A stretch of DNA of 46,110 nt, from the IMG/VR virus record IMGVR_UViG_3300031885_000033, positions 1-46,110 of that record. One strand, written 5' to 3'. The notes beneath the pieces were generated by a model. It was given only the letters and a program-made list of their open reading frames with translations, did not search any database and was not told the origin of the DNA. This document shows positions 1-46,110 of this stretch, one piece after another (position 1 is the stretch's first letter; each line of letters starts with the position of its first letter). Position numbers and translations under genes: made by a program. This stretch comes from a virus.

Positions 1-938
1 GGCTGACGGCGCTGGGGGATGCGCGTATCGCAAACCTCAACGCTACAGTGAGCAGCCGGTCCAGCCATTCGGCGGCCGATGTGAAAACGGCTTTAGAAGG
101 CGACGGTTCGAAACTCGATGCCATCTACGACAAACTCCCCAGCGGCAACATCGGAGACGCGACCGCAGCCAACCAGAACGCTATCGCCGGGTACATCGAC
201 ACCGAAGTAGGCGCAATTCTGGCGGCGGTGGACACGGAAGTGGGAGCGATCAAGAGCGAAACGGCCGCTATCCTCGAGGACACCGCTCAGATCGGCGCGG
301 CCGGCGCGGGGCTGACGGCGCTGGGGGATGCGCGTATCGCAAACCTCAACGCTACAGTGAGCAGCCGGTCCAGCCATTCGGCGGCCGATGTGAAAACGGC
401 TTTAGAAGCCGACGGTGCGAAGCTGGATCACCTCTGGGAGATGACGGAGGATGATGCGGGCCTGCGGCGGCTGACCACTAACGCCCTTGAGCAGGCGCCG
501 ACGGGCGGATCTGCTCCGACCGTGCAGCAAATCCGCGCGGAGATCGACAGCAACTCAACGCAGCTTGCGGCTATCGTGGAGGATACCGCCCAGATCGGGG
601 CGGCCGGTGGCGGGCTGACGGCGCTGGGCGATACCCGGCTGGCGAAGCTGGACGCCACGGTGAGCAGCCGGCTGGCGACGGCGGGGTACACGGCTCCGCC
701 CAGCGCGGTTACTATCGCGGCAACGGTGGGCGCTGGGCAGCCTGCTAGCGAATCCTACGCCGCCAAGGGCGCTCTGCCTACGCGGGATCAGGCCATCCTC
801 GGCATCCTGCAACTTCTATCGGAACGGTCGATCGCCGATGTGACGATGACAGTCAAAAAACTCAATGGTTCAACCCCCGCCATGACTTTCACGCTTGACG
901 ATCCGACGACGCCAACCGCGATCACGAGGGCTACATGA
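1..938 (+). CDS. Tail fibre-like repeat protein, C-terminal part (partial at window start)
   Basis: The frame is open from nt 3 with no start codon and continues the gene cut at the other end of the window (45032-46110). Two copies of a 103-residue unit are visible, each opening with 'LTALGDARIANLNATVSSR', plus a shorter third copy 'LTALGDTRLAKLDATVSSR'. Between them lies 'YIDTEVGAILAAVDTEVGAI', an alternating hydrophobic stretch that looks like a trimeric coiled-coil. Such fibre-like proteins are common in phage tail modules and are expected on the outside of the virion, where they may contact the host; that role is inferred. If the two ends are merged over their 106-nt match, the full protein would have 636 residues. 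The stop overlaps the next gene's ATG. Confidence 0.8.
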   Translation, partial: LTALGDARIANLNATVSSRSSHSAADVKTALEGDGSKLDAIYDKLPSGNIGDATAANQNAIAGYIDTEVGAILAAVDTEVGAIKSETAAILEDTAQIGAAGAGLTALGDARIANLNATVSSRSSHSAADVKTALEADGAKLDHLWEMTEDDAGLRRLTTNALEQAPTGGSAPTVQQIRAEIDSNSTQLAAIVEDTAQIGAAGGGLTALGDTRLAKLDATVSSRLATAGYTAPPSAVTIAATVGAGQPASESYAAKGALPTRDQAILGILQLLSERSIADVTMTVKKLNGSTPAMTFTLDDPTTPTAITRAT

Positions 939-1123
939 TCGGGGCGCTCATCACTCGGGGGTTGGGGTACGCGATCAAGTACCTGGTTACCCGGGGTCTC
1001 GGCATTGGCATTGGCGGACTGATTCTGCCCTCCAATCGGATCTTTGGGCCGGCGCCCAGCGGGGCGCCGCATCTATTCGGCAGTCCGGCCTCCGGAGGGA
1101 CGGTGCGGATCTTCAAAGGGTAA
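935..1123 (+). CDS. Small Gly/Ile-rich protein of unknown function in tail module
   Basis: A 62-aa protein starting at ATG 935, overlapping the stop of the fibre gene as ATGA. The first 35 residues are hydrophobic and glycine-rich ('GLGIGIGGLIL') and could insert in a membrane or pack in a beta structure. The rest is short and Pro/Gly-rich. Two nucleotides separate it from the adaptor-like gene downstream, so it sits in the same operon. The function is not recognised; a minor virion protein or fibre accessory is a guess from position only. Confidence 0.6.
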   Translation: MIGALITRGLGYAIKYLVTRGLGIGIGGLILPSNRIFGPAPSGAPHLFGSPASGGTVRIFKG

Positions 1124-1125
1124 GC

Positions 1126-2010
1126 ATGTCAGCCACGCGACTCACTTTCGGCGAGATCCGATTCCAGTGCCAGAAGCGATTTCCTGGCGTGGATCGCGAC
1201 ATCCTCGACTCCTACATCAACGAGCGCTACCGGCGCATCCTGCGGCGGGGCGACTGGCAGCGGCTGCGGGTGCAGGCCGTGCTCCAGACCGTCGCGCCCT
1301 ACGAGACCGGCACGGTGGCCGCCACCAAAGGTTCGAGCTCGATCACTGGGACGGACACGGTCTGGACCGAAACCATGAGCGGGCGGGCCATCCGGATCGC
1401 CGCGGGCGAGGAGTACTACGAGTTCACTTACGTCTCGCCGACTTCGGGCACGCTCGATCGGGACTACGAGGGCGAAGACGCCACCGAGGCGGCCTACTCC
1501 ATCTGGCAGAACGTGTACGTCCTGCCTTCCGATCTCCACGTCCTGCACTCGATCCGCGTGCTGGGGTCGCCCCGCGACCTGGACCCCCTCACCCAGGAGG
1601 AACTGGACGAGCGGGCTGCCAACCGAGGGACCGAGGGTACGCCCGATTGCTACTCCCCGCACATGGAGGACCTCTCCACGCCGCCGCGCAGCCAGGTCGA
1701 GCTGTATCCAGTGCCCGATGCCGTCATGGCCCTGCCCTTCTGGTACACACAGGACCCCACGCTGTTCAGCGCCAGCCAGACCAGCAACTTCGTCGCGGCC
1801 TGGCTGAACCCCGACGCGCTCTACTGTGGCGTCGAGGCCGAGGTCCGCAGGCAACTCGAGCAAGACTACGTCGGGGGGCAGGCGGCCGAGTCGATGTTCA
1901 ACCTCCACCTTAGCGAAATGTTCGCGGCCGAGGCCCGCCGGACTCCGGCCCGCCAGATCAAGATGGCGGATCGCTTCACGCGGCACAACTTGCGGAGGTG
2001 GACGCGGTGA
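1126..2010 (+). CDS. Head-to-tail adaptor/connector-like protein
   Basis: 294 aa. ATG 1126 is chosen because the upstream extension of the frame runs through the previous gene. The N-terminal segment 'YINERYRRILRRGDWQRL' (around residues 25-43) matches the helical 'INxxYxxIxxxxDW' pattern often seen in phage adaptor proteins that dock under the portal (P22 gp4-like position). The central part is beta-rich, with many Tyr, Trp and Asp residues. In the family such proteins form a ring joining portal and tail. The assignment is pattern-based and moderate. It overlaps the next gene by four bases. Confidence 0.6.
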   Translation: MSATRLTFGEIRFQCQKRFPGVDRDILDSYINERYRRILRRGDWQRLRVQAVLQTVAPYETGTVAATKGSSSITGTDTVWTETMSGRAIRIAAGEEYYEFTYVSPTSGTLDRDYEGEDATEAAYSIWQNVYVLPSDLHVLHSIRVLGSPRDLDPLTQEELDERAANRGTEGTPDCYSPHMEDLSTPPRSQVELYPVPDAVMALPFWYTQDPTLFSASQTSNFVAAWLNPDALYCGVEAEVRRQLEQDYVGGQAAESMFNLHLSEMFAAEARRTPARQIKMADRFTRHNLRRWTR

Positions 2011-2735
2011 CTTTGGCCGAACTGCGCACGGTCACGCTCCAGCGACTCGGGCAAGACCCGACAGTGTCGGGTTACTTCACTGGGGCGATGGCCACCGCCG
2101 CCTTGAATCGGAGCCTCCGGCTCTTCGTTTTGCGCTCCCTGTGCGTGGAGCGCACGGACACTTACACTCTGACAGCGGCGACGACCTGGTCGCACGTGCT
2201 CACCCAACTCGCCGATTTTCTGCTGCCGTTGCGCCTCGAGTACTCCGGCGCCCGCCTGCGACCGGCCCGGCTGAGTGAACTCGACGCCTTGGATGCCGGC
2301 TGGCAGGCTTCGGCGGGGAATCCCGAACGCTACAGTCTGGCCGGACTCGACCTGCTGGCGGTCTACAAGCAGCTCGCCGCTGGAGGCACCCTGACGGTGA
2401 TCTACGCCGCGGCGCCGACGCGCATGACCGGAGATGCGCATGTGCCAGAGATCCCGGCCGAATACCACGACGACCTGGTCGCGGGCGCGATTCCATTGAT
2501 GCGCCTGGCCGAGGGCGGCCAGGAGATGGAAAAGGCGCTGCCGGGGCTGAAACGGCTCCTTGACGGCGCGGCCAAGCTGGCCGGTTACGTGCGCCAGCGC
2601 AGCCTGGACCTGCGTTACGACCGGCTGCCGGCGGAACTGGAGAGGTACGACCTCTCGCGGATGCTGGCGATTGAGAAGAGGAGGACCACGTGGCTGATAA
2701 CCTCGGATACACCCCCGGCACCGGCGCCAACATAA
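2007..2735 (+). CDS. Adaptor-like virion protein (paralogue of 3821-4465)
   Basis: 242 aa from GTG 2007, preceded by GGAGG at 1994 and overlapping the previous TGA as GTGA; an in-frame GTG at 1998 lies too close to that Shine-Dalgarno (SD) sequence. The segment 'LRPARLSELDALDAGW' followed by 'AAGGTLTVIYAA' has a clear counterpart in the gene at 3821 ('LRPASAAELEALSATW', 'TAGGTLAVIE'), so the two are paralogues. Position between a connector-like gene and a propeller-like gene suggests a neck or tail-hub component. The exact role is not known from sequence alone. Confidence 0.6.
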   Translation: MTLAELRTVTLQRLGQDPTVSGYFTGAMATAALNRSLRLFVLRSLCVERTDTYTLTAATTWSHVLTQLADFLLPLRLEYSGARLRPARLSELDALDAGWQASAGNPERYSLAGLDLLAVYKQLAAGGTLTVIYAAAPTRMTGDAHVPEIPAEYHDDLVAGAIPLMRLAEGGQEMEKALPGLKRLLDGAAKLAGYVRQRSLDLRYDRLPAELERYDLSRMLAIEKRRTTWLITSDTPPAPAPT

Positions 2736-3817
2736 AGACCGACCAGGGAGGCGTCTCGGGCGCTCACATGTCGGTGGTGAAGCTGGCCTCCTCGGCCCAT
2801 GGCGAGGAGACGCTCGTCACAGCCGACGGCGACGGTCTGGAGGTCCAGATCGGCAAGTCGATCGACCTCACGACGCGCCCCAAGGGCGGTGACGCCTGGC
2901 CGGTCACCGACAACGGCGGAAGCTTAACTGTGGACGATGGCGGGGCCTCGATCACCGTCGACGCGCCGCCAGAGACACCGGTGGCCGTGCGCCTCAGCTC
3001 AGGCGCGGCGTTTGTGGATGCTATCCCGGTCACGGACAACTCCGGCAGCTTAAGTGTGGACGACGGCGGAGGGGCCTTGACCGTGGACGGCGCGGTAACC
3101 GCGGCGCAAGGCGCGCCGGTGACGCTGGGCTCGGCCTGGCCGACCAAAATCTCTGACGGCTTCGATATCGTGGGGATCTCCACGGTGGGCGCCGCCAAGG
3201 CTCTCAAAACCGATGAGGTTCAGTCGGTCCTCCAGCAAGCCGATAAGAGCAGTTTCACGGAAGGCGCTACCAAGGCCAGCCCCGTCGCCGGCGTACTCAA
3301 CGACACGATTTCCGCCGATCCGACCGAGGACCAGGCCGCGGCGTTGCGCATCACCGCCAAGCGCGGGTTACACGTCAATCTACGCAACGTGGCAGGCACT
3401 GAGATCGGGACAGTTACGACCCCGATCGTCAACGACCTCCAGAAGATCAGCGGTGCCGCGGTCGGCGAGGCCAATGCGCTGCCGGTCTCCATCGTGCGCG
3501 GCGCACAGACCCGCGTCACTAAGTCCATCACGGTGGGGGCCGCAGAAACGGGCACGACCGTCTGGGACCCGGCTACCGGCAAGAAGTTTGTGATCACCGA
3601 CGTGATTGTCGCCATGAAAGAATCCGGCCGGCTCACCCTGTTCGACGGGACCGATGCGGCGGCGAATCGGGTCTTCGATGGGGTGTTCTACGGTGCGGTC
3701 TGGCACCTCAATTTCCAGGCCCGGCCCTGGGCCTCGTCCACCGTCGATAACATCCTCAAGGCGACCACCGACGCCGATGCCGAGGCCACCGTCACCGTCC
3801 ACGGCTATGAGGTGTAG
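2690..3817 (+). CDS. Beta-rich virion/tail structural protein
   Basis: 375 aa. The start is GTG 2690, just after the strong SD GAGGAGGA, and it overlaps the end of the previous gene by 46 nt. The N-terminus 'MADNLGYTPGTGANIKTDQ' and the repeated 'VTDN(G/S)GSL(T/S)VDDGG' motif (residues around 82 and 120) are a recurring style in phage structural proteins of unknown detailed role. The C-terminal 90 residues look like a compact beta-sandwich. No enzyme motif is seen. I infer an appendage or tail-surface protein. Confidence 0.6.
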   Translation: MADNLGYTPGTGANIKTDQGGVSGAHMSVVKLASSAHGEETLVTADGDGLEVQIGKSIDLTTRPKGGDAWPVTDNGGSLTVDDGGASITVDAPPETPVAVRLSSGAAFVDAIPVTDNSGSLSVDDGGGALTVDGAVTAAQGAPVTLGSAWPTKISDGFDIVGISTVGAAKALKTDEVQSVLQQADKSSFTEGATKASPVAGVLNDTISADPTEDQAAALRITAKRGLHVNLRNVAGTEIGTVTTPIVNDLQKISGAAVGEANALPVSIVRGAQTRVTKSITVGAAETGTTVWDPATGKKFVITDVIVAMKESGRLTLFDGTDAAANRVFDGVFYGAVWHLNFQARPWASSTVDNILKATTDADAEATVTVHGYEV

Positions 3818-3820
3818 GCC

Positions 3821-4465
3821 ATGTTGCCATTGCTACCAGGCGGCGGCGCGGCGCCGGCCGAGACGGCGCAGGACCTGCTCGACGAGCTTTATCCATTGCT
3901 GGGGGCGAGCGGCAGCGCAGACCTGGACTTCTGGAGCGATGCGCAACTCCTGGGATGGCTGAACGCCGGCCTGGCGCGCCTAGCTCGCACCGCGGCCCTT
4001 TTCGTAGAGCGAGACACGTCGATCACGGTGGAAGCCGGCAGGGCCCAGTACTCGCTGCCGACGCCTCACCTCTCTACGCTGCACGTATCGTTGGGTGCGG
4101 TGTTGCTGCGCCCCGCGAGCGCGGCGGAACTTGAAGCTCTGAGCGCCACTTGGCAGACGGACCGCGGCACGCCGGCCCGCTACTGGCAGGATTCCGGCCT
4201 CGGCACGGCCAGCATCGGCCTCTACCCTAAACCGACCGCGGGCGGCACACTGGCAGTCATTGAACATGAAGTGCCCGACACCCTGCCGGCGGGCGATCCC
4301 CTACCCCTGCCGGAGCCCCTGAGCGACTACGGGTTCTTTTACATCTTGGCGGAGGCGCGCGCGATCGAAAGCGATGGCGCGATGCCCGAGACGGCCGAAA
4401 TCTGCCGGCAACTCTATGGACTCATCGAGGAGATCGCGGGCGACTACTGGGGGATGACGCAATAA
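3821..4465 (+). CDS. Adaptor-like virion protein (paralogue of 2007-2735)
   Basis: 214 aa, ATG 3821, three bases after the previous stop. It shares with the 2007-2735 product the block 'LRPASAAELEALSATWQTDR' plus a Tyr-containing turn and 'GGTL'. The N-terminal helix pair ('LLDELYPLLG', 'LNAGLARLARTAALF') resembles the helical start of phage neck/adaptor proteins. Its stop overlaps the next ATG by one base (TAATG). Two adaptor-like paralogues flanking one structural gene suggest ancient duplication with separate jobs in the neck. Confidence 0.6.
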   Translation: MLPLLPGGGAAPAETAQDLLDELYPLLGASGSADLDFWSDAQLLGWLNAGLARLARTAALFVERDTSITVEAGRAQYSLPTPHLSTLHVSLGAVLLRPASAAELEALSATWQTDRGTPARYWQDSGLGTASIGLYPKPTAGGTLAVIEHEVPDTLPAGDPLPLPEPLSDYGFFYILAEARAIESDGAMPETAEICRQLYGLIEEIAGDYWGMTQ

Positions 4466-5805
4466 TGCCTTTCGAGAAACAGATCCAGAAGCTGCTCGGC
4501 GAAGGCGTGAACCTGCTGCCGCCCTCCGACTTGATCGGCGAAGGGGAAGCCGAGAAGTGTGTCAACTGGCGGCCGGACCAGGCGGCCAAACTGGTCAACC
4601 GCAGCGGCATGATCGAACTCGCCGGCGGCTTGGGTGACTGGTTCCACACCATCGCCCACGTCGAGAGCCCTCCGTCGGCCGGTTGGTTTCTCGGCGTGGA
4701 CAAAAGCCTTTACAACTACGCCGGCGCCGGCGGTGTGAACCCGATCGTCGACGGGCTGACTGGCGTCGCGGTGGTGTTCGACGGCGACTTCCTGGGCTGG
4801 GCCAGCCACCAGGGCTATCTGTGGATCATGAACCGCGCCAGGCAGGGCCGCGTGGTGGCGGACAGGATTTATCCCTGGCTGCCGGATGCGCCGGTAGATC
4901 GCCCGCCCGTCACCAAGGTTGCGGGCGAGTTATCGGGCGCGGTCCGCTATTACATCGTTTACGAGACCGACAAGGGCTACACCTCGAACCCGTCGCGGCG
5001 TTCCTATGAGATAGCGGACACGGCGGCGGGTTTTGGCGTCACCATCACGCTGCAAACCACCATCAACCCGGAGGTCTCCAAGCTCCGCATCTATCGTGTG
5101 GGCGGGAAGTTGCCGGCGCCCTACCTGGTCTTCCGGATGGATCACGGCGGCTTGACCGAGGTTACCGACGACGGGGGCACACTGGCGATCGCCAACAACA
5201 CGGGCGACCCAAACGACTACTTCCTCAGCGACGCCATGGCCATCGAGTACGGCGAACTGATGGAAGACGACCACGACCCGCCGCCGGCGGCCTTCGGGCT
5301 GGCGGGGCCCTACTTCGAACGGCTCTTGGCCTTCAACTCCCTCGCTCACCCGAACCGCATCTGGTACACCCCGACGTCCATGCCCTGGCACTTCCCCGGA
5401 GTTGAGACGGCCGACGGCAACTGGGTGGACGTGGGCGAAGAGGGCGAGCCGATCTACGCCATCAGCGTCAAGCCGCACATGTGTTTTGTCTACAAGGCGC
5501 ACTCCATCTGGCGCATCGTGGGGGACCTGGAGGACGGGTTGCTCGAGCAGGTGACGCCGCACATGGGGATCGTCGGACCGCGGGCCTGGGCCTCGCACGG
5601 TGTGGTGGATTACTTCCGCTCGAATGAGGGCATTTACCTAATGGCGGACAAGCCCTACAAGGTCTCCCAGAAGGTGGACCCAATCTTCAAGGGACTCACC
5701 TCGGGCGTGGCAGAACCCACGCCGCCCGCTGATGCCGTCAACCAGTACGCCGAGGTGCTGGCGATCGTGAATGACCGGCTGTACCACTCCTACGCGGAGG
5801 TTTGA
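4465..5805 (+). CDS. Putative tail hub / stabilisation protein (beta-propeller-like)
   Basis: 446 aa. After an N-terminal 'NLLPPSDLIGEGEAEKCVNW' stretch the chain is a run of short beta segments with regularly spaced Trp/Tyr (for example 'GWFLGVDKSLYNYAG', 'KLRIYRVGGKLPAPYLVFR', 'IWYTPTSMPWHFPG'), which looks like blades of a propeller. Large phage tail-hub proteins such as P22 gp10 have this architecture and this place after the adaptors. I assign it by architecture and order, not by a diagnostic motif. The next gene starts one base after its stop. Confidence 0.5.
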   Translation: MPFEKQIQKLLGEGVNLLPPSDLIGEGEAEKCVNWRPDQAAKLVNRSGMIELAGGLGDWFHTIAHVESPPSAGWFLGVDKSLYNYAGAGGVNPIVDGLTGVAVVFDGDFLGWASHQGYLWIMNRARQGRVVADRIYPWLPDAPVDRPPVTKVAGELSGAVRYYIVYETDKGYTSNPSRRSYEIADTAAGFGVTITLQTTINPEVSKLRIYRVGGKLPAPYLVFRMDHGGLTEVTDDGGTLAIANNTGDPNDYFLSDAMAIEYGELMEDDHDPPPAAFGLAGPYFERLLAFNSLAHPNRIWYTPTSMPWHFPGVETADGNWVDVGEEGEPIYAISVKPHMCFVYKAHSIWRIVGDLEDGLLEQVTPHMGIVGPRAWASHGVVDYFRSNEGIYLMADKPYKVSQKVDPIFKGLTSGVAEPTPPADAVNQYAEVLAIVNDRLYHSYAEV

Positions 5806-5806
5806 T

Positions 5807-6805
5807 ATGCCTCATCCCAGATTGCCTTTCCTGGACAGTTTCGATCACCACCTTACGGCCCACAAGACCCGCAAGTGGACCTTCGGTTGCGGCGACATCG
5901 TGACTGGTCGCCACGGCAATGGAGCTACCCAAACCTGCAAGACCGCCTTTGCCCTCGACTACCAACAAATGGCGGCCGGCTGCGCCTACAAGACAAACGG
6001 TTTCGGCAACGCCCCGATCAGGTTCCAGACCGGCTTTACAATAAATCAGAACGTCATTAATTTGCAGCACATGGGGGACGGGCGGTTGTGCGTCTATGCA
6101 CCGTCTCCAGCCAACAAAACCAGCGCGCCCAGCGACTTCGTCATGAACTTGAATGAATTCTACTACCTGGAACTGAAGGCCGTCATCAGCGACCGAAAAG
6201 AAAACGGGAAGTTCAATGTCACTTACGAAGCCAAAGTTAATGAGGAGACTATTTTGTCGGGTGCGTTTGAGGATGTGCCTTGGGTCAATGGGACCATGAA
6301 CATCCTGACGCTGGAAGGCCCCGGAGGCGGTTACGGTTCGGTGGTCGACGATGTATACGCCACCGAGGGTGTGTTTCTGGGGGACATCCGCATCGGGGTG
6401 ATCCGGCCCAACGGCGCGGGTTATTACTCCCAGTGGACCCCGCAACCGGCCGGAGACCACTACGATCAGGTCAACGATCAGACGCCCGACGACAACAGCA
6501 CCTACCTCCAGGGGGGCACGCCGGGGCTGGTGGAGACGCACGAATACGAGGACATCACCGTCTACGGAGAGATCCGCGCCATCCAGACTTTGGTGTGTCT
6601 CAACAAGACGGATGCCGGCACGGCCTCGACCAAGTCGCGCCTGCGCAACCAAGCGGGAGCCGAAACTCAAGGCCTGATTTTCTATCCCAGCGAGACCTCG
6701 TATCTCTACGACCGCACGGGGTATCTCCTGAATCCATGGACCGGAGAAGCTTGGAGCGAGAATCAGATCAACACCCTGCAGTTTGGATTGAGCCGGGAGA
6801 GTTGA
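5807..6805 (+). CDS. Lectin-like beta-sandwich appendage protein, copy 1
   Basis: 332 aa from ATG 5807, which has SD GGAGG at 5797; an upstream in-frame ATG at 5771 lies inside the previous gene. It begins 'LPFLDSFDHH' and contains 'LTLEGPGGGYGSVVDDVYAT' and 'FLGDIRIGVIRPNGAGYYSQW'. The same landmarks occur in the next gene, so the two are tandem paralogues. The pattern resembles laminin-G/concanavalin-like sandwiches found in phage tail and fibre proteins. A carbohydrate- or surface-binding role is inferred, not shown. Confidence 0.55.
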   Translation: MPHPRLPFLDSFDHHLTAHKTRKWTFGCGDIVTGRHGNGATQTCKTAFALDYQQMAAGCAYKTNGFGNAPIRFQTGFTINQNVINLQHMGDGRLCVYAPSPANKTSAPSDFVMNLNEFYYLELKAVISDRKENGKFNVTYEAKVNEETILSGAFEDVPWVNGTMNILTLEGPGGGYGSVVDDVYATEGVFLGDIRIGVIRPNGAGYYSQWTPQPAGDHYDQVNDQTPDDNSTYLQGGTPGLVETHEYEDITVYGEIRAIQTLVCLNKTDAGTASTKSRLRNQAGAETQGLIFYPSETSYLYDRTGYLLNPWTGEAWSENQINTLQFGLSRES

Positions 6806-6806
6806 G

Positions 6807-7796
6807 GTGGGACTTTTTTTCGCCGATAGTTTCGATCATCACGACGGTTACAAAATCGACGCTCGCAAAGGTTGGATCAATGCCGGCGGCAGAGCCGCCG
6901 GACGGGGCGGCACGGGTCATTCGATCGACTGCGGGAATACCCCCGCGATGATCCGGTTCGGCTCGAAGGCGCACATCGCTGTGGGTTTGGCCATCTATCC
7001 GTTGGCGTTCGGCAACCAGTCGATCCATCTGGGCGACCGTAACGGCGTGCGCATCGTAAGCATCGGTTTTAATAACGATGGCCGGCTGTGGGTGTCGAGC
7101 GGGAGGGGCGGGACGGCCGGCGGACCCAGTAGCCACGTCAGCCACCTGCGCCAATGGGCCTACCACGAGTTGACGGCGCACCTCTTGCTCATCAGCGAAG
7201 ACCCGCCGCGGTGGGCGGTGGACTACCGAGCGTACGTCAATGAGCACCTTGAGTTGGCTGGGAGGCTGACGCCGCTGGATCTACCCATACCGTGGATTGA
7301 GCTCCTCACCCTGCAGGGCCCCGGCGGAGGCTTGGGCCATTACCGCGACGACATCTACATCACCGACGGTGAAGTCCTGGGCGACGTCCGCATCGAGCCG
7401 CTGCATCCGGCCTCCGATGGCTACTATGCGGACTGGAGGCCCAACGGCGGCGCCGACCACTACGACCGGGTCGATGAAGCGCTGGTGGATGACGATACCA
7501 CGTACTTAGAGGCCGAGGCGATCGGCGCGGCAGAGTCGCACGGGATGGCCGCGCACGACCCCGGGGTAACCGCTGGGATTTTCGTGTGGCTGGGCTTGCG
7601 TAACACCCTGGGCGAGGCTTGGAAGACCAAGAGCATATTGCGTATATCCGGGGAGGACTACCTGGGATATGAAGCTAATCCGGCAGACACGTACAAGTTC
7701 TACGGGGAAGGGCTCCTGGTCAATCCGGCTACCGGCTTGGCTTGGACCGACGCCGATCTCGATGGGCTCGAACTGGGGGTCGTGAACTCGGCCTGA
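6807..7796 (+). CDS. Lectin-like beta-sandwich appendage protein, copy 2
   Basis: 329 aa from GTG 6807, one base after the previous stop. It opens 'MGLFFADSFDHHDGYKID' and repeats the landmarks of copy 1: 'LTLQGPGGGLGHYRDDIYIT', 'VLGDVRIEPLHPASDGYYADW', and a C-terminal 'GLLVNPATGLAW'. Identity is moderate, so the duplication is old. The pair may form two tiers of the same appendage or bind different targets. The run of seven T at the gene start is a possible slippage spot, but the frame is intact. Confidence 0.55.
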   Translation: MGLFFADSFDHHDGYKIDARKGWINAGGRAAGRGGTGHSIDCGNTPAMIRFGSKAHIAVGLAIYPLAFGNQSIHLGDRNGVRIVSIGFNNDGRLWVSSGRGGTAGGPSSHVSHLRQWAYHELTAHLLLISEDPPRWAVDYRAYVNEHLELAGRLTPLDLPIPWIELLTLQGPGGGLGHYRDDIYITDGEVLGDVRIEPLHPASDGYYADWRPNGGADHYDRVDEALVDDDTTYLEAEAIGAAESHGMAAHDPGVTAGIFVWLGLRNTLGEAWKTKSILRISGEDYLGYEANPADTYKFYGEGLLVNPATGLAWTDADLDGLELGVVNSA

Positions 7797-7797
7797 G

Positions 7798-8148
7798 ATG
7801 CGCTACACCCAGGGCACCATCGAACGGCTGACGCACGGCAAAGATGCGGGAGGCGTCCGCTGCACCCAGAATGCCCTGGAGATCGCCTACCTGAATCCAC
7901 CCGCCGAGGACGTGCGGGCGACACAGGGGGTTATCGAGATCCTGGAGCACTCACCGCTGCGGGTCATCGTCACGCAGATGTGCATCGAGGTGGCCTGGCC
8001 GCGCGGCGCGGAGATCCCGCCGGAGGAGCCGCCCGAGTCGCCTTGGGAGCGCTACGGGGTCAACAACGCGATGCTGCTCGTGGATCTCAGCGAGGCGGGG
8101 GGAACCCTGCCCGATTACGGCCCGGGAAGATTGCCGGAGTACGCCTGA
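7798..8148 (+). CDS. Short repeat protein with xTQxxIE motif
   Basis: 116 aa, ATG 7798, one base after the preceding stop. Four imperfect repeats of about 20-25 residues carry the pattern Tyr/Cys/Ala/Val-Thr-Gln-x-x-(I/L)-Glu: 'RYTQGTIERL', 'RCTQNALEIA', 'RATQGVIEIL', 'IVTQMCIEVA'. Such short TQ/E repeats occur in small phage tail proteins of unknown role. The C-terminal 'NNAMLLVDLSEAGGT' is nearly repeated at the start of the next protein. The stop overlaps the next ATG (TGATG). Confidence 0.6.
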   Translation: MRYTQGTIERLTHGKDAGGVRCTQNALEIAYLNPPAEDVRATQGVIEILEHSPLRVIVTQMCIEVAWPRGAEIPPEEPPESPWERYGVNNAMLLVDLSEAGGTLPDYGPGRLPEYA

Positions 8149-10124
8149 TGCTGCTCGTCGATCTCAGTCGCGACGGCGGAACGGGGGCCAGAAGCATGCG
8201 CTTTTACCAAGACACGCGAGGTTTCGATTCGTTGTATTTCGACCCGCAGGCGGCTTCTCTGTATGGCGGCGTCGACGGCGCGCTCTACGTGCTCGAAGGC
8301 GGCGAGAGCGACGCCGGCACGGCCATCGTCTTGACCTGGATTTCACGCTTCCAGGATCAGGGGCACCCGGACAACCAAAAGACCTACCAGGATCTAGTCG
8401 TCGAGCACAACACCGGCGGCAGCCTGCTCAGCGTGAAGGCGCTACTCGACAACGGGACGACCACGCTCACGCTGGGCACGATCCAGAGCGCCAGCCGCGC
8501 GGTGAGTACGTTCCGGGTGAGCGCCACCCAGGATGATCCGGATGGAACCAAAGCGAAGAATCTCGCCGTGATGATTCAGGGAAACAAGGCCGAGAATCCG
8601 GAGTTGTGCCAACTGTACGCCGTGGTCTTGCACTACTACGTCGAGCCGCGCTGGTCGCTGACTTGGGACTCCGATGAACTGGACCTTGGAACGCAGGCGG
8701 TGAAGGGCCTGCGCGCGATCGAACTCGACATCAACAACCCGGGCGAAGTGTTGGTTCTGGTCTACACGGACATGCCGGGCAACGCCATGGCGCTGCGAGG
8801 CGCGCCGCATGTGGTGCCAGCTTCGACCACCCGGCGCAAGTACCAGGTACCGCTGGGCCGGCCGTACAAGGAGGGCCGGCTGGTCCGCGTGATCGTCAAG
8901 AGCACCGACGGCGCGACTGAGTTCCAGCTCTACGGCGCGCGCATCGAGGCGCAGCCTTTCGGGGAGTATGTCGAGGGCTACGAATCGACCGCCGGGCGCG
9001 AGTGGGACTCCGGCACCATCGACCTCGGCTCGCCGCACGTCAAGGAGATCCGCGAGGTCATGCTGGATGTCGACACCGACGGCGCGCTGACTTTCGATTT
9101 CCACACCGAGCTGCCTGGCCTGGCCATGCAATCCCGGGTGACCAAGTCGGTGAACACCGAACTGACCACTACCGGGCGCCGGCCCTTCACTCTGCCGTTG
9201 CTCGCCGACGGCCAGCCCTACGAGGGCCGTCTGCTCCAAATGTTTCTGCGCGGCTCGGCGGCCTGGCGCCTCTACGGCTGCTGGCTGTTCGCGCGCGTGA
9301 TCGGCTACTACGTGGAGGCGTACCAGGCGCAGGGCGGCCACGTGTGGGATTCGACCGTGCTCGATCTCGGCTCGCCGCTGGTTAAGCGCATCTTGACGTT
9401 CTACTGCGAGGCGCACGCCGATTCTCCGTTGGTGGTGCGCATATACACATCCAACGCCAACGGCGAAATGGAACTGCGACAGACCGAGACGCTCCCCGGT
9501 TCGAGCGGCCGGCGGCCGTACACTGTGCCGCTCGCGACCGTATATGGACGCCTGGCCCGGGTGATGATCAGTTCGACCGGAGCCTTCCGGTTGTTCGTGG
9601 CGAGGCTGAACGTCAAACCCATCGGCGTGTATCTCAACGCCGGCAGTTCCGAGATCTTCCCGGTCGAGACCGAGCAGGACCTCGCGAGTGAGCGCGTCAA
9701 GCAGTTTAAGGAGATTGAACTGCTCTACAACTCGGCCGGCGGGGGCACCCTCAAGTTCTACACCGACCCGCTCGGCACGCTCACACTCAAGGGCGACTTC
9801 GCGCTGACCACAACCTCGGGCACCGAGACGGCCAAGCTCGGCCTGCCGATCCACGCCAAGGGCCGGCTGATCCGTTGCGACTTCCGCCCGGGCGCCGGCG
9901 ACCTCCAGGTGTTCGCCTGCCGGGTGTGGACGCGGGTGGTAGGGGAAGCCGGCCAGGTCAATTGGCAGTGGGTGAATCTTCCGATTCCGGCCACGCCCGA
10001 CAACTACGGCTGGGTGGATCTGTATGTCGCTCCGACGCCGCCGGCCTACGAGTGGATCCCCGTCTGGGTGGCGCCGACTCAGACGGCCAAGTGGGACTGG
10101 ATGGACCTGCCGGTGCAGCCATGA
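8148..10124 (+). CDS. Large multi-domain beta-sandwich tail protein
   Basis: 658 aa from ATG 8148 (TGATG overlap); the frame is open further upstream only as a shadow of the previous gene. After residue 160 the protein is built of about four modules of roughly 120 residues. Each carries a 'W(D)S..LDLG(S/T)' strand, an acidic 'E.DI/DVDT' strand and a 'GRRPFTLPL...GRL' strand. The modules look like a string of jelly-roll or Ig-like sandwiches, as in tail fibre shafts or baseplate proteins. The end is Trp/Pro-rich ('WVNLPIPATPDNYGWVDL'). No catalytic motif is seen. Confidence 0.6.
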   Translation: MLLVDLSRDGGTGARSMRFYQDTRGFDSLYFDPQAASLYGGVDGALYVLEGGESDAGTAIVLTWISRFQDQGHPDNQKTYQDLVVEHNTGGSLLSVKALLDNGTTTLTLGTIQSASRAVSTFRVSATQDDPDGTKAKNLAVMIQGNKAENPELCQLYAVVLHYYVEPRWSLTWDSDELDLGTQAVKGLRAIELDINNPGEVLVLVYTDMPGNAMALRGAPHVVPASTTRRKYQVPLGRPYKEGRLVRVIVKSTDGATEFQLYGARIEAQPFGEYVEGYESTAGREWDSGTIDLGSPHVKEIREVMLDVDTDGALTFDFHTELPGLAMQSRVTKSVNTELTTTGRRPFTLPLLADGQPYEGRLLQMFLRGSAAWRLYGCWLFARVIGYYVEAYQAQGGHVWDSTVLDLGSPLVKRILTFYCEAHADSPLVVRIYTSNANGEMELRQTETLPGSSGRRPYTVPLATVYGRLARVMISSTGAFRLFVARLNVKPIGVYLNAGSSEIFPVETEQDLASERVKQFKEIELLYNSAGGGTLKFYTDPLGTLTLKGDFALTTTSGTETAKLGLPIHAKGRLIRCDFRPGAGDLQVFACRVWTRVVGEAGQVNWQWVNLPIPATPDNYGWVDLYVAPTPPAYEWIPVWVAPTQTAKWDWMDLPVQP

Positions 10125-10834
10125 GCTTCAACTTCACCCAGACCGTCGAAGGATCGAGCGCCAACACCGGTCGCGCGGTGCTGCGACTGGGCAAAGGCGC
10201 GCCTGATACCAGCCTGGTGCTGCCGCTCGGAACGGATTTGAGTACACCCGAGGGCCTGCGCACCATCAACGAGCGGTTCGATCAGATCGAGCGGGCGCTG
10301 CGCCACGTGGAAGACATTGAAATTTCACTGGCGTGCAAGTTCGGGTACGGCGAACTGGCGGCGCTCATCGCATCCGCGCAGCCAGTCACTGGGGCCAAAG
10401 TGGTCCTCGACAAGGTGGGAACCTGGCTGCTGCTGGCCACCTTCGATTTCACCTCCGCCGTGGCGGCCGAGGGTTTCGTGGTGATCGATCCCGAGACCGA
10501 CGGCGGCGCCAAACGCCAGGACGCCTACTGCCGCGCGGCCGGGACCATCACCACTACGGCCTGGTGCCTGTTCACGGCCACCGCAATCCCACGGCTGGCA
10601 CAGATGTACGCCAAGGGCGGCGGAGCGCTCAACGCGGCGGGCACGTCGATCGCGGCGGTGTGGATCGGCAGATGGAGCCCGGGCGGCAAGCGCTTCGGCC
10701 GGCAGATCGAGAGCCAGTATACCGGAGCCACCGACATGAACGGCGACCCGCTGAGTGATCACGGGGAGGAGGCGCGCTGGCCGTCGAGCGACCATCCGGA
10801 CCAGATTTCCCATGGGGTGGAGTTGACGCTGTGA
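10121..10834 (+). CDS. Appendage protein with C1q/jelly-roll-like C-terminal domain
   Basis: 237 aa from ATG 10121 (ATGA overlap). Residues about 40-70 ('LRTINERFDQIERALRHVED') are predicted helical and could trimerise. The following segment ('TWLLLATFDFTSA', 'TTTAWCLFTATAIPRLAQM', 'SIAAVWIGRW') has the strand order and the hydrophobic/Gly pattern of C1q/TNF-like sandwiches used at the tips of phage fibres. This suggests a trimeric fibre or tip protein. The family call is by appearance only. Confidence 0.5.
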   Translation: MSFNFTQTVEGSSANTGRAVLRLGKGAPDTSLVLPLGTDLSTPEGLRTINERFDQIERALRHVEDIEISLACKFGYGELAALIASAQPVTGAKVVLDKVGTWLLLATFDFTSAVAAEGFVVIDPETDGGAKRQDAYCRAAGTITTTAWCLFTATAIPRLAQMYAKGGGALNAAGTSIAAVWIGRWSPGGKRFGRQIESQYTGATDMNGDPLSDHGEEARWPSSDHPDQISHGVELTL

Positions 10835-10845
10835 AAAGGAGAAAC

Positions 10846-11232
10846 ATGATGCGTTTTCTGATGCTTACTGCGGCTCTTGTGGGCCTGGCGGCAGGGCAGA
10901 GCCTGCCGACTTTGCCGGCGATTAACACAGTCGCGGCTGGGGGAACCACTTGTACTATCGCGGTCACCGACGCCCAGATGAGCGTGGCCGCTGAGTGCAT
11001 CGACGACACAGGCAACATACTGTACCGTTCCTCGCAGTCCGCCTCGCTGAAGGGTGGTTTACTGGGAACCGGTCCCGTTCTGTGCTTGTACTGGACCGAT
11101 GGCGCGCCCGCTCCGACGGTGCGGCTTCAGTGTTCCACGGATGACGACACAGGCAGCGGGCCTCGCCTAGTCCTCGATGGGAAATTAGCGCCGGTCCAGA
11201 AGCGACGCCAATGGTGGATTTTCTGGCGATAG
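10846..11232 (+). CDS. Small protein with a signal peptide
   Basis: 128 aa from ATG 10846, which has SD AGGAGA at a normal distance; a GTG at 10831 in frame lacks one. Residues 1-18 ('MMRFLMLTAALVGLAAGQ') look like a Sec signal peptide with cleavage after the Ala-Gly region. The mature part has four Cys (TCTIAV, AECID, LCLYW, LQCST), which could make disulphides. The C-terminus is basic and Trp-rich ('RRQWWIFWR'). An exported protein in the middle of a tail operon is unusual. It could be a lysis, envelope-interaction or superinfection protein; nothing here decides. Confidence 0.6.
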   Translation: MMRFLMLTAALVGLAAGQSLPTLPAINTVAAGGTTCTIAVTDAQMSVAAECIDDTGNILYRSSQSASLKGGLLGTGPVLCLYWTDGAPAPTVRLQCSTDDDTGSGPRLVLDGKLAPVQKRRQWWIFWR

Positions 11233-11266
11233 GGCGGCGATGCCCCGCCCGGCTGCCGGAGAAGGC

Positions 11267-11857
11267 ATGAACTGCGCCGCGACGCCCAAACCGGCGACTA
11301 CAGCGGTAGGGGCCGATGGTGTGCTCCGCCTCGAGCGGCCCTTCCCGGAGTACGCGCTCCCGCGCGTCTGGACGTGGATTGAGGATTTCCGCCACCGGGT
11401 GGCCGACGATTTCTCGCCGAAGACCTTGGCAGAATTCATGCGTCACTGGGCAGAGCGGAAACCATTCCGCAAGACCTGGGGAGTGTGGCGCGGCGAGGAA
11501 TTGGGCGGCTTGGTGGTCTACGAAGCCTGGCAGCCCGGAGTCGGCACGAGCCATGCACTGTTCAAGCGCAGATTCTGGGGCCGGTCTACCACCCGTCAGG
11601 CGCTCGAGCTGGTCTACAGCGAGGTGTTCGACTCCGGCGTCAGGAAAATCGTCAGCTTCCCGTTTCGCGGCAACAACGCCATCATCGCCCTGGCGAAAAG
11701 CCTGGGAGCGATAACCGAGGGCGTCATGAAGGCCCAGACGCTGCGCGACAGAAAGCCGGTCGACGTGATCGTTCTGTCGCTGTTTAAGGAGGATTTTCTG
11801 CGATGTCGTGGCTCACAGCAGGTCTCACAGCCGGCAGCGCCTTGGCGGGCGGCTTAG
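11267..11857 (+). CDS. GNAT-like acetyltransferase-fold protein of the virion operon
   Basis: 196 aa from ATG 11267, which follows GGAGAAGG; an in-frame ATG at 11240 lacks an SD. The C-terminal half has the GNAT look: a strand 'GVRKIVSFPF', then 'NNAIIALAKSLGAITEGV', the family's 'N..ai.la..lGF...G' motif that lines acetyl-CoA. GNAT-like proteins of this size occur next to internal virion genes in several podoviruses. The substrate is unknown and an active site cannot be confirmed. It overlaps the next gene by 55 nt. Confidence 0.55.
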   Translation: MNCAATPKPATTAVGADGVLRLERPFPEYALPRVWTWIEDFRHRVADDFSPKTLAEFMRHWAERKPFRKTWGVWRGEELGGLVVYEAWQPGVGTSHALFKRRFWGRSTTRQALELVYSEVFDSGVRKIVSFPFRGNNAIIALAKSLGAITEGVMKAQTLRDRKPVDVIVLSLFKEDFLRCRGSQQVSQPAAPWRAA

Positions 11858-12756
11858 CCAATCGCAAGTCCACCTCGACCACTATGCCCACGCTGGACCC
11901 GGCGTATCTCGGGCTTCGGGGCGATCTGATCAAGCGCATCACCGACCTCATGGGGGACCCGGCGAAGGGCACCGAAGCGCTGCGGCTGGGTCTGATGGAG
12001 GGCGTCAACCGGCGCTATCAGACCATGCCGGGCAAACTCACCACCCAACTGGCGAAGCGCGGTTTTGCCAAGAGCGGACAGCTCGGGCAGGGATTCAAGG
12101 GCCTGGAACTGGCGCGCAGCGGCGAAATCGGCGATATCGACACGAAAATCGCGGACCTGATCCTGGGGCGCGAGACGCAGAGTTACGACCTCGCCAGCCG
12201 TCTGCTCGCCAGTGGCCGCGGGCAGACCACCACGCAATCGGGCAATGTTTTCGGCGGCGCGATCGGCGGAGGGCTGGAAACACTGAGCACCCTCACGACA
12301 CTCGAAAAACTCCTCGCGGGCGGTGGGAGAGCCGCCGGCGCCGGCGCCGGAATTTCGAGCCTGCCTTTATCTGCTGGTGGCACGGCCGCGTTGAATCCCG
12401 CGCTACATGCTGGAACCGAAGGGCTGCTGGCTGGCGGTGGCGCGGAAGCAGGGGCGGCTGGCGGTGGCGGCATCCTCGGAGGTCTCGCAGCGGCAAGCCC
12501 GTACATCAATGCGGGAGCCGCCATCGTCGGCGCGGCGATACCGATTAGCGGACTCGTGAAGTGGATTGGCGGCAAGAAGGTGACCCACGCTGAGGACCTC
12601 ACGGTAGGGGCCGCAGGTCCGAGACCCGACACCTATTGGGCTCTGAATGGGAAGGTCCAGGGCTCGGACATTCCAGCGTGGCAGTACGTGACGGCGCAGG
12701 AATTCTTCGACTTCTATGGACGCTGGCCGCCAGGCTACAGCCGGCTGACCCCGTAG
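11803..12756 (+). CDS. Internal virion protein candidate, Gly/Ala-rich
   Basis: 317 aa from ATG 11803, preceded by AAGGAGG. The first 130 residues are helical and polar. Residues about 160-250 are very rich in Gly and Ala with hydrophobic patches ('GGGGILGGLAAASPYI', 'AAIVGAAIPISG'), typical of proteins that insert in membranes during DNA ejection. The end is Trp/Tyr-rich ('QEFFDFYGRWPPGYSRL'). Placed first in a three-gene block ending in the 2062-aa protein, it resembles the triplet of ejection proteins in short-tailed phages. The role is inferred from context. Confidence 0.55.
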   Translation: MSWLTAGLTAGSALAGGLANRKSTSTTMPTLDPAYLGLRGDLIKRITDLMGDPAKGTEALRLGLMEGVNRRYQTMPGKLTTQLAKRGFAKSGQLGQGFKGLELARSGEIGDIDTKIADLILGRETQSYDLASRLLASGRGQTTTQSGNVFGGAIGGGLETLSTLTTLEKLLAGGGRAAGAGAGISSLPLSAGGTAALNPALHAGTEGLLAGGGAEAGAAGGGGILGGLAAASPYINAGAAIVGAAIPISGLVKWIGGKKVTHAEDLTVGAAGPRPDTYWALNGKVQGSDIPAWQYVTAQEFFDFYGRWPPGYSRLTP

Positions 12757-12765
12757 GTAATTCCC

Positions 12766-13905
12766 ATGCTCAACACCTACAACCCGGTGCTCTCCGGCAT
12801 CATGACCGCTTACGGTTTGGCGGATCGCATCCGCGGCGCGGCGCGCGACGAGCAGCGCATGCAGTTGGAGCGGGAGCGCGACGAGCAGCGTATGCAGTTG
12901 GAGCGGGAGCGCGAGAAGCGGCTGATGGGGGAATCCGCGCAGTTGGCGGAGCAACGCGAGCGCCAGGCCACGCTGGAGGACCTCAAGATGCGGCTGGGCC
13001 TGGCTACCAGTCCGGAGTTGTCTGAGGTCGGAGCGGGCGCCACCAGGACTGTCGATGCGGCGATCATGGATCCGGCATTGCAGCGGGCCTATGGTGCGCC
13101 GTCGGTTTCCATGGGCGTGCCGACCGAGGGGGCAATCGAATACGGCGGCCGGCGCTACGCCGTGCGCGGGCCCGAGGAACTACTTAACCGGCAACTGCGC
13201 GAGAAAGGGATACTTTCCAGCGCCGAGAATATCGCAGCGGGCGAACGCGCGCGGAAGGTGTTCGAGGCGACGGCCATGCCAGTACCCGCCGAACTTGCCC
13301 GAAGGGCGGGGATCCCGCCTGGAACGCTGGTCTCTCCGACCGAGATCGCCGATATTCTGCGGACTGTGGCAGCGGGCGAGAAGGAGCCCGCCGCGATCAA
13401 CTGGCAACCTCAGATGACGGACCAGGGGCTCGTGCAGGTCAACCCGCAGACCGGCGAAGTGCGTCGGCCGACGCTGGCGGGCACGACACTGACGCGCAAA
13501 CCCCGGGCGGCCACCGGAGAACTGACCGCCTATCAGCGGTCGCAACAGGCACGGCAAGGACGTCAGGATACCGAGACACAAGAACATGCCAAGCGCGCCG
13601 AACTCCGAAGATTGGAGATCGAGGAAAGCCAACTACAAGGCAACGTGCTCGCTCTCCGGGTGGCAAAAGAGACCGGCAAGGATGTCGAAGGCAATAAGTT
13701 AAACAAGGCTCTGGCCGCGGCTCAATTGGCAGCCAAAGAGAATCGCCTGAAACAGATCCGCAAGCGCAAGGTCGAACTCGGTTTCAGCACGCCGGAGGAG
13801 GCGGGACTGGCAACCGGAGGCGGCGGCGCTAAGGCGGCAGCCAGACCTCCGGCGGCGCCGAAGCCTACGGCTGAATCTTTTCTGGCCAAGTATGGGATTC
13901 AGTAA
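12766..13905 (+). CDS. Internal virion protein candidate with coiled coil
   Basis: 379 aa, ATG 12766. Residues about 25-75 form a highly charged coiled coil built on a perfect-frame 33-nt tandem duplication ('DEQRMQLERER' twice). A second long helical stretch spans about 255-335. The C-terminus is an Ala/Pro linker ending 'ESFLAKYGIQ'. It is followed directly by the giant ejection protein gene (stop 13905, ATG 13906). A rod-like internal head protein is the likely role. Confidence 0.55.
   Translation: MLNTYNPVLSGIMTAYGLADRIRGAARDEQRMQLERERDEQRMQLEREREKRLMGESAQLAEQRERQATLEDLKMRLGLATSPELSEVGAGATRTVDAAIMDPALQRAYGAPSVSMGVPTEGAIEYGGRRYAVRGPEELLNRQLREKGILSSAENIAAGERARKVFEATAMPVPAELARRAGIPPGTLVSPTEIADILRTVAAGEKEPAAINWQPQMTDQGLVQVNPQTGEVRRPTLAGTTLTRKPRAATGELTAYQRSQQARQGRQDTETQEHAKRAELRRLEIEESQLQGNVLALRVAKETGKDVEGNKLNKALAAAQLAAKENRLKQIRKRKVELGFSTPEEAGLATGGGGAKAAARPPAAPKPTAESFLAKYGIQ
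12847..12912 (+). repeat. 33-nt tandem duplication inside the coiled-coil gene
   Basis: Two adjacent 33-nt units (12847-12879 and 12880-12912) differ at a single base (cgc/cgt) and encode the same 11 residues. The duplication lengthens the coiled coil by about three heptad-like turns and looks recent. Confidence 0.9.
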
Positions 13906-16900
13906 ATGCCCGACCTCCGAACCGTGGCGAGTGATCCCGAGTTCTACCAGCTCACGCCGCAGGAGCGCAAAGAGGTTGCCGGCAAACTCGACCCTGAATT
14001 CCTGACGCTCACCCCGCTGGACCAAAGCCGGGTACTCACCAAGTTCGAGCAGGCCGTCAAACAGGGCCAATTCACTCGACCGGCCGCGGCCGCTACGGCG
14101 CCGGCGCCTGGCGGCGCCTCGGAATTCGGCAAGGGACTGGCCTCGGGTAAACAAACCTTCGGGTCCAGCCTTCAATTCCTCGGCGCGCTTACCGGGATCG
14201 ACACCCTGCGCGAGTGGGGTGAAGCTCTACGCACGGGCACTCCCGAGGATCGGGCGGCACTCACACCGCGGGTTTCTTCCATCGGCGACATTCGATCGCC
14301 CGGACAGGCGCTCGACTGGGTCGGCTACAACCTGGGCAACTTGATTCCCAGCATGGGGGCCTCGGTCGCGGGCGGCATCGCCGGCGGCGCTGGAGGCGCG
14401 GCGCTGGCTGGACCTGCGGGCGGCGTGGTGGGCGGAATCGCCGGAGCCGGCGGCATCAGCTATCTGCTCAACGCCGGCGAGGTGTACGCGAACCTCATCG
14501 ATGAGAATGTGCCCGAGGAAAAGGCGCGGCTGGCGGCCGGAGCGGCGGGTCTGCCTATGGCGCTGCTCGATGTGATTGTCCCGGTCAAGGTCGCCGGCAA
14601 AATTCTCTGGCAGCCGGTGAAGAAGGCGGCGGGTAAGCAACTCGCCAAGACCCTCGGCAAGGAAATACTGAAGAGCGTCGGTGAAGAGGCTGGCACGGAA
14701 GCGGTCCAGGAAGTCATCGGCGCCGGAACGGAAGCGGCCGTCGGGCCGAAACAATTCTGGACCCCCGAGACGGCCAGCCGGGTCCTGAATTCGCTTGCCG
14801 CCGGAGGCCTCGGCGGCCTGGCGTTCGGCGGAGCGGGCGAGGTGGGCGGTCGCGTGCGCGAGCGCTTGAGGCCCGCTGGCCCGCCCGCCGCCCCCGCTGC
14901 CGCTGCGCCAAATGCCCCACCGGCGCCCCGCCAGGCGCCCGCCGCGCTTGCTATCACCCAGGCGCAGAACGCCGCGCTCTGGGCCCGCAAGGCGGAACTG
15001 GGCCTGGCCGATGAACCCTTTCGGGCCATCGTCCAGAAGGTGAGCGGCCAGGACTTGACCAAAGGCCTGACTGGTCCTCAAGCCACTCAGGTTCTGGACG
15101 AACTCGGCAAAGTGCAGCCGCCCGCTGCAAAACCGGCAGCGGCCGGCAGCCAGTGGCTCGACCGGGCGAGCGACTTCGCGCGGTCCAGGGATCGGGTCAA
15201 CATCACCGCGCTCGAGAAGCACTTCGGAATCCCCCGGCCTCAGGCGCGGCAGCTCCACGGTCAACTCGTACACTCCGGAGTCATCGACAATCTGGGAAGG
15301 GTCGTCCAGGCCCAGCAGAAGCTGGTTCTGCCGGAAGCTCCGCCAGAAGGCCCAGCCCCGGCGCAACCAGCGCCGCCACCAGGCGCAGTCGCCCCGGGTG
15401 AGGCCCTGGCACCTCGGGAGGCGGGTGCGGCTCCGCCACCCACAGCGCAACCCGCGCAGCCGACACTCTACGACCGGGCGGAGGTCCTCGCGCGGAAGCA
15501 CGGCAAGTTGACCAAGGTCGGGATCAAGAACGCTTTCGGCGTGAGCCAGAAGCAGGCGGACCTCCTCATGAGTCAGCTCATCGAGAAAGAGGTCCTGAAC
15601 CCCATCGGTAAGGTAATGCCGAAGGCCGCGCTCGCTCCGAAGCAGGTCCCGCAGGTTCTGCAGGTGACTCCGGCGATGCCCCCGGCAGGGACTCCGTCTC
15701 CGGTGACTCCGGCGCCGCCCGGCGCTCCGCTGGCTCATCTACCAGCGCCGCCGTCGGCGCCTGAAGCCGCGATCGATCTCACGCCCGACGACCTGCCGCC
15801 CGAGCGGGTCGGCTCGACCGAAGAGGTTAGCACCCCGGAGGGGACCAAAATACAGGCGCAGTGGCGCATCGTGGACTTGGCCAAGGATAAAATCGTCCTG
15901 TCCCACAACTACCTGGGCGACGAGAATCCGGAGTACCCGCAGCAGTATCAGAATCGCGACCGCAGCCGCATCGCCAGCGCCGACCAGATCCGAGCGATCG
16001 CGGCCAACCCCAACGCCAAGCAGCTCAGCCGGAACTATCTCACCAGCGAGGGCGCGCCGATCTACGCCAACCTGGGCGGCAGGCGCGTAATGATTACCGG
16101 CAATGGGCGGTCGCTGGCAATCGACCTGGCCTACAAACAGGGCACCGCGGAAGGTTACCGCGCTGGACTGCCCGAGGAAATCCGCGGCGTCGGCCTCGAC
16201 CCGAAAGCCATCGAAGGCATGGAACGGCCCGCGCTCATGCGGGTGCTGGTCGGCAAGACCGACCTCGGGCGCGTGGCCCGCGAATCGAACGCGCCCACCG
16301 TGGCCGAACGCAGCCCGACCGAATTGGCCCGCGGTGACGCCCGCCGGCTGACGGGCGCCCTGCTCGAAAGTTTCAAACCGGGCGAAGACGGCCGGATCGT
16401 CACCACCGAGAACTGGCCCTTCATCCAGATGTTTTTCAAGGAGTTGCTCAGCCAGGGCGAGCGTGGCAAGTACACCCTGCCTAACGGCGGCATCAACCAG
16501 CTCGGCATCGCCCGCATCCGCAACGCGGTCTTCGCCAGGGCTTACGGACAGTCCGCGGCGCTCGAGACCGTGGCCGAAGATCCCGACGACAATGTGCGTA
16601 ACGTGACGGCCGCAATGTTGCGCGCGGCGCCGGCCTACGCCGGGTTAGGCGAGGCGATCGCCAAAGGCACGCGGCACGATCTCAATATCGCTCCCGAGAT
16701 CGCCCGGGCCGCGGGCAAACTCTCGCAGTTGCGCGCGCAGGGCACGACCATCGAGGACTACCTCAACCAAGAGGAACTGTTCGCGCCGGAGTTGTCGCCG
16801 CTCCAGCGCGAACTGCTGCGCGTGCTGGGGACATACTCCCGCAGCGCGGCCCGCATGGGCGAGATTCTGACCAACTACACCGATACGGTCGAAGCGCTCG

Positions 16901-19900
16901 GAAACCCCGGACAAGCAAGTCTAGTCGGTGGTACAATTCCGACCAGGTCCGACATTTTGCAGGCGGCGATCGAGACCGCCGAAGCCAAAGTCAAGACCCT
17001 GGCCGAGCAGAAGAAGGCCAAACAAGATGTACAAGCCAAAACACGTGACGACGCGGCCCGAAGTGGTCCGGGAGCTGGTGGAGTTGTTAAAGAAGCACCA
17101 GAAGAAGGCCCGCCACCAGGACCAGCTCCGCCAGTTCAACCCGCCCAAGGACAGCAAGCCCCAGTAGCGCCACCCCAACCCCCTGCCCAAGGTCAACTAA
17201 GCCCAGAATCTCTACAGCGAGCCAGTGAAGAGGCCGGGCTGCGCCTCGAGAAACGCGGCCTGTTAGGCGGCGAGCGCGGCAGGTTCAGCCTGCGCTCGGT
17301 TACCCCGCGGCGCGGGCAGGAGGGTTTCTTCGCCACGCCGTCCGGCGAGATCGTGGCGCTCGATGAAGTCGCCCAGCATGCCACCTTGGGAGCCTTCCAG
17401 GGCAAGAGTCTGAGCCAGGTCCTGCGCCAAGGCTACGTGCGGGCGCGCGGTAATGGTCTGGAGATCCAAAGCTGGGACGCGGTCAAGCCCGACGTGCTGC
17501 GCGCGGCGGCCGAGCGCGCCGGGGCGAATTCCGCGACGCTGTACGTGGACCTGGCCGACCGCAGCCTGGTTTACGACACCAGCGAACTCGAGGCGGCGGA
17601 CTGGAATCTGCGGCGCGTGCGCCCGATCGAAGGTTTTCTGCGCAGCGACACGGGCACGCTCGATCCGCATGCGTTCCTGGATGCCGCGACCGTGGGCGCC
17701 GAGAAGATTCGCGCCGGCGCGACCGGTTTCGGGACCTGGTCGAAACAGATGGTGACGCAGTTCGGCGAGGCAGTGCGCAGCCACTTACTGCGCCTCTGGC
17801 GCGCCGCCCAGAGACTCCATGCGGCCTACAAGAGAAGTGGGCTTGGGAGCGAGCGCGGCTCCATGTCCCTGTTTGGGGAAGCCGAGGAAGCCGCCGCCCG
17901 CGCGTCAACTAAAGTTGACCAGGCCCGGCTCCAGGGGGAACGTCTCACCGCCGAGTTCGCCAGCCCGCTCACGCCCGCCAATCTTCGCAAGAAGTTGAAG
18001 CGCGGCGAGCAGCCGGTGCAGGGCGGGCTATTTGAGGCCCCAGCAGAAAAAGCGCGACAAGCGGGGCTGTTTGGGGAGGAGCGCGGCTCGCTTTCCCCGA
18101 GGCCCAAGGTAGACGAGTACGGCGAGTTTGCACTGCCGGCGAAACAGACAGTCTTCGGCGACGCCATCGACTTGGTGATCCGGCCCGCCGGCGCCGTGGT
18201 GTCGAAACAGGGCGAAGCCGGCGAAGCGCTCATGTACTTTGTCAATGAGGCCAAGGACGCCGGCGACGTCGAAGCCGGGAAACGCCTGGTCAGCCTCCAG
18301 GACTCGGGCGTCACCAAACTCAGTAAGGAAGACCGTATCCAACTCCTCGACATTCTGGAAGGCCGAACGCCCGGCACGGCTGAGTTGCGCCGCGTGGGAA
18401 GCCATATTCGCGCGCTGACCGACGAGATCGGCAGTGAGGCCGAGAACCTGGGCGTGGAAATCCTGGCCGGCGGCCGGAAGGTTCCGTTCGTGCGCCTCCA
18501 GAACTACTTCCCGCACGTCATCCGCAGCATGGAGCAGCTCGCCAGCCGCTTCAGTCCGCTGCGGCGCGACGTAATCGACAACTTGGTGCGGCTGGGGATC
18601 AAGCCGAACGTGGCGAGCGCCAAGGCGTTCCTTGACGACTACCTCGGTTGGTTGAAAGACGGCGGCCGGCGGGACAGCCTGATCGAGCACCTGATCCAAA
18701 CCGGCCAGGCCGACAACCGGCTGGAGGCCACGCGCCTGCTCGCGCGCGCGCGCAAGGACACCACCCTGAAACACGGATCGCTCGAGTTCGCCCGCGAGAT
18801 CGAGCTGCCCTTCTACGATCCGGACCCCGCCCGGGTGCTCCCACACTGGGTAGCTTCGGCCAGCCAGCGCCTGGAATCCATCCGGGTCTTCGGGCAAAAG
18901 GGCGCGCAAGGCGACCTGGTGCAGGGCCTGATCGAGTCGATCCGGGAGTCGGGCGGCGACGTGAACTATGTCGAGAAAGCTGTCGAGCGGATGTTGGGGC
19001 GGGTCAATGATCTCCAGAAGGGCCAGCGCATCGGCGCCTTCCTCCGGACAGTGCAGGGATTCAAACTGGGCCTAGCGGCAATTCCGAACGCCACGCAGGG
19101 CGCGCTCAATTCCCTGCTCTACGGTGACCTGCAGGCGACCGCGGCCGGCTTCAAGGGGATTCTCACCAAAGAGGGTCGGCGCTTTGGGATGCGATCCGGA
19201 GCCTCCATCGACAGTGTGTTGAATGAAATGACGCGCGCGGTGGGTTCCGAGTGGCACCCGCTGGGTGTATATCTGAAGGCCGTTGGCTTCAGCGGCAGCG
19301 AGCGGCTGAACCGGATCTTCGCGGCCAACGCCGGCGCCAACTACGCGGGCCGGCTGGCCAAGCGATTGCGCATCAACCCCAATGACAAGACTACGCGGGC
19401 GCGCATGGAGGAACTCGGCATTGACCCCGACCAGGTCCGGGACGGCCAGCTCACCGGCGACCAGATCCTCATGGCCGCCAAGAAGTTCAGTGACATCACC
19501 CAGTTCCGTTCGCGGCCGCAGGATCTGCCACTGTGGGCCAGCTCCCCCGCGGGCAAAATATTCTTCCAGTTCAAGACGTTCATCTATAGCCAAGCGCGCT
19601 TGGTCGGCCGGACAACCATCGGCGAGGCGAGGCGCGGAAACTTCGGCCGCGCGGCGCGGAATCTCCTGATCCTGGCCACCGTGTTCCCACTCACGGGCGA
19701 AGCTATCGGCGCACTGCGGTCACTCGTGACAGGTCGTGATCGTGACGTGGAAGGCTGGGACCGTTATCTCGACGACATCGGCCAGGTAGGCGCGCTGGGA
19801 ATCCTGAACGACATCTTTGAATCCGTTAAGTACGGCGGAACCCTGAAATGGACCGCCGGTCCGGCGCCGGGGCAGGTGGCCGAGATCGCGGACGCTGCGC

Positions 19901-20094
19901 TGCGGATTGGAACCGCCAAAGATCCGTTGAAGGCGGCAGCTAACTTCGGCAAGGTCCTGCTCAAGCAGATCCCACTGGCCGGCCAGGTCCGGCGGCGCAT
20001 TCTGCCGGGCGTGTTCCCGGCCGAACAACCCAAGAAGAAATCCCTCTCCCCTGAGACGCGCCGCCTGATGGCGGGCGCCGGAGGATCGCCATGA
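13906..20094 (+). CDS. 2062-aa internal/ejected virion protein with winged-helix and DdrB/ParB-like domains
   Basis: Starts at ATG 13906. Residues about 146-188 are a Gly/Ala-rich membrane-like stretch. Two similar winged-helix-like segments lie at about 416-476 and 520-574 ('ITALEKHFGIPRPQARQL', 'VGIKNAFGVSQKQADLLM'), joined by Pro linkers. From about 650 to 760 there is a DdrB/ParB-like domain with 'SADQIRAIAANP' and the signature 'GNGRS' (732-736), as in DarB/DdrB-type antirestriction polyproteins. The C-terminal 700 residues are helical, with 'KFSDITQFRSRPQDLPLW' and a hydrophobic helix near 1919. Giant internal proteins of this kind are injected with the DNA. Motif xERGxxS occurs near 1122, 1316 and 1391. 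Codon usage shifts phase at 17021-17225 (see findings). Confidence 0.75.
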   Translation: MPDLRTVASDPEFYQLTPQERKEVAGKLDPEFLTLTPLDQSRVLTKFEQAVKQGQFTRPAAAATAPAPGGASEFGKGLASGKQTFGSSLQFLGALTGIDTLREWGEALRTGTPEDRAALTPRVSSIGDIRSPGQALDWVGYNLGNLIPSMGASVAGGIAGGAGGAALAGPAGGVVGGIAGAGGISYLLNAGEVYANLIDENVPEEKARLAAGAAGLPMALLDVIVPVKVAGKILWQPVKKAAGKQLAKTLGKEILKSVGEEAGTEAVQEVIGAGTEAAVGPKQFWTPETASRVLNSLAAGGLGGLAFGGAGEVGGRVRERLRPAGPPAAPAAAAPNAPPAPRQAPAALAITQAQNAALWARKAELGLADEPFRAIVQKVSGQDLTKGLTGPQATQVLDELGKVQPPAAKPAAAGSQWLDRASDFARSRDRVNITALEKHFGIPRPQARQLHGQLVHSGVIDNLGRVVQAQQKLVLPEAPPEGPAPAQPAPPPGAVAPGEALAPREAGAAPPPTAQPAQPTLYDRAEVLARKHGKLTKVGIKNAFGVSQKQADLLMSQLIEKEVLNPIGKVMPKAALAPKQVPQVLQVTPAMPPAGTPSPVTPAPPGAPLAHLPAPPSAPEAAIDLTPDDLPPERVGSTEEVSTPEGTKIQAQWRIVDLAKDKIVLSHNYLGDENPEYPQQYQNRDRSRIASADQIRAIAANPNAKQLSRNYLTSEGAPIYANLGGRRVMITGNGRSLAIDLAYKQGTAEGYRAGLPEEIRGVGLDPKAIEGMERPALMRVLVGKTDLGRVARESNAPTVAERSPTELARGDARRLTGALLESFKPGEDGRIVTTENWPFIQMFFKELLSQGERGKYTLPNGGINQLGIARIRNAVFARAYGQSAALETVAEDPDDNVRNVTAAMLRAAPAYAGLGEAIAKGTRHDLNIAPEIARAAGKLSQLRAQGTTIEDYLNQEELFAPELSPLQRELLRVLGTYSRSAARMGEILTNYTDTVEALGNPGQASLVGGTIPTRSDILQAAIETAEAKVKTLAEQKKAKQDVQAKTRDDAARSGPGAGGVVKEAPEEGPPPGPAPPVQPAQGQQAPVAPPQPPAQGQLSPESLQRASEEAGLRLEKRGLLGGERGRFSLRSVTPRRGQEGFFATPSGEIVALDEVAQHATLGAFQGKSLSQVLRQGYVRARGNGLEIQSWDAVKPDVLRAAAERAGANSATLYVDLADRSLVYDTSELEAADWNLRRVRPIEGFLRSDTGTLDPHAFLDAATVGAEKIRAGATGFGTWSKQMVTQFGEAVRSHLLRLWRAAQRLHAAYKRSGLGSERGSMSLFGEAEEAAARASTKVDQARLQGERLTAEFASPLTPANLRKKLKRGEQPVQGGLFEAPAEKARQAGLFGEERGSLSPRPKVDEYGEFALPAKQTVFGDAIDLVIRPAGAVVSKQGEAGEALMYFVNEAKDAGDVEAGKRLVSLQDSGVTKLSKEDRIQLLDILEGRTPGTAELRRVGSHIRALTDEIGSEAENLGVEILAGGRKVPFVRLQNYFPHVIRSMEQLASRFSPLRRDVIDNLVRLGIKPNVASAKAFLDDYLGWLKDGGRRDSLIEHLIQTGQADNRLEATRLLARARKDTTLKHGSLEFAREIELPFYDPDPARVLPHWVASASQRLESIRVFGQKGAQGDLVQGLIESIRESGGDVNYVEKAVERMLGRVNDLQKGQRIGAFLRTVQGFKLGLAAIPNATQGALNSLLYGDLQATAAGFKGILTKEGRRFGMRSGASIDSVLNEMTRAVGSEWHPLGVYLKAVGFSGSERLNRIFAANAGANYAGRLAKRLRINPNDKTTRARMEELGIDPDQVRDGQLTGDQILMAAKKFSDITQFRSRPQDLPLWASSPAGKIFFQFKTFIYSQARLVGRTTIGEARRGNFGRAARNLLILATVFPLTGEAIGALRSLVTGRDRDVEGWDRYLDDIGQVGALGILNDIFESVKYGGTLKWTAGPAPGQVAEIADAALRIGTAKDPLKAAANFGKVLLKQIPLAGQVRRRILPGVFPAEQPKKKSLSPETRRLMAGAGGSP
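17027..17167 (+). CDS. Possible overprinted 46-aa ORF inside the ejection protein gene
   Basis: An ATG at 17027 opens a 46-aa frame, +1 relative to the host gene, ending TAG 17165-17167. It would encode a basic amphipathic helix ('PEVVRELVELLKKHQKKAR'). Its third codon positions are almost all G or C, as in the rest of this genome, while the host frame over the same bases is A/T-rich at third positions and reads as a Pro/Gln/Ala linker. A weak AAGAAGG lies upstream. It may be a real nested gene, or the trace of an old frameshift in the linker. Confidence 0.3.
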   Translation: MYKPKHVTTRPEVVRELVELLKKHQKKARHQDQLRQFNPPKDSKPQ

Positions 20095-20312
20095 CCCCCA
20101 GCCATATCGCCATCGCCGTCTCGATCCTGGCCCTGATCGGCCAGGGGCTGAACGTCTATCTGTTCCTCCGCATCCGCGTCGCGATCCTGGAGAGCGAACA
20201 GAAGACCGAGCGCTGGGTGGACGCCGAGTTTGTGCGGACCAAAACCTGCGAGGCCACTCACGCAGGCGCACTCGCCGCGCGTGAGGCTAGAATCAGCCAA
20301 CGCTACCCTTAG
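20091..20312 (+). CDS. Small single-span membrane protein
   Basis: 73 aa, ATG 20091, overlapping the previous stop as ATGA. Residues 5-25 ('HIAIAVSILALIGQGLNVYL') form one transmembrane helix. The rest is charged and helical, with one Cys ('FVRTKTCEATH'). Size, topology and place at the end of the virion operon fit a holin, spanin or small accessory protein, but no family signature decides between these. Confidence 0.6.
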   Translation: MTPSHIAIAVSILALIGQGLNVYLFLRIRVAILESEQKTERWVDAEFVRTKTCEATHAGALAAREARISQRYP

Positions 20313-20400
20313 ACATACCGGGAGACCTATCTTTTTGCAGCCTTGACTCGCTGGCTGTCGCTCCGCACACTGAATCTGCCAGCCACGGTGTCACAATGCC

Positions 20401-20937
20401 ATGCCAGGATTCCTGGCCCCGGAAGTCTCCGGCGCCGCCCAGCGCCGGGTGCGCCTTCCCCGCTCGGCCGCCACCCGGCAAGCGATTACCTATTGCCGAT
20501 TGATCGAGCGGGTACGGCCGGACGAAGTCTGGGGCGGCTGGAAATTTGAGGGCCCCGAATACCGCCCCGGCAGTGTCATCCCCGAATCCGAACTGCCAGC
20601 CACGGGCCTTGTGCTCGAATGCGCCGGCGCGGTCGCCGGAGGCTGGGGACACCTTCGCGCGCCGGTCGCGTACATCCTCTGGCGCTACGAAGGCGAGACC
20701 GGCGAGTTCCGCGAATTGGCCCGAACGTCATCGGTGGCCCGGGACTGGACCCAGGACCTCGGGCCGATCGCCGCGCGCGAATTGGATCCCCCGCGGCCGT
20801 TTCGGATCGACCCAGAGGCGGCGGCCAGGCGGTTAATCCAGGCCATCAACCGCGAGATTCGTCCGCTGGAGTTTGCCGCTCAGGTACTGGTGATTCGGGC
20901 GGTGGAGGATCGGCTGGCGATGGGGGCGGCGGGGTGA
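20401..20937 (+). CDS. Hypothetical protein, 178 aa
   Basis: ATG 20401, with no convincing SD in the 88-nt gap before it; a TTGACT at 20343 could belong to a promoter, but no good -10 follows at the right distance. The protein has a Trp/Gly-rich centre ('VWGGWKFEGPEYRPGS', 'GGWGHLRAPVAYILWRYEG') and a helical, charged C-terminus. I do not recognise the family. It is the last plus-strand gene before the convergent minus-strand pair, so it closes the late operon or forms its own unit. Confidence 0.55.
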   Translation: MPGFLAPEVSGAAQRRVRLPRSAATRQAITYCRLIERVRPDEVWGGWKFEGPEYRPGSVIPESELPATGLVLECAGAVAGGWGHLRAPVAYILWRYEGETGEFRELARTSSVARDWTQDLGPIAARELDPPRPFRIDPEAAARRLIQAINREIRPLEFAAQVLVIRAVEDRLAMGAAG

Positions 20938-20975
20938 CTCGATCCCGCAACTGGAGCAGTTGAACCCATGGCGGC

Positions 20976-21182
20976 TCAGTCTCTTTTCTGTTTCTCCAGT
21001 GTGCCCTGAAGCTTCGAAACCGCTTGCACCATCTTGTCACGATGCGCGAAGGCGCTGTCGCTGCCGCCGGCGCCTACCGCGAGATTGATCATCCACTGGC
21101 GGACGCGAACAACGGTCGCATTCGAAGCGTGCGTCGCCAGGTAAACCGCCAGGATTACGGAGAGGACCAGAGCACATTTCAT
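20976..21182 (-). CDS. Small secreted or membrane-anchored protein of the minus-strand operon
   Basis: 68 aa on the minus strand, ATG at 21182, overlapping the stop of the upstream gene (21179-21181) as ATGA. Residues 1-17 ('MKCALVLSVILAVYLAT') look like a signal peptide or anchor. The rest is helical and ends basic ('KLQGTLEKQKRD'). It is co-transcribed with the KGG membrane protein. Function not recognised. A partner or regulator of the upstream gene product is the simplest guess. Confidence 0.55.
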   Translation of the reverse strand: MKCALVLSVILAVYLATHASNATVVRVRQWMINLAVGAGGSDSAFAHRDKMVQAVSKLQGTLEKQKRD

Positions 21183-21895
21183 CGGCGATCAGTGGGGAGG
21201 CGCTTCTGGGAAGAGGTCGCCTTCTTCGCTTCAGCCTCTCGCAATTGCCGCACTCGTTGGCGCTGCCCTTCCAGCACTCGGGCATCGAAATCCGTCACTA
21301 CAGTTTGGCATGCACGGAGCAAGTCCGAGCGGGCCCAAGTCTCGACCGTGTGAAGAGTGATCTTGGGCCCTGCCAGGAGTTGTGAGTAGAAATCGAGCAG
21401 CGCTGGATCAGAGGGAGGGTCCACCAGGAGAGCCCGAACAGTGGCTCGCCGAATCACCCCGGATGCTACAGCGCTGATCGCGAGGAGGGGTGGTGCTGGA
21501 AACCGTCTCGGCGTCATGGCGGCCAGCACGGTCAAGTCAATGACTTGCTCCTCCGTCACTAGGTCCACATCGGCGAGGTTCCGCAACTCGCGGGCGAGAC
21601 AACTCGCCAGAGGGCTCTGTACGGGATCGTCGGCGGTAACCGTCAAGGAGACCCTGATCTTATCGATTGGCGGGGCGGGCTGAGGAGCAACCTGCGATAG
21701 AACACGAACTGTAGGCCCAAGGAACAAGGCGAAGATCAGCAACCCTTTGGCGGCCTTCTTTCCCCAGCGTGCTTCCGCGCCCTTCGCACCCACGGCCCGA
21801 AGCCGGTCCGGGTCCATCTTTGCGAAACCCTTCGGCACTCGCCTTCTCCCACCTTTGCGCCCCAACTTCACGGCTGCCGGATCTTTCCTGGCCAT
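21179..21895 (-). CDS. KGG-motif membrane protein, first gene of the reversed operon
   Basis: 238 aa, ATG at 21895. Residues 1-45 hold a basic 'VKLGRKGGRRRVPKGF...MDPDRLRAVGAKGAEARWGKK' layout, a KGG/ARW-type motif found in many small bacterial proteins and possibly nucleic-acid binding. One membrane helix follows (about 49-68, 'GLLIFALFLGPTVRVLSQVA'). The rest is a predicted periplasmic domain with 'ARELRNLADVDLVTE' and a charged C-terminal coil. The promoter leaves only 2-3 nt before ATG. The strand, the isolation from the early genes and the topology suggest a lysogenically expressed or moron-type gene; a one-component membrane-bound regulator is another option. Confidence 0.65.
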   Translation of the reverse strand: MARKDPAAVKLGRKGGRRRVPKGFAKMDPDRLRAVGAKGAEARWGKKAAKGLLIFALFLGPTVRVLSQVAPQPAPPIDKIRVSLTVTADDPVQSPLASCLARELRNLADVDLVTEEQVIDLTVLAAMTPRRFPAPPLLAISAVASGVIRRATVRALLVDPPSDPALLDFYSQLLAGPKITLHTVETWARSDLLRACQTVVTDFDARVLEGQRQRVRQLREAEAKKATSSQKRLPTDRR

Positions 21896-21903
21896 TCAAG
21901 AAA

Positions 21904-21932
21904 AGTATAAGCGCTTATGAAACAAAACGCAA
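21904..21932 (-). promoter_or_regulatory. Sigma70-type promoter for the minus-strand operon
   Basis: Read on the minus strand, TTGCGT (21932-21927) and TATACT (21909-21904) are 17 bp apart. A start site about 7 nt downstream falls near 21897, two or three bases before the ATG at 21895, so the message would be effectively leaderless. The palindrome 21907-21918 overlaps the -10 box and the spacer. Confidence 0.65.
21907..21918. promoter_or_regulatory. Operator-like palindrome 1 (ATAAGCGCTTAT)
   Basis: A perfect 12-bp palindrome covering part of the -10 box of the leftward promoter. A close relative lies 43 bp away (about four helical turns) in the rightward promoter, so one dimeric repressor could hold both. 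Confidence 0.6.
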
Positions 21933-21943
21933 GAATTTTCTTG
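21930..21943. promoter_or_regulatory. Inverted repeat CAAGAA-TT-TTCTTG between the promoters
   Basis: Six-base arms with a 2-bp spacer, lying between the two -35 boxes and touching both. It may be a second kind of regulator site, or chance in an A/T-rich promoter region. Confidence 0.35.
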
Positions 21944-21969
21944 ACAAGCATAACCGCTTATGCCATACT
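21941..21969 (+). promoter_or_regulatory. Sigma70-type promoter for the early plus-strand operon
   Basis: TTGACA (21941-21946) and CATACT (21964-21969) are 17 bp apart. The start site should be near 21976, giving a leader of about 30 nt with SD AAAGGAG at 21991 before GTG 22005. The spacer contains operator-like palindrome 2, so binding there would block polymerase. Confidence 0.7.
21950..21961. promoter_or_regulatory. Operator-like palindrome 2 (ATAACCGCTTAT)
   Basis: It differs from palindrome 1 at one base and extends to CATAA...TTATG, 14 bp, with a central mismatch. It sits inside the -35/-10 spacer of the rightward promoter. Confidence 0.6.
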
Positions 21970-22004
21970 GGGTCTGCAGTCGATCTTCAGAAAGGAGCAA
22001 CGCT

Positions 22005-22274
22005 GTGGCAGGCGAGAGAGATTATCTGATCGAGGCCAGGTTGCTGGCCCGCGCCGAAGCCATCCAATTCAGGTCGATCCTTTTGGGCTTCGGCCTGGTG
22101 GACCAGTGGATGAAAGCGGTTCGCGACCCGGCGCCGGCGGGGCCTCAGTTTCACTACAACCCGGAAACCCGCCGCGACATCGAGCGTCAAGACCGCGAAT
22201 GGCTGCGCTCCGCGCGGCCCACGGATTCAGACTGGGGGCTCGCGCACGCGGCCCCCGAAGAAAGGAGCAGGTGA
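22005..22274 (+). CDS. First early gene, small helical protein of unknown function
   Basis: 89 aa from GTG 22005, chosen because AAAGGAG lies just upstream; the ATG at 21960 in the same frame overlaps the promoter and cannot be on the message. The protein is helical and Arg/Glu-rich ('YLIEARLLARAEAIQ', 'FHYNPETRRDIERQDREW'). As the first product of the rightward promoter it is a good candidate for an early regulator or takeover protein, but no DNA-binding motif is recognisable. Confidence 0.6.
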   Translation: MAGERDYLIEARLLARAEAIQFRSILLGFGLVDQWMKAVRDPAPAGPQFHYNPETRRDIERQDREWLRSARPTDSDWGLAHAAPEERSR

Positions 22275-22278
22275 GGTG

Positions 22279-22863
22279 ATGTCTTTAGAACAAGTGCAGT
22301 TTCAAGTCAACATCCCGCAGGTGCTGACGCTCGCCTACGACGAGCCGAAGCCCTGCAAGAACGGCAATTCCATGCTGTCGTTCGAGGACGGCCGGGTGAT
22401 CTTCCTGGAGGAAGCCGAAGCGGCGGAGTTCGCGCACCTGGGCGCCCGCAGGGGAGACGCGGTCGAGTTCGCGCGCCAGGCCGTCATGAACGGCAAGCGC
22501 ATCGCGAAAACCCAGTGGAGTTTCAGGAAGACGGCCCCCGAACCAGCCCCGGCACAGGCAGCGAAACCGGAAACCGGGGCGGTTCAACGGGCGGTTCCTG
22601 AGAGGAACAACGGCCAGTCTATCACGCCGGCACCGTCCAACGGCAACCCCCACGCAGCGCACAAGGGCATCCCCTACTGGGATTCCAAGACGGAACTGCT
22701 CCGCTGTTACGCGGATGGCATCGACGTTCTGGTGGCAGCCCGCGAGACCGCGGCTTCTAAAGGCTTGCCGGTCCAGTTCACCGGCGAGGACCTGCGCCAG
22801 GTGGCGGCGACGCTCTACATCGACGCTGGCAAGGATCGGAGAACGCCATGGCAGGGCCGGTGA
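22279..22863 (+). CDS. Early protein upstream of the nuclease, unknown function
   Basis: 194 aa from ATG 22279; a GTG at 22276 is also possible. Residues 1-75 form a compact domain ('FQVNIPQVLTLAYDEPKPCK', 'GRVIFLEEAEAAEF'). An Ala/Pro/Gln linker follows (about 85-125), then a helical C-terminal domain ('VQFTGEDLRQVAATLYID'). It overlaps the start of the PD-(D/E)XK nuclease gene by 16 nt, which implies translational coupling and perhaps joint work in recombination or replication. A single-strand-binding or annealing role is possible but unsupported by motif. Confidence 0.6.
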   Translation: MSLEQVQFQVNIPQVLTLAYDEPKPCKNGNSMLSFEDGRVIFLEEAEAAEFAHLGARRGDAVEFARQAVMNGKRIAKTQWSFRKTAPEPAPAQAAKPETGAVQRAVPERNNGQSITPAPSNGNPHAAHKGIPYWDSKTELLRCYADGIDVLVAARETAASKGLPVQFTGEDLRQVAATLYIDAGKDRRTPWQGR

Positions 22864-23702
22864 ACGGCGGCGCCGGGGTTTCTTACGCAGCCCCGGCGCC
22901 TATCCCCATGCTCGAGGATCAGCGGGGAATGGTGCTGTCACCAAGCCAAGTCGACATCTTCGACCAGTGCCCGGCGAAATGGCGCTTCAAGTACGTGGAA
23001 CGCCTCCCCGACTTCAAGACTTCCAGCCTCTCGGTGGGCATCACCGTACACCGCGCGATCGAGTTCAACCTGCGCCAGAAGATGGAGACACGGCGCGACC
23101 TGGCACCCGGGGAAGTGCTAGACGCCGCCGCAGGAATCTGGTGCGAGATGGCGGGTGAGACGATGTTCTCGAGCGACGAGGACCCGGGCGAACTTGGTCA
23201 ACTCGCCGAGGCCTGTGTCGAGCGCTATATGCTCGACGTCGCGCCCAAGATCCAGCCTCTGGCGATAGAATTGCCGATCGAAGGCGAAATCGCCGGCATT
23301 CAGGTCCGGGGCAAGCTCGACATTCTGGACCAGGACGGCACACTCATCGACATCAAGACCGCCACCGACAAGCCCCGCTGGATCACCCAGAGCCAGAAGC
23401 TTCAACTGTGCAGCTACGACCTGCTCTGCCCCCAGAGCCGCGGCAAGATCCGCATCGATACGCTGGTCAAGGGGCGCAGCAGGGACCGGGTCGAGAAAGT
23501 CCAGGTCGTGCCGCTCGAGGCCCAACTCGGCGTGGCCGACGTGCAGTACACCGAGAACATGTACTCGATGACGCAGGACGCCATCCGGGACGGGATCTAC
23601 TACCCGCGCCGGGGGCATCAACGCAACCCGCTGTGCAGCCGGCGGATGTGCTGTTATTGGAAGGCCTGCGAAGCCGAGTACGGCGGGGAGGTGGAGCCAT
23701 GA
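22848..23702 (+). CDS. PD-(D/E)XK nuclease, RecB/Cas4-like
   Basis: 284 aa, ATG 22848 after GGAG. The N-terminal 'LSPSQVDIFDQCPAKWRFKY' is the family's entry motif with Cys 41. Then come His 68 ('GITVHRAIE'), Asp 158 ('GKLDILD') and the core Asp 168-x-Lys 170 ('TLIDIKTA'). The C-terminal cluster Cys 263, 268/269 and 274 ('CSRRMCCYWKAC') together with Cys 41 fits a 4Fe-4S cluster as in Cas4 and AddB. It should be a DNA exonuclease acting in phage recombination or end processing. All core residues are present. Next to it lies an unknown partner gene (22279) and no recognised annealing protein. Confidence 0.85.
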   Translation: MAGPVNGGAGVSYAAPAPIPMLEDQRGMVLSPSQVDIFDQCPAKWRFKYVERLPDFKTSSLSVGITVHRAIEFNLRQKMETRRDLAPGEVLDAAAGIWCEMAGETMFSSDEDPGELGQLAEACVERYMLDVAPKIQPLAIELPIEGEIAGIQVRGKLDILDQDGTLIDIKTATDKPRWITQSQKLQLCSYDLLCPQSRGKIRIDTLVKGRSRDRVEKVQVVPLEAQLGVADVQYTENMYSMTQDAIRDGIYYPRRGHQRNPLCSRRMCCYWKACEAEYGGEVEP

Positions 23703-24010
23703 CCGAGGCATGGGCGACGGCGATGGCGCTGGCAATCGCCGCAGTGGTGGTTATCGGCGGCGTCTGGGCCTGGAAGAGGTGGCGGGGGTTGCTCGATCAG
23801 CGCCGGCGGACTGGGCCCGAGATGGCCGTCCGCACGCTCCACAGCCTGGGTCGATGGCTGATCGCGGTGGCGGAGGTATTGGACAGCGCCATCGTCTCGT
23901 GGCGCGATACCGTCCGCCAACGCCGACTGTTGCTGACCCGGTCGGAGGTCGACCGGGAACTCCGGAAGGGACCGGGTATCCGGAAATCGATGGAGGCCTG
24001 GAAGCCATGA
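23699..24010 (+). CDS. Small membrane protein in early operon
   Basis: 103 aa, ATG 23699, ATGA overlap with the nuclease. Residues 5-26 ('WATAMALAIAAVVVIGGVWA') form a transmembrane helix, followed by a long basic helical tail. No family is recognised. Possible roles include a holin-like, spanin-like or superinfection protein. Confidence 0.6.
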   Translation: MTEAWATAMALAIAAVVVIGGVWAWKRWRGLLDQRRRTGPEMAVRTLHSLGRWLIAVAEVLDSAIVSWRDTVRQRRLLLTRSEVDRELRKGPGIRKSMEAWKP

Positions 24011-24234
24011 CCAAACTCGACAAGACCGTGACCCGCGAAACGCGGCAACTCTACTGTGGCCGGCCGCTGGTGGTGGCGCTGGAGCCCGCTGGCTACGTCC
24101 AGATCCGGCCCAAAGGCGCCCGCAACGAAGTCTACCGGCTGTCGTTCACGCAGGTGATATTCGAGGCCGCCCGACGGACGGCCGACCACGAGCGGGCCGA
24201 ACGGGCCCGGGAAAGGAGGCGCACGGCGCGATAA
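24007..24234 (+). CDS. Small conserved-style phage protein, unknown function
   Basis: 75 aa, ATG 24007, ATGA overlap. The form 'TRETRQLYCGRPLVVALEP', then 'YVQIRPKGARNEVYRLSFTQ' and a basic helical tail is a layout I know from many uncharacterised phage and prophage small proteins. It is the last gene before a strong terminator. Confidence 0.65.
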   Translation: MTKLDKTVTRETRQLYCGRPLVVALEPAGYVQIRPKGARNEVYRLSFTQVIFEAARRTADHERAERARERRRTAR

Positions 24235-24256
24235 CTGACTCTGGTTTGGAATCGAG

Positions 24257-24288
24257 CCCTGCGGTCGGCGACGGCCGCAGGGTTTTTT
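24257..24288 (+). terminator. Intrinsic terminator of the first early operon
   Basis: An 8-bp GC-rich stem (CCCTGCGG/CCGCAGGG) with a 10-nt loop is followed by six T. It ends the operon 22005-24234. Confidence 0.85.
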
Positions 24289-24430
24289 ATGTTTGGGGCA
24301 GGGAACGCGTAGGTGAGGCCGGGAGGCCCTGGGTGACACCTGGATAGCCCCCAATTGCACCACGGGGCTCCCAGCGGCGATTTCCTGGTAGAGTGGCTTC
24401 CGAAAAGCCGCCTTTCTGATTCTCCCACCT

Positions 24431-24457
24431 GGCCCGGCACCCCACCGGGCCCTTTTT
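24431..24457 (+). terminator. Second intrinsic terminator
   Basis: A 7-bp stem (GGCCCGG/CCGGGCC) with a 7-nt loop, then C and five T. It lies 140 nt after the first. Either it backs up the first, or it ends a short RNA made from the 24289-24430 stretch, in which a small hairpin (24395-24409) is the only other structure I see. Confidence 0.7.
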
Positions 24458-24463
24458 CGCACC

Positions 24464-24569
24464 AATGTCCCGTTACGCAAGAGTAGGCCTGGTGGCGATT
24501 ACCTCTATGTGATTGATTCCAAGCTCGGGGTGAAGGGTGAATGTCCCGATCTAAACAGTTCGGGACATT
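24464..24569. repeat. Three copies of AATGTCCCG before the integrase gene
   Basis: AATGTCCCG occurs at 24464-24472 and 24540-24548, and inverted at 24561-24569. The last two form a perfect inverted repeat with 10-bp arms (AATGTCCCGA/TCGGGACATT) and a 10-nt spacer, nine bases before the recombinase ATG. They may be recombinase core or arm sites (attP-like), or an operator for the recombinase gene. Confidence 0.55.
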
Positions 24570-24578
24570 GAGGGCGAT

Positions 24579-25148
24579 ATGGGTTGGTCTCGAGGGCAGG
24601 CCGTCAAGTACCTGACAGAAGAGGAGTTACAGGGCCTCTTCGCTGCGATCAAAGATCCGCGCGACCGGGCCATGTTTATGCTCGGGTTCTGGCGAGGGCT
24701 CCGGGCGAGCGAGATCGGGTTGCTGCGGCTCGATAACTGGCGCCCCAAGACCGGGCGGATCTTCGTCCGGAGGCTGAAGGGCAGCATCAGCCAGGATTAC
24801 CGGGTGACCCCGGAGGAGGAGCGGGCACTCCGCGCCTGGCTGCGCGTGCGCGGTAAGGTCCCGGGTCCGCTCTTCTCCGGCTACCGCTCGCGCGGCCTTG
24901 GCCGCCGGCAACTCGACCGGCTCATGAAGCAGTACGGCGCCGCGGCGGGAATCCCCGAGGAGAAACGGCACTGGCACATCCTGAAGCACTCGTGCGGAAC
25001 ATTCCTTCGCGATCACGGCGAAGCGATCGAAATGGTGCAGGATCACTTGGGGCACGCCGCGATCACATCGACGATGGTATACGCACACGCGACTCCGCGC
25101 CAGCGCGACGAGCTGGCCGAGCGGCTCTCAGATCTGCGGGTGGCGTAA
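24579..25148 (+). CDS. Short tyrosine recombinase/integrase
   Basis: 189 aa from ATG 24579; only a catalytic domain is present, without the usual N-terminal arm- or core-binding domains. Catalytic positions: Arg 42 ('RGLRASEIG'), Lys 67 ('LKGS'), His 133 in 'HILKHSCG', His 159 ('LGH') and Tyr 168 ('MVYAH'). The usual second Arg of the HxxR motif is Lys 136, a variant seen in a subset of phage-type recombinases. Expected roles are integration/excision or dimer resolution. The small size resembles FimB/FimE-like or XerC-core enzymes. The adjacent triple repeat is a likely substrate. Confidence 0.8.
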   Translation: MGWSRGQAVKYLTEEELQGLFAAIKDPRDRAMFMLGFWRGLRASEIGLLRLDNWRPKTGRIFVRRLKGSISQDYRVTPEEERALRAWLRVRGKVPGPLFSGYRSRGLGRRQLDRLMKQYGAAAGIPEEKRHWHILKHSCGTFLRDHGEAIEMVQDHLGHAAITSTMVYAHATPRQRDELAERLSDLRVA

Positions 25149-25149
25149 T

Positions 25150-25350
25150 GTGAAGTACTGTGTGCGTTGCGGCTGGGCATTATACCCGGATATGACGTAC
25201 TGGGTCGAAATTGAGACAAGAAGTGATTTTGTTTTGGGAACGGTGGGGCCATTGTGCCTGATCTGCTGGCAGAAAGTGGCGGACCGTATGGTGGATCAGT
25301 GCCGACCTGCTACGCATGCGCACGCGGATCTGCCGGTTCATCTGCTGTAG
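25150..25350 (+). CDS. Small Cys-rich protein, putative zinc ribbon
   Basis: 66 aa from GTG 25150, one base after the integrase stop. Two CxxC pairs, 'CVRCG' (residue 4) and 'CLIC' (about 36), could bind one zinc ion. The third codon positions are less GC-rich than in neighbours, which fits a recent arrival or non-essential coding. Translation would depend on coupling to the integrase, as no separate SD is seen. Confidence 0.45.
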   Translation: MKYCVRCGWALYPDMTYWVEIETRSDFVLGTVGPLCLICWQKVADRMVDQCRPATHAHADLPVHLL

Positions 25351-25501
25351 CAGGCGCGCCCCCCGCCGCACAAAACCGCACACCTGACTTCCCGCGCCAG
25401 GGCCCCGCCATCGCCGCGGCCACCAAACTGAACAGCGAGCGCCGTGTCATGAGCTCAGTGTACCCGGTGTTCGCCCGTAAAAGAAGCGATTTGGGAGGTG
25501 G

Positions 25502-25530
25502 GTAGGTGGGTCGGTTGCCGACTCACCTAC
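25502..25530. promoter_or_regulatory. 13-bp inverted repeat (GTAGGTG...CACCTAC)
   Basis: Arms 25502-25514 and 25518-25530 pair over 13 bases with one G.T, with a 3-nt loop. The half-sequence CACCTAC recurs inside the spacer of the promoter at 25707, so it may be an operator rather than a terminator; no clean T run follows. Confidence 0.4.
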
Positions 25531-25575
25531 TTACTGCTTCTCTTCTTATTCTTCCGTAATAAGGATAGGGGGGCC

Positions 25576-25664
25576 GACAGCGGAACAGCCGGAACAGGTA
25601 ATTTCGCCATTTCTTCGCCTTGGATGGCGGCACGCCTGTTCCGTTGTCGTCGTCGGAACAGCGG
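25576..25664. repeat. Upstream cluster of GGAACAG iteron-like repeats
   Basis: GGAACAG occurs at 25582, 25591 and 25655, and inverted (CTGTTCC) at 25636, in an otherwise gene-free stretch (25351-25743). The extended form ACAGCGGAACAGCC also appears inside the initiator gene at 26478. It is a candidate part of the replication origin or an autoregulatory site for the initiator. Apart from this, the inverted repeat at 25502 and the promoter at 25707, I see nothing in the 25351-25743 interval. Confidence 0.55.
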
Positions 25665-25706
25665 TGCCGGTGTTTGCGGCATAAGTGGGCCCTTCAAAAA
25701 AATAAC

Positions 25707-25736
25707 TTGACACCACCTACCTGGCACGCATAGAAT
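25707..25736 (+). promoter_or_regulatory. Sigma70-type promoter for the replication operon
   Basis: TTGACA (25707-25712) and TAGAAT (25731-25736) are 18 bp apart, very close to consensus. The predicted start near 25743 is at the ATG of the 58-aa gene (25744), so its message would be leaderless. Confidence 0.7.
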
Positions 25737-25743
25737 CATTGCG

Positions 25744-25920
25744 ATGGCGCGGCGACCGAAACGAGTATTGGTGGACATGGTAGCCGCGGGCCGCGAAGGT
25801 GGGTTTGCTAGAGCGGCCAAACTCACACCCAAACAACGGACCGAGCAGAGCCGGCAGGCTGCGTGCGCACGCTGGAAAGCCTGGCGGAAGGCCAGACGGC
25901 AGGAGGCGGCCGCGGCGTGA
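25744..25920 (+). CDS. 58-aa KGG/ARW-type basic protein
   Basis: Too short for usual ORF cut-offs. ATG 25744 begins 'MARRPKRVLVDMVAAGREGG'. The C-terminal half 'KLTPKQRTEQSRQAACARW' is the same style as the N-terminal motif of the minus-strand protein (21179-21895; 'KMDPDRLRAVGAKGAEARW'). The protein is strongly basic and probably nucleic-acid binding. It is the first gene behind a near-consensus promoter and lies just before the replication initiator. A small regulator of the replication operon is my inference. Confidence 0.6.
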   Translation: MARRPKRVLVDMVAAGREGGFARAAKLTPKQRTEQSRQAACARWKAWRKARRQEAAAA

Positions 25921-25958
25921 CAGACTACCCGTTATCGGAAGTTGGAGGCCGCTGGTAG

Positions 25959-26984
25959 ATGGCCGCCGCAGCTCCGATGCCTCCAGGTCGAGCCCGCGCG
26001 GCTGGAGCGTCGGTGGGCTACGGTCAGTTTCCAAATTCGTACTTCAGCCACCTGTTTTATCGCGTGCCGCTTTTCTCTTGGGCGATCGTGGGCCAGATCC
26101 TCTACCGGACCCGCTGGGGCGAGGGTGTTGTAAGCCTACAACAACAGGCTGAATGGTTTCGCCCCGATCAGAAAAAATGGGCGGAGCAACTCGGCATCAC
26201 TGATCGGGGACTCCGCAACGCCGTCCGGGAGGCGGGCGCGTGCATCGAGGAGCGGCAGGTGGGCCGCTATGTCGAGTATCGGTGCGTCGTTGAACAGTTC
26301 ATACGCATGCCGGTTCGCGAATCGAGCCGCTCGGGAAATCCCGCGCCGGAGAGGAAAACACCGGGGCAAGGCGCGTCAGTTCCCTGCTCCGCTGATCTGC
26401 TCGCCATCTGCCCACTACCAGAATTAGCCCACCTCGAAGCATCGGAGTTGAAAACAAAAGGGAAAACCCCACAACAGCGGAACAGCCGTTCCGCTGTCGA
26501 GAGTGCCCGAGGGAAAGCACACCGGAACAGCCGTTCCGCTGTCGAGAGTGCCCGAGGGAAAGCACACCGGAACAGCCGTTCCGCTGTTCGCCCCGGAATC
26601 CGCGGCATCGTCGAGCAGTTTACGGCCCGGTTTGGGGTCGGCCCAGGTGACGATGTCCTGATCGAGATCCAGCGCGCCTTGGGTGACGCTTCCGAGGAGC
26701 AGTTCGCGGCGGCGGTCGCGGCCAAGGCAGTTAAGGTTCGTTCATATAAATTTCTGGCGCTGATCGCGCATGAGTGTGCCCAGACCGCCGGGGCTTGGCA
26801 GCGGCAGCACGGGCCGGTGGAGCCTCGATTGGAGCGACGGGTAGATCCGGCGGTGTGCCCCGGCGTGGGCTCCCGTAGCTGCGGGAAGCCTAAGGCGGCT
26901 GACGCGACGATCTGCGATAAGTGCGTCGAGTACAACCGGCACCAGTACGCGAAAGCGGGGTTATATCAGGGGCGCGCACCATGA
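25959..26984 (+). CDS. Putative replication initiator with internal iterons
   Basis: 341 aa from ATG 25959 (GGAGG ten bases upstream); a GTG near residue 19 is an alternative. Residues about 25-110 form a winged-helix-like domain ('NSYFSHLFYRVPLFSWAIVG', 'WAEQLGITDRGLRNAV'), as in phage replisome-organiser or lambda O-type proteins. Residues 165-210 are encoded by tandem DNA repeats (26478-26588). The C-terminal half is helical, ending with four Cys ('VCPGVGSRSCG', 'ICDKC') that may bind zinc. Origin repeats inside the initiator gene recall lambda O. No helicase or polymerase gene is near, so it probably recruits host proteins. Confidence 0.6.
   Translation: MAAAAPMPPGRARAAGASVGYGQFPNSYFSHLFYRVPLFSWAIVGQILYRTRWGEGVVSLQQQAEWFRPDQKKWAEQLGITDRGLRNAVREAGACIEERQVGRYVEYRCVVEQFIRMPVRESSRSGNPAPERKTPGQGASVPCSADLLAICPLPELAHLEASELKTKGKTPQQRNSRSAVESARGKAHRNSRSAVESARGKAHRNSRSAVRPGIRGIVEQFTARFGVGPGDDVLIEIQRALGDASEEQFAAAVAAKAVKVRSYKFLALIAHECAQTAGAWQRQHGPVEPRLERRVDPAVCPGVGSRSCGKPKAADATICDKCVEYNRHQYAKAGLYQGRAP
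26478..26588 (+). repeat. 45-bp tandem iterons inside the initiator gene (2.5 copies)
   Basis: Units start at 26478, 26523 and 26568. The first two are identical over 45 bp and the third covers about 20 bp. Each starts with the inverted repeat CGGAAC-AGCC-GTTCCG. In the first copy the arms extend to ten bases (ACAGCGGAAC/GTTCCGCTGT). The 45-bp period keeps the reading frame and is about four helical turns plus. It is the best candidate for a replication origin in the window. Confidence 0.75.
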
Positions 26985-27178
26985 CCCAGACCGATCTCGA
27001 CGCCTATGACCGTGGCTTCCTCGCCGGCGCGAACCTCCGCGTCGAGGAACTCCGCGCCGCGGAAGCCACGCTGGCGGGCCGGCGGCGCTGGAGCTGTGGG
27101 CTGCGCCTGGCCCTGACGGGGGCGTTGCTCTGGGCGAGTGTAACCTCGCTGGCCGCAGTATGGCTGGCCGTGAGGTAG
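26981..27178 (+). CDS. Small membrane protein
   Basis: 65 aa from ATG 26981 (ATGA overlap with the initiator). The N-terminal half is acidic and helical ('LDAYDRGFLAGANLRVEEL'). Residues about 43-63 ('LALTGALLWASVTSLAAVWL') form a C-terminal membrane helix. Unknown function; tail-anchored topology. Confidence 0.55.
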   Translation: MTQTDLDAYDRGFLAGANLRVEELRAAEATLAGRRRWSCGLRLALTGALLWASVTSLAAVWLAVR

Positions 27179-27191
27179 CAAGGAGGATGTG

Positions 27192-27413
27192 GTGAAACAG
27201 GCGGCGAAACGGGCGCGCGTGGCGCCGGATGTGAAGTTTCCCGATCCGTGTCAGGCGCTGGAGGTCTGGGGGCGCGTGTGCGGCGATGTGAAAGTGCTCC
27301 AGGAGCAGGCCAGGTATGCGCCCGACGCAGACATGCACGGGCGGCTGCGAGTGATGCAGGAAACGATTGAGCGGATGCGTGGGAACCTGCGCGTGCTTCT
27401 GGGGGAGCCATGA
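27192..27413 (+). CDS. Small helical protein, unknown function
   Basis: 73 aa from GTG 27192, five bases after AGGAGG; the GTG at 27189 is too close. Basic N-terminus, then helical with 'ALEVWGRVCGDVKVLQEQAR'. It overlaps the next gene by ATGA. Not recognised. Confidence 0.5.
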   Translation: MKQAAKRARVAPDVKFPDPCQALEVWGRVCGDVKVLQEQARYAPDADMHGRLRVMQETIERMRGNLRVLLGEP

Positions 27414-27625
27414 CCATCCAGGGCGAGTGTGTGCGCATCACCGGCCGCCCCGACGTCGACTGCGTGACCATCACCATCGGCGAGACCTGCGAGATCACGC
27501 TGCCGGCGCATGAGGCGAGACTATTCGCGCTGTTGCTGCGCAAGGTGGCCGTTACCGTGCATCGAGAGCATTTGGGCGCGGGTATGACCGCGTTGCCGGT
27601 GGCGCCGGCGGAGAGGGTGATGTGA
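27410..27625 (+). CDS. Small protein, unknown function
   Basis: 71 aa, ATG 27410, ATGA overlap on the 5' side and GTGA overlap on the 3' side. Beta-rich first half ('VDCVTITIGETCEITLPAHE'), then a helix 'ARLFALLLRKVAVTV'. Not recognised. Confidence 0.5.
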   Translation: MTIQGECVRITGRPDVDCVTITIGETCEITLPAHEARLFALLLRKVAVTVHREHLGAGMTALPVAPAERVM

Positions 27626-27870
27626 GTTGGTACTGCTTCCACTGCCACGCGGCGATCGCCTTCATTGAGCGGGAGGGAGAGATCAGCCCGACGATGTTCT
27701 CTAAGAAACTCCACGTCATCGGCGGTGCGCCGTTGTATTGTTGCCTACGCTGTGGCGCGGTGCAGATGCCTTCGGATACACTGCGCGAGCAGATGCGCGA
27801 ATGGCTACAGAAACAGCAGGCCGCGGTGAATGGCGCTGTGCTTGTGAGCAAGGATGTGGCGGTGCCCTGA
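27622..27870 (+). CDS. Small zinc-ribbon-like protein
   Basis: 82 aa from GTG 27622 (GTGA overlap). Cysteine pairs 'CFHC' (residue 5) and 'CCLRC' (about 41) can bind zinc, with a helical tail ('LREQMREWLQKQQ'). Probably a small nucleic-acid or protein adaptor. Its stop overlaps the next ATG. Confidence 0.6.
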   Translation: MSWYCFHCHAAIAFIEREGEISPTMFSKKLHVIGGAPLYCCLRCGAVQMPSDTLREQMREWLQKQQAAVNGAVLVSKDVAVP

Positions 27871-28085
27871 TGCCCCTGCGCCCTGAGTCGACCGAGGAGG
27901 AACGGCAGGCGACGGTCCTGGCGCTTGCTTGCCTGGCTCTCAACCGGCCGGGCTGGGACTATTTCCTCCGCGCTATCGCCCGGAAACTAGATCCAGGCGT
28001 GGCGATGTACGAAGGTTTCAAGCAAGCCAATGAGGATCGCGCGATGCAGTTTTCGGACGGAGGACCCCGTGCCCCTGCGCCCTGA
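27870..28085 (+). CDS. Small helical protein upstream of HNH gene
   Basis: 71 aa, ATG 27870 (TGATG). Helical and charged ('ERQATVLALACLALNR', 'WDYFLRAIARKLDPG'). Its first 16 nt after the start base (TGCCCCTGCGCCCTGA) recur at the start of the next gene, suggesting a local duplication. Not recognised. Confidence 0.55.
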   Translation: MPLRPESTEEERQATVLALACLALNRPGWDYFLRAIARKLDPGVAMYEGFKQANEDRAMQFSDGGPRAPAP

Positions 28086-28548
28086 TCTCCGCAACCTTCG
28101 CGACGCCAACGGCGACCTGGTCTACCGCGGCCGGGCGTGGAAGGCGCGGCGGGAGCGGCTGCTGGAGCGCTGCGGGAACAAGTGCGAGCGGTGCCGGAAG
28201 CCGAACCAGAAATGGGTCTGGGTCTGCACATCCCGGCACGGTGACTGTGGGCAGTATTGGACGGAATTTCTCTGCGCGCAGCGTTGGTTTTATTGCCTGT
28301 TCGCCGGCGGCGGGAACTTCTGGCTGTCTCCGTACCAGATAATGGAGGGCAAAAACACAGGGGCCCTTCGCCGGATTTGGGTGATTCTCACCATGGCCCA
28401 CCTCACGCACGACCCGCTCGACAACGACGACGCGGACCTCGCGATGCTCTGCCAGTGGTGCCACCTGAACTACGACAAGGTGCACCACCGGGACACGCGC
28501 TGCGAGCGCAAGGACCGAGCGCGGCCGCTGCTGAGGGGGGTGGCATGA
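28069..28548 (+). CDS. HNH endonuclease
   Basis: 159 aa from GTG 28069 with GGAGG five bases upstream, overlapping the previous gene by 17 nt; the earlier in-frame ATG at 28030 lacks an SD. The cysteines 'CGNKCERC' (about 35-42) and 'CQWCH' (about 126) bind zinc around the HNH core. The core histidine lies in 'MAHLTHDPLDNDDADLAML', followed by 'CHLNYDKVHH'. The product should nick or cut DNA. The role may be in packaging, recombination or as a homing-type element; the early position is away from the terminase genes. Confidence 0.8.
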   Translation: MPLRPDLRNLRDANGDLVYRGRAWKARRERLLERCGNKCERCRKPNQKWVWVCTSRHGDCGQYWTEFLCAQRWFYCLFAGGGNFWLSPYQIMEGKNTGALRRIWVILTMAHLTHDPLDNDDADLAMLCQWCHLNYDKVHHRDTRCERKDRARPLLRGVA

Positions 28549-28751
28549 TGCCGGGCGTCAACCCCATCGATCCGCTCATCACCCGCGCCCTCAAGCGCGC
28601 CATCGCGCTGGACGAGGCCGCACTGATCGGCGGCACAAGCTGCCGCGAACTGCTTAAGGGAGAGACGCCGAACGACATACGCAAGGAGATCGAAGAACTA
28701 CGCCGCCTGCTCGAGCGCATCCAGCCGCGGCGGCGAGGACGGGCGGGATGA
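28545..28751 (+). CDS. Small helical protein, unknown function
   Basis: 68 aa from ATG 28545 (ATGA overlap; a second ATG at 28548). Helical throughout, ending in a coil 'IRKEIEELRRLLERIQ' and a basic tail. Not recognised. Confidence 0.5.
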   Translation: MMPGVNPIDPLITRALKRAIALDEAALIGGTSCRELLKGETPNDIRKEIEELRRLLERIQPRRRGRAG

Positions 28752-28825
28752 AAAACCCAGTCCCCAAACGTGTAGCGAGGATCGAGATTAAAGGAGGATT
28801 TGATGGACCTTACCCGAGCAACTGA
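28748..28825 (+). CDS. Possible 25-aa ORF bridging to the Acb2-like gene
   Basis: ATG 28748 overlaps the preceding stop as ATGA. The frame runs 25 codons through the SD of the next gene and stops at 28825 inside it. It could couple translation of the sponge gene to its upstream neighbour. Codon bias is not decisive. Confidence 0.25.
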   Translation: MKNPVPKRVARIEIKGGFDGPYPSN

Positions 28826-29051
28826 ATTGACGCCGGAAGTCGAGGCCGCGATCAAAGAGGCCTTCGAGTACCAGAGGTGGAACAACGATCAGCAGATACG
28901 GGGGACATTGATCCGAAAAACGCTGGGCGATGCCGTGAAAGTCATCGTCCAGAATGTTCCCCCCGGCCCGGACCGCACGGTCGGCATCCGCAAGATCCTC
29001 GAGGCGCGCATGGACTGCAACTCCGCCATCACGCACGGGGGCAAGTATTGA
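28803..29051 (+). CDS. Acb2/Tad1-like cyclic-nucleotide sponge (anti-CBASS/anti-Thoeris candidate)
   Basis: 82 aa from ATG 28803 after a perfect AAAGGAGG. The order is short N-terminal helix, 'FEYQRWNNDQQIRGTLIRKT', a long helix, 'VPPGPDRTVGIRKILEARMD' and 'NSAITHGGKY'. This is the layout I know for Acb2/Tad1-hairpin-domain proteins: two antiparallel helices with a conserved Pro-Pro turn, Arg-x-(V/L) and Asn-x-Ala-Ile. Known members bind and hide signalling molecules made by CBASS or Thoeris. Which ligand this one binds cannot be told. It has unusually strong translation signals for this operon. Confidence 0.7.
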   Translation: MDLTRATELTPEVEAAIKEAFEYQRWNNDQQIRGTLIRKTLGDAVKVIVQNVPPGPDRTVGIRKILEARMDCNSAITHGGKY

Positions 29052-29227
29052 TGCAGCGTAGCATCCTCGAGCCCCTGGTCCGCAAGATGCTCGACGAGGA
29101 GGTGGCCGGCTACGAGAACTACCCCTGGAAACAGGAGGGCGCTTCGCGCGTGGCCCGGCGGATCGTCGAGGCTATCGAGCAAGCGGTGGACCAGGCTGAG
29201 AGTGTGGGGGAGCCGAGTGGTGAGTAG
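29051..29227 (+). CDS. Small acidic helical protein after the sponge gene
   Basis: 58 aa, ATG 29051 (TGATG overlap), too short for usual cut-offs. It is helical ('SILEPLVRKMLDEEVAGYEN', 'VARRIVEAIEQAVDQA') and acidic. Tight coupling with the Acb2-like gene makes it a possible second anti-defence protein, by position only. Confidence 0.55.
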   Translation: MQRSILEPLVRKMLDEEVAGYENYPWKQEGASRVARRIVEAIEQAVDQAESVGEPSGE

Positions 29228-29726
29228 ACCCTTGCCGGCGAACCTGGACCCCGACCCCGACACTTATCTGCCCGACAAGCGGGCGGCGCGTGAGGTGCCG
29301 CCACTCTACCTCAGCCCGGCCGAGCGCCAGCGGTGGCGAACGGGTGGCGCCGAGCAAACCTCGGCGCGCAATTATACTTGCGTGCGAATGCCGTTGCCCA
29401 CACCCGACGCCCGCCGGGGTAGGAACCCTCAGAGGTATGTCGTGGCCTGGCGCGACCAGTGGGGCGACTCGGGCCAGAGTCCGTACATGACGCGCCAGCA
29501 GGCGGAGACGCTTGGTCGCTGGTTCGAGCGCCCGGGATGCTGGGCGGCGCTTATCGACCGCAAGGACTGCCGCATTTTGAAGGAGTATGGCACGCGGTTC
29601 GCGGACCTATTGGCCGCCAGGGAGCGTCAGGCGGCGTTGCAGGTGGTTGGGGCCCATCGCAAGTCGCCGGAGCGGGAGAGGCAACTCGAGTTGCCGCTGG
29701 TGATGGCGGCGGGAGGGAGCGGGTGA
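29220..29726 (+). CDS. Hypothetical protein, 168 aa
   Basis: GTG 29220 follows a GGGGGAG; in-frame GTGs at 29202 and 29217 are alternatives. Pro-rich N-terminus ('PANLDPDPDTYLP'), then a compact alpha/beta part ('RYVVAWRDQWGDSG', 'AETLGRWFERPGCWAALIDR') and a basic end. Not recognised. Confidence 0.5.
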   Translation: MSRPLPANLDPDPDTYLPDKRAAREVPPLYLSPAERQRWRTGGAEQTSARNYTCVRMPLPTPDARRGRNPQRYVVAWRDQWGDSGQSPYMTRQQAETLGRWFERPGCWAALIDRKDCRILKEYGTRFADLLAARERQAALQVVGAHRKSPERERQLELPLVMAAGGSG

Positions 29727-29883
29727 ATAAGAACGTGAATGAGGCGAGGGCGATGGGCGGCGACCACGACAACCCCTTCGCCGCGCCTGCCACCGTGGGC
29801 TGGCGGCGATGCGGAGCAACCGCTATCTGCTGCACGAATTCGCCATGGCCACCAACGGTCGCGCGAGGGGGGCGGGGGCGTGA
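29723..29883 (+). pseudogene. Small gene apparently broken by a -1 frameshift near 29806
   Basis: GTG 29723 overlaps the previous stop as GTGA, and TGA 29881-29883 overlaps the next start (GTG 29880) in the same way, but these two lie in different frames. Third-position GC bias follows the first frame up to about 29806 and the second from ATG 29809 on. Joined, the product would be 53 aa ('MNKNVNEARAMGGDHDNPFA' ... 'RYLLHEFAMATNGRARGAGA'). Either an indel (real or assembly) or a frameshift site explains this. Without the shift the first frame reads on to 29902. Confidence 0.45.
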
Positions 29884-30803
29884 GTATACCTCTCTGCATT
29901 GATCTGTACTGCGGCCTCGGAGGCTGGGCTCATGGGTTTCTCGCGGAGGGCTACTGGGTTGTGGGCTTCGACATTGAGCGGCGTCCCTATCCCGGTTTGC
30001 TCGTGCTTCAGGACGTACTCACGCTGCACGGGTCGCAGTTCCGGGACGCTGCGGTGATCGTGGCCAGCCCGCCATGCCAGAACTACTCCTACATGGCGAT
30101 GCCGTGGCAGCGGGCAAAAGCGATAGCGGCGGAGATCCGGGTCGACGGCACGGGCGCGAAACTGCGCAACCTGAACGCCCTCTTCGACGCCTGCTTCCGC
30201 ATCCAACGGGAAGCCAGTGCAGCGGCGGGACATCACATCCCGATGGTGGTCGAGAACGTCAAAGGGGCACAGCCGTGGGTCGGGCGGGCCGCTTGGCATT
30301 ATGGCAGCTACTACCTGTGGGGCGATGTGCCGGCGTTGATGCCGGTTGTCATGCGGGCTCAGAAATTCAACCCAGACGGGACAGGCCACCCGCAGGGGTC
30401 GTGGTTTAAGGTGGCTGATTCCGTCAACCGCAGATCTGGGCGGAAAGTGCCCATGAACGTTCACGAGCACGAGAAGACCGGCAAGCCGGGGAGGTCGTTC
30501 CAATCGGTTGCTGTCGATCACACGAAAAACAACGGTGGCTCGTGGTTCGCCGTCGGCTCGCCGGGACAGAAGGAACTGGGGCACAACCCAGTGCATGACG
30601 GCCTGAAGAACGGCAACGACTGGTTCGGCTCAGGCGAGAACTGCTCTCTTCAGCACTCCCGCAAGGCCGCCTCCGCGCTCATCGCCAAGATACCGTTCCC
30701 GCTGGCGCAGCATATTGCCAGAATCTGTCACCCGGGCCAAAAGGAAAAAAGGGCCGGTCGGGAAGAAACCGTTGGTTTTGTCCCCGCCAGTTGCAGCCGC
30801 TAA
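29880..30803 (+). CDS. C5-cytosine DNA methyltransferase
   Basis: 307 aa from GTG 29880. Motif I is 'IDLYCGLGGWAHGF' (7-20). Motif IV is 'ASPPCQNYS' with catalytic Cys 66. Motif VI is 'VVENV' with Glu 125. The C-terminal part carries the target-recognition region and 'FPLAQHIARIC', a motif X-like helix. It transfers a methyl group from SAM to C5 of cytosine. No restriction partner is adjacent, so protection of phage DNA or host regulation is likely. The C-terminal 30 residues are basic and poorly conserved in style. Confidence 0.85.
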   Translation: MSIPLCIDLYCGLGGWAHGFLAEGYWVVGFDIERRPYPGLLVLQDVLTLHGSQFRDAAVIVASPPCQNYSYMAMPWQRAKAIAAEIRVDGTGAKLRNLNALFDACFRIQREASAAAGHHIPMVVENVKGAQPWVGRAAWHYGSYYLWGDVPALMPVVMRAQKFNPDGTGHPQGSWFKVADSVNRRSGRKVPMNVHEHEKTGKPGRSFQSVAVDHTKNNGGSWFAVGSPGQKELGHNPVHDGLKNGNDWFGSGENCSLQHSRKAASALIAKIPFPLAQHIARICHPGQKEKRAGREETVGFVPASCSR

Positions 30804-30812
30804 CGATCTCAG

Positions 30813-30850
30813 TGGGAGAATCGCGCCGCCCTCGGCGGCGGGAAAGGAGA
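30813..30850 (+). promoter_or_regulatory. Repeated hairpin-plus-SD leader, copy 1
   Basis: 38 nt: a 19-nt block starting TGGGAGAATC, a hairpin CGCCGCC-CTC-GGCGGCG, then GGGAAAGGAGA, the SD of the gene at 30855. It repeats at 31141-31178. Confidence 0.5.
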
Positions 30851-30854
30851 GCAT

Positions 30855-31067
30855 ATGGCTGACCAACAGGGCCAGATCGTACGAGTTCATGGTCCTTATG
30901 AAGACGCGATTATCGCCGCGTGTAGTCTGGCCGAGAAGATCGTCGATGGTCAAGACGCCGACACGCGCAAGCACATATGGACTCGGCATCTGGAGCTAAC
31001 CGGGCCCTTGCACGATCTGGCGATGACGGCCATGACCAACTTCGAGAAGTTCTTTCTACCGAAATGA
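30855..31067 (+). CDS. Small protein, 70 aa, unknown function
   Basis: ATG 30855 behind AAAGGAGA. Helical ('YEDAIIAACSLAEKIVDG'), ending 'AMTNFEKFFLPK'. Style is that of many small phage proteins; not recognised. The message has the repeated leader. Confidence 0.6.
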   Translation: MADQQGQIVRVHGPYEDAIIAACSLAEKIVDGQDADTRKHIWTRHLELTGPLHDLAMTAMTNFEKFFLPK

Positions 31068-31140
31068 ACGGGTTTGTCCCGCGAGTGGAACCCCGGACGC
31101 GGCCGGTTTCCATGCAGCCGGTCGCGCCCTGGAGTTCCGA

Positions 31141-31178
31141 TGGGAGAATCGCGCCGCCCGATGCGGTGGGAAAGGAGA
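31141..31178 (+). promoter_or_regulatory. Repeated hairpin-plus-SD leader, copy 2
   Basis: Same length and same 19-nt 5' block as copy 1, and the same GGGAAAGGAGA 3' block. The middle differs, yet CGCCGC can still pair with GCGGTG using one G.T pair, so the stem is kept. The same bases could also be read as a peptide ('GRIAPPDAVGKE'; copy 1 'GRIAPPSAAGKE'), so a coding origin is not excluded. Confidence 0.45.
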
Positions 31179-31187
31179 AGGAGGCGG

Positions 31188-31298
31188 ATGGCAGCAACAA
31201 AGACCAAAGCGAAGACGAAGCTCAAGACACGAACCGCCGCGGCAGGGGCGGCTCAGCAGGTCGCTGAGACACCCAAGCCGGCCAGGCGGAAACGATAA
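31188..31298 (+). CDS. 36-aa Lys/Ala-rich basic peptide
   Basis: ATG 31188, five bases after GGAGG. The product 'MAATKTKAKTKLKTRTAAAG' and a basic tail look like a small nucleic-acid-binding or histone-H1-like peptide. An overlapping alternative starts at ATG 31064 (ATGA with the gene upstream) and ends at 31267 with 67 acidic/polar residues; only one of the two is likely to be real. Confidence 0.45.
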   Translation: MAATKTKAKTKLKTRTAAAGAAQQVAETPKPARRKR

Positions 31299-31368
31299 TC
31301 TGGCAACCGCGCGGCGCCGACGATCTCGGGGGAGGTGGCGGTGCCGCGCGCTCTAACGGGAGGATGGC

Positions 31369-31530
31369 ATGTTCGACTGGCTGATCGCGGCGGCGATCGC
31401 GGTCGTGGTCCTGGTAGTCTTCACCCTCCTCGTGAATGACTACCAAGGCCGCAAGCGAGGCCAGGAGGAGCGGAAAGCTCTGAAGCGCGCGGTGCATCGT
31501 CTCCAGAAGGAGGGCGATAAACGGCCATGA
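31369..31530 (+). CDS. 53-aa single-span membrane protein
   Basis: ATG 31369 after GGGAGG, too short for usual cut-offs. Residues 3-22 ('DWLIAAAIAVVVLVVFTLLV') form a membrane helix, followed by a basic coil ('RKRGQEERKALKRAVHRL'). It overlaps the next gene by ATGA. Holin-like or spanin-like topology; no signature. Confidence 0.6.
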   Translation: MFDWLIAAAIAVVVLVVFTLLVNDYQGRKRGQEERKALKRAVHRLQKEGDKRP

Positions 31531-32003
31531 GACGAACGAAAGTAGTGGCAATCTCAGTGGTCTTGCTGTTGCTGTGTTTCCTGGCAGGCGCGGTCGTATA
31601 TCTCGCCGCGCAGTCTGGCTTCGGACAGGCGTACGTGTGGGTCTGGACCGGGTCCACCTGGCGGCATAGACCACTCACCGGCAGTGCGGTAACGATCACC
31701 CCGACCGGCGTGGAGATCAACGCCGCGCCAAGCAAGGAATACCGCTTCAACGCCGGGTTCTGGACTGTGCAGATCGCCGGCACAAACCAGGTCGAGGTCA
31801 ACCTGGATTCGACCTACGTCCTCTATCGCGTCATTCCCCCGGCCCTGCCCGGACCATGCTCCATCGGGGGCGCGGCCTTGGGGCAGGGCCTCCTGGCGGT
31901 CGGCGCGGATGGCTACGCCTATTTCTGCATCCCGGCGGCTTCGGAAACGGGTGCCCAGAGCACGTACATATGGGCGCGGACACCATTGGAAACAACGTGG
32001 TGA
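31527..32003 (+). CDS. Membrane-anchored beta-rich protein
   Basis: 158 aa, ATG 31527. Residues 6-28 form a signal anchor ('VVAISVVLLLLCFLAGAVVY'), followed by an exported beta-rich domain with two Cys ('GPCSIGGA', 'YFCIPAA'). Together with the preceding small membrane protein it could form an envelope-active pair (for example lysis), but this is inference from topology. Confidence 0.55.
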   Translation: MRRTKVVAISVVLLLLCFLAGAVVYLAAQSGFGQAYVWVWTGSTWRHRPLTGSAVTITPTGVEINAAPSKEYRFNAGFWTVQIAGTNQVEVNLDSTYVLYRVIPPALPGPCSIGGAALGQGLLAVGADGYAYFCIPAASETGAQSTYIWARTPLETTW

Positions 32004-32010
32004 TCGCGGA

Positions 32011-32229
32011 CTACGACAGGTAGCCCTGGCGGTCTCGTTCAGACGGGCTGAGGAGCACGATCAGCCCGACGATCAGGAGGCCTAGCCCCAACCACCGCAG
32101 GACCTGTCCGATACCGGACGCCTCGCTCCGCGCGGCCCGCAGGTCCTCGCGCATGTGGCAGTCCTGCCGGGCACAGACCAGCGCCAGCTTCGCTGTAGAT
32201 GCTGGTAGGACTCCTATACTCCCATCCAT
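32011..32229 (-). CDS. Small minus-strand membrane protein
   Basis: 72 aa on the minus strand from ATG 32229; the open frame extends upstream to 32394 but over the terminase start. GC-rich third positions support coding, and the plus strand here is full of stops. 'LVCARQDCHMREDLRAARSE' is followed by a C-terminal membrane helix ('VLRWLGLGLLIVGLIVLL'). It converges with the gene ending at 32003. Topology is holin-like; family unknown. The remaining gap 32230-32336 shows nothing else beyond a poor promoter-like TTGCGA/GATATA pair. Confidence 0.5.
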   Translation of the reverse strand: MDGSIGVLPASTAKLALVCARQDCHMREDLRAARSEASGIGQVLRWLGLGLLIVGLIVLLSPSERDRQGYLS

Positions 32230-32336
32230 ACCTCCATTCTGAGGCGTAAGTCTCTCAGGATCAATAGGTTCAAGCCAATCAGGCCTTGCATTGCGATAGA
32301 CTGAGTTCACTGGCGATATAGGGCAGGGGGAACTCT

Positions 32337-32975
32337 CTGGCCGGACGATCGCCAGCCGGGAAGAAGGCGCGCGGAAAGGGCCGTAGGCTTGCACCTCCGA
32401 CCTTAGCGCCCCGCCGCCGTCCTCCCGTCAAGCCGGCCAGAAAACCCCCTTCGCGCCGGATCAACACCGGCGCGTCCCGGCGTCCCGCGCCTCCAAGCCC
32501 GCCCAAAACGGGCGCCTCCCTCCGCCGCGAGGCGCGCCGCCAGCGCGCCGCAGGAGGGATACTGTCGGGAACGACAGTATCCAGCCTGGCCCGCCAGGAA
32601 GGCCTGAGCCGCTCCCACCTCAGCCGTGAAATCAACTCGCCCGAGACGCGCCTGCTTATGGCCGACCTGCTGGCCAGGCATCGTGAGCGGATCGAAAAGC
32701 TCGTTGGTAAGGGTCTAACCCGTATCGGACAAGCCCTCGATGCCCATGCCGCCGAGATCGTAGTAGCGTCCCAAGAACAAACCAAAACCAAGAGCGGCAC
32801 CAAACAGACGCGCGAATACAAATCCGTGCGCGCCGGCGTGGACCACTACGCTCGCATGACAGGTGTGAAGCGGCTGCTGGAAACCATCGAGGCCGCCCGC
32901 TCCCAGGATGATCGGCCGCAGGGCCAGACCATCACCTTCGAGATGTTTCTGACGCTACTCAAGCAGGCGTCCTGA
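32337..32975 (+). CDS. terS: Small terminase subunit, apparently with a CTG start
   Basis: The only canonical start in frame is ATG 32658, but the frame upstream clearly codes: 'TVSSLARQEGLSRSHLSREI' then 'NSPETRLLMADLLARHRERI' is the winged/HTH DNA-binding part typical of small terminases. Going back to the first stop (32318) there is no ATG, GTG or TTG. CTG 32337 follows AGGGGGAA at a good distance and gives a natural basic N-terminus ('MAGRSPAGKKARGKGRR'), total 212 aa. The protein recognises phage DNA and feeds the motor at 33499. The C-terminal half is helical and oligomerising. The function call is firm; the start is an inference. Confidence 0.65.
   Translation: MAGRSPAGKKARGKGRRLAPPTLAPRRRPPVKPARKPPSRRINTGASRRPAPPSPPKTGASLRREARRQRAAGGILSGTTVSSLARQEGLSRSHLSREINSPETRLLMADLLARHRERIEKLVGKGLTRIGQALDAHAAEIVVASQEQTKTKSGTKQTREYKSVRAGVDHYARMTGVKRLLETIEAARSQDDRPQGQTITFEMFLTLLKQAS
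32557..32582. repeat. Perfect 11-bp inverted repeat inside terS
   Basis: GGATACTGTCG (32557-32567) and CGACAGTATCC (32572-32582) with a GGAA loop, just upstream of the HTH codons. Headful phages often carry pac inside terS, so it is a pac candidate. As RNA it would be a stable hairpin right after GCAGGAGGG. Confidence 0.6.
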
Positions 32976-33502
32976 TGGACATCGTCGCGCGCAACCGGCT
33001 GATCGAAGAGAATATCGAGGGCGTGCGCGCCATCGCTGCGCGTTTGGCGCGCCGCCTGCCCCCATCGTTCGACCGCGAGGACCTAGTGCAGCAGGGTTGC
33101 CTCGGGCTCATCGACGCCGCCAACTGCTACGACGGCAGGCCCGGCGTGACGTTCTTCGCGTTCGCCCGCCGGCGCGCGAAGGGCTCCATGCTCGATTACA
33201 TCCGCCGCCGGCACTGGAAGAATGCGACCCTCGGAGGCCTTGAATTGCTGCAACACGAAGCCGCGCCAGATCATACTGAGGACCGCGTCCAGCGGGTCCA
33301 GGAGGCTGCCGAGGTCAACCGCGCGCTGCGCCGACTGCCCGACCGGGAACTGGTGATCATCCAGGGCTTCTATGGCCACGGGCAGACCAACCAGGACATC
33401 GGCCCGGGGCTGAGCATCAAAGGGAGCCGGGTGGGCCAGATCCATCGCCAGGCGCTCGAGCGTCTGCGTCGGAATCTCGGCGGCCTACGCAGAGTGGCAT
33501 GA
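32975..33502 (+). CDS. Sigma-70 family RNA polymerase sigma factor
   Basis: 175 aa, ATG 32975 (TGATG overlap with terS). Region 2 is clear: 'REDLVQQGCLGLIDAANCYD' then 'FFAFARRRAKGSMLDYIRRR' (about 30-85). Region 4 is 'LPDRELVIIQGFYGHGQTNQ' with a recognition helix 'KGSRVGQIHRQALERLRR' (about 115-165). Region 1.1 and much of region 3 are missing, as in FliA/SigB-type or phage sigma factors. It should direct host polymerase to phage promoters, most simply late ones. Lying between terS and terL is unusual. Confidence 0.8.
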   Translation: MDIVARNRLIEENIEGVRAIAARLARRLPPSFDREDLVQQGCLGLIDAANCYDGRPGVTFFAFARRRAKGSMLDYIRRRHWKNATLGGLELLQHEAAPDHTEDRVQRVQEAAEVNRALRRLPDRELVIIQGFYGHGQTNQDIGPGLSIKGSRVGQIHRQALERLRRNLGGLRRVA

Positions 33503-35253
33503 GGAACGCCGACAGGCTGCGCCTGCACGAGTTACACCAGGGCTGGCAGGATCACGCCGCCTGGTGCGCGCAGTGCCTCACGATTCCGGAACGCAGTGGG
33601 CGCGTGGTGCAGTTGGAGCCTTGGCCGGCGCACCGGCGCCTGGCCCACGCCATCAAGAAGCAGCGCGCGCGCGGGCGGCCTGCGCGGATCGTGTATCTGA
33701 AACCCCGCCGGGTTAGCGTGAGTGTGGGCTGCTGCGCCGAGCTTTTTCAATCGGTGCCGTTCCTGACCGGCCAGCACGGCTTCATTGTCAGTTACCAGAA
33801 GGATTCGGCCGAGGAGATTTTCAGCTACATCACCCACTTTCAGAACTCGTACCAGCCATATAGGGGACTGATCGGCCTTCCGCGGCTCAAGCGCAAGCCT
33901 AAGGACGCCGACCAGACCTCGGAAAACCGCCGGCGGATCGACTGGGACAATGGCTCCTACATCCGCGTCGCCACCGCCAAGAACGTCAAGACCGGCCGGT
34001 CGTTCGACGTTCGGCACGTCTTGCTCGACGAGTTCGCGTTCTACGACAACGCCGCCAAGCTCATGACCTCGATTCTCCCGTCCGTTCCGGACGACGCGGG
34101 GACTACCGTCATTGTCGCCTCGACCGCCAACGGAGTCGGCGGCCCGTTCTGGGACCTGTGCCAGAAGGCGCAGGACGCCGCCCAGCCGAGCGACTGGGTC
34201 TTTCTGTTCTTTGGATGGTGGGAGCACCCGGGGTATTCCAGAGTGTTGGATGTGCCGGCCGCGGAGTTCCAAGGCACACTCAGTCGCAATCATCCCCTCT
34301 ATGGCGACGAGTTCGCCGAGCGGCAGAACTACAATCTCACTCTCGAGCAACTTAATTGGCGGCGCTGGACCATCGCCGATACCTGCGAGTGGTCGCTCGA
34401 CCGCTTCCGGCAGGAGTATCCCGGCAACGCCGAGGAAGCCTTCCAGGCCAGCGGCCGGCCGCGCTTCAGCCACCGCTTGCTAAACCGTATGCCGGTGATC
34501 CGCGAGGCCGTGACCGGCGAACTCGAGATCGAACACGTCGGGGTACGGCGGCGCGTGGTATTCCGCGCGGGCGAGGAGGGCTGCGGCAGTATGGTGATGT
34601 ACCGGCGACCGGATCCCGAGGGCGAGTACGTGATCGGAGCCGACCCCTCCGAGGGCAAGGATGTGAAATCCGGCGAGCCTGGCAACCAGGACCCGGACTA
34701 CTCCGTCGCCGCGGTGTTCGACGCGCGCACCGGCGAGCAGGTCGCCAAGATTCGCGCCAGGATACAACCCGCCGTGTTTGGCGAGACCCTGTACGCCCTC
34801 GGCTGGTTCTACAACTGGGCCTACGTCGTGCCGGAAGCCAAGGGCGCGGGTCTCGGCACCATCGAGAAGCTCCTGGAAATGCAATACCCGCTCGACAGAC
34901 TCTACAAACGCCAGCCGGAGGCGGATGTGGCGGGTTCAACGCAGTTGCAGTTCTATGGGTACGAGACCACCAACGTCAACCGGCCGCAACTGGTGAGCGC
35001 GCTGGACAACGCGCTGACCGACGGCTCGATCATCCTGCGCGGTCCGAACACAGTCCAGGAGTGCCGGACTTTCGTGATCAAGTCGAGCGGCAAGGCCGAA
35101 CATGCCGAGGGGTGCCACGACGATGAGGTTATCGCCGTCGCCCTCGCGGTAATCGGCCTCCGGAGCATGCCGCGGCGCAAGCCGAAATTGCCTGCCGAAG
35201 CCCGTGGTGGTGTAACGAAGTGGGGCCGGCGGCGATTGGTGGATGAGGATTGA
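33499..35253 (+). CDS. terL: Large terminase subunit (packaging ATPase/nuclease)
   Basis: 584 aa, ATG 33499 (ATGA overlap). Deviant Walker A 'LKPRRVSVSVG' (67-77), lacking the usual Gly before the Ser. Walker B is 'HVLLDEFAF' with Asp 177 and Glu 178. The coupling motif is 'STANG' (208-212). The nuclease residues are Asp 382 ('GADPSEG'), Glu 446 ('VPEAKGAG') and Asp 541/542 ('HDDEVIA'). The protein pumps DNA into the prohead and cuts it. Length is normal for the family. Confidence 0.9.
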   Translation: MRNADRLRLHELHQGWQDHAAWCAQCLTIPERSGRVVQLEPWPAHRRLAHAIKKQRARGRPARIVYLKPRRVSVSVGCCAELFQSVPFLTGQHGFIVSYQKDSAEEIFSYITHFQNSYQPYRGLIGLPRLKRKPKDADQTSENRRRIDWDNGSYIRVATAKNVKTGRSFDVRHVLLDEFAFYDNAAKLMTSILPSVPDDAGTTVIVASTANGVGGPFWDLCQKAQDAAQPSDWVFLFFGWWEHPGYSRVLDVPAAEFQGTLSRNHPLYGDEFAERQNYNLTLEQLNWRRWTIADTCEWSLDRFRQEYPGNAEEAFQASGRPRFSHRLLNRMPVIREAVTGELEIEHVGVRRRVVFRAGEEGCGSMVMYRRPDPEGEYVIGADPSEGKDVKSGEPGNQDPDYSVAAVFDARTGEQVAKIRARIQPAVFGETLYALGWFYNWAYVVPEAKGAGLGTIEKLLEMQYPLDRLYKRQPEADVAGSTQLQFYGYETTNVNRPQLVSALDNALTDGSIILRGPNTVQECRTFVIKSSGKAEHAEGCHDDEVIAVALAVIGLRSMPRRKPKLPAEARGGVTKWGRRRLVDED

Positions 35254-35805
35254 GTGGGCACATCCGTCAACCGTGGCGTCGCCGTCGCCAACGCCTCACC
35301 CAGTTGCGTGTACTGCCACGGGGAGGGCGCGCGGCGCCGCCTCGGGACCTGCCGGTGTGTGTTGCGGGAGGTCTTCCGGATATGTTTGGAGCAGTACCGC
35401 TACTCGGTGGAAAATGGCCTCGCGCTGAACCGCTGCTGTGTCACTGAGATCAGCCGCGGTGGCAAGATTCTGACCGGTTTGCCGCACGCCGAATACGTGG
35501 CGGACTTCGAGCTGGCGGTCTATCGGGCCCTGAGTCCGGCGAGGCGGAAGTTGTTCGATCTGCGTTTCGCCCAAGGCCGGACTTACAGGGATTGTCTGGG
35601 GGATCTGGGCCTGAGGAGAGGCGAGTTCTTCCACCAGACCTACACGGTGATGGAGTTGGTCGGCACCGAATGCCTGAAGGGCCTGTATCCTCTCGACGAG
35701 TATTTCGGCGCGCGCCGGGTGGTGATGGGGCAACTCAATGATTCGGCTCCTTCAACTCTTCAGAGCCACAGATGCCACCGGCCAGCCTTCATGCCGGCAG
35801 CCTGA
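35254..35805 (+). CDS. Cys-rich protein with sigma-region-4-like helices, possible late regulator
   Basis: 183 aa from GTG 35254, directly after the terL stop. N-terminal 'CVYCHGEGARRRLGTCRC' can bind zinc. Residues about 90-140 ('LSPARRKLFDLRFAQGRTYR') read like sigma region 4 or ArpU/RinA-type late regulators. The C-terminal 20 residues look like read-through and may be dispensable. A transcription role together with the sigma factor at 32975 is possible, but this is inference. Confidence 0.5.
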   Translation: MGTSVNRGVAVANASPSCVYCHGEGARRRLGTCRCVLREVFRICLEQYRYSVENGLALNRCCVTEISRGGKILTGLPHAEYVADFELAVYRALSPARRKLFDLRFAQGRTYRDCLGDLGLRRGEFFHQTYTVMELVGTECLKGLYPLDEYFGARRVVMGQLNDSAPSTLQSHRCHRPAFMPAA

Positions 35806-35806
35806 T

Positions 35807-36226
35807 ATGAAACTGAAACTCCCCAGAAATTACCGCGACGTCGTCGACGAATTGGGCGCCGTGCAGGATAAGTTGGGCGACCTCGCTCTCATGGTTAAAG
35901 CCCTGGTCGAACGCGAGAAGGAACTTCGCAGCCAGGTGCTGAGCTGGTGCGAGAAACTCCCCGCCGACGAAGACACGGGCCTGGAAGGATCGCGGTATGC
36001 GCTGGCGATCAGCCCGCGGCGAACCGAGCGCACAATTACCTCGATGGCTAGGCTCCTGAAGCGACTGGGGCTGCGCCTCTTTCTGAAGGGTTGCAGCATC
36101 CCGCTCAAGTACATCGACGAGCACCTCGCGGCGCTCGATCAGAAGGGCCTCATCAGCGAGGCCCGGACCGGAGCCCGCGTCATCACCACGTTGCCGAGAA
36201 TGGCGGCAGCGAAAAGGGCCGCGTAG
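35807..36226 (+). CDS. Coiled-coil protein upstream of portal, unknown function
   Basis: 139 aa from ATG 35807, one base after the previous stop; an in-frame ATG at 35738 overlaps the previous gene. A coiled coil ('LGAVQDKLGDLALMVKALVE') is followed by 'RYALAISPRRTERTITSMAR' and a C-terminal 'LKYIDEHLAALDQKGL'. The layout recalls small phage Gam- or Gp157-like proteins, but the match is too weak to name. Its stop abuts the portal ATG. Confidence 0.55.
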   Translation: MKLKLPRNYRDVVDELGAVQDKLGDLALMVKALVEREKELRSQVLSWCEKLPADEDTGLEGSRYALAISPRRTERTITSMARLLKRLGLRLFLKGCSIPLKYIDEHLAALDQKGLISEARTGARVITTLPRMAAAKRAA

Positions 36227-38416
36227 ATGCAACTCGCCCTCCCAGCCAACGAACTGAAGCGGCTCAGCGGCCGCATCGAAGAGGACTACAACCTCGCCCT
36301 AATCGACCACCAGACCCGCGTCGAGCGCTTTCGCGGCTATTACCAGCGCTGGCGCAACCGCGTGAATCCACCGCCCGCCGGCGAAGAGGACAAGCCCAAT
36401 TTCTCGGTTCCGTTGATTCAGTGGAACGTGGCAAGTAAGTGGGCCGACGACTTAGGTAAACTGCTCGGGCCAGACGCCGAGATCGCCGCCAAGCCCACCG
36501 GGCCCGCGGATCAGAGACTCACGCACAAGATCGGCCGGTGGATGACCTGGCGCGTGTTCCAAGCCATGCGCCTGGTCAATCCCTTCGCCGTCTTCACCTT
36601 CCGCGAGACGCTGTTCGGCCGGGCGCACGCCTACTCTCCCTGGGTGCGCGACAGTTACCCTATCCTCGACCCGGAGACGGGCGGCGTGGTCGAGCGCATG
36701 GCCTACGAAGGGCCAGGATTTTTTCCCCAGTGGCCCGACGACATAATTGTGCCGGCCGAGGACGCGGAAACGATTCACGACTTCAGTTTCGTGATCCGGC
36801 GCTACCGGGTGCGGCCCGACGATTTGCTGCGGGGGGAGGCTCAGGGTCTCTACCAGGGGATAGAGCAGGACTTCGACAGGATCTACCACGCGGCCGAGTT
36901 GGGCCAGAAGCGCGAGGCGCGGGGCGAGGAGATCAAGGCCGAAAAGGACCTTTCGGAAGGCGTCGAGTACCAGGGCGCCCAATCCGGCCGCGGCGAACTC
37001 CAGGTCCTGGAATGGTACGGGGGCTGGCGCAGGCTGCGCCGGCCGAAGAAGGACGCCCGCGAAGACAACCTGCAGGAGCGGCAGCGCTTCGAGTCGGAGT
37101 TGGTACTGTGCGTACTCCCGGAACTCAACTACCGCGTGGTGGGGGTCCAGGACCTGCTCGATCTCTACCCGACGAAGCGCCGGCGGCGCCCCTTCGTCGA
37201 GGCCTCGCTGATGAAGGACGGTTCCTACTGGTCGCCTGGGTTCGGAGAGATCCTGGAGTCCATCGAGGACGAAACCACGGTGAATCATCGCCTGTTCACC
37301 GAGGCGGGGCAACTCGCCGTCGGACCGTTGGTCCTCTACAAACCTAGCGCCGGCTTCAACCCGGACGCTTTCACCTACGCCCCGCAGACCGCCATCGCCA
37401 CCGAAGACCCGAGCGGCGTGAATGTGGTTCGGATGCAGGCCGATCTCCAGTACCCTATCGTCAAGGAGCAGGGTCTGGTCAGTTACGCCGAGCGCGTCAC
37501 GGGCCGTACCGACTTCGCCATGGGCCGGTCGAGCGACCGCCCGAACGCGCCCAAGACGGCCAGGGCGACGCTCGCGCTGCTGGAGCAAGGCAACATTCGA
37601 GCCAATCTGGACGCTCTGGTACTGCGCGAGGACATGGCACAGATTCTCGGCCATTTCTGGGAGCTCGAGCAGCAGTTCCCCATCACCCAGCGCACTTTCT
37701 TCCGTGTCACCGAGGAGGAAGCCGGCGGACTGTTCGACATCTCCAAGGGCGGCGCCTACATGGAGCCCGACGAGATGGGCGGCCGCTACGACTTCGATCT
37801 GAAGTTTGCCAGCTCGGTGTGGGGCCGGGAGGCCGAGCGGGAGCGGAGTTTACAGCTTTATGGCCTGGACCTACAAAATCCCCTGATAGGCCAGAATCCC
37901 CGGGCGCTCTGGATGATTACCCAGCGCATCCACAAGGCCATGGGCGACGACAATTTCGCCGACCTGGTGCCGGAGCCGCCCGATCTGGGACGTCCGCGAT
38001 CGCCGCGCGAGGAGTGGACGCTGGCTCTCCAGGGCGAGGAGATCATGGTGCATCCCGACGATCACGACGAGCTCCACGTCCGCCAGCACATCGGCCAAGT
38101 CCAAGAAGAGACCGCCGCCGGCGCGCGGCCGGACGCCAGCGCGGCGCGGGCCATGCTCGAGCACATCCAGGCGCACCGGGCGCAGGAAGCCCAGAAGCGG
38201 CTGATGCAGGCCCTCGCAAATCAGCTCGTGAACACCATGGCCTCGAACGCCGCGACCGGCCAGGGGTTGCAGATCGGCGGCACGCCCATGAACCTGCAAC
38301 GTCTGCAGGGCCTGATCTCGGAGTTGACCGGACAAGGCAACGGGGGTCAGCCGGGAGCGCCGGGCGCGCCGCCCACTGGCGCCGACCAAGAGAATTTGCC
38401 GCCCGTAGCGGCCTAA
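36227..38416 (+). CDS. Portal protein
   Basis: 729 aa, ATG 36227, directly after the previous stop. The size and layout match P22-type portals: an N-terminal helical part ('LIDHQTRVERFRGYYQRW'), central 'NFSVPLIQWNVASKWADDLG', a stem region, 'ESIEDETTVNHRLFTEAGQL' and a helical C-terminal barrel-like tail (about 620-700, Gln/Ala/Arg-rich). It forms the dodecamer through which DNA enters and leaves. It follows terL in the expected order. Confidence 0.85.
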   Translation: MQLALPANELKRLSGRIEEDYNLALIDHQTRVERFRGYYQRWRNRVNPPPAGEEDKPNFSVPLIQWNVASKWADDLGKLLGPDAEIAAKPTGPADQRLTHKIGRWMTWRVFQAMRLVNPFAVFTFRETLFGRAHAYSPWVRDSYPILDPETGGVVERMAYEGPGFFPQWPDDIIVPAEDAETIHDFSFVIRRYRVRPDDLLRGEAQGLYQGIEQDFDRIYHAAELGQKREARGEEIKAEKDLSEGVEYQGAQSGRGELQVLEWYGGWRRLRRPKKDAREDNLQERQRFESELVLCVLPELNYRVVGVQDLLDLYPTKRRRRPFVEASLMKDGSYWSPGFGEILESIEDETTVNHRLFTEAGQLAVGPLVLYKPSAGFNPDAFTYAPQTAIATEDPSGVNVVRMQADLQYPIVKEQGLVSYAERVTGRTDFAMGRSSDRPNAPKTARATLALLEQGNIRANLDALVLREDMAQILGHFWELEQQFPITQRTFFRVTEEEAGGLFDISKGGAYMEPDEMGGRYDFDLKFASSVWGREAERERSLQLYGLDLQNPLIGQNPRALWMITQRIHKAMGDDNFADLVPEPPDLGRPRSPREEWTLALQGEEIMVHPDDHDELHVRQHIGQVQEETAAGARPDASAARAMLEHIQAHRAQEAQKRLMQALANQLVNTMASNAATGQGLQIGGTPMNLQRLQGLISELTGQGNGGQPGAPGAPPTGADQENLPPVAA

Positions 38417-38426
38417 AGGAGTCGAG

Positions 38427-38468
38427 ATGCGAATCTTACAACGCGCCGCGCTGGGGATAAGCCCTTGA
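38427..38468 (+). CDS. Possible 13-aa leader ORF
   Basis: ATG 38427 has a perfect SD (AAAGGAG), and its TGA overlaps the ATG of the next gene (38468). The real gene has no SD of its own, so this short ORF may exist to couple its translation to incoming ribosomes. Confidence 0.3.
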   Translation: MRILQRAALGISP

Positions 38469-38827
38469 TGCGGGAGCACCCAGTCGAGATGTCCCAGACA
38501 GCGGCCGGCGCGTCCAGGCTCACTTTGCGCGACCTTCCGAAGCTGCACTCGACCGGCCGCATGAAGCAGGCCCCACCTGCGCCGCGCGCCTCGGTACGAT
38601 TTCGTGGCCCACGCCGGACCTTGCTCGACGAGGTCCGGGCGTTGCCTGAAGAGAAGTGGCGGCGCGAGGGGGTGGACTTGAAGCCGGATTTCGTCCGCTT
38701 CGTCGAGGATCGCTGGGACGAAGAGCACGCCAGACCGAGATTCCGCTGGGGAACCTGGATCGAGGCCTGGGCGGATTTCATGAGGGAGCGTAAAAATGCC
38801 TTGGAAACCATCGGACGCGCGCCGTAA
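38468..38827 (+). CDS. Small protein after portal, unknown function
   Basis: 119 aa from ATG 38468 (TTG 38465 also possible). Basic, Pro-rich N-terminal 45 residues, then 'FVRFVEDRWDEEHARPRFRW' and 'WIEAWADFMRERKNAL'. Not recognised; a morphogenesis accessory by position. Confidence 0.5.
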   Translation: MREHPVEMSQTAAGASRLTLRDLPKLHSTGRMKQAPPAPRASVRFRGPRRTLLDEVRALPEEKWRREGVDLKPDFVRFVEDRWDEEHARPRFRWGTWIEAWADFMRERKNALETIGRAP

Positions 38828-38969
38828 GACCAAGCAGGCCTCGACACCCAAGAAGCAATCACTCTGGGCGGAGGTGGCCAACCGCCTGCTCGGCCACGGC
38901 GCCAGCGAAGGGAGCGCCATCCGCCAGGCCAACGCCGTGGTGGGCGGGACGGCGAAGCGGCGCAAATGA
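38796..38969 (+). CDS. Small conserved-style phage protein (MPWKPSDA type)
   Basis: 57 aa from ATG 38796, overlapping the previous gene by 32 nt; too short for usual cut-offs. 'MPWKPSDARRKTKQASTPKK' followed by 'LWAEVANRLLGHGASEGSAI' and 'RQANAVV' is a form I know from many phages and prophages, always small and basic, of unknown role. Stop overlaps the next ATG. Confidence 0.7.
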   Translation: MPWKPSDARRKTKQASTPKKQSLWAEVANRLLGHGASEGSAIRQANAVVGGTAKRRK

Positions 38970-39223
38970 TGAAGCAGAAACCCGATTCTGGCGATCTCGA
39001 GGAACTCCAGGACGCCATCCGCTCGCGGGGCTATGGCCAAATCCGCGAACATATCGGTCGGGTGATCGAAGCCAGCATGCGCGAATTGGTAAAGCGCTCG
39101 GATGCTCACAGGACCGCGCAGTTGCGGGGGCAGATCGAGGGACTTCAGACGGCGCTTGATATACCGGCGGAGTTGCTCCGGCAGATCAAAGCGGAGATCG
39201 CGCGACTGAAGCCGAACCCATGA
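38966..39223 (+). CDS. Small coiled-coil protein, unknown function
   Basis: 85 aa from ATG 38966 (ATGA; a second ATG at 38969). Helical throughout ('YGQIREHIGRVIEASMREL', 'LRGQIEGLQTALDIPAELL'). Overlaps the next gene by ATGA. A scaffold or internal assembly factor is possible. Confidence 0.55.
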   Translation: MMKQKPDSGDLEELQDAIRSRGYGQIREHIGRVIEASMRELVKRSDAHRTAQLRGQIEGLQTALDIPAELLRQIKAEIARLKPNP

Positions 39224-39567
39224 ACCTGGTCCTCGCCGTTCGCTGCCATTACTGCTCCCATCCCCGGCATCCCATGGAGGTCCTCCGGCTGACCGGCGGC
39301 CCGATCATGTGCTGGCAGTGCTTCCAATGGCACCAGCAGGCGATGCGGATGTTGGCCGGCCAGCCGCCGCGCGGCTGCCAGGAGTGCGGGGTGACCTTCC
39401 GCGGATTGGAGCAACGCGTCGCGGGTGGCGATGTACGGATGTACTTGCACGCCAAGGACGGGATCTATCAGGTCCTGTGCCGGGCCTGCTCAGACAATTA
39501 CGTGCCGAAGCGCGTTGACCTCTACGCAGGCACCGCTTTCGGACACGCCCGGAAGCTGACCGCATGA
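39220..39567 (+). CDS. Protein with two zinc-ribbon-like Cys pairs
   Basis: 115 aa, ATG 39220. 'CHYC' (residue 9) with 'CWQC' (about 31), and 'CQEC' (about 53) with 'CRAC' (about 89) give two four-Cys zinc sites. Lacks any enzyme motif. Such small zinc proteins between portal and scaffold genes are of unknown role. Confidence 0.6.
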   Translation: MNLVLAVRCHYCSHPRHPMEVLRLTGGPIMCWQCFQWHQQAMRMLAGQPPRGCQECGVTFRGLEQRVAGGDVRMYLHAKDGIYQVLCRACSDNYVPKRVDLYAGTAFGHARKLTA

Positions 39568-39595
39568 GACGGTCGCATCAAGGGAAAGCCAATCC

Positions 39596-40453
39596 ATGAG
39601 CACGACTGTTGTAGAACCGAAAGCGGTTGTCGAGACCCTCCCACCGCCGCCGTTCGAGGGCGACGACGTAAAACCGCCCGCCAAGTCCGCCGAGAAACCC
39701 AAGGACAAGGACGACCCCGGCGAACTGCGCAGGCGGCTGGAGGCTTCCGAGCAGCGCATTCGGGAACTTTCCGACTCCGAGCGTTACTGGGCCGAGCAGG
39801 CCCGGGGGCGCGGCACGGTAACGGAGGAACCCGACGAAGATGAGCCGGCACCGGTCGACGAGGAGCCTGAAGAGACCCCCGACGAGTTTCTCGATCGGTT
39901 ATCGAAGGAAGGCAAGGGCGCCATCGTCAAGGCGGTCGCCAAACTGGGTTACCTCCGCAAGGAGGATGTGGCGAAAGTAGCCGCCGAGGTAGCCCGCGGC
40001 ATCGTCTCCAACGAGCGCGGCAAACTCACCGCGGACGCCAAGTTAGTCAGCCAGTACCCGGAGTTGCGCGACGAGAAATCCGAACTCTTCCAGACCACGG
40101 CGGGGATCTACCGGGAACTGATCGCGGACAATCCGGAGTTGAAGACATCCCCCGGCACGCTGTTCATGGCGGCGCGTGCCGCTAAGGCCGAACTGGCGGC
40201 GAAACCTAAGCCTGCCCGTGGCGGCAACGACGACGAACCCCGCGACTACCGCGAGGACCGCGAGGAGGACAGCCGCCGGCGCCGGATCGACGCCCAACAA
40301 GGCGACACCGGACGCGGCCGCTCGACGCCCTACGAGGGCGACGACGACCCGATTGGCCCGGCCCAGCGCGATGTCCTGGACCTGTTCGCCAAGGCAGGCG
40401 TGGACGAAAAGAGTTACCGCGACCAGCGAAGCAGGGATCGGAGGCGGCGCTAA
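39596..40453 (+). CDS. Scaffold-like protein
   Basis: 285 aa, ATG 39596 after AAGGGAAAG. Very charged: an acidic, Pro-rich N-terminus, a short coiled coil ('LRRRLEASEQRIRELSDSER'), a central helical domain (about 95-200, 'GAIVKAVAKLGYLRKEDVAK') and a basic, disordered end. This is the usual composition of a scaffolding protein, which lines the inside of the prohead and leaves before packaging. The place upstream of the capsid genes agrees. Confidence 0.65.
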   Translation: MSTTVVEPKAVVETLPPPPFEGDDVKPPAKSAEKPKDKDDPGELRRRLEASEQRIRELSDSERYWAEQARGRGTVTEEPDEDEPAPVDEEPEETPDEFLDRLSKEGKGAIVKAVAKLGYLRKEDVAKVAAEVARGIVSNERGKLTADAKLVSQYPELRDEKSELFQTTAGIYRELIADNPELKTSPGTLFMAARAAKAELAAKPKPARGGNDDEPRDYREDREEDSRRRRIDAQQGDTGRGRSTPYEGDDDPIGPAQRDVLDLFAKAGVDEKSYRDQRSRDRRRR

Positions 40454-41061
40454 TGGCGGCCAAGACCAAGAAGATCATATCGCCCGGCGTCGGGCCATCC
40501 AAGGTGCACCGCGATCCGCAGGCGGCCGATCCCTACAAGCACCTGCGCGGCTTGCATATCGGCGGCGTGCCCATCGCCGACATTTCCGAGGACCTGGTGG
40601 CGCGGTTGAGTTACGACCACACCGACGAAGCGATCGCCGAGCGCAACGCCGGGAAGGCCGCAAGCGCGGCGCACGTGCGCGGCGCGGCGGGCGATCGCGC
40701 GGCTGTGACGGCGAGAGATTTCGACCTGTCGGTAGAAGAGCGGCGCGAGTTCCGCGAAAGCGGGATCGAGCCCTGGGAAGCGCCGGACCCCATGAAGGAA
40801 CTGGCCGAGAAGCACGTTGGGCCAGGCATGGTGGCCAAGTTTCTCTCCCCCATGCAGATCGACAAGCGCGGCCTGCGGGGGTACGAAATTGTCAAGGATT
40901 CAGGCGGCCAGCCCATAGCGGTGGGCCGCATGATGCTCGGGCAGATGCCCGAGGCCAAGGCGCGGGCGCGCCGCGAACACTACCGGAAACTCGGTGACGC
41001 GCGCCTGGCTGCCATCAAGGAAGAAAACCAGGAGCGGCAGCGCGAATTAGTGGGCGACTGA
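40453..41061 (+). CDS. Head-module protein of unknown function
   Basis: 202 aa, ATG 40453 (TAATG overlap with the scaffold gene). 'SPGVGPSKVHRDPQAADPYK', then helical charged stretches with many Arg/Glu/Ala and a beta segment 'GLRGYEIVKDSGGQPIAVGR'. Probably an assembly or minor head protein; no family recognised. Confidence 0.55.
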   Translation: MAAKTKKIISPGVGPSKVHRDPQAADPYKHLRGLHIGGVPIADISEDLVARLSYDHTDEAIAERNAGKAASAAHVRGAAGDRAAVTARDFDLSVEERREFRESGIEPWEAPDPMKELAEKHVGPGMVAKFLSPMQIDKRGLRGYEIVKDSGGQPIAVGRMMLGQMPEAKARARREHYRKLGDARLAAIKEENQERQRELVGD

Positions 41062-41135
41062 GCCCCTTGAGCGCTGGCCGGCCGCACTCTCGAGCCGGCT
41101 GAAGTCTCCACTCAACGCGAGAGCGGCAAACTTGC

Positions 41136-41154
41136 GGCCGGGCTGTGCCCGGCC
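41136..41154 (+). promoter_or_regulatory. Perfect 8-bp hairpin before the decoration-like genes
   Basis: GGCCGGGC-TGT-GCCCGGCC, followed by AGGAG and ATG 41169. No T run, so a processing site or leader structure is more likely than a terminator. The 106-nt gap has nothing else I can see. Confidence 0.45.
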
Positions 41155-41168
41155 AGGAGTGGAGAACT

Positions 41169-41696
41169 ATGGCCAACCGAGACAACCCGCACGGGCTCGC
41201 GCCCTTGATGCGGACCCTGAGCGGGGGCTGCCCGAGCGTCCGGGAGTACACCAAGGACGTCCTACAGGCTACCGCCATCTTCATCAACGACGTCGTCAAC
41301 CGCGAGGCGGACGGCAACATCGCCCCCGGCGGGACCCCCAACACCACGACCTTTCAAGGGGTGGCGCTCAACTACGGGGCCCCCTACACACTCAGCACCC
41401 ACCTGGTGATGGACTCCCCCAAGGCGCTCTACGAAGCCCAAGACAACGCCGACACCGACGGTTTCGCCGAAGCTGACATGGGGCTCGGGTGCGACCTGGA
41501 GTTCAACGCCGGCAGCGCGTTGAGCCAGATCAGCGGGCACGAGATCGACGAGTCCGCGGCGGCCCACACGACTGCCGACCTGGACGTCAAGCTGCTGCGG
41601 CTGCTCGAGGTTGGCGACAACGCCTACGGCGCTCACTGCCGCGTCGAGATCATTTTCAACCAGCACCGGCTGAATCCGGGTTTGGCGGGCGTATAG
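41169..41696 (+). CDS. Capsid decoration-like protein, copy 1
   Basis: 175 aa from ATG 41169 with GGAG; an upstream in-frame ATG at 41145 lies in the hairpin. Starts 'MANRDNPHGLAPLMRTLSGG', a start widely used by small beta-rich proteins coded just before phage capsid genes. Rich in Asp/Asn/Thr/Gly, ending 'FNQHRLNPGLAGV'. Placed immediately before the major capsid gene with a tandem paralogue; a head decoration or stabilisation role is inferred. Confidence 0.65.
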   Translation: MANRDNPHGLAPLMRTLSGGCPSVREYTKDVLQATAIFINDVVNREADGNIAPGGTPNTTTFQGVALNYGAPYTLSTHLVMDSPKALYEAQDNADTDGFAEADMGLGCDLEFNAGSALSQISGHEIDESAAAHTTADLDVKLLRLLEVGDNAYGAHCRVEIIFNQHRLNPGLAGV

Positions 41697-41717
41697 CGCC
41701 GGCCAGGAGCGAAAACA

Positions 41718-42242
41718 ATGGCAAACCGAGACAACCCGCACGGGCTCGCGCCCTTGATGCGGACCCTGAGCGGGGGCTGCCCGAGCGTCCGGGAGTACAC
41801 CAAGGACGCCAGCGAGGCCACCGCGCTTTTCATCAACGACGTCGTCTCACGCGAGGACGACGGCAACTTGGCGGACGGCGGCACGCCGGGGACCACGACC
41901 TATCAGGGCGTGAACCTGGTCTACGGCGCTCCGGCCACACTGACCAAACACCTGGTGATGGACTCGCCGGACGCGCTGTTTGAAGCCCAAGACAACGACG
42001 ACACCGACGGCTTCGCCGAGGCCGACATGGGCCTCAACTGCAACCTGATCTTTGGCGCTGGTAGCGCGGTTACGCTCATCAGCGGCCACGAACTCGACGA
42101 GTCGGAAATCGCCACCACGAACTCGTACGACGTCCACCTGCTGCGCAAACTCGACGTTCCCGACAACGCGTACGGAGAGCATGTGCGCGTGGAAGTGGTT
42201 TTCAACAAACACCGGCTGAACCCCGGTATGGCGGGCGTCTAA
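41718..42242 (+). CDS. Capsid decoration-like protein, copy 2
   Basis: 174 aa, ATG 41718, AGGAG upstream. The first 91 nt are identical to copy 1 except one silent base, as is part of the leader (CCGGCCAGGAG); after that the two diverge to moderate identity while keeping landmarks such as 'HLVMDSP' and 'DTDGFAEADMGL'. Two forms could make mixed or sequential decoration trimers. Confidence 0.65.
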   Translation: MANRDNPHGLAPLMRTLSGGCPSVREYTKDASEATALFINDVVSREDDGNLADGGTPGTTTYQGVNLVYGAPATLTKHLVMDSPDALFEAQDNDDTDGFAEADMGLNCNLIFGAGSAVTLISGHELDESEIATTNSYDVHLLRKLDVPDNAYGEHVRVEVVFNKHRLNPGMAGV

Positions 42243-42276
42243 CGGCGCCGGGAAATTTGATCCGAGGAGGATAACA

Positions 42277-43206
42277 ATGATCGTAAGAGGAGCATTCCGA
42301 GACTTCTTCCTGGAGTCGATGCTGCCGGCGCTGGAGCTGACCATCTGGAACCGCTACAAGCGGCGGCCGCAGCAGTGGTCGCGGCTGTTCGACCAGGACA
42401 CCGTCAAGAACGGCGGGATCTACCAGACGTCGCAGTTGAGCGGCGTGGGGTTGTTCCGGACCATCAGCGAGGGCGCGGACGTCGACTTCGACACGCCCGT
42501 TCAAGGGTTCGACAAGACCTACAAGCCCACCCGCAAGGGCCTGGGCATCCAGGTCTCCCAGGACACCGTCGAAGACGACCAGCGGGCCCGCCTGGTGCCG
42601 AAAACCGCCCAGATGCTGGCCGACAGTTGCGCCGAATCGATCGAGATTCAGGTGGCCAGTGTAATCAACAACGGCTTCAGCGCTGGGGCCTATGCCGGTC
42701 CCGACGGGGAGGCGCTGTTCTCGGCGTCGCATCCGCTGGTGAAAGCCGGCGGCGTGCAGAACAACCTGCTCGGCGTGCCGGCGGATTTCGACAACGAGAG
42801 CCTGGCTCTCGCTTTGACCGACTACGAAACCATGGTCAACGCCGAAGGCAAGAAGATGCTCTTGCCGACGCCGCTGGTGGTGGGCGCGCCGGCCAACCGC
42901 TGGGCCTTCGCCGAGGTGATCGAGTCGAAGATGCGCTCGGACACCGCCAACAACGCCACTAACCCTCTGGCTTATGCCGAGGGTGGGATGCCGGACTGGT
43001 TCATCTACGCCTACCTGGCCGACCCGGACAGTTGGTTCTTGATCGCCCCTCCGGGCGACTCGGGGCTGCTGGTGGTGTGGCGGCGCAAGCCCTACACGCG
43101 GCACGGATTCGAGGATAAATCGGAGACCGGCTGGACGGCCATGCGCTACAAGATGGACGTCGGTTTCCACGACTTCTACGGCGCGTACGCAGTTGCGGGG
43201 GCCTAG
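42277..43206 (+). CDS. Major capsid protein
   Basis: 309 aa, ATG 42277 with GAGGAGG. 'GVGLFRTISEGADVDFDTPV', 'YKPTRKGLGIQVSQDTVEDD' (E-loop/P-domain area), 'ALFSASHPLVKAGGVQNNLL', 'LVVGAPANRWAFAEVIESKM' and 'WFIYAYLADPDSWFLIAPPG' follow the order of HK97-fold capsid proteins of the Mu-gpT-like kind. Very high use of preferred codons and the strongest SD in the head module fit an abundant protein. No protease gene is seen nearby, and no clear N-terminal scaffold domain. Confidence 0.85.
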   Translation: MIVRGAFRDFFLESMLPALELTIWNRYKRRPQQWSRLFDQDTVKNGGIYQTSQLSGVGLFRTISEGADVDFDTPVQGFDKTYKPTRKGLGIQVSQDTVEDDQRARLVPKTAQMLADSCAESIEIQVASVINNGFSAGAYAGPDGEALFSASHPLVKAGGVQNNLLGVPADFDNESLALALTDYETMVNAEGKKMLLPTPLVVGAPANRWAFAEVIESKMRSDTANNATNPLAYAEGGMPDWFIYAYLADPDSWFLIAPPGDSGLLVVWRRKPYTRHGFEDKSETGWTAMRYKMDVGFHDFYGAYAVAGA

Positions 43207-43211
43207 AGGCC

Positions 43212-43282
43212 GCCCGCGTGTTTCGCGGGCCGGTTTGCCGGCCCGCGCATTTGCTGAGGCAGGCGGGCGCCAGTCGCCCGCC
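43212..43282 (+). promoter_or_regulatory. Three hairpins after the capsid gene, two mutually exclusive
   Basis: GCCCGCG/CGCGGGC (43212-43230), CGCGGGCCGG/CCGGCCCGCG (43224-43247) and GGCGGGCG/CGCCCGCC (43262-43282). The 3' arm of the first is the 5' arm of the second. None has a T run. They could protect the capsid message, attenuate read-through, or mark RNA processing. Confidence 0.6.
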
Positions 43283-43305
43283 CCAAGAAATCAAGGAGAA
43301 ATCGC

Positions 43306-44289
43306 ATGAGTATAACGCAATTCGATGTAGTACAAGCCAACGCCTTCCTGGGGACCGACATCCAAGGCCAGGGCAAAAGTTATTACGTCAACCCGTACTA
43401 CGGGACCGGCTCAAGCGGTCGCAGCCCGCGCACCGCGATCAAGACGCTGGCCGGAGCCCTGGCCAAATGCACCACCAATCGCAACGACACAGTTCACCTG
43501 CTGGCGGGGCACGCTGACCTCGACTACACGACGGACTTCCAGCCGGCCACGTTGGATTGGAACTTGAATCTGACACACCTGATCGGAATTCCCCGCGGCG
43601 TCAACATCTGTCCCCGGGCGCGCGTCGCGTTCCTGTCGAGCTACGACGCGGCCAGCAACCTGTTCACCGTTTCGGGCAACGCTTGCGTCTTCAGGAATCT
43701 TCTGTTCTTCGCCGGCGTGGCGGGCACCCTGCCCACCGGCTGTTTGAAGGTCAGCGGGGAGCGGAATCTCTTCGAAAACTGCCACATCGCCGGCATCGGC
43801 CACGACAACAACGACATCGCCAACGCCTACAGCTTGTACCTGAGCGGCAGCGAGAACGTCTTCCGCAACTGCGTCATCGGCCTCGACACGATCTCCCGCG
43901 GCACGGCGGACAACGCGGAGGTGGTCCTGGCGGGCGGGGCCCGCAATCAGTTCATCGATTGCCTGTTCGTGACCTTCGCCGGGGCGAACACGCACCAATT
44001 CGTCAAACGTGCTTTGTCGGGGAGCGACCGCTTCACGCTGTTCAAACGCTGCCATTTCACCAATTTCGATTGGACCGCCGGCGGCGGCGTCACGATGCTG
44101 GAAGTCATGGACGTGACCCCCTCGGGTTCTCCGGGCGGCTTCATCGACCTGATCGACTGCTCGTTCGCTGGGGCCGCGGCCTGGGAGGCCTCCTCGGGGG
44201 CGTCCGGGATCGTGCGCGCGAACACCTCCGCGGCGGCAGCGGCCAGCGCCACCAGCGGCGGGCGAGCCCTGGCCGTCACCGGGGCGTAG
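43306..44289 (+). CDS. Right-handed beta-helix protein
   Basis: 327 aa, ATG 43306 with AAGGAG. The N-terminal 'GKSYYVNPYYGTGSSGRSPR' and 'DTVHLLAGHADLDYTTDF' are typical for the entry of pectate-lyase-like helices. Then come regular short turns: 'CVFRNLLFFAG', 'ERNLFENCHIAGI', 'ENVFRNCVIGLDT', 'RNQFIDCLFVTFAG'. Such proteins act as tailspikes, depolymerases or head decorations. Catalytic residues cannot be named. Its place next to the capsid gene suggests a virion-surface protein. Confidence 0.65.
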   Translation: MSITQFDVVQANAFLGTDIQGQGKSYYVNPYYGTGSSGRSPRTAIKTLAGALAKCTTNRNDTVHLLAGHADLDYTTDFQPATLDWNLNLTHLIGIPRGVNICPRARVAFLSSYDAASNLFTVSGNACVFRNLLFFAGVAGTLPTGCLKVSGERNLFENCHIAGIGHDNNDIANAYSLYLSGSENVFRNCVIGLDTISRGTADNAEVVLAGGARNQFIDCLFVTFAGANTHQFVKRALSGSDRFTLFKRCHFTNFDWTAGGGVTMLEVMDVTPSGSPGGFIDLIDCSFAGAAAWEASSGASGIVRANTSAAAAASATSGGRALAVTGA

Positions 44290-44391
44290 CGGTGTCTGAA
44301 CCTGGCCGGGATGCTGCCGCCGCTCTCGTCACAGGCTCCTCCGGCGAGCGCGATTTATATCCGGCGAAACCTGGCAGAGAGGTAGGGAGTC

Positions 44392-45018
44392 GTGTCGGTC
44401 AGCGTTGAGGAAGTAGATATCGGACAGTACAACAGTGGTAGCACGCGGTCCTGGACCGTAGCCGCGGCACAGGTCGGCGACTACATCTTAGTTCTGATCG
44501 CGGACGAGGCCGGCGTCGGCGTGACCAGCGTTGCAGACAATAAAGGCAATAGTTACTCGCAGTTGCAGGGCTACGACGACGACTTAGGATGCTCTGCCCA
44601 CTACTGCGTCGTTGGCACCACGGCCTCTACCGTTGTGACTGTTACGTATGTCGGGTCGACGATCAACTTTTATAGTTGCCTCCTGGTTCGCGGAGCTGCG
44701 GCGATCGACGACAGCGCCAAGGCTACGGGCTCAGCGGTAGACGACATCAAGGTCACGCTGACGACGACCCAGAGTGATGTGCTGTTGGCGGGCGTCTACG
44801 TGGGGGGTCGCGATCCCGCGGCGCAGAACGGGTTCACCACCTTGCACGACTCCGCGTACAACATCTTCTCCCTGGCGGAGTACGATTTGACGAACACCGC
44901 TGGCACTAACGACGTTGGCGTCACGTATGAGTTTCAGGCCGCCGCCCGGTTTGTGGGCGTGGCGATCCGTGGGCCGGCTGCGGGCGGCAAGCCTTGGTAC
45001 GCCTACGCACAGCAGTAA
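44392..45018 (+). CDS. Beta-sandwich (Ig-like) virion protein
   Basis: 208 aa from GTG 44392 after AGGGAG. Beta-rich and Thr/Ser/Val-rich; 'GDYILVLIADEAGVGVTSVA' followed by 'DNKGNSYSQLQGY' is the layout of Ig-like or fibronectin-type surface domains. Ends 'GKPWYAYAQQ'. The 102-nt gap before it holds only a doubtful 24-aa frame (44311-44385). A surface or fibre-base protein by context. Confidence 0.55.
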   Translation: MSVSVEEVDIGQYNSGSTRSWTVAAAQVGDYILVLIADEAGVGVTSVADNKGNSYSQLQGYDDDLGCSAHYCVVGTTASTVVTVTYVGSTINFYSCLLVRGAAAIDDSAKATGSAVDDIKVTLTTTQSDVLLAGVYVGGRDPAAQNGFTTLHDSAYNIFSLAEYDLTNTAGTNDVGVTYEFQAAARFVGVAIRGPAAGGKPWYAYAQQ

Positions 45019-45031
45019 GTGGAGGTAAGAC

Positions 45032-46110
45032 ATGGCTGATCTCTGGATCGATGTGGATACCGCCGTCATCGTGCCGGTGAACCTGCTGCCGCTGTTGGAC
45101 GACACCGACTTCAAGAGCATCGAGACCGCCGTGCTATACAACGCCGCGGGCCTGGCGCTCACCTGGAATTTCGTTACTTGCGCGGGGGTGGTCACGGGCG
45201 TGGCGGTCACGCCCACTACTGGCGGCGTTTACGATTGGTCTGAACCCGTTGCCGACAAGGGCATGTACGCGATCGAGATCCCCGCAAGCGGCGGAGCCAG
45301 CGCCAACAACGACACCGAGGGGGTCGGGTGGTTCACGGGTGTGGCGACGGGTGTACTTCCCTGGCGCGGGCCGACCATCGGTTTCCGGCGCGCCGCGCTG
45401 AATGATTTGCTGATCGAGGGCGGCACAGCCTCCACCAACCTGGAGGATTTTCTCGATGGGACGGGGTACGCCGGAGGGACCGCCAAGCTCACGGTCGATG
45501 TTGCCAAAATCAGCGGGGATGCGAACGCGGCTGACAATCTTGAGACCGCTTGCGACGGCGGCAGTTACAACGTCGGAGGCGGCGCGGTGGTGGCGGCCAG
45601 CGTGACGGGAGTTGTGGGCTCGGTTACTGGTGCGGTGGGATCTGTCACTGGGGCTGTTGGCTCCGTGACCGGGGCGGTTGGCTCCGTCACGGGGGCAGTG
45701 GGCTCCGTGACCGGGAACGTGGGCGGTTCCGTGGCATCCGTGACGGCTGGGGTAACCCTGGCGGCATCGGCGGTACAGGCCATCTGGGACGCACTGACGT
45801 CGGTTCTCACGGCCGCAGGCAGTATCGGCAAGAAATTGGCCGACTGGGTGATCGGAACCACCCAGACGGGAGACTCTTATACGAGGCTCGGTGCTCCGGC
45901 CGGGGCCAGTGTCTCGGCGGACATTGCCGCGGTGAAGGCCGATACTGCGGCCATCGAGACCGACACCCAGGATCTTCAGACGAAGGTCGGCGCGGCCGGC
46001 GCGGGGCTGACGGCGCTGGGGGATGCGCGTATCGCAAACCTCAACGCTACAGTGAGCAGCCGGTCCAGCCATTCGGCGGCCGATGTGAAAACGGCTTTAG
46101 AAGCCGACGG
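45032..46110 (+). CDS. Tail fibre-like repeat protein, N-terminal part (runs off the window)
   Basis: Starts at ATG 45032 after GGAGG; 359 codons and no stop before the end. Residues 1-130 form a compact domain ('MADLWIDVDTAVIVPVNLLP', 'YDWSEPVADKGMYAIEIPAS') that probably attaches to the tail. Residues about 190-232 are six 'GSVTGxV' heptads. The last 40 residues are the 'LTALGDARIANLNATVSSR' unit, which continues in the same frame at nt 3 of the window. Expected to be the host-contact fibre. Confidence 0.8.
   Translation, partial: MADLWIDVDTAVIVPVNLLPLLDDTDFKSIETAVLYNAAGLALTWNFVTCAGVVTGVAVTPTTGGVYDWSEPVADKGMYAIEIPASGGASANNDTEGVGWFTGVATGVLPWRGPTIGFRRAALNDLLIEGGTASTNLEDFLDGTGYAGGTAKLTVDVAKISGDANAADNLETACDGGSYNVGGGAVVAASVTGVVGSVTGAVGSVTGAVGSVTGAVGSVTGAVGSVTGNVGGSVASVTAGVTLAASAVQAIWDALTSVLTAAGSIGKKLADWVIGTTQTGDSYTRLGAPAGASVSADIAAVKADTAAIETDTQDLQTKVGAAGAGLTALGDARIANLNATVSSRSSHSAADVKTALEAD
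45600..45726 (+). repeat. 21-nt tandem repeats encoding GSVTGxV
   Basis: About six units. The protein is almost invariant, but the codons differ from unit to unit (gtg/gtc/gtt, tcc/tcg/tct, acc/acg/act), as expected if DNA identity is selected against to prevent slippage. Confidence 0.8.
46005..46110 (+). repeat. 106-nt fibre repeat unit at the window end, matching 1-106 and 310-415
   Basis: Identical to 310-415 over all 106 nt, and to 1-106 except one base (46104 C versus 100 G). The two window ends therefore lie in the same repeat family, in the same reading frame. Confidence 0.9.

Follow-up and report, generated by a model that had tools for sequence, protein, structure and literature searches.

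Acb2 and Tad1, which have a helical hairpin in common, assemble as hexamers. To our knowledge, only a minority of the proteins carrying this hairpin domain (PF24729) has been assayed, and membership in the family is by itself no proof of sponging. The Acb2 protein of phage T4 (Vs.4; PDB 7uq2) contacts cGAMP through Y8, H11, K23, R79 and F82, its binding is disturbed by S74N, the single substitution F82A costs more than 25-fold in affinity, and its hexamer interface is built by L29, A66, A73 and A77 (PMC10097602). For another substitution, T68M, a reduced affinity has been described (PMC12657230). In Tad1, the hairpin is preceded by an N-terminal antiparallel beta-sheet that accounts for half of the protomer (PMC12043709).

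In this study, we analyzed an 82-amino-acid protein encoded in 46,110 nucleotides of viral DNA (IMG/VR record IMGVR_UViG_3300031885_000033), hereafter called the window. We put a probability of about two in three on the reading that this protein is a counter-defense sponge of the Acb2/Tad1 hairpin superfamily, oligomeric and with a pocket rewired toward another nucleotide signal. The features of the gene are collected in Table 1.

Table 1. Positions of the sponge-family gene and its parts in the window.
Feature	Positions	Strand	Basis
Shine-Dalgarno AGGAGG	28792..28797	+	5 nt before ATG of the 82-aa ORF; sequence read directly
82-aa Acb2/Tad1-hairpin sponge-family gene	28803..29051	+	ORF; family-level PF24729 matches; profile versus PDB
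Clade-specific N-terminal extension, residues 1-21: D-[FLI]-[TN]-R-A motif and short helix (about 11-21)	28803..28865	+	Clade alignment; AF2 models
EYQRW loop, residues 22-26: Y23 = T4 Acb2 Y8, W26 = H11	28866..28880	+	hhalign; PF24729 alignment coordinates of relatives
Hairpin helix 1, residues 28-51; invariant R38 = T4 K23	28884..28955	+	AF2; alignments
Hairpin helix 2, residues 56-77; R63, R69, S74, T77 at T4 T68, S74, R79, F82	28968..29033	+	AF2; column contrasts
Helix 2, G61, A68, C72 at T4 hexamer-interface A66, A73, A77	28968..29033	+	AF2; column contrasts
C-terminal HGGKY tail, near-invariant in clade	29034..29048	+	Clade alignment

The gene and its superfamily assignment

The all-helical ORF that the initial annotation had reported, with its segments FEYQRWNNDQ, VPPGPDRTVGIRK and NSAITHGG, is present as described. 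Comparison of the window gene with 22 related loci gives mean nucleotide identities of 0.73, 0.78 and 0.41 at first, second and third codon positions, and synonymous single changes exceed nonsynonymous ones by about 2-8 fold. Because the search of related loci found this protein encoded in 41 of them, third positions are far less conserved and synonymous changes are in excess, the ORF is more than a chance occurrence; it is a real gene under purifying selection.

AlphaFold2 (AF2) models the protein as three helices (pLDDT 91-92), with an N-terminal helix followed by an antiparallel two-helix hairpin formed by residues 28-51 and 56-77 (pLDDT above 90). When viral predicted structures were searched with Foldseek, 11 of the 12 best matches were named Acb2/Tad1 hairpin. 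Against the PDB, neither AF2 model gave anything significant; the Acb2 entry 8h2j was ranked fifth with one model (E=3.8) and was absent with the other, and for so small a helical fold this search is uninformative.

Searched alone, the window protein yields only chance matches, both against Pfam, where PF24729 is not matched, and in a single-sequence search of the PDB. A profile match had been proposed as a check on the assignment, and it is found only through the relatives of the protein. PF24729 is matched by 35 of the 36 members of the window clade, one of them (L035, 30.4 bits) above the curated gathering score of 27 bits and another (L037, 26.2 bits) narrowly below it. The branch lies mostly under the Pfam cut-off and escapes routine annotation. 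In hhalign, the clade profile aligns with five canonical PF24729 members (from phages Sitara, Anthony, Schomber, 1706 and Tunturi_1) at E=2.9e-15 over 66 gapless columns, and these five align with T4-type Acb2 at E=1.3e-5. Compared directly with T4-type Acb2, the profile of the clade alone is not significant (probability 2), whereas an enlarged profile, A5, made of the clade and its nearer relatives (60 sequences), reaches E=2.6e-5 and a probability of 75. With A5, the top eight matches among 177,635 PDB sequences are exclusively Acb2 homolog 43 (PDB 9ptq; E=2.5e-4, 56 gapless columns), T4 Vs.4 (E=0.038) and Tad1 entries (E=0.039 and 0.38-0.39). The clade-only profile finds Acb2 homolog 43 as its best true match in the PDB at a non-significant E=0.92; we found no paper associated with this structure.

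The phrog_1454 family, of unknown function, is matched by canonical members at 1e-24 to 1e-33, whereas fixed substitutions hold the window clade at much lower scores of 27-39 bits (8.8e-6, a weak match, for the window protein). The first tblastn match, a protein of MW202795 (H1) at 44%, matches other PHROGs (1761 and 5120), does not match PF24729 and was left out. Elsewhere, PF24729-type proteins stand under the label 'putative phosphomannomutase' in a Paenibacillus phage (MG727702, 37238-37438) and a Brevibacillus phage (KT151955, 78977-79165), which is probably a misannotation.

These comparisons place the window protein in the Acb2/Tad1 hairpin superfamily, an assignment that is secure at family level. 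The membership originally proposed is thus borne out by the PF24729 matches of the clade, the profile-profile alignments, the PDB profile search and the viral Foldseek search. Its naming after Acb2 or Tad1 as characterized is not supported: there is no strand in either AF2 model where Tad1 has its beta-sheet, and the chemistry differs from that of T4 Acb2 at five of the seven binding-site positions. The protein is neither Tad1 nor demonstrably Acb2.

Pocket and interface columns across the family

In a tree of 153 rows and 73 columns, in which most inner forks are open, the 36 clade members form one branch (SH-aLRT 100) that is joined with 39 Tunturi-like proteins (SH-aLRT 98) apart from the canonical set. 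This sister group comprises uncharacterized PF24729 members, namely gp101 of Tunturiibacter phage Tunturi_1 and IMG/VR relatives. The gp101 gene (L045:1489-1704) is annotated as hypothetical, yet its product scores 44.6 bits against PF24729. Because the phage is a cultured one that infects an acidobacterium, this candidate sponge would offer the easiest starting point for genetics.

Contrasts between alignment columns show a graded series from canonical to Tunturi-like to window-clade proteins. The canonical residues are P26, Y34, R56, E57, T63, E66, V69, W71, A74, A77 and R78, although the canonical set was fetched by a pattern over columns 65-74, so that conservation is partly biased there (column 71 was free in the pattern). 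Most Tunturi-like proteins have A56 and, already as in the window clade, D57, R63 and R66; they keep P26, Y34 and V69, mostly carry T71, lack the N-terminal DFTRA extension and mostly do not end in GKY. The window clade has W26, G34, P56, D57, R58, R63, R66, R69, D71, S74, T77 and H78 together with the GKY tail. Its C-terminal third is near-identical across the 36 phages, and the window copy itself departs from the other members at two conserved columns, with G61 for A and L66 for R.

Mapped by alignment, T4 Y8, H11 and K23 correspond to Y23, W26 and R38, and T68, S74, R79 and F82 to R63, R69, S74 and T77. Within the clade, conservation is 97% or more in every one of these seven ligand-related columns, a coincidence with a hypergeometric P of 4e-4 for the domain (columns 17-80), 0.005 for its N-terminal part and 0.09 for its C-terminal part. 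The chemistry of the T4 protein is nevertheless kept at only two of the seven, Y23 and R38, with W, R, R, S and T standing in place of H11, T68, S74, R79 and F82. Hence the cyclic-dinucleotide pocket of Acb2 (Y8, H11, K23, R79, F82) is not found intact, with H changed to W, R to S and F to T. At the hexamer interface (T4 L29, A66, A73, A77; here A44, G61, A68, C72), small residues occupy three of the four columns (A in 35 of 36 members at 61, A at 68, and C or A at 72), while L29 is lost.

Likeness to the Acb2 proteins T4 Vs.4 and PaP2 p26 (8h2j) lies in two antiparallel helices, the residues equivalent to Y8 and K23, and small residues at most interface positions (PMC10097602). Besides the five replaced pocket residues, the window protein differs from them in a shorter inter-helix stretch and an extra N-terminal helix. 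Acb2 homolog 43 has the loop FDTH versus FEYH, and T, E and F where the window clade has R63, R66 and D71. Tad1 (PDB 7uav, 8kbb and others) has a similar C-terminal hairpin with an R-E/D-x-x-x-A-x-x-x-L-x-E core, but the window protein is shorter (82 versus about 125 residues) and has no N-terminal sheet.

Neighborhood, likely host and its defense genes

The TGA of the sponge-family gene (29049-29051) overlaps the ATG (29051) of a 58-aa ORF. The initial annotation had suggested that these coupled genes share a task; the coupling stands, while the shared task is not supported, because no relative of the downstream ORF turned up in the fetched loci, and the ORF was dropped as a partner. Against Pfam and PHROG it likewise gave nothing noteworthy. 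Almost every relative of the sponge-family gene has its own downstream genes, and only a few share the upstream ones, which suits an exchangeable accessory gene. For an exchangeable counter-defense gene, a phage-borne location, a strong Shine-Dalgarno sequence and different neighbors in most relatives would all be expected, and they fit. A plasmid search gave no match to the sponge gene, and prophage copies are rare, with one match in 150 Bryobacterales genomes.

Several other features of these loci were noted. Directly downstream of one copy, L002:4569-5156 encodes a second, diverged sponge-domain protein without a Pfam match; its N-terminal part (CWCGRPLDENGQCFLHP) is rich in cysteine, its hairpin domain is degenerate, and its hydrophobic C-terminus may serve as a membrane anchor. 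In another phage contig (IMGVR_UViG_3300036790_000324), the gene is present twice, as similar copies near the two ends (L032 and L033). In the window, a cytosine-C5 methylase-like gene lies downstream at 29739-30803 (PF00145, E=0.001, below cut-off), with a 53% identical copy in L023, a locus that also carries the sponge gene. A sigma-70 factor with regions 2 and 4 is encoded at 32975-33502, directly before a terminase-like gene at 33499. A 45-bp tandem repeat (26474-26587; 2.5 copies, 98%) inside the ORF at 25959-26984 encodes NSRSAVESARGKAHR repeats, and its opposite strand is open too.

The host of the phage probably belongs to the soil acidobacteria of the order Bryobacterales, because relatives of the sponge gene are found in Bryobacteraceae and Solibacteraceae MAGs and because the terminase-like protein of the window shares 37-43% identity with copies from five Bryobacterales genomes. 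Among the phage records listed, its identity is at most about 30%. Across the 150 Bryobacterales genomes, long SMODS matches occur in 16 (21 over the cut-off if short ones are included), SAVED in 10, ThsB_TIR in 44 and mCpol in three. In four genomes (G033, G072, G074, G156), no more than about 2 kb separates SMODS from SAVED, both on one strand, an arrangement like that of a CBASS operon. Suitable targets for a sponge are thus present in the host order, which is no statement about their action against this phage; of the earlier suggestion that CBASS or Thoeris is active in the host, what is supported is the presence of genes (CBASS, SAVED, ThsB-type TIR and mCpol) in the likely host order.

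The mCpol genes are of the Panoptes type. Since T4 Acb2 is a liability against Panoptes (PMC12657218), the window sponge could by analogy be one in hosts of this order that carry mCpol. In one genome (G053, contig C60, about 33453-37978), SAVED and mCpol domains lie within about 4 kb, which suggests Panoptes beside CBASS in Bryobacterales.

Possible functions of the altered pocket

For pocket columns that are conserved yet chemically changed, the simplest reading would be the same site with a different ligand. We infer oligomerization, ligand binding, a counter-defense role and changed specificity for the window protein, whose hairpins would probably assemble into an oligomer with protomers head to head, by analogy with Acb2, and with one signal molecule in each pocket between two protomers. 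Such a pocket may consist of the N-terminal Y23, the basic R38, the C-terminal half of helix 2 and the protein's tail. The alarm molecule captured there would be small and derived from a nucleotide, stacked on Y23 and held by R38 plus R63 or R69, and its sequestration would keep a host effector of the CBASS or Thoeris type silent. The preferred signal of the clade is probably other than that of T4 Acb2 because the pocket is rewired at W26, R63, R69, S74, T77, G34 and D71. A further proposal, which we regard as possible and hold only tentatively, is that the clade is a separate sponge class, its pocket rebuilt (invariant W26, R63, R69, D71 and S74 plus the GKY tail) for a signal that no characterized Acb2 or Tad1 targets, with Tunturi-like proteins as intermediate steps.

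The retained Y23 and R38, the small residues at three of four interface positions and the CBASS genes of the likely host order, some of which have a SAVED effector nearby in the same orientation, would also suit a conventional Acb2 with the ligands of T4 Vs.4 (3',3'-cGAMP and cyclic trinucleotides), its substitutions being compensated within the pocket. We consider this rather unlikely, as the cGAMP contacts H11, R79 and F82 are W26, S74 and T77 here, loss of F82 alone being so costly in T4 Acb2 (PMC10097602), and as an invariant Arg stands at T68, where T68M lowers binding (PMC12657230). It is likewise unlikely that the hairpin alone sequesters gcADPR or another ADP-ribose-derived signal in the manner of Tad1. 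The absence from both AF2 models of the sheet that forms half of the Tad1 protomer (PMC12043709) argues against such a Thoeris sponge; the eight best profile matches in the PDB do include Tad1 chains, and ThsB_TIR is the commonest signal-related family in the host order, but many TIR matches need not be Thoeris.

More doubtful still is a hairpin co-opted outside immune signaling, for example to bind a host protein or a housekeeping nucleotide. The unusually fixed C-terminal segment EARMDCNSAITHGGKY would be in line with this, as would a degree of identity in the C-terminal third above what an arms race would lead one to expect, and most PF24729 proteins are without a tested function. However, conservation falls on the columns of the Acb2 ligand site, and neighbors that vary from phage to phage suit a stand-alone accessory gene. 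Finally, the lack of a Pfam match for the window protein alone and the non-significant Foldseek search of the PDB could indicate a generic small helical phage protein of coincidental similarity, an idea that is hardly credible given the profile evidence from its relatives, both to canonical PF24729 and in the PDB search, and the well-supported union of the clade with Tunturi-like members.

If the protein is indeed a re-specified sponge, sponge-type counter-defense would extend to phages of Acidobacteriota, abundant soil bacteria in which phage defense is little studied, and a protein of about 80 residues would display a three-step series of pocket changes. Because a sponge reflects the signal that it captures, re-specification of the pocket would point to a signal of acidobacterial relatives of CBASS or Thoeris, and this signal would become testable with one small protein.
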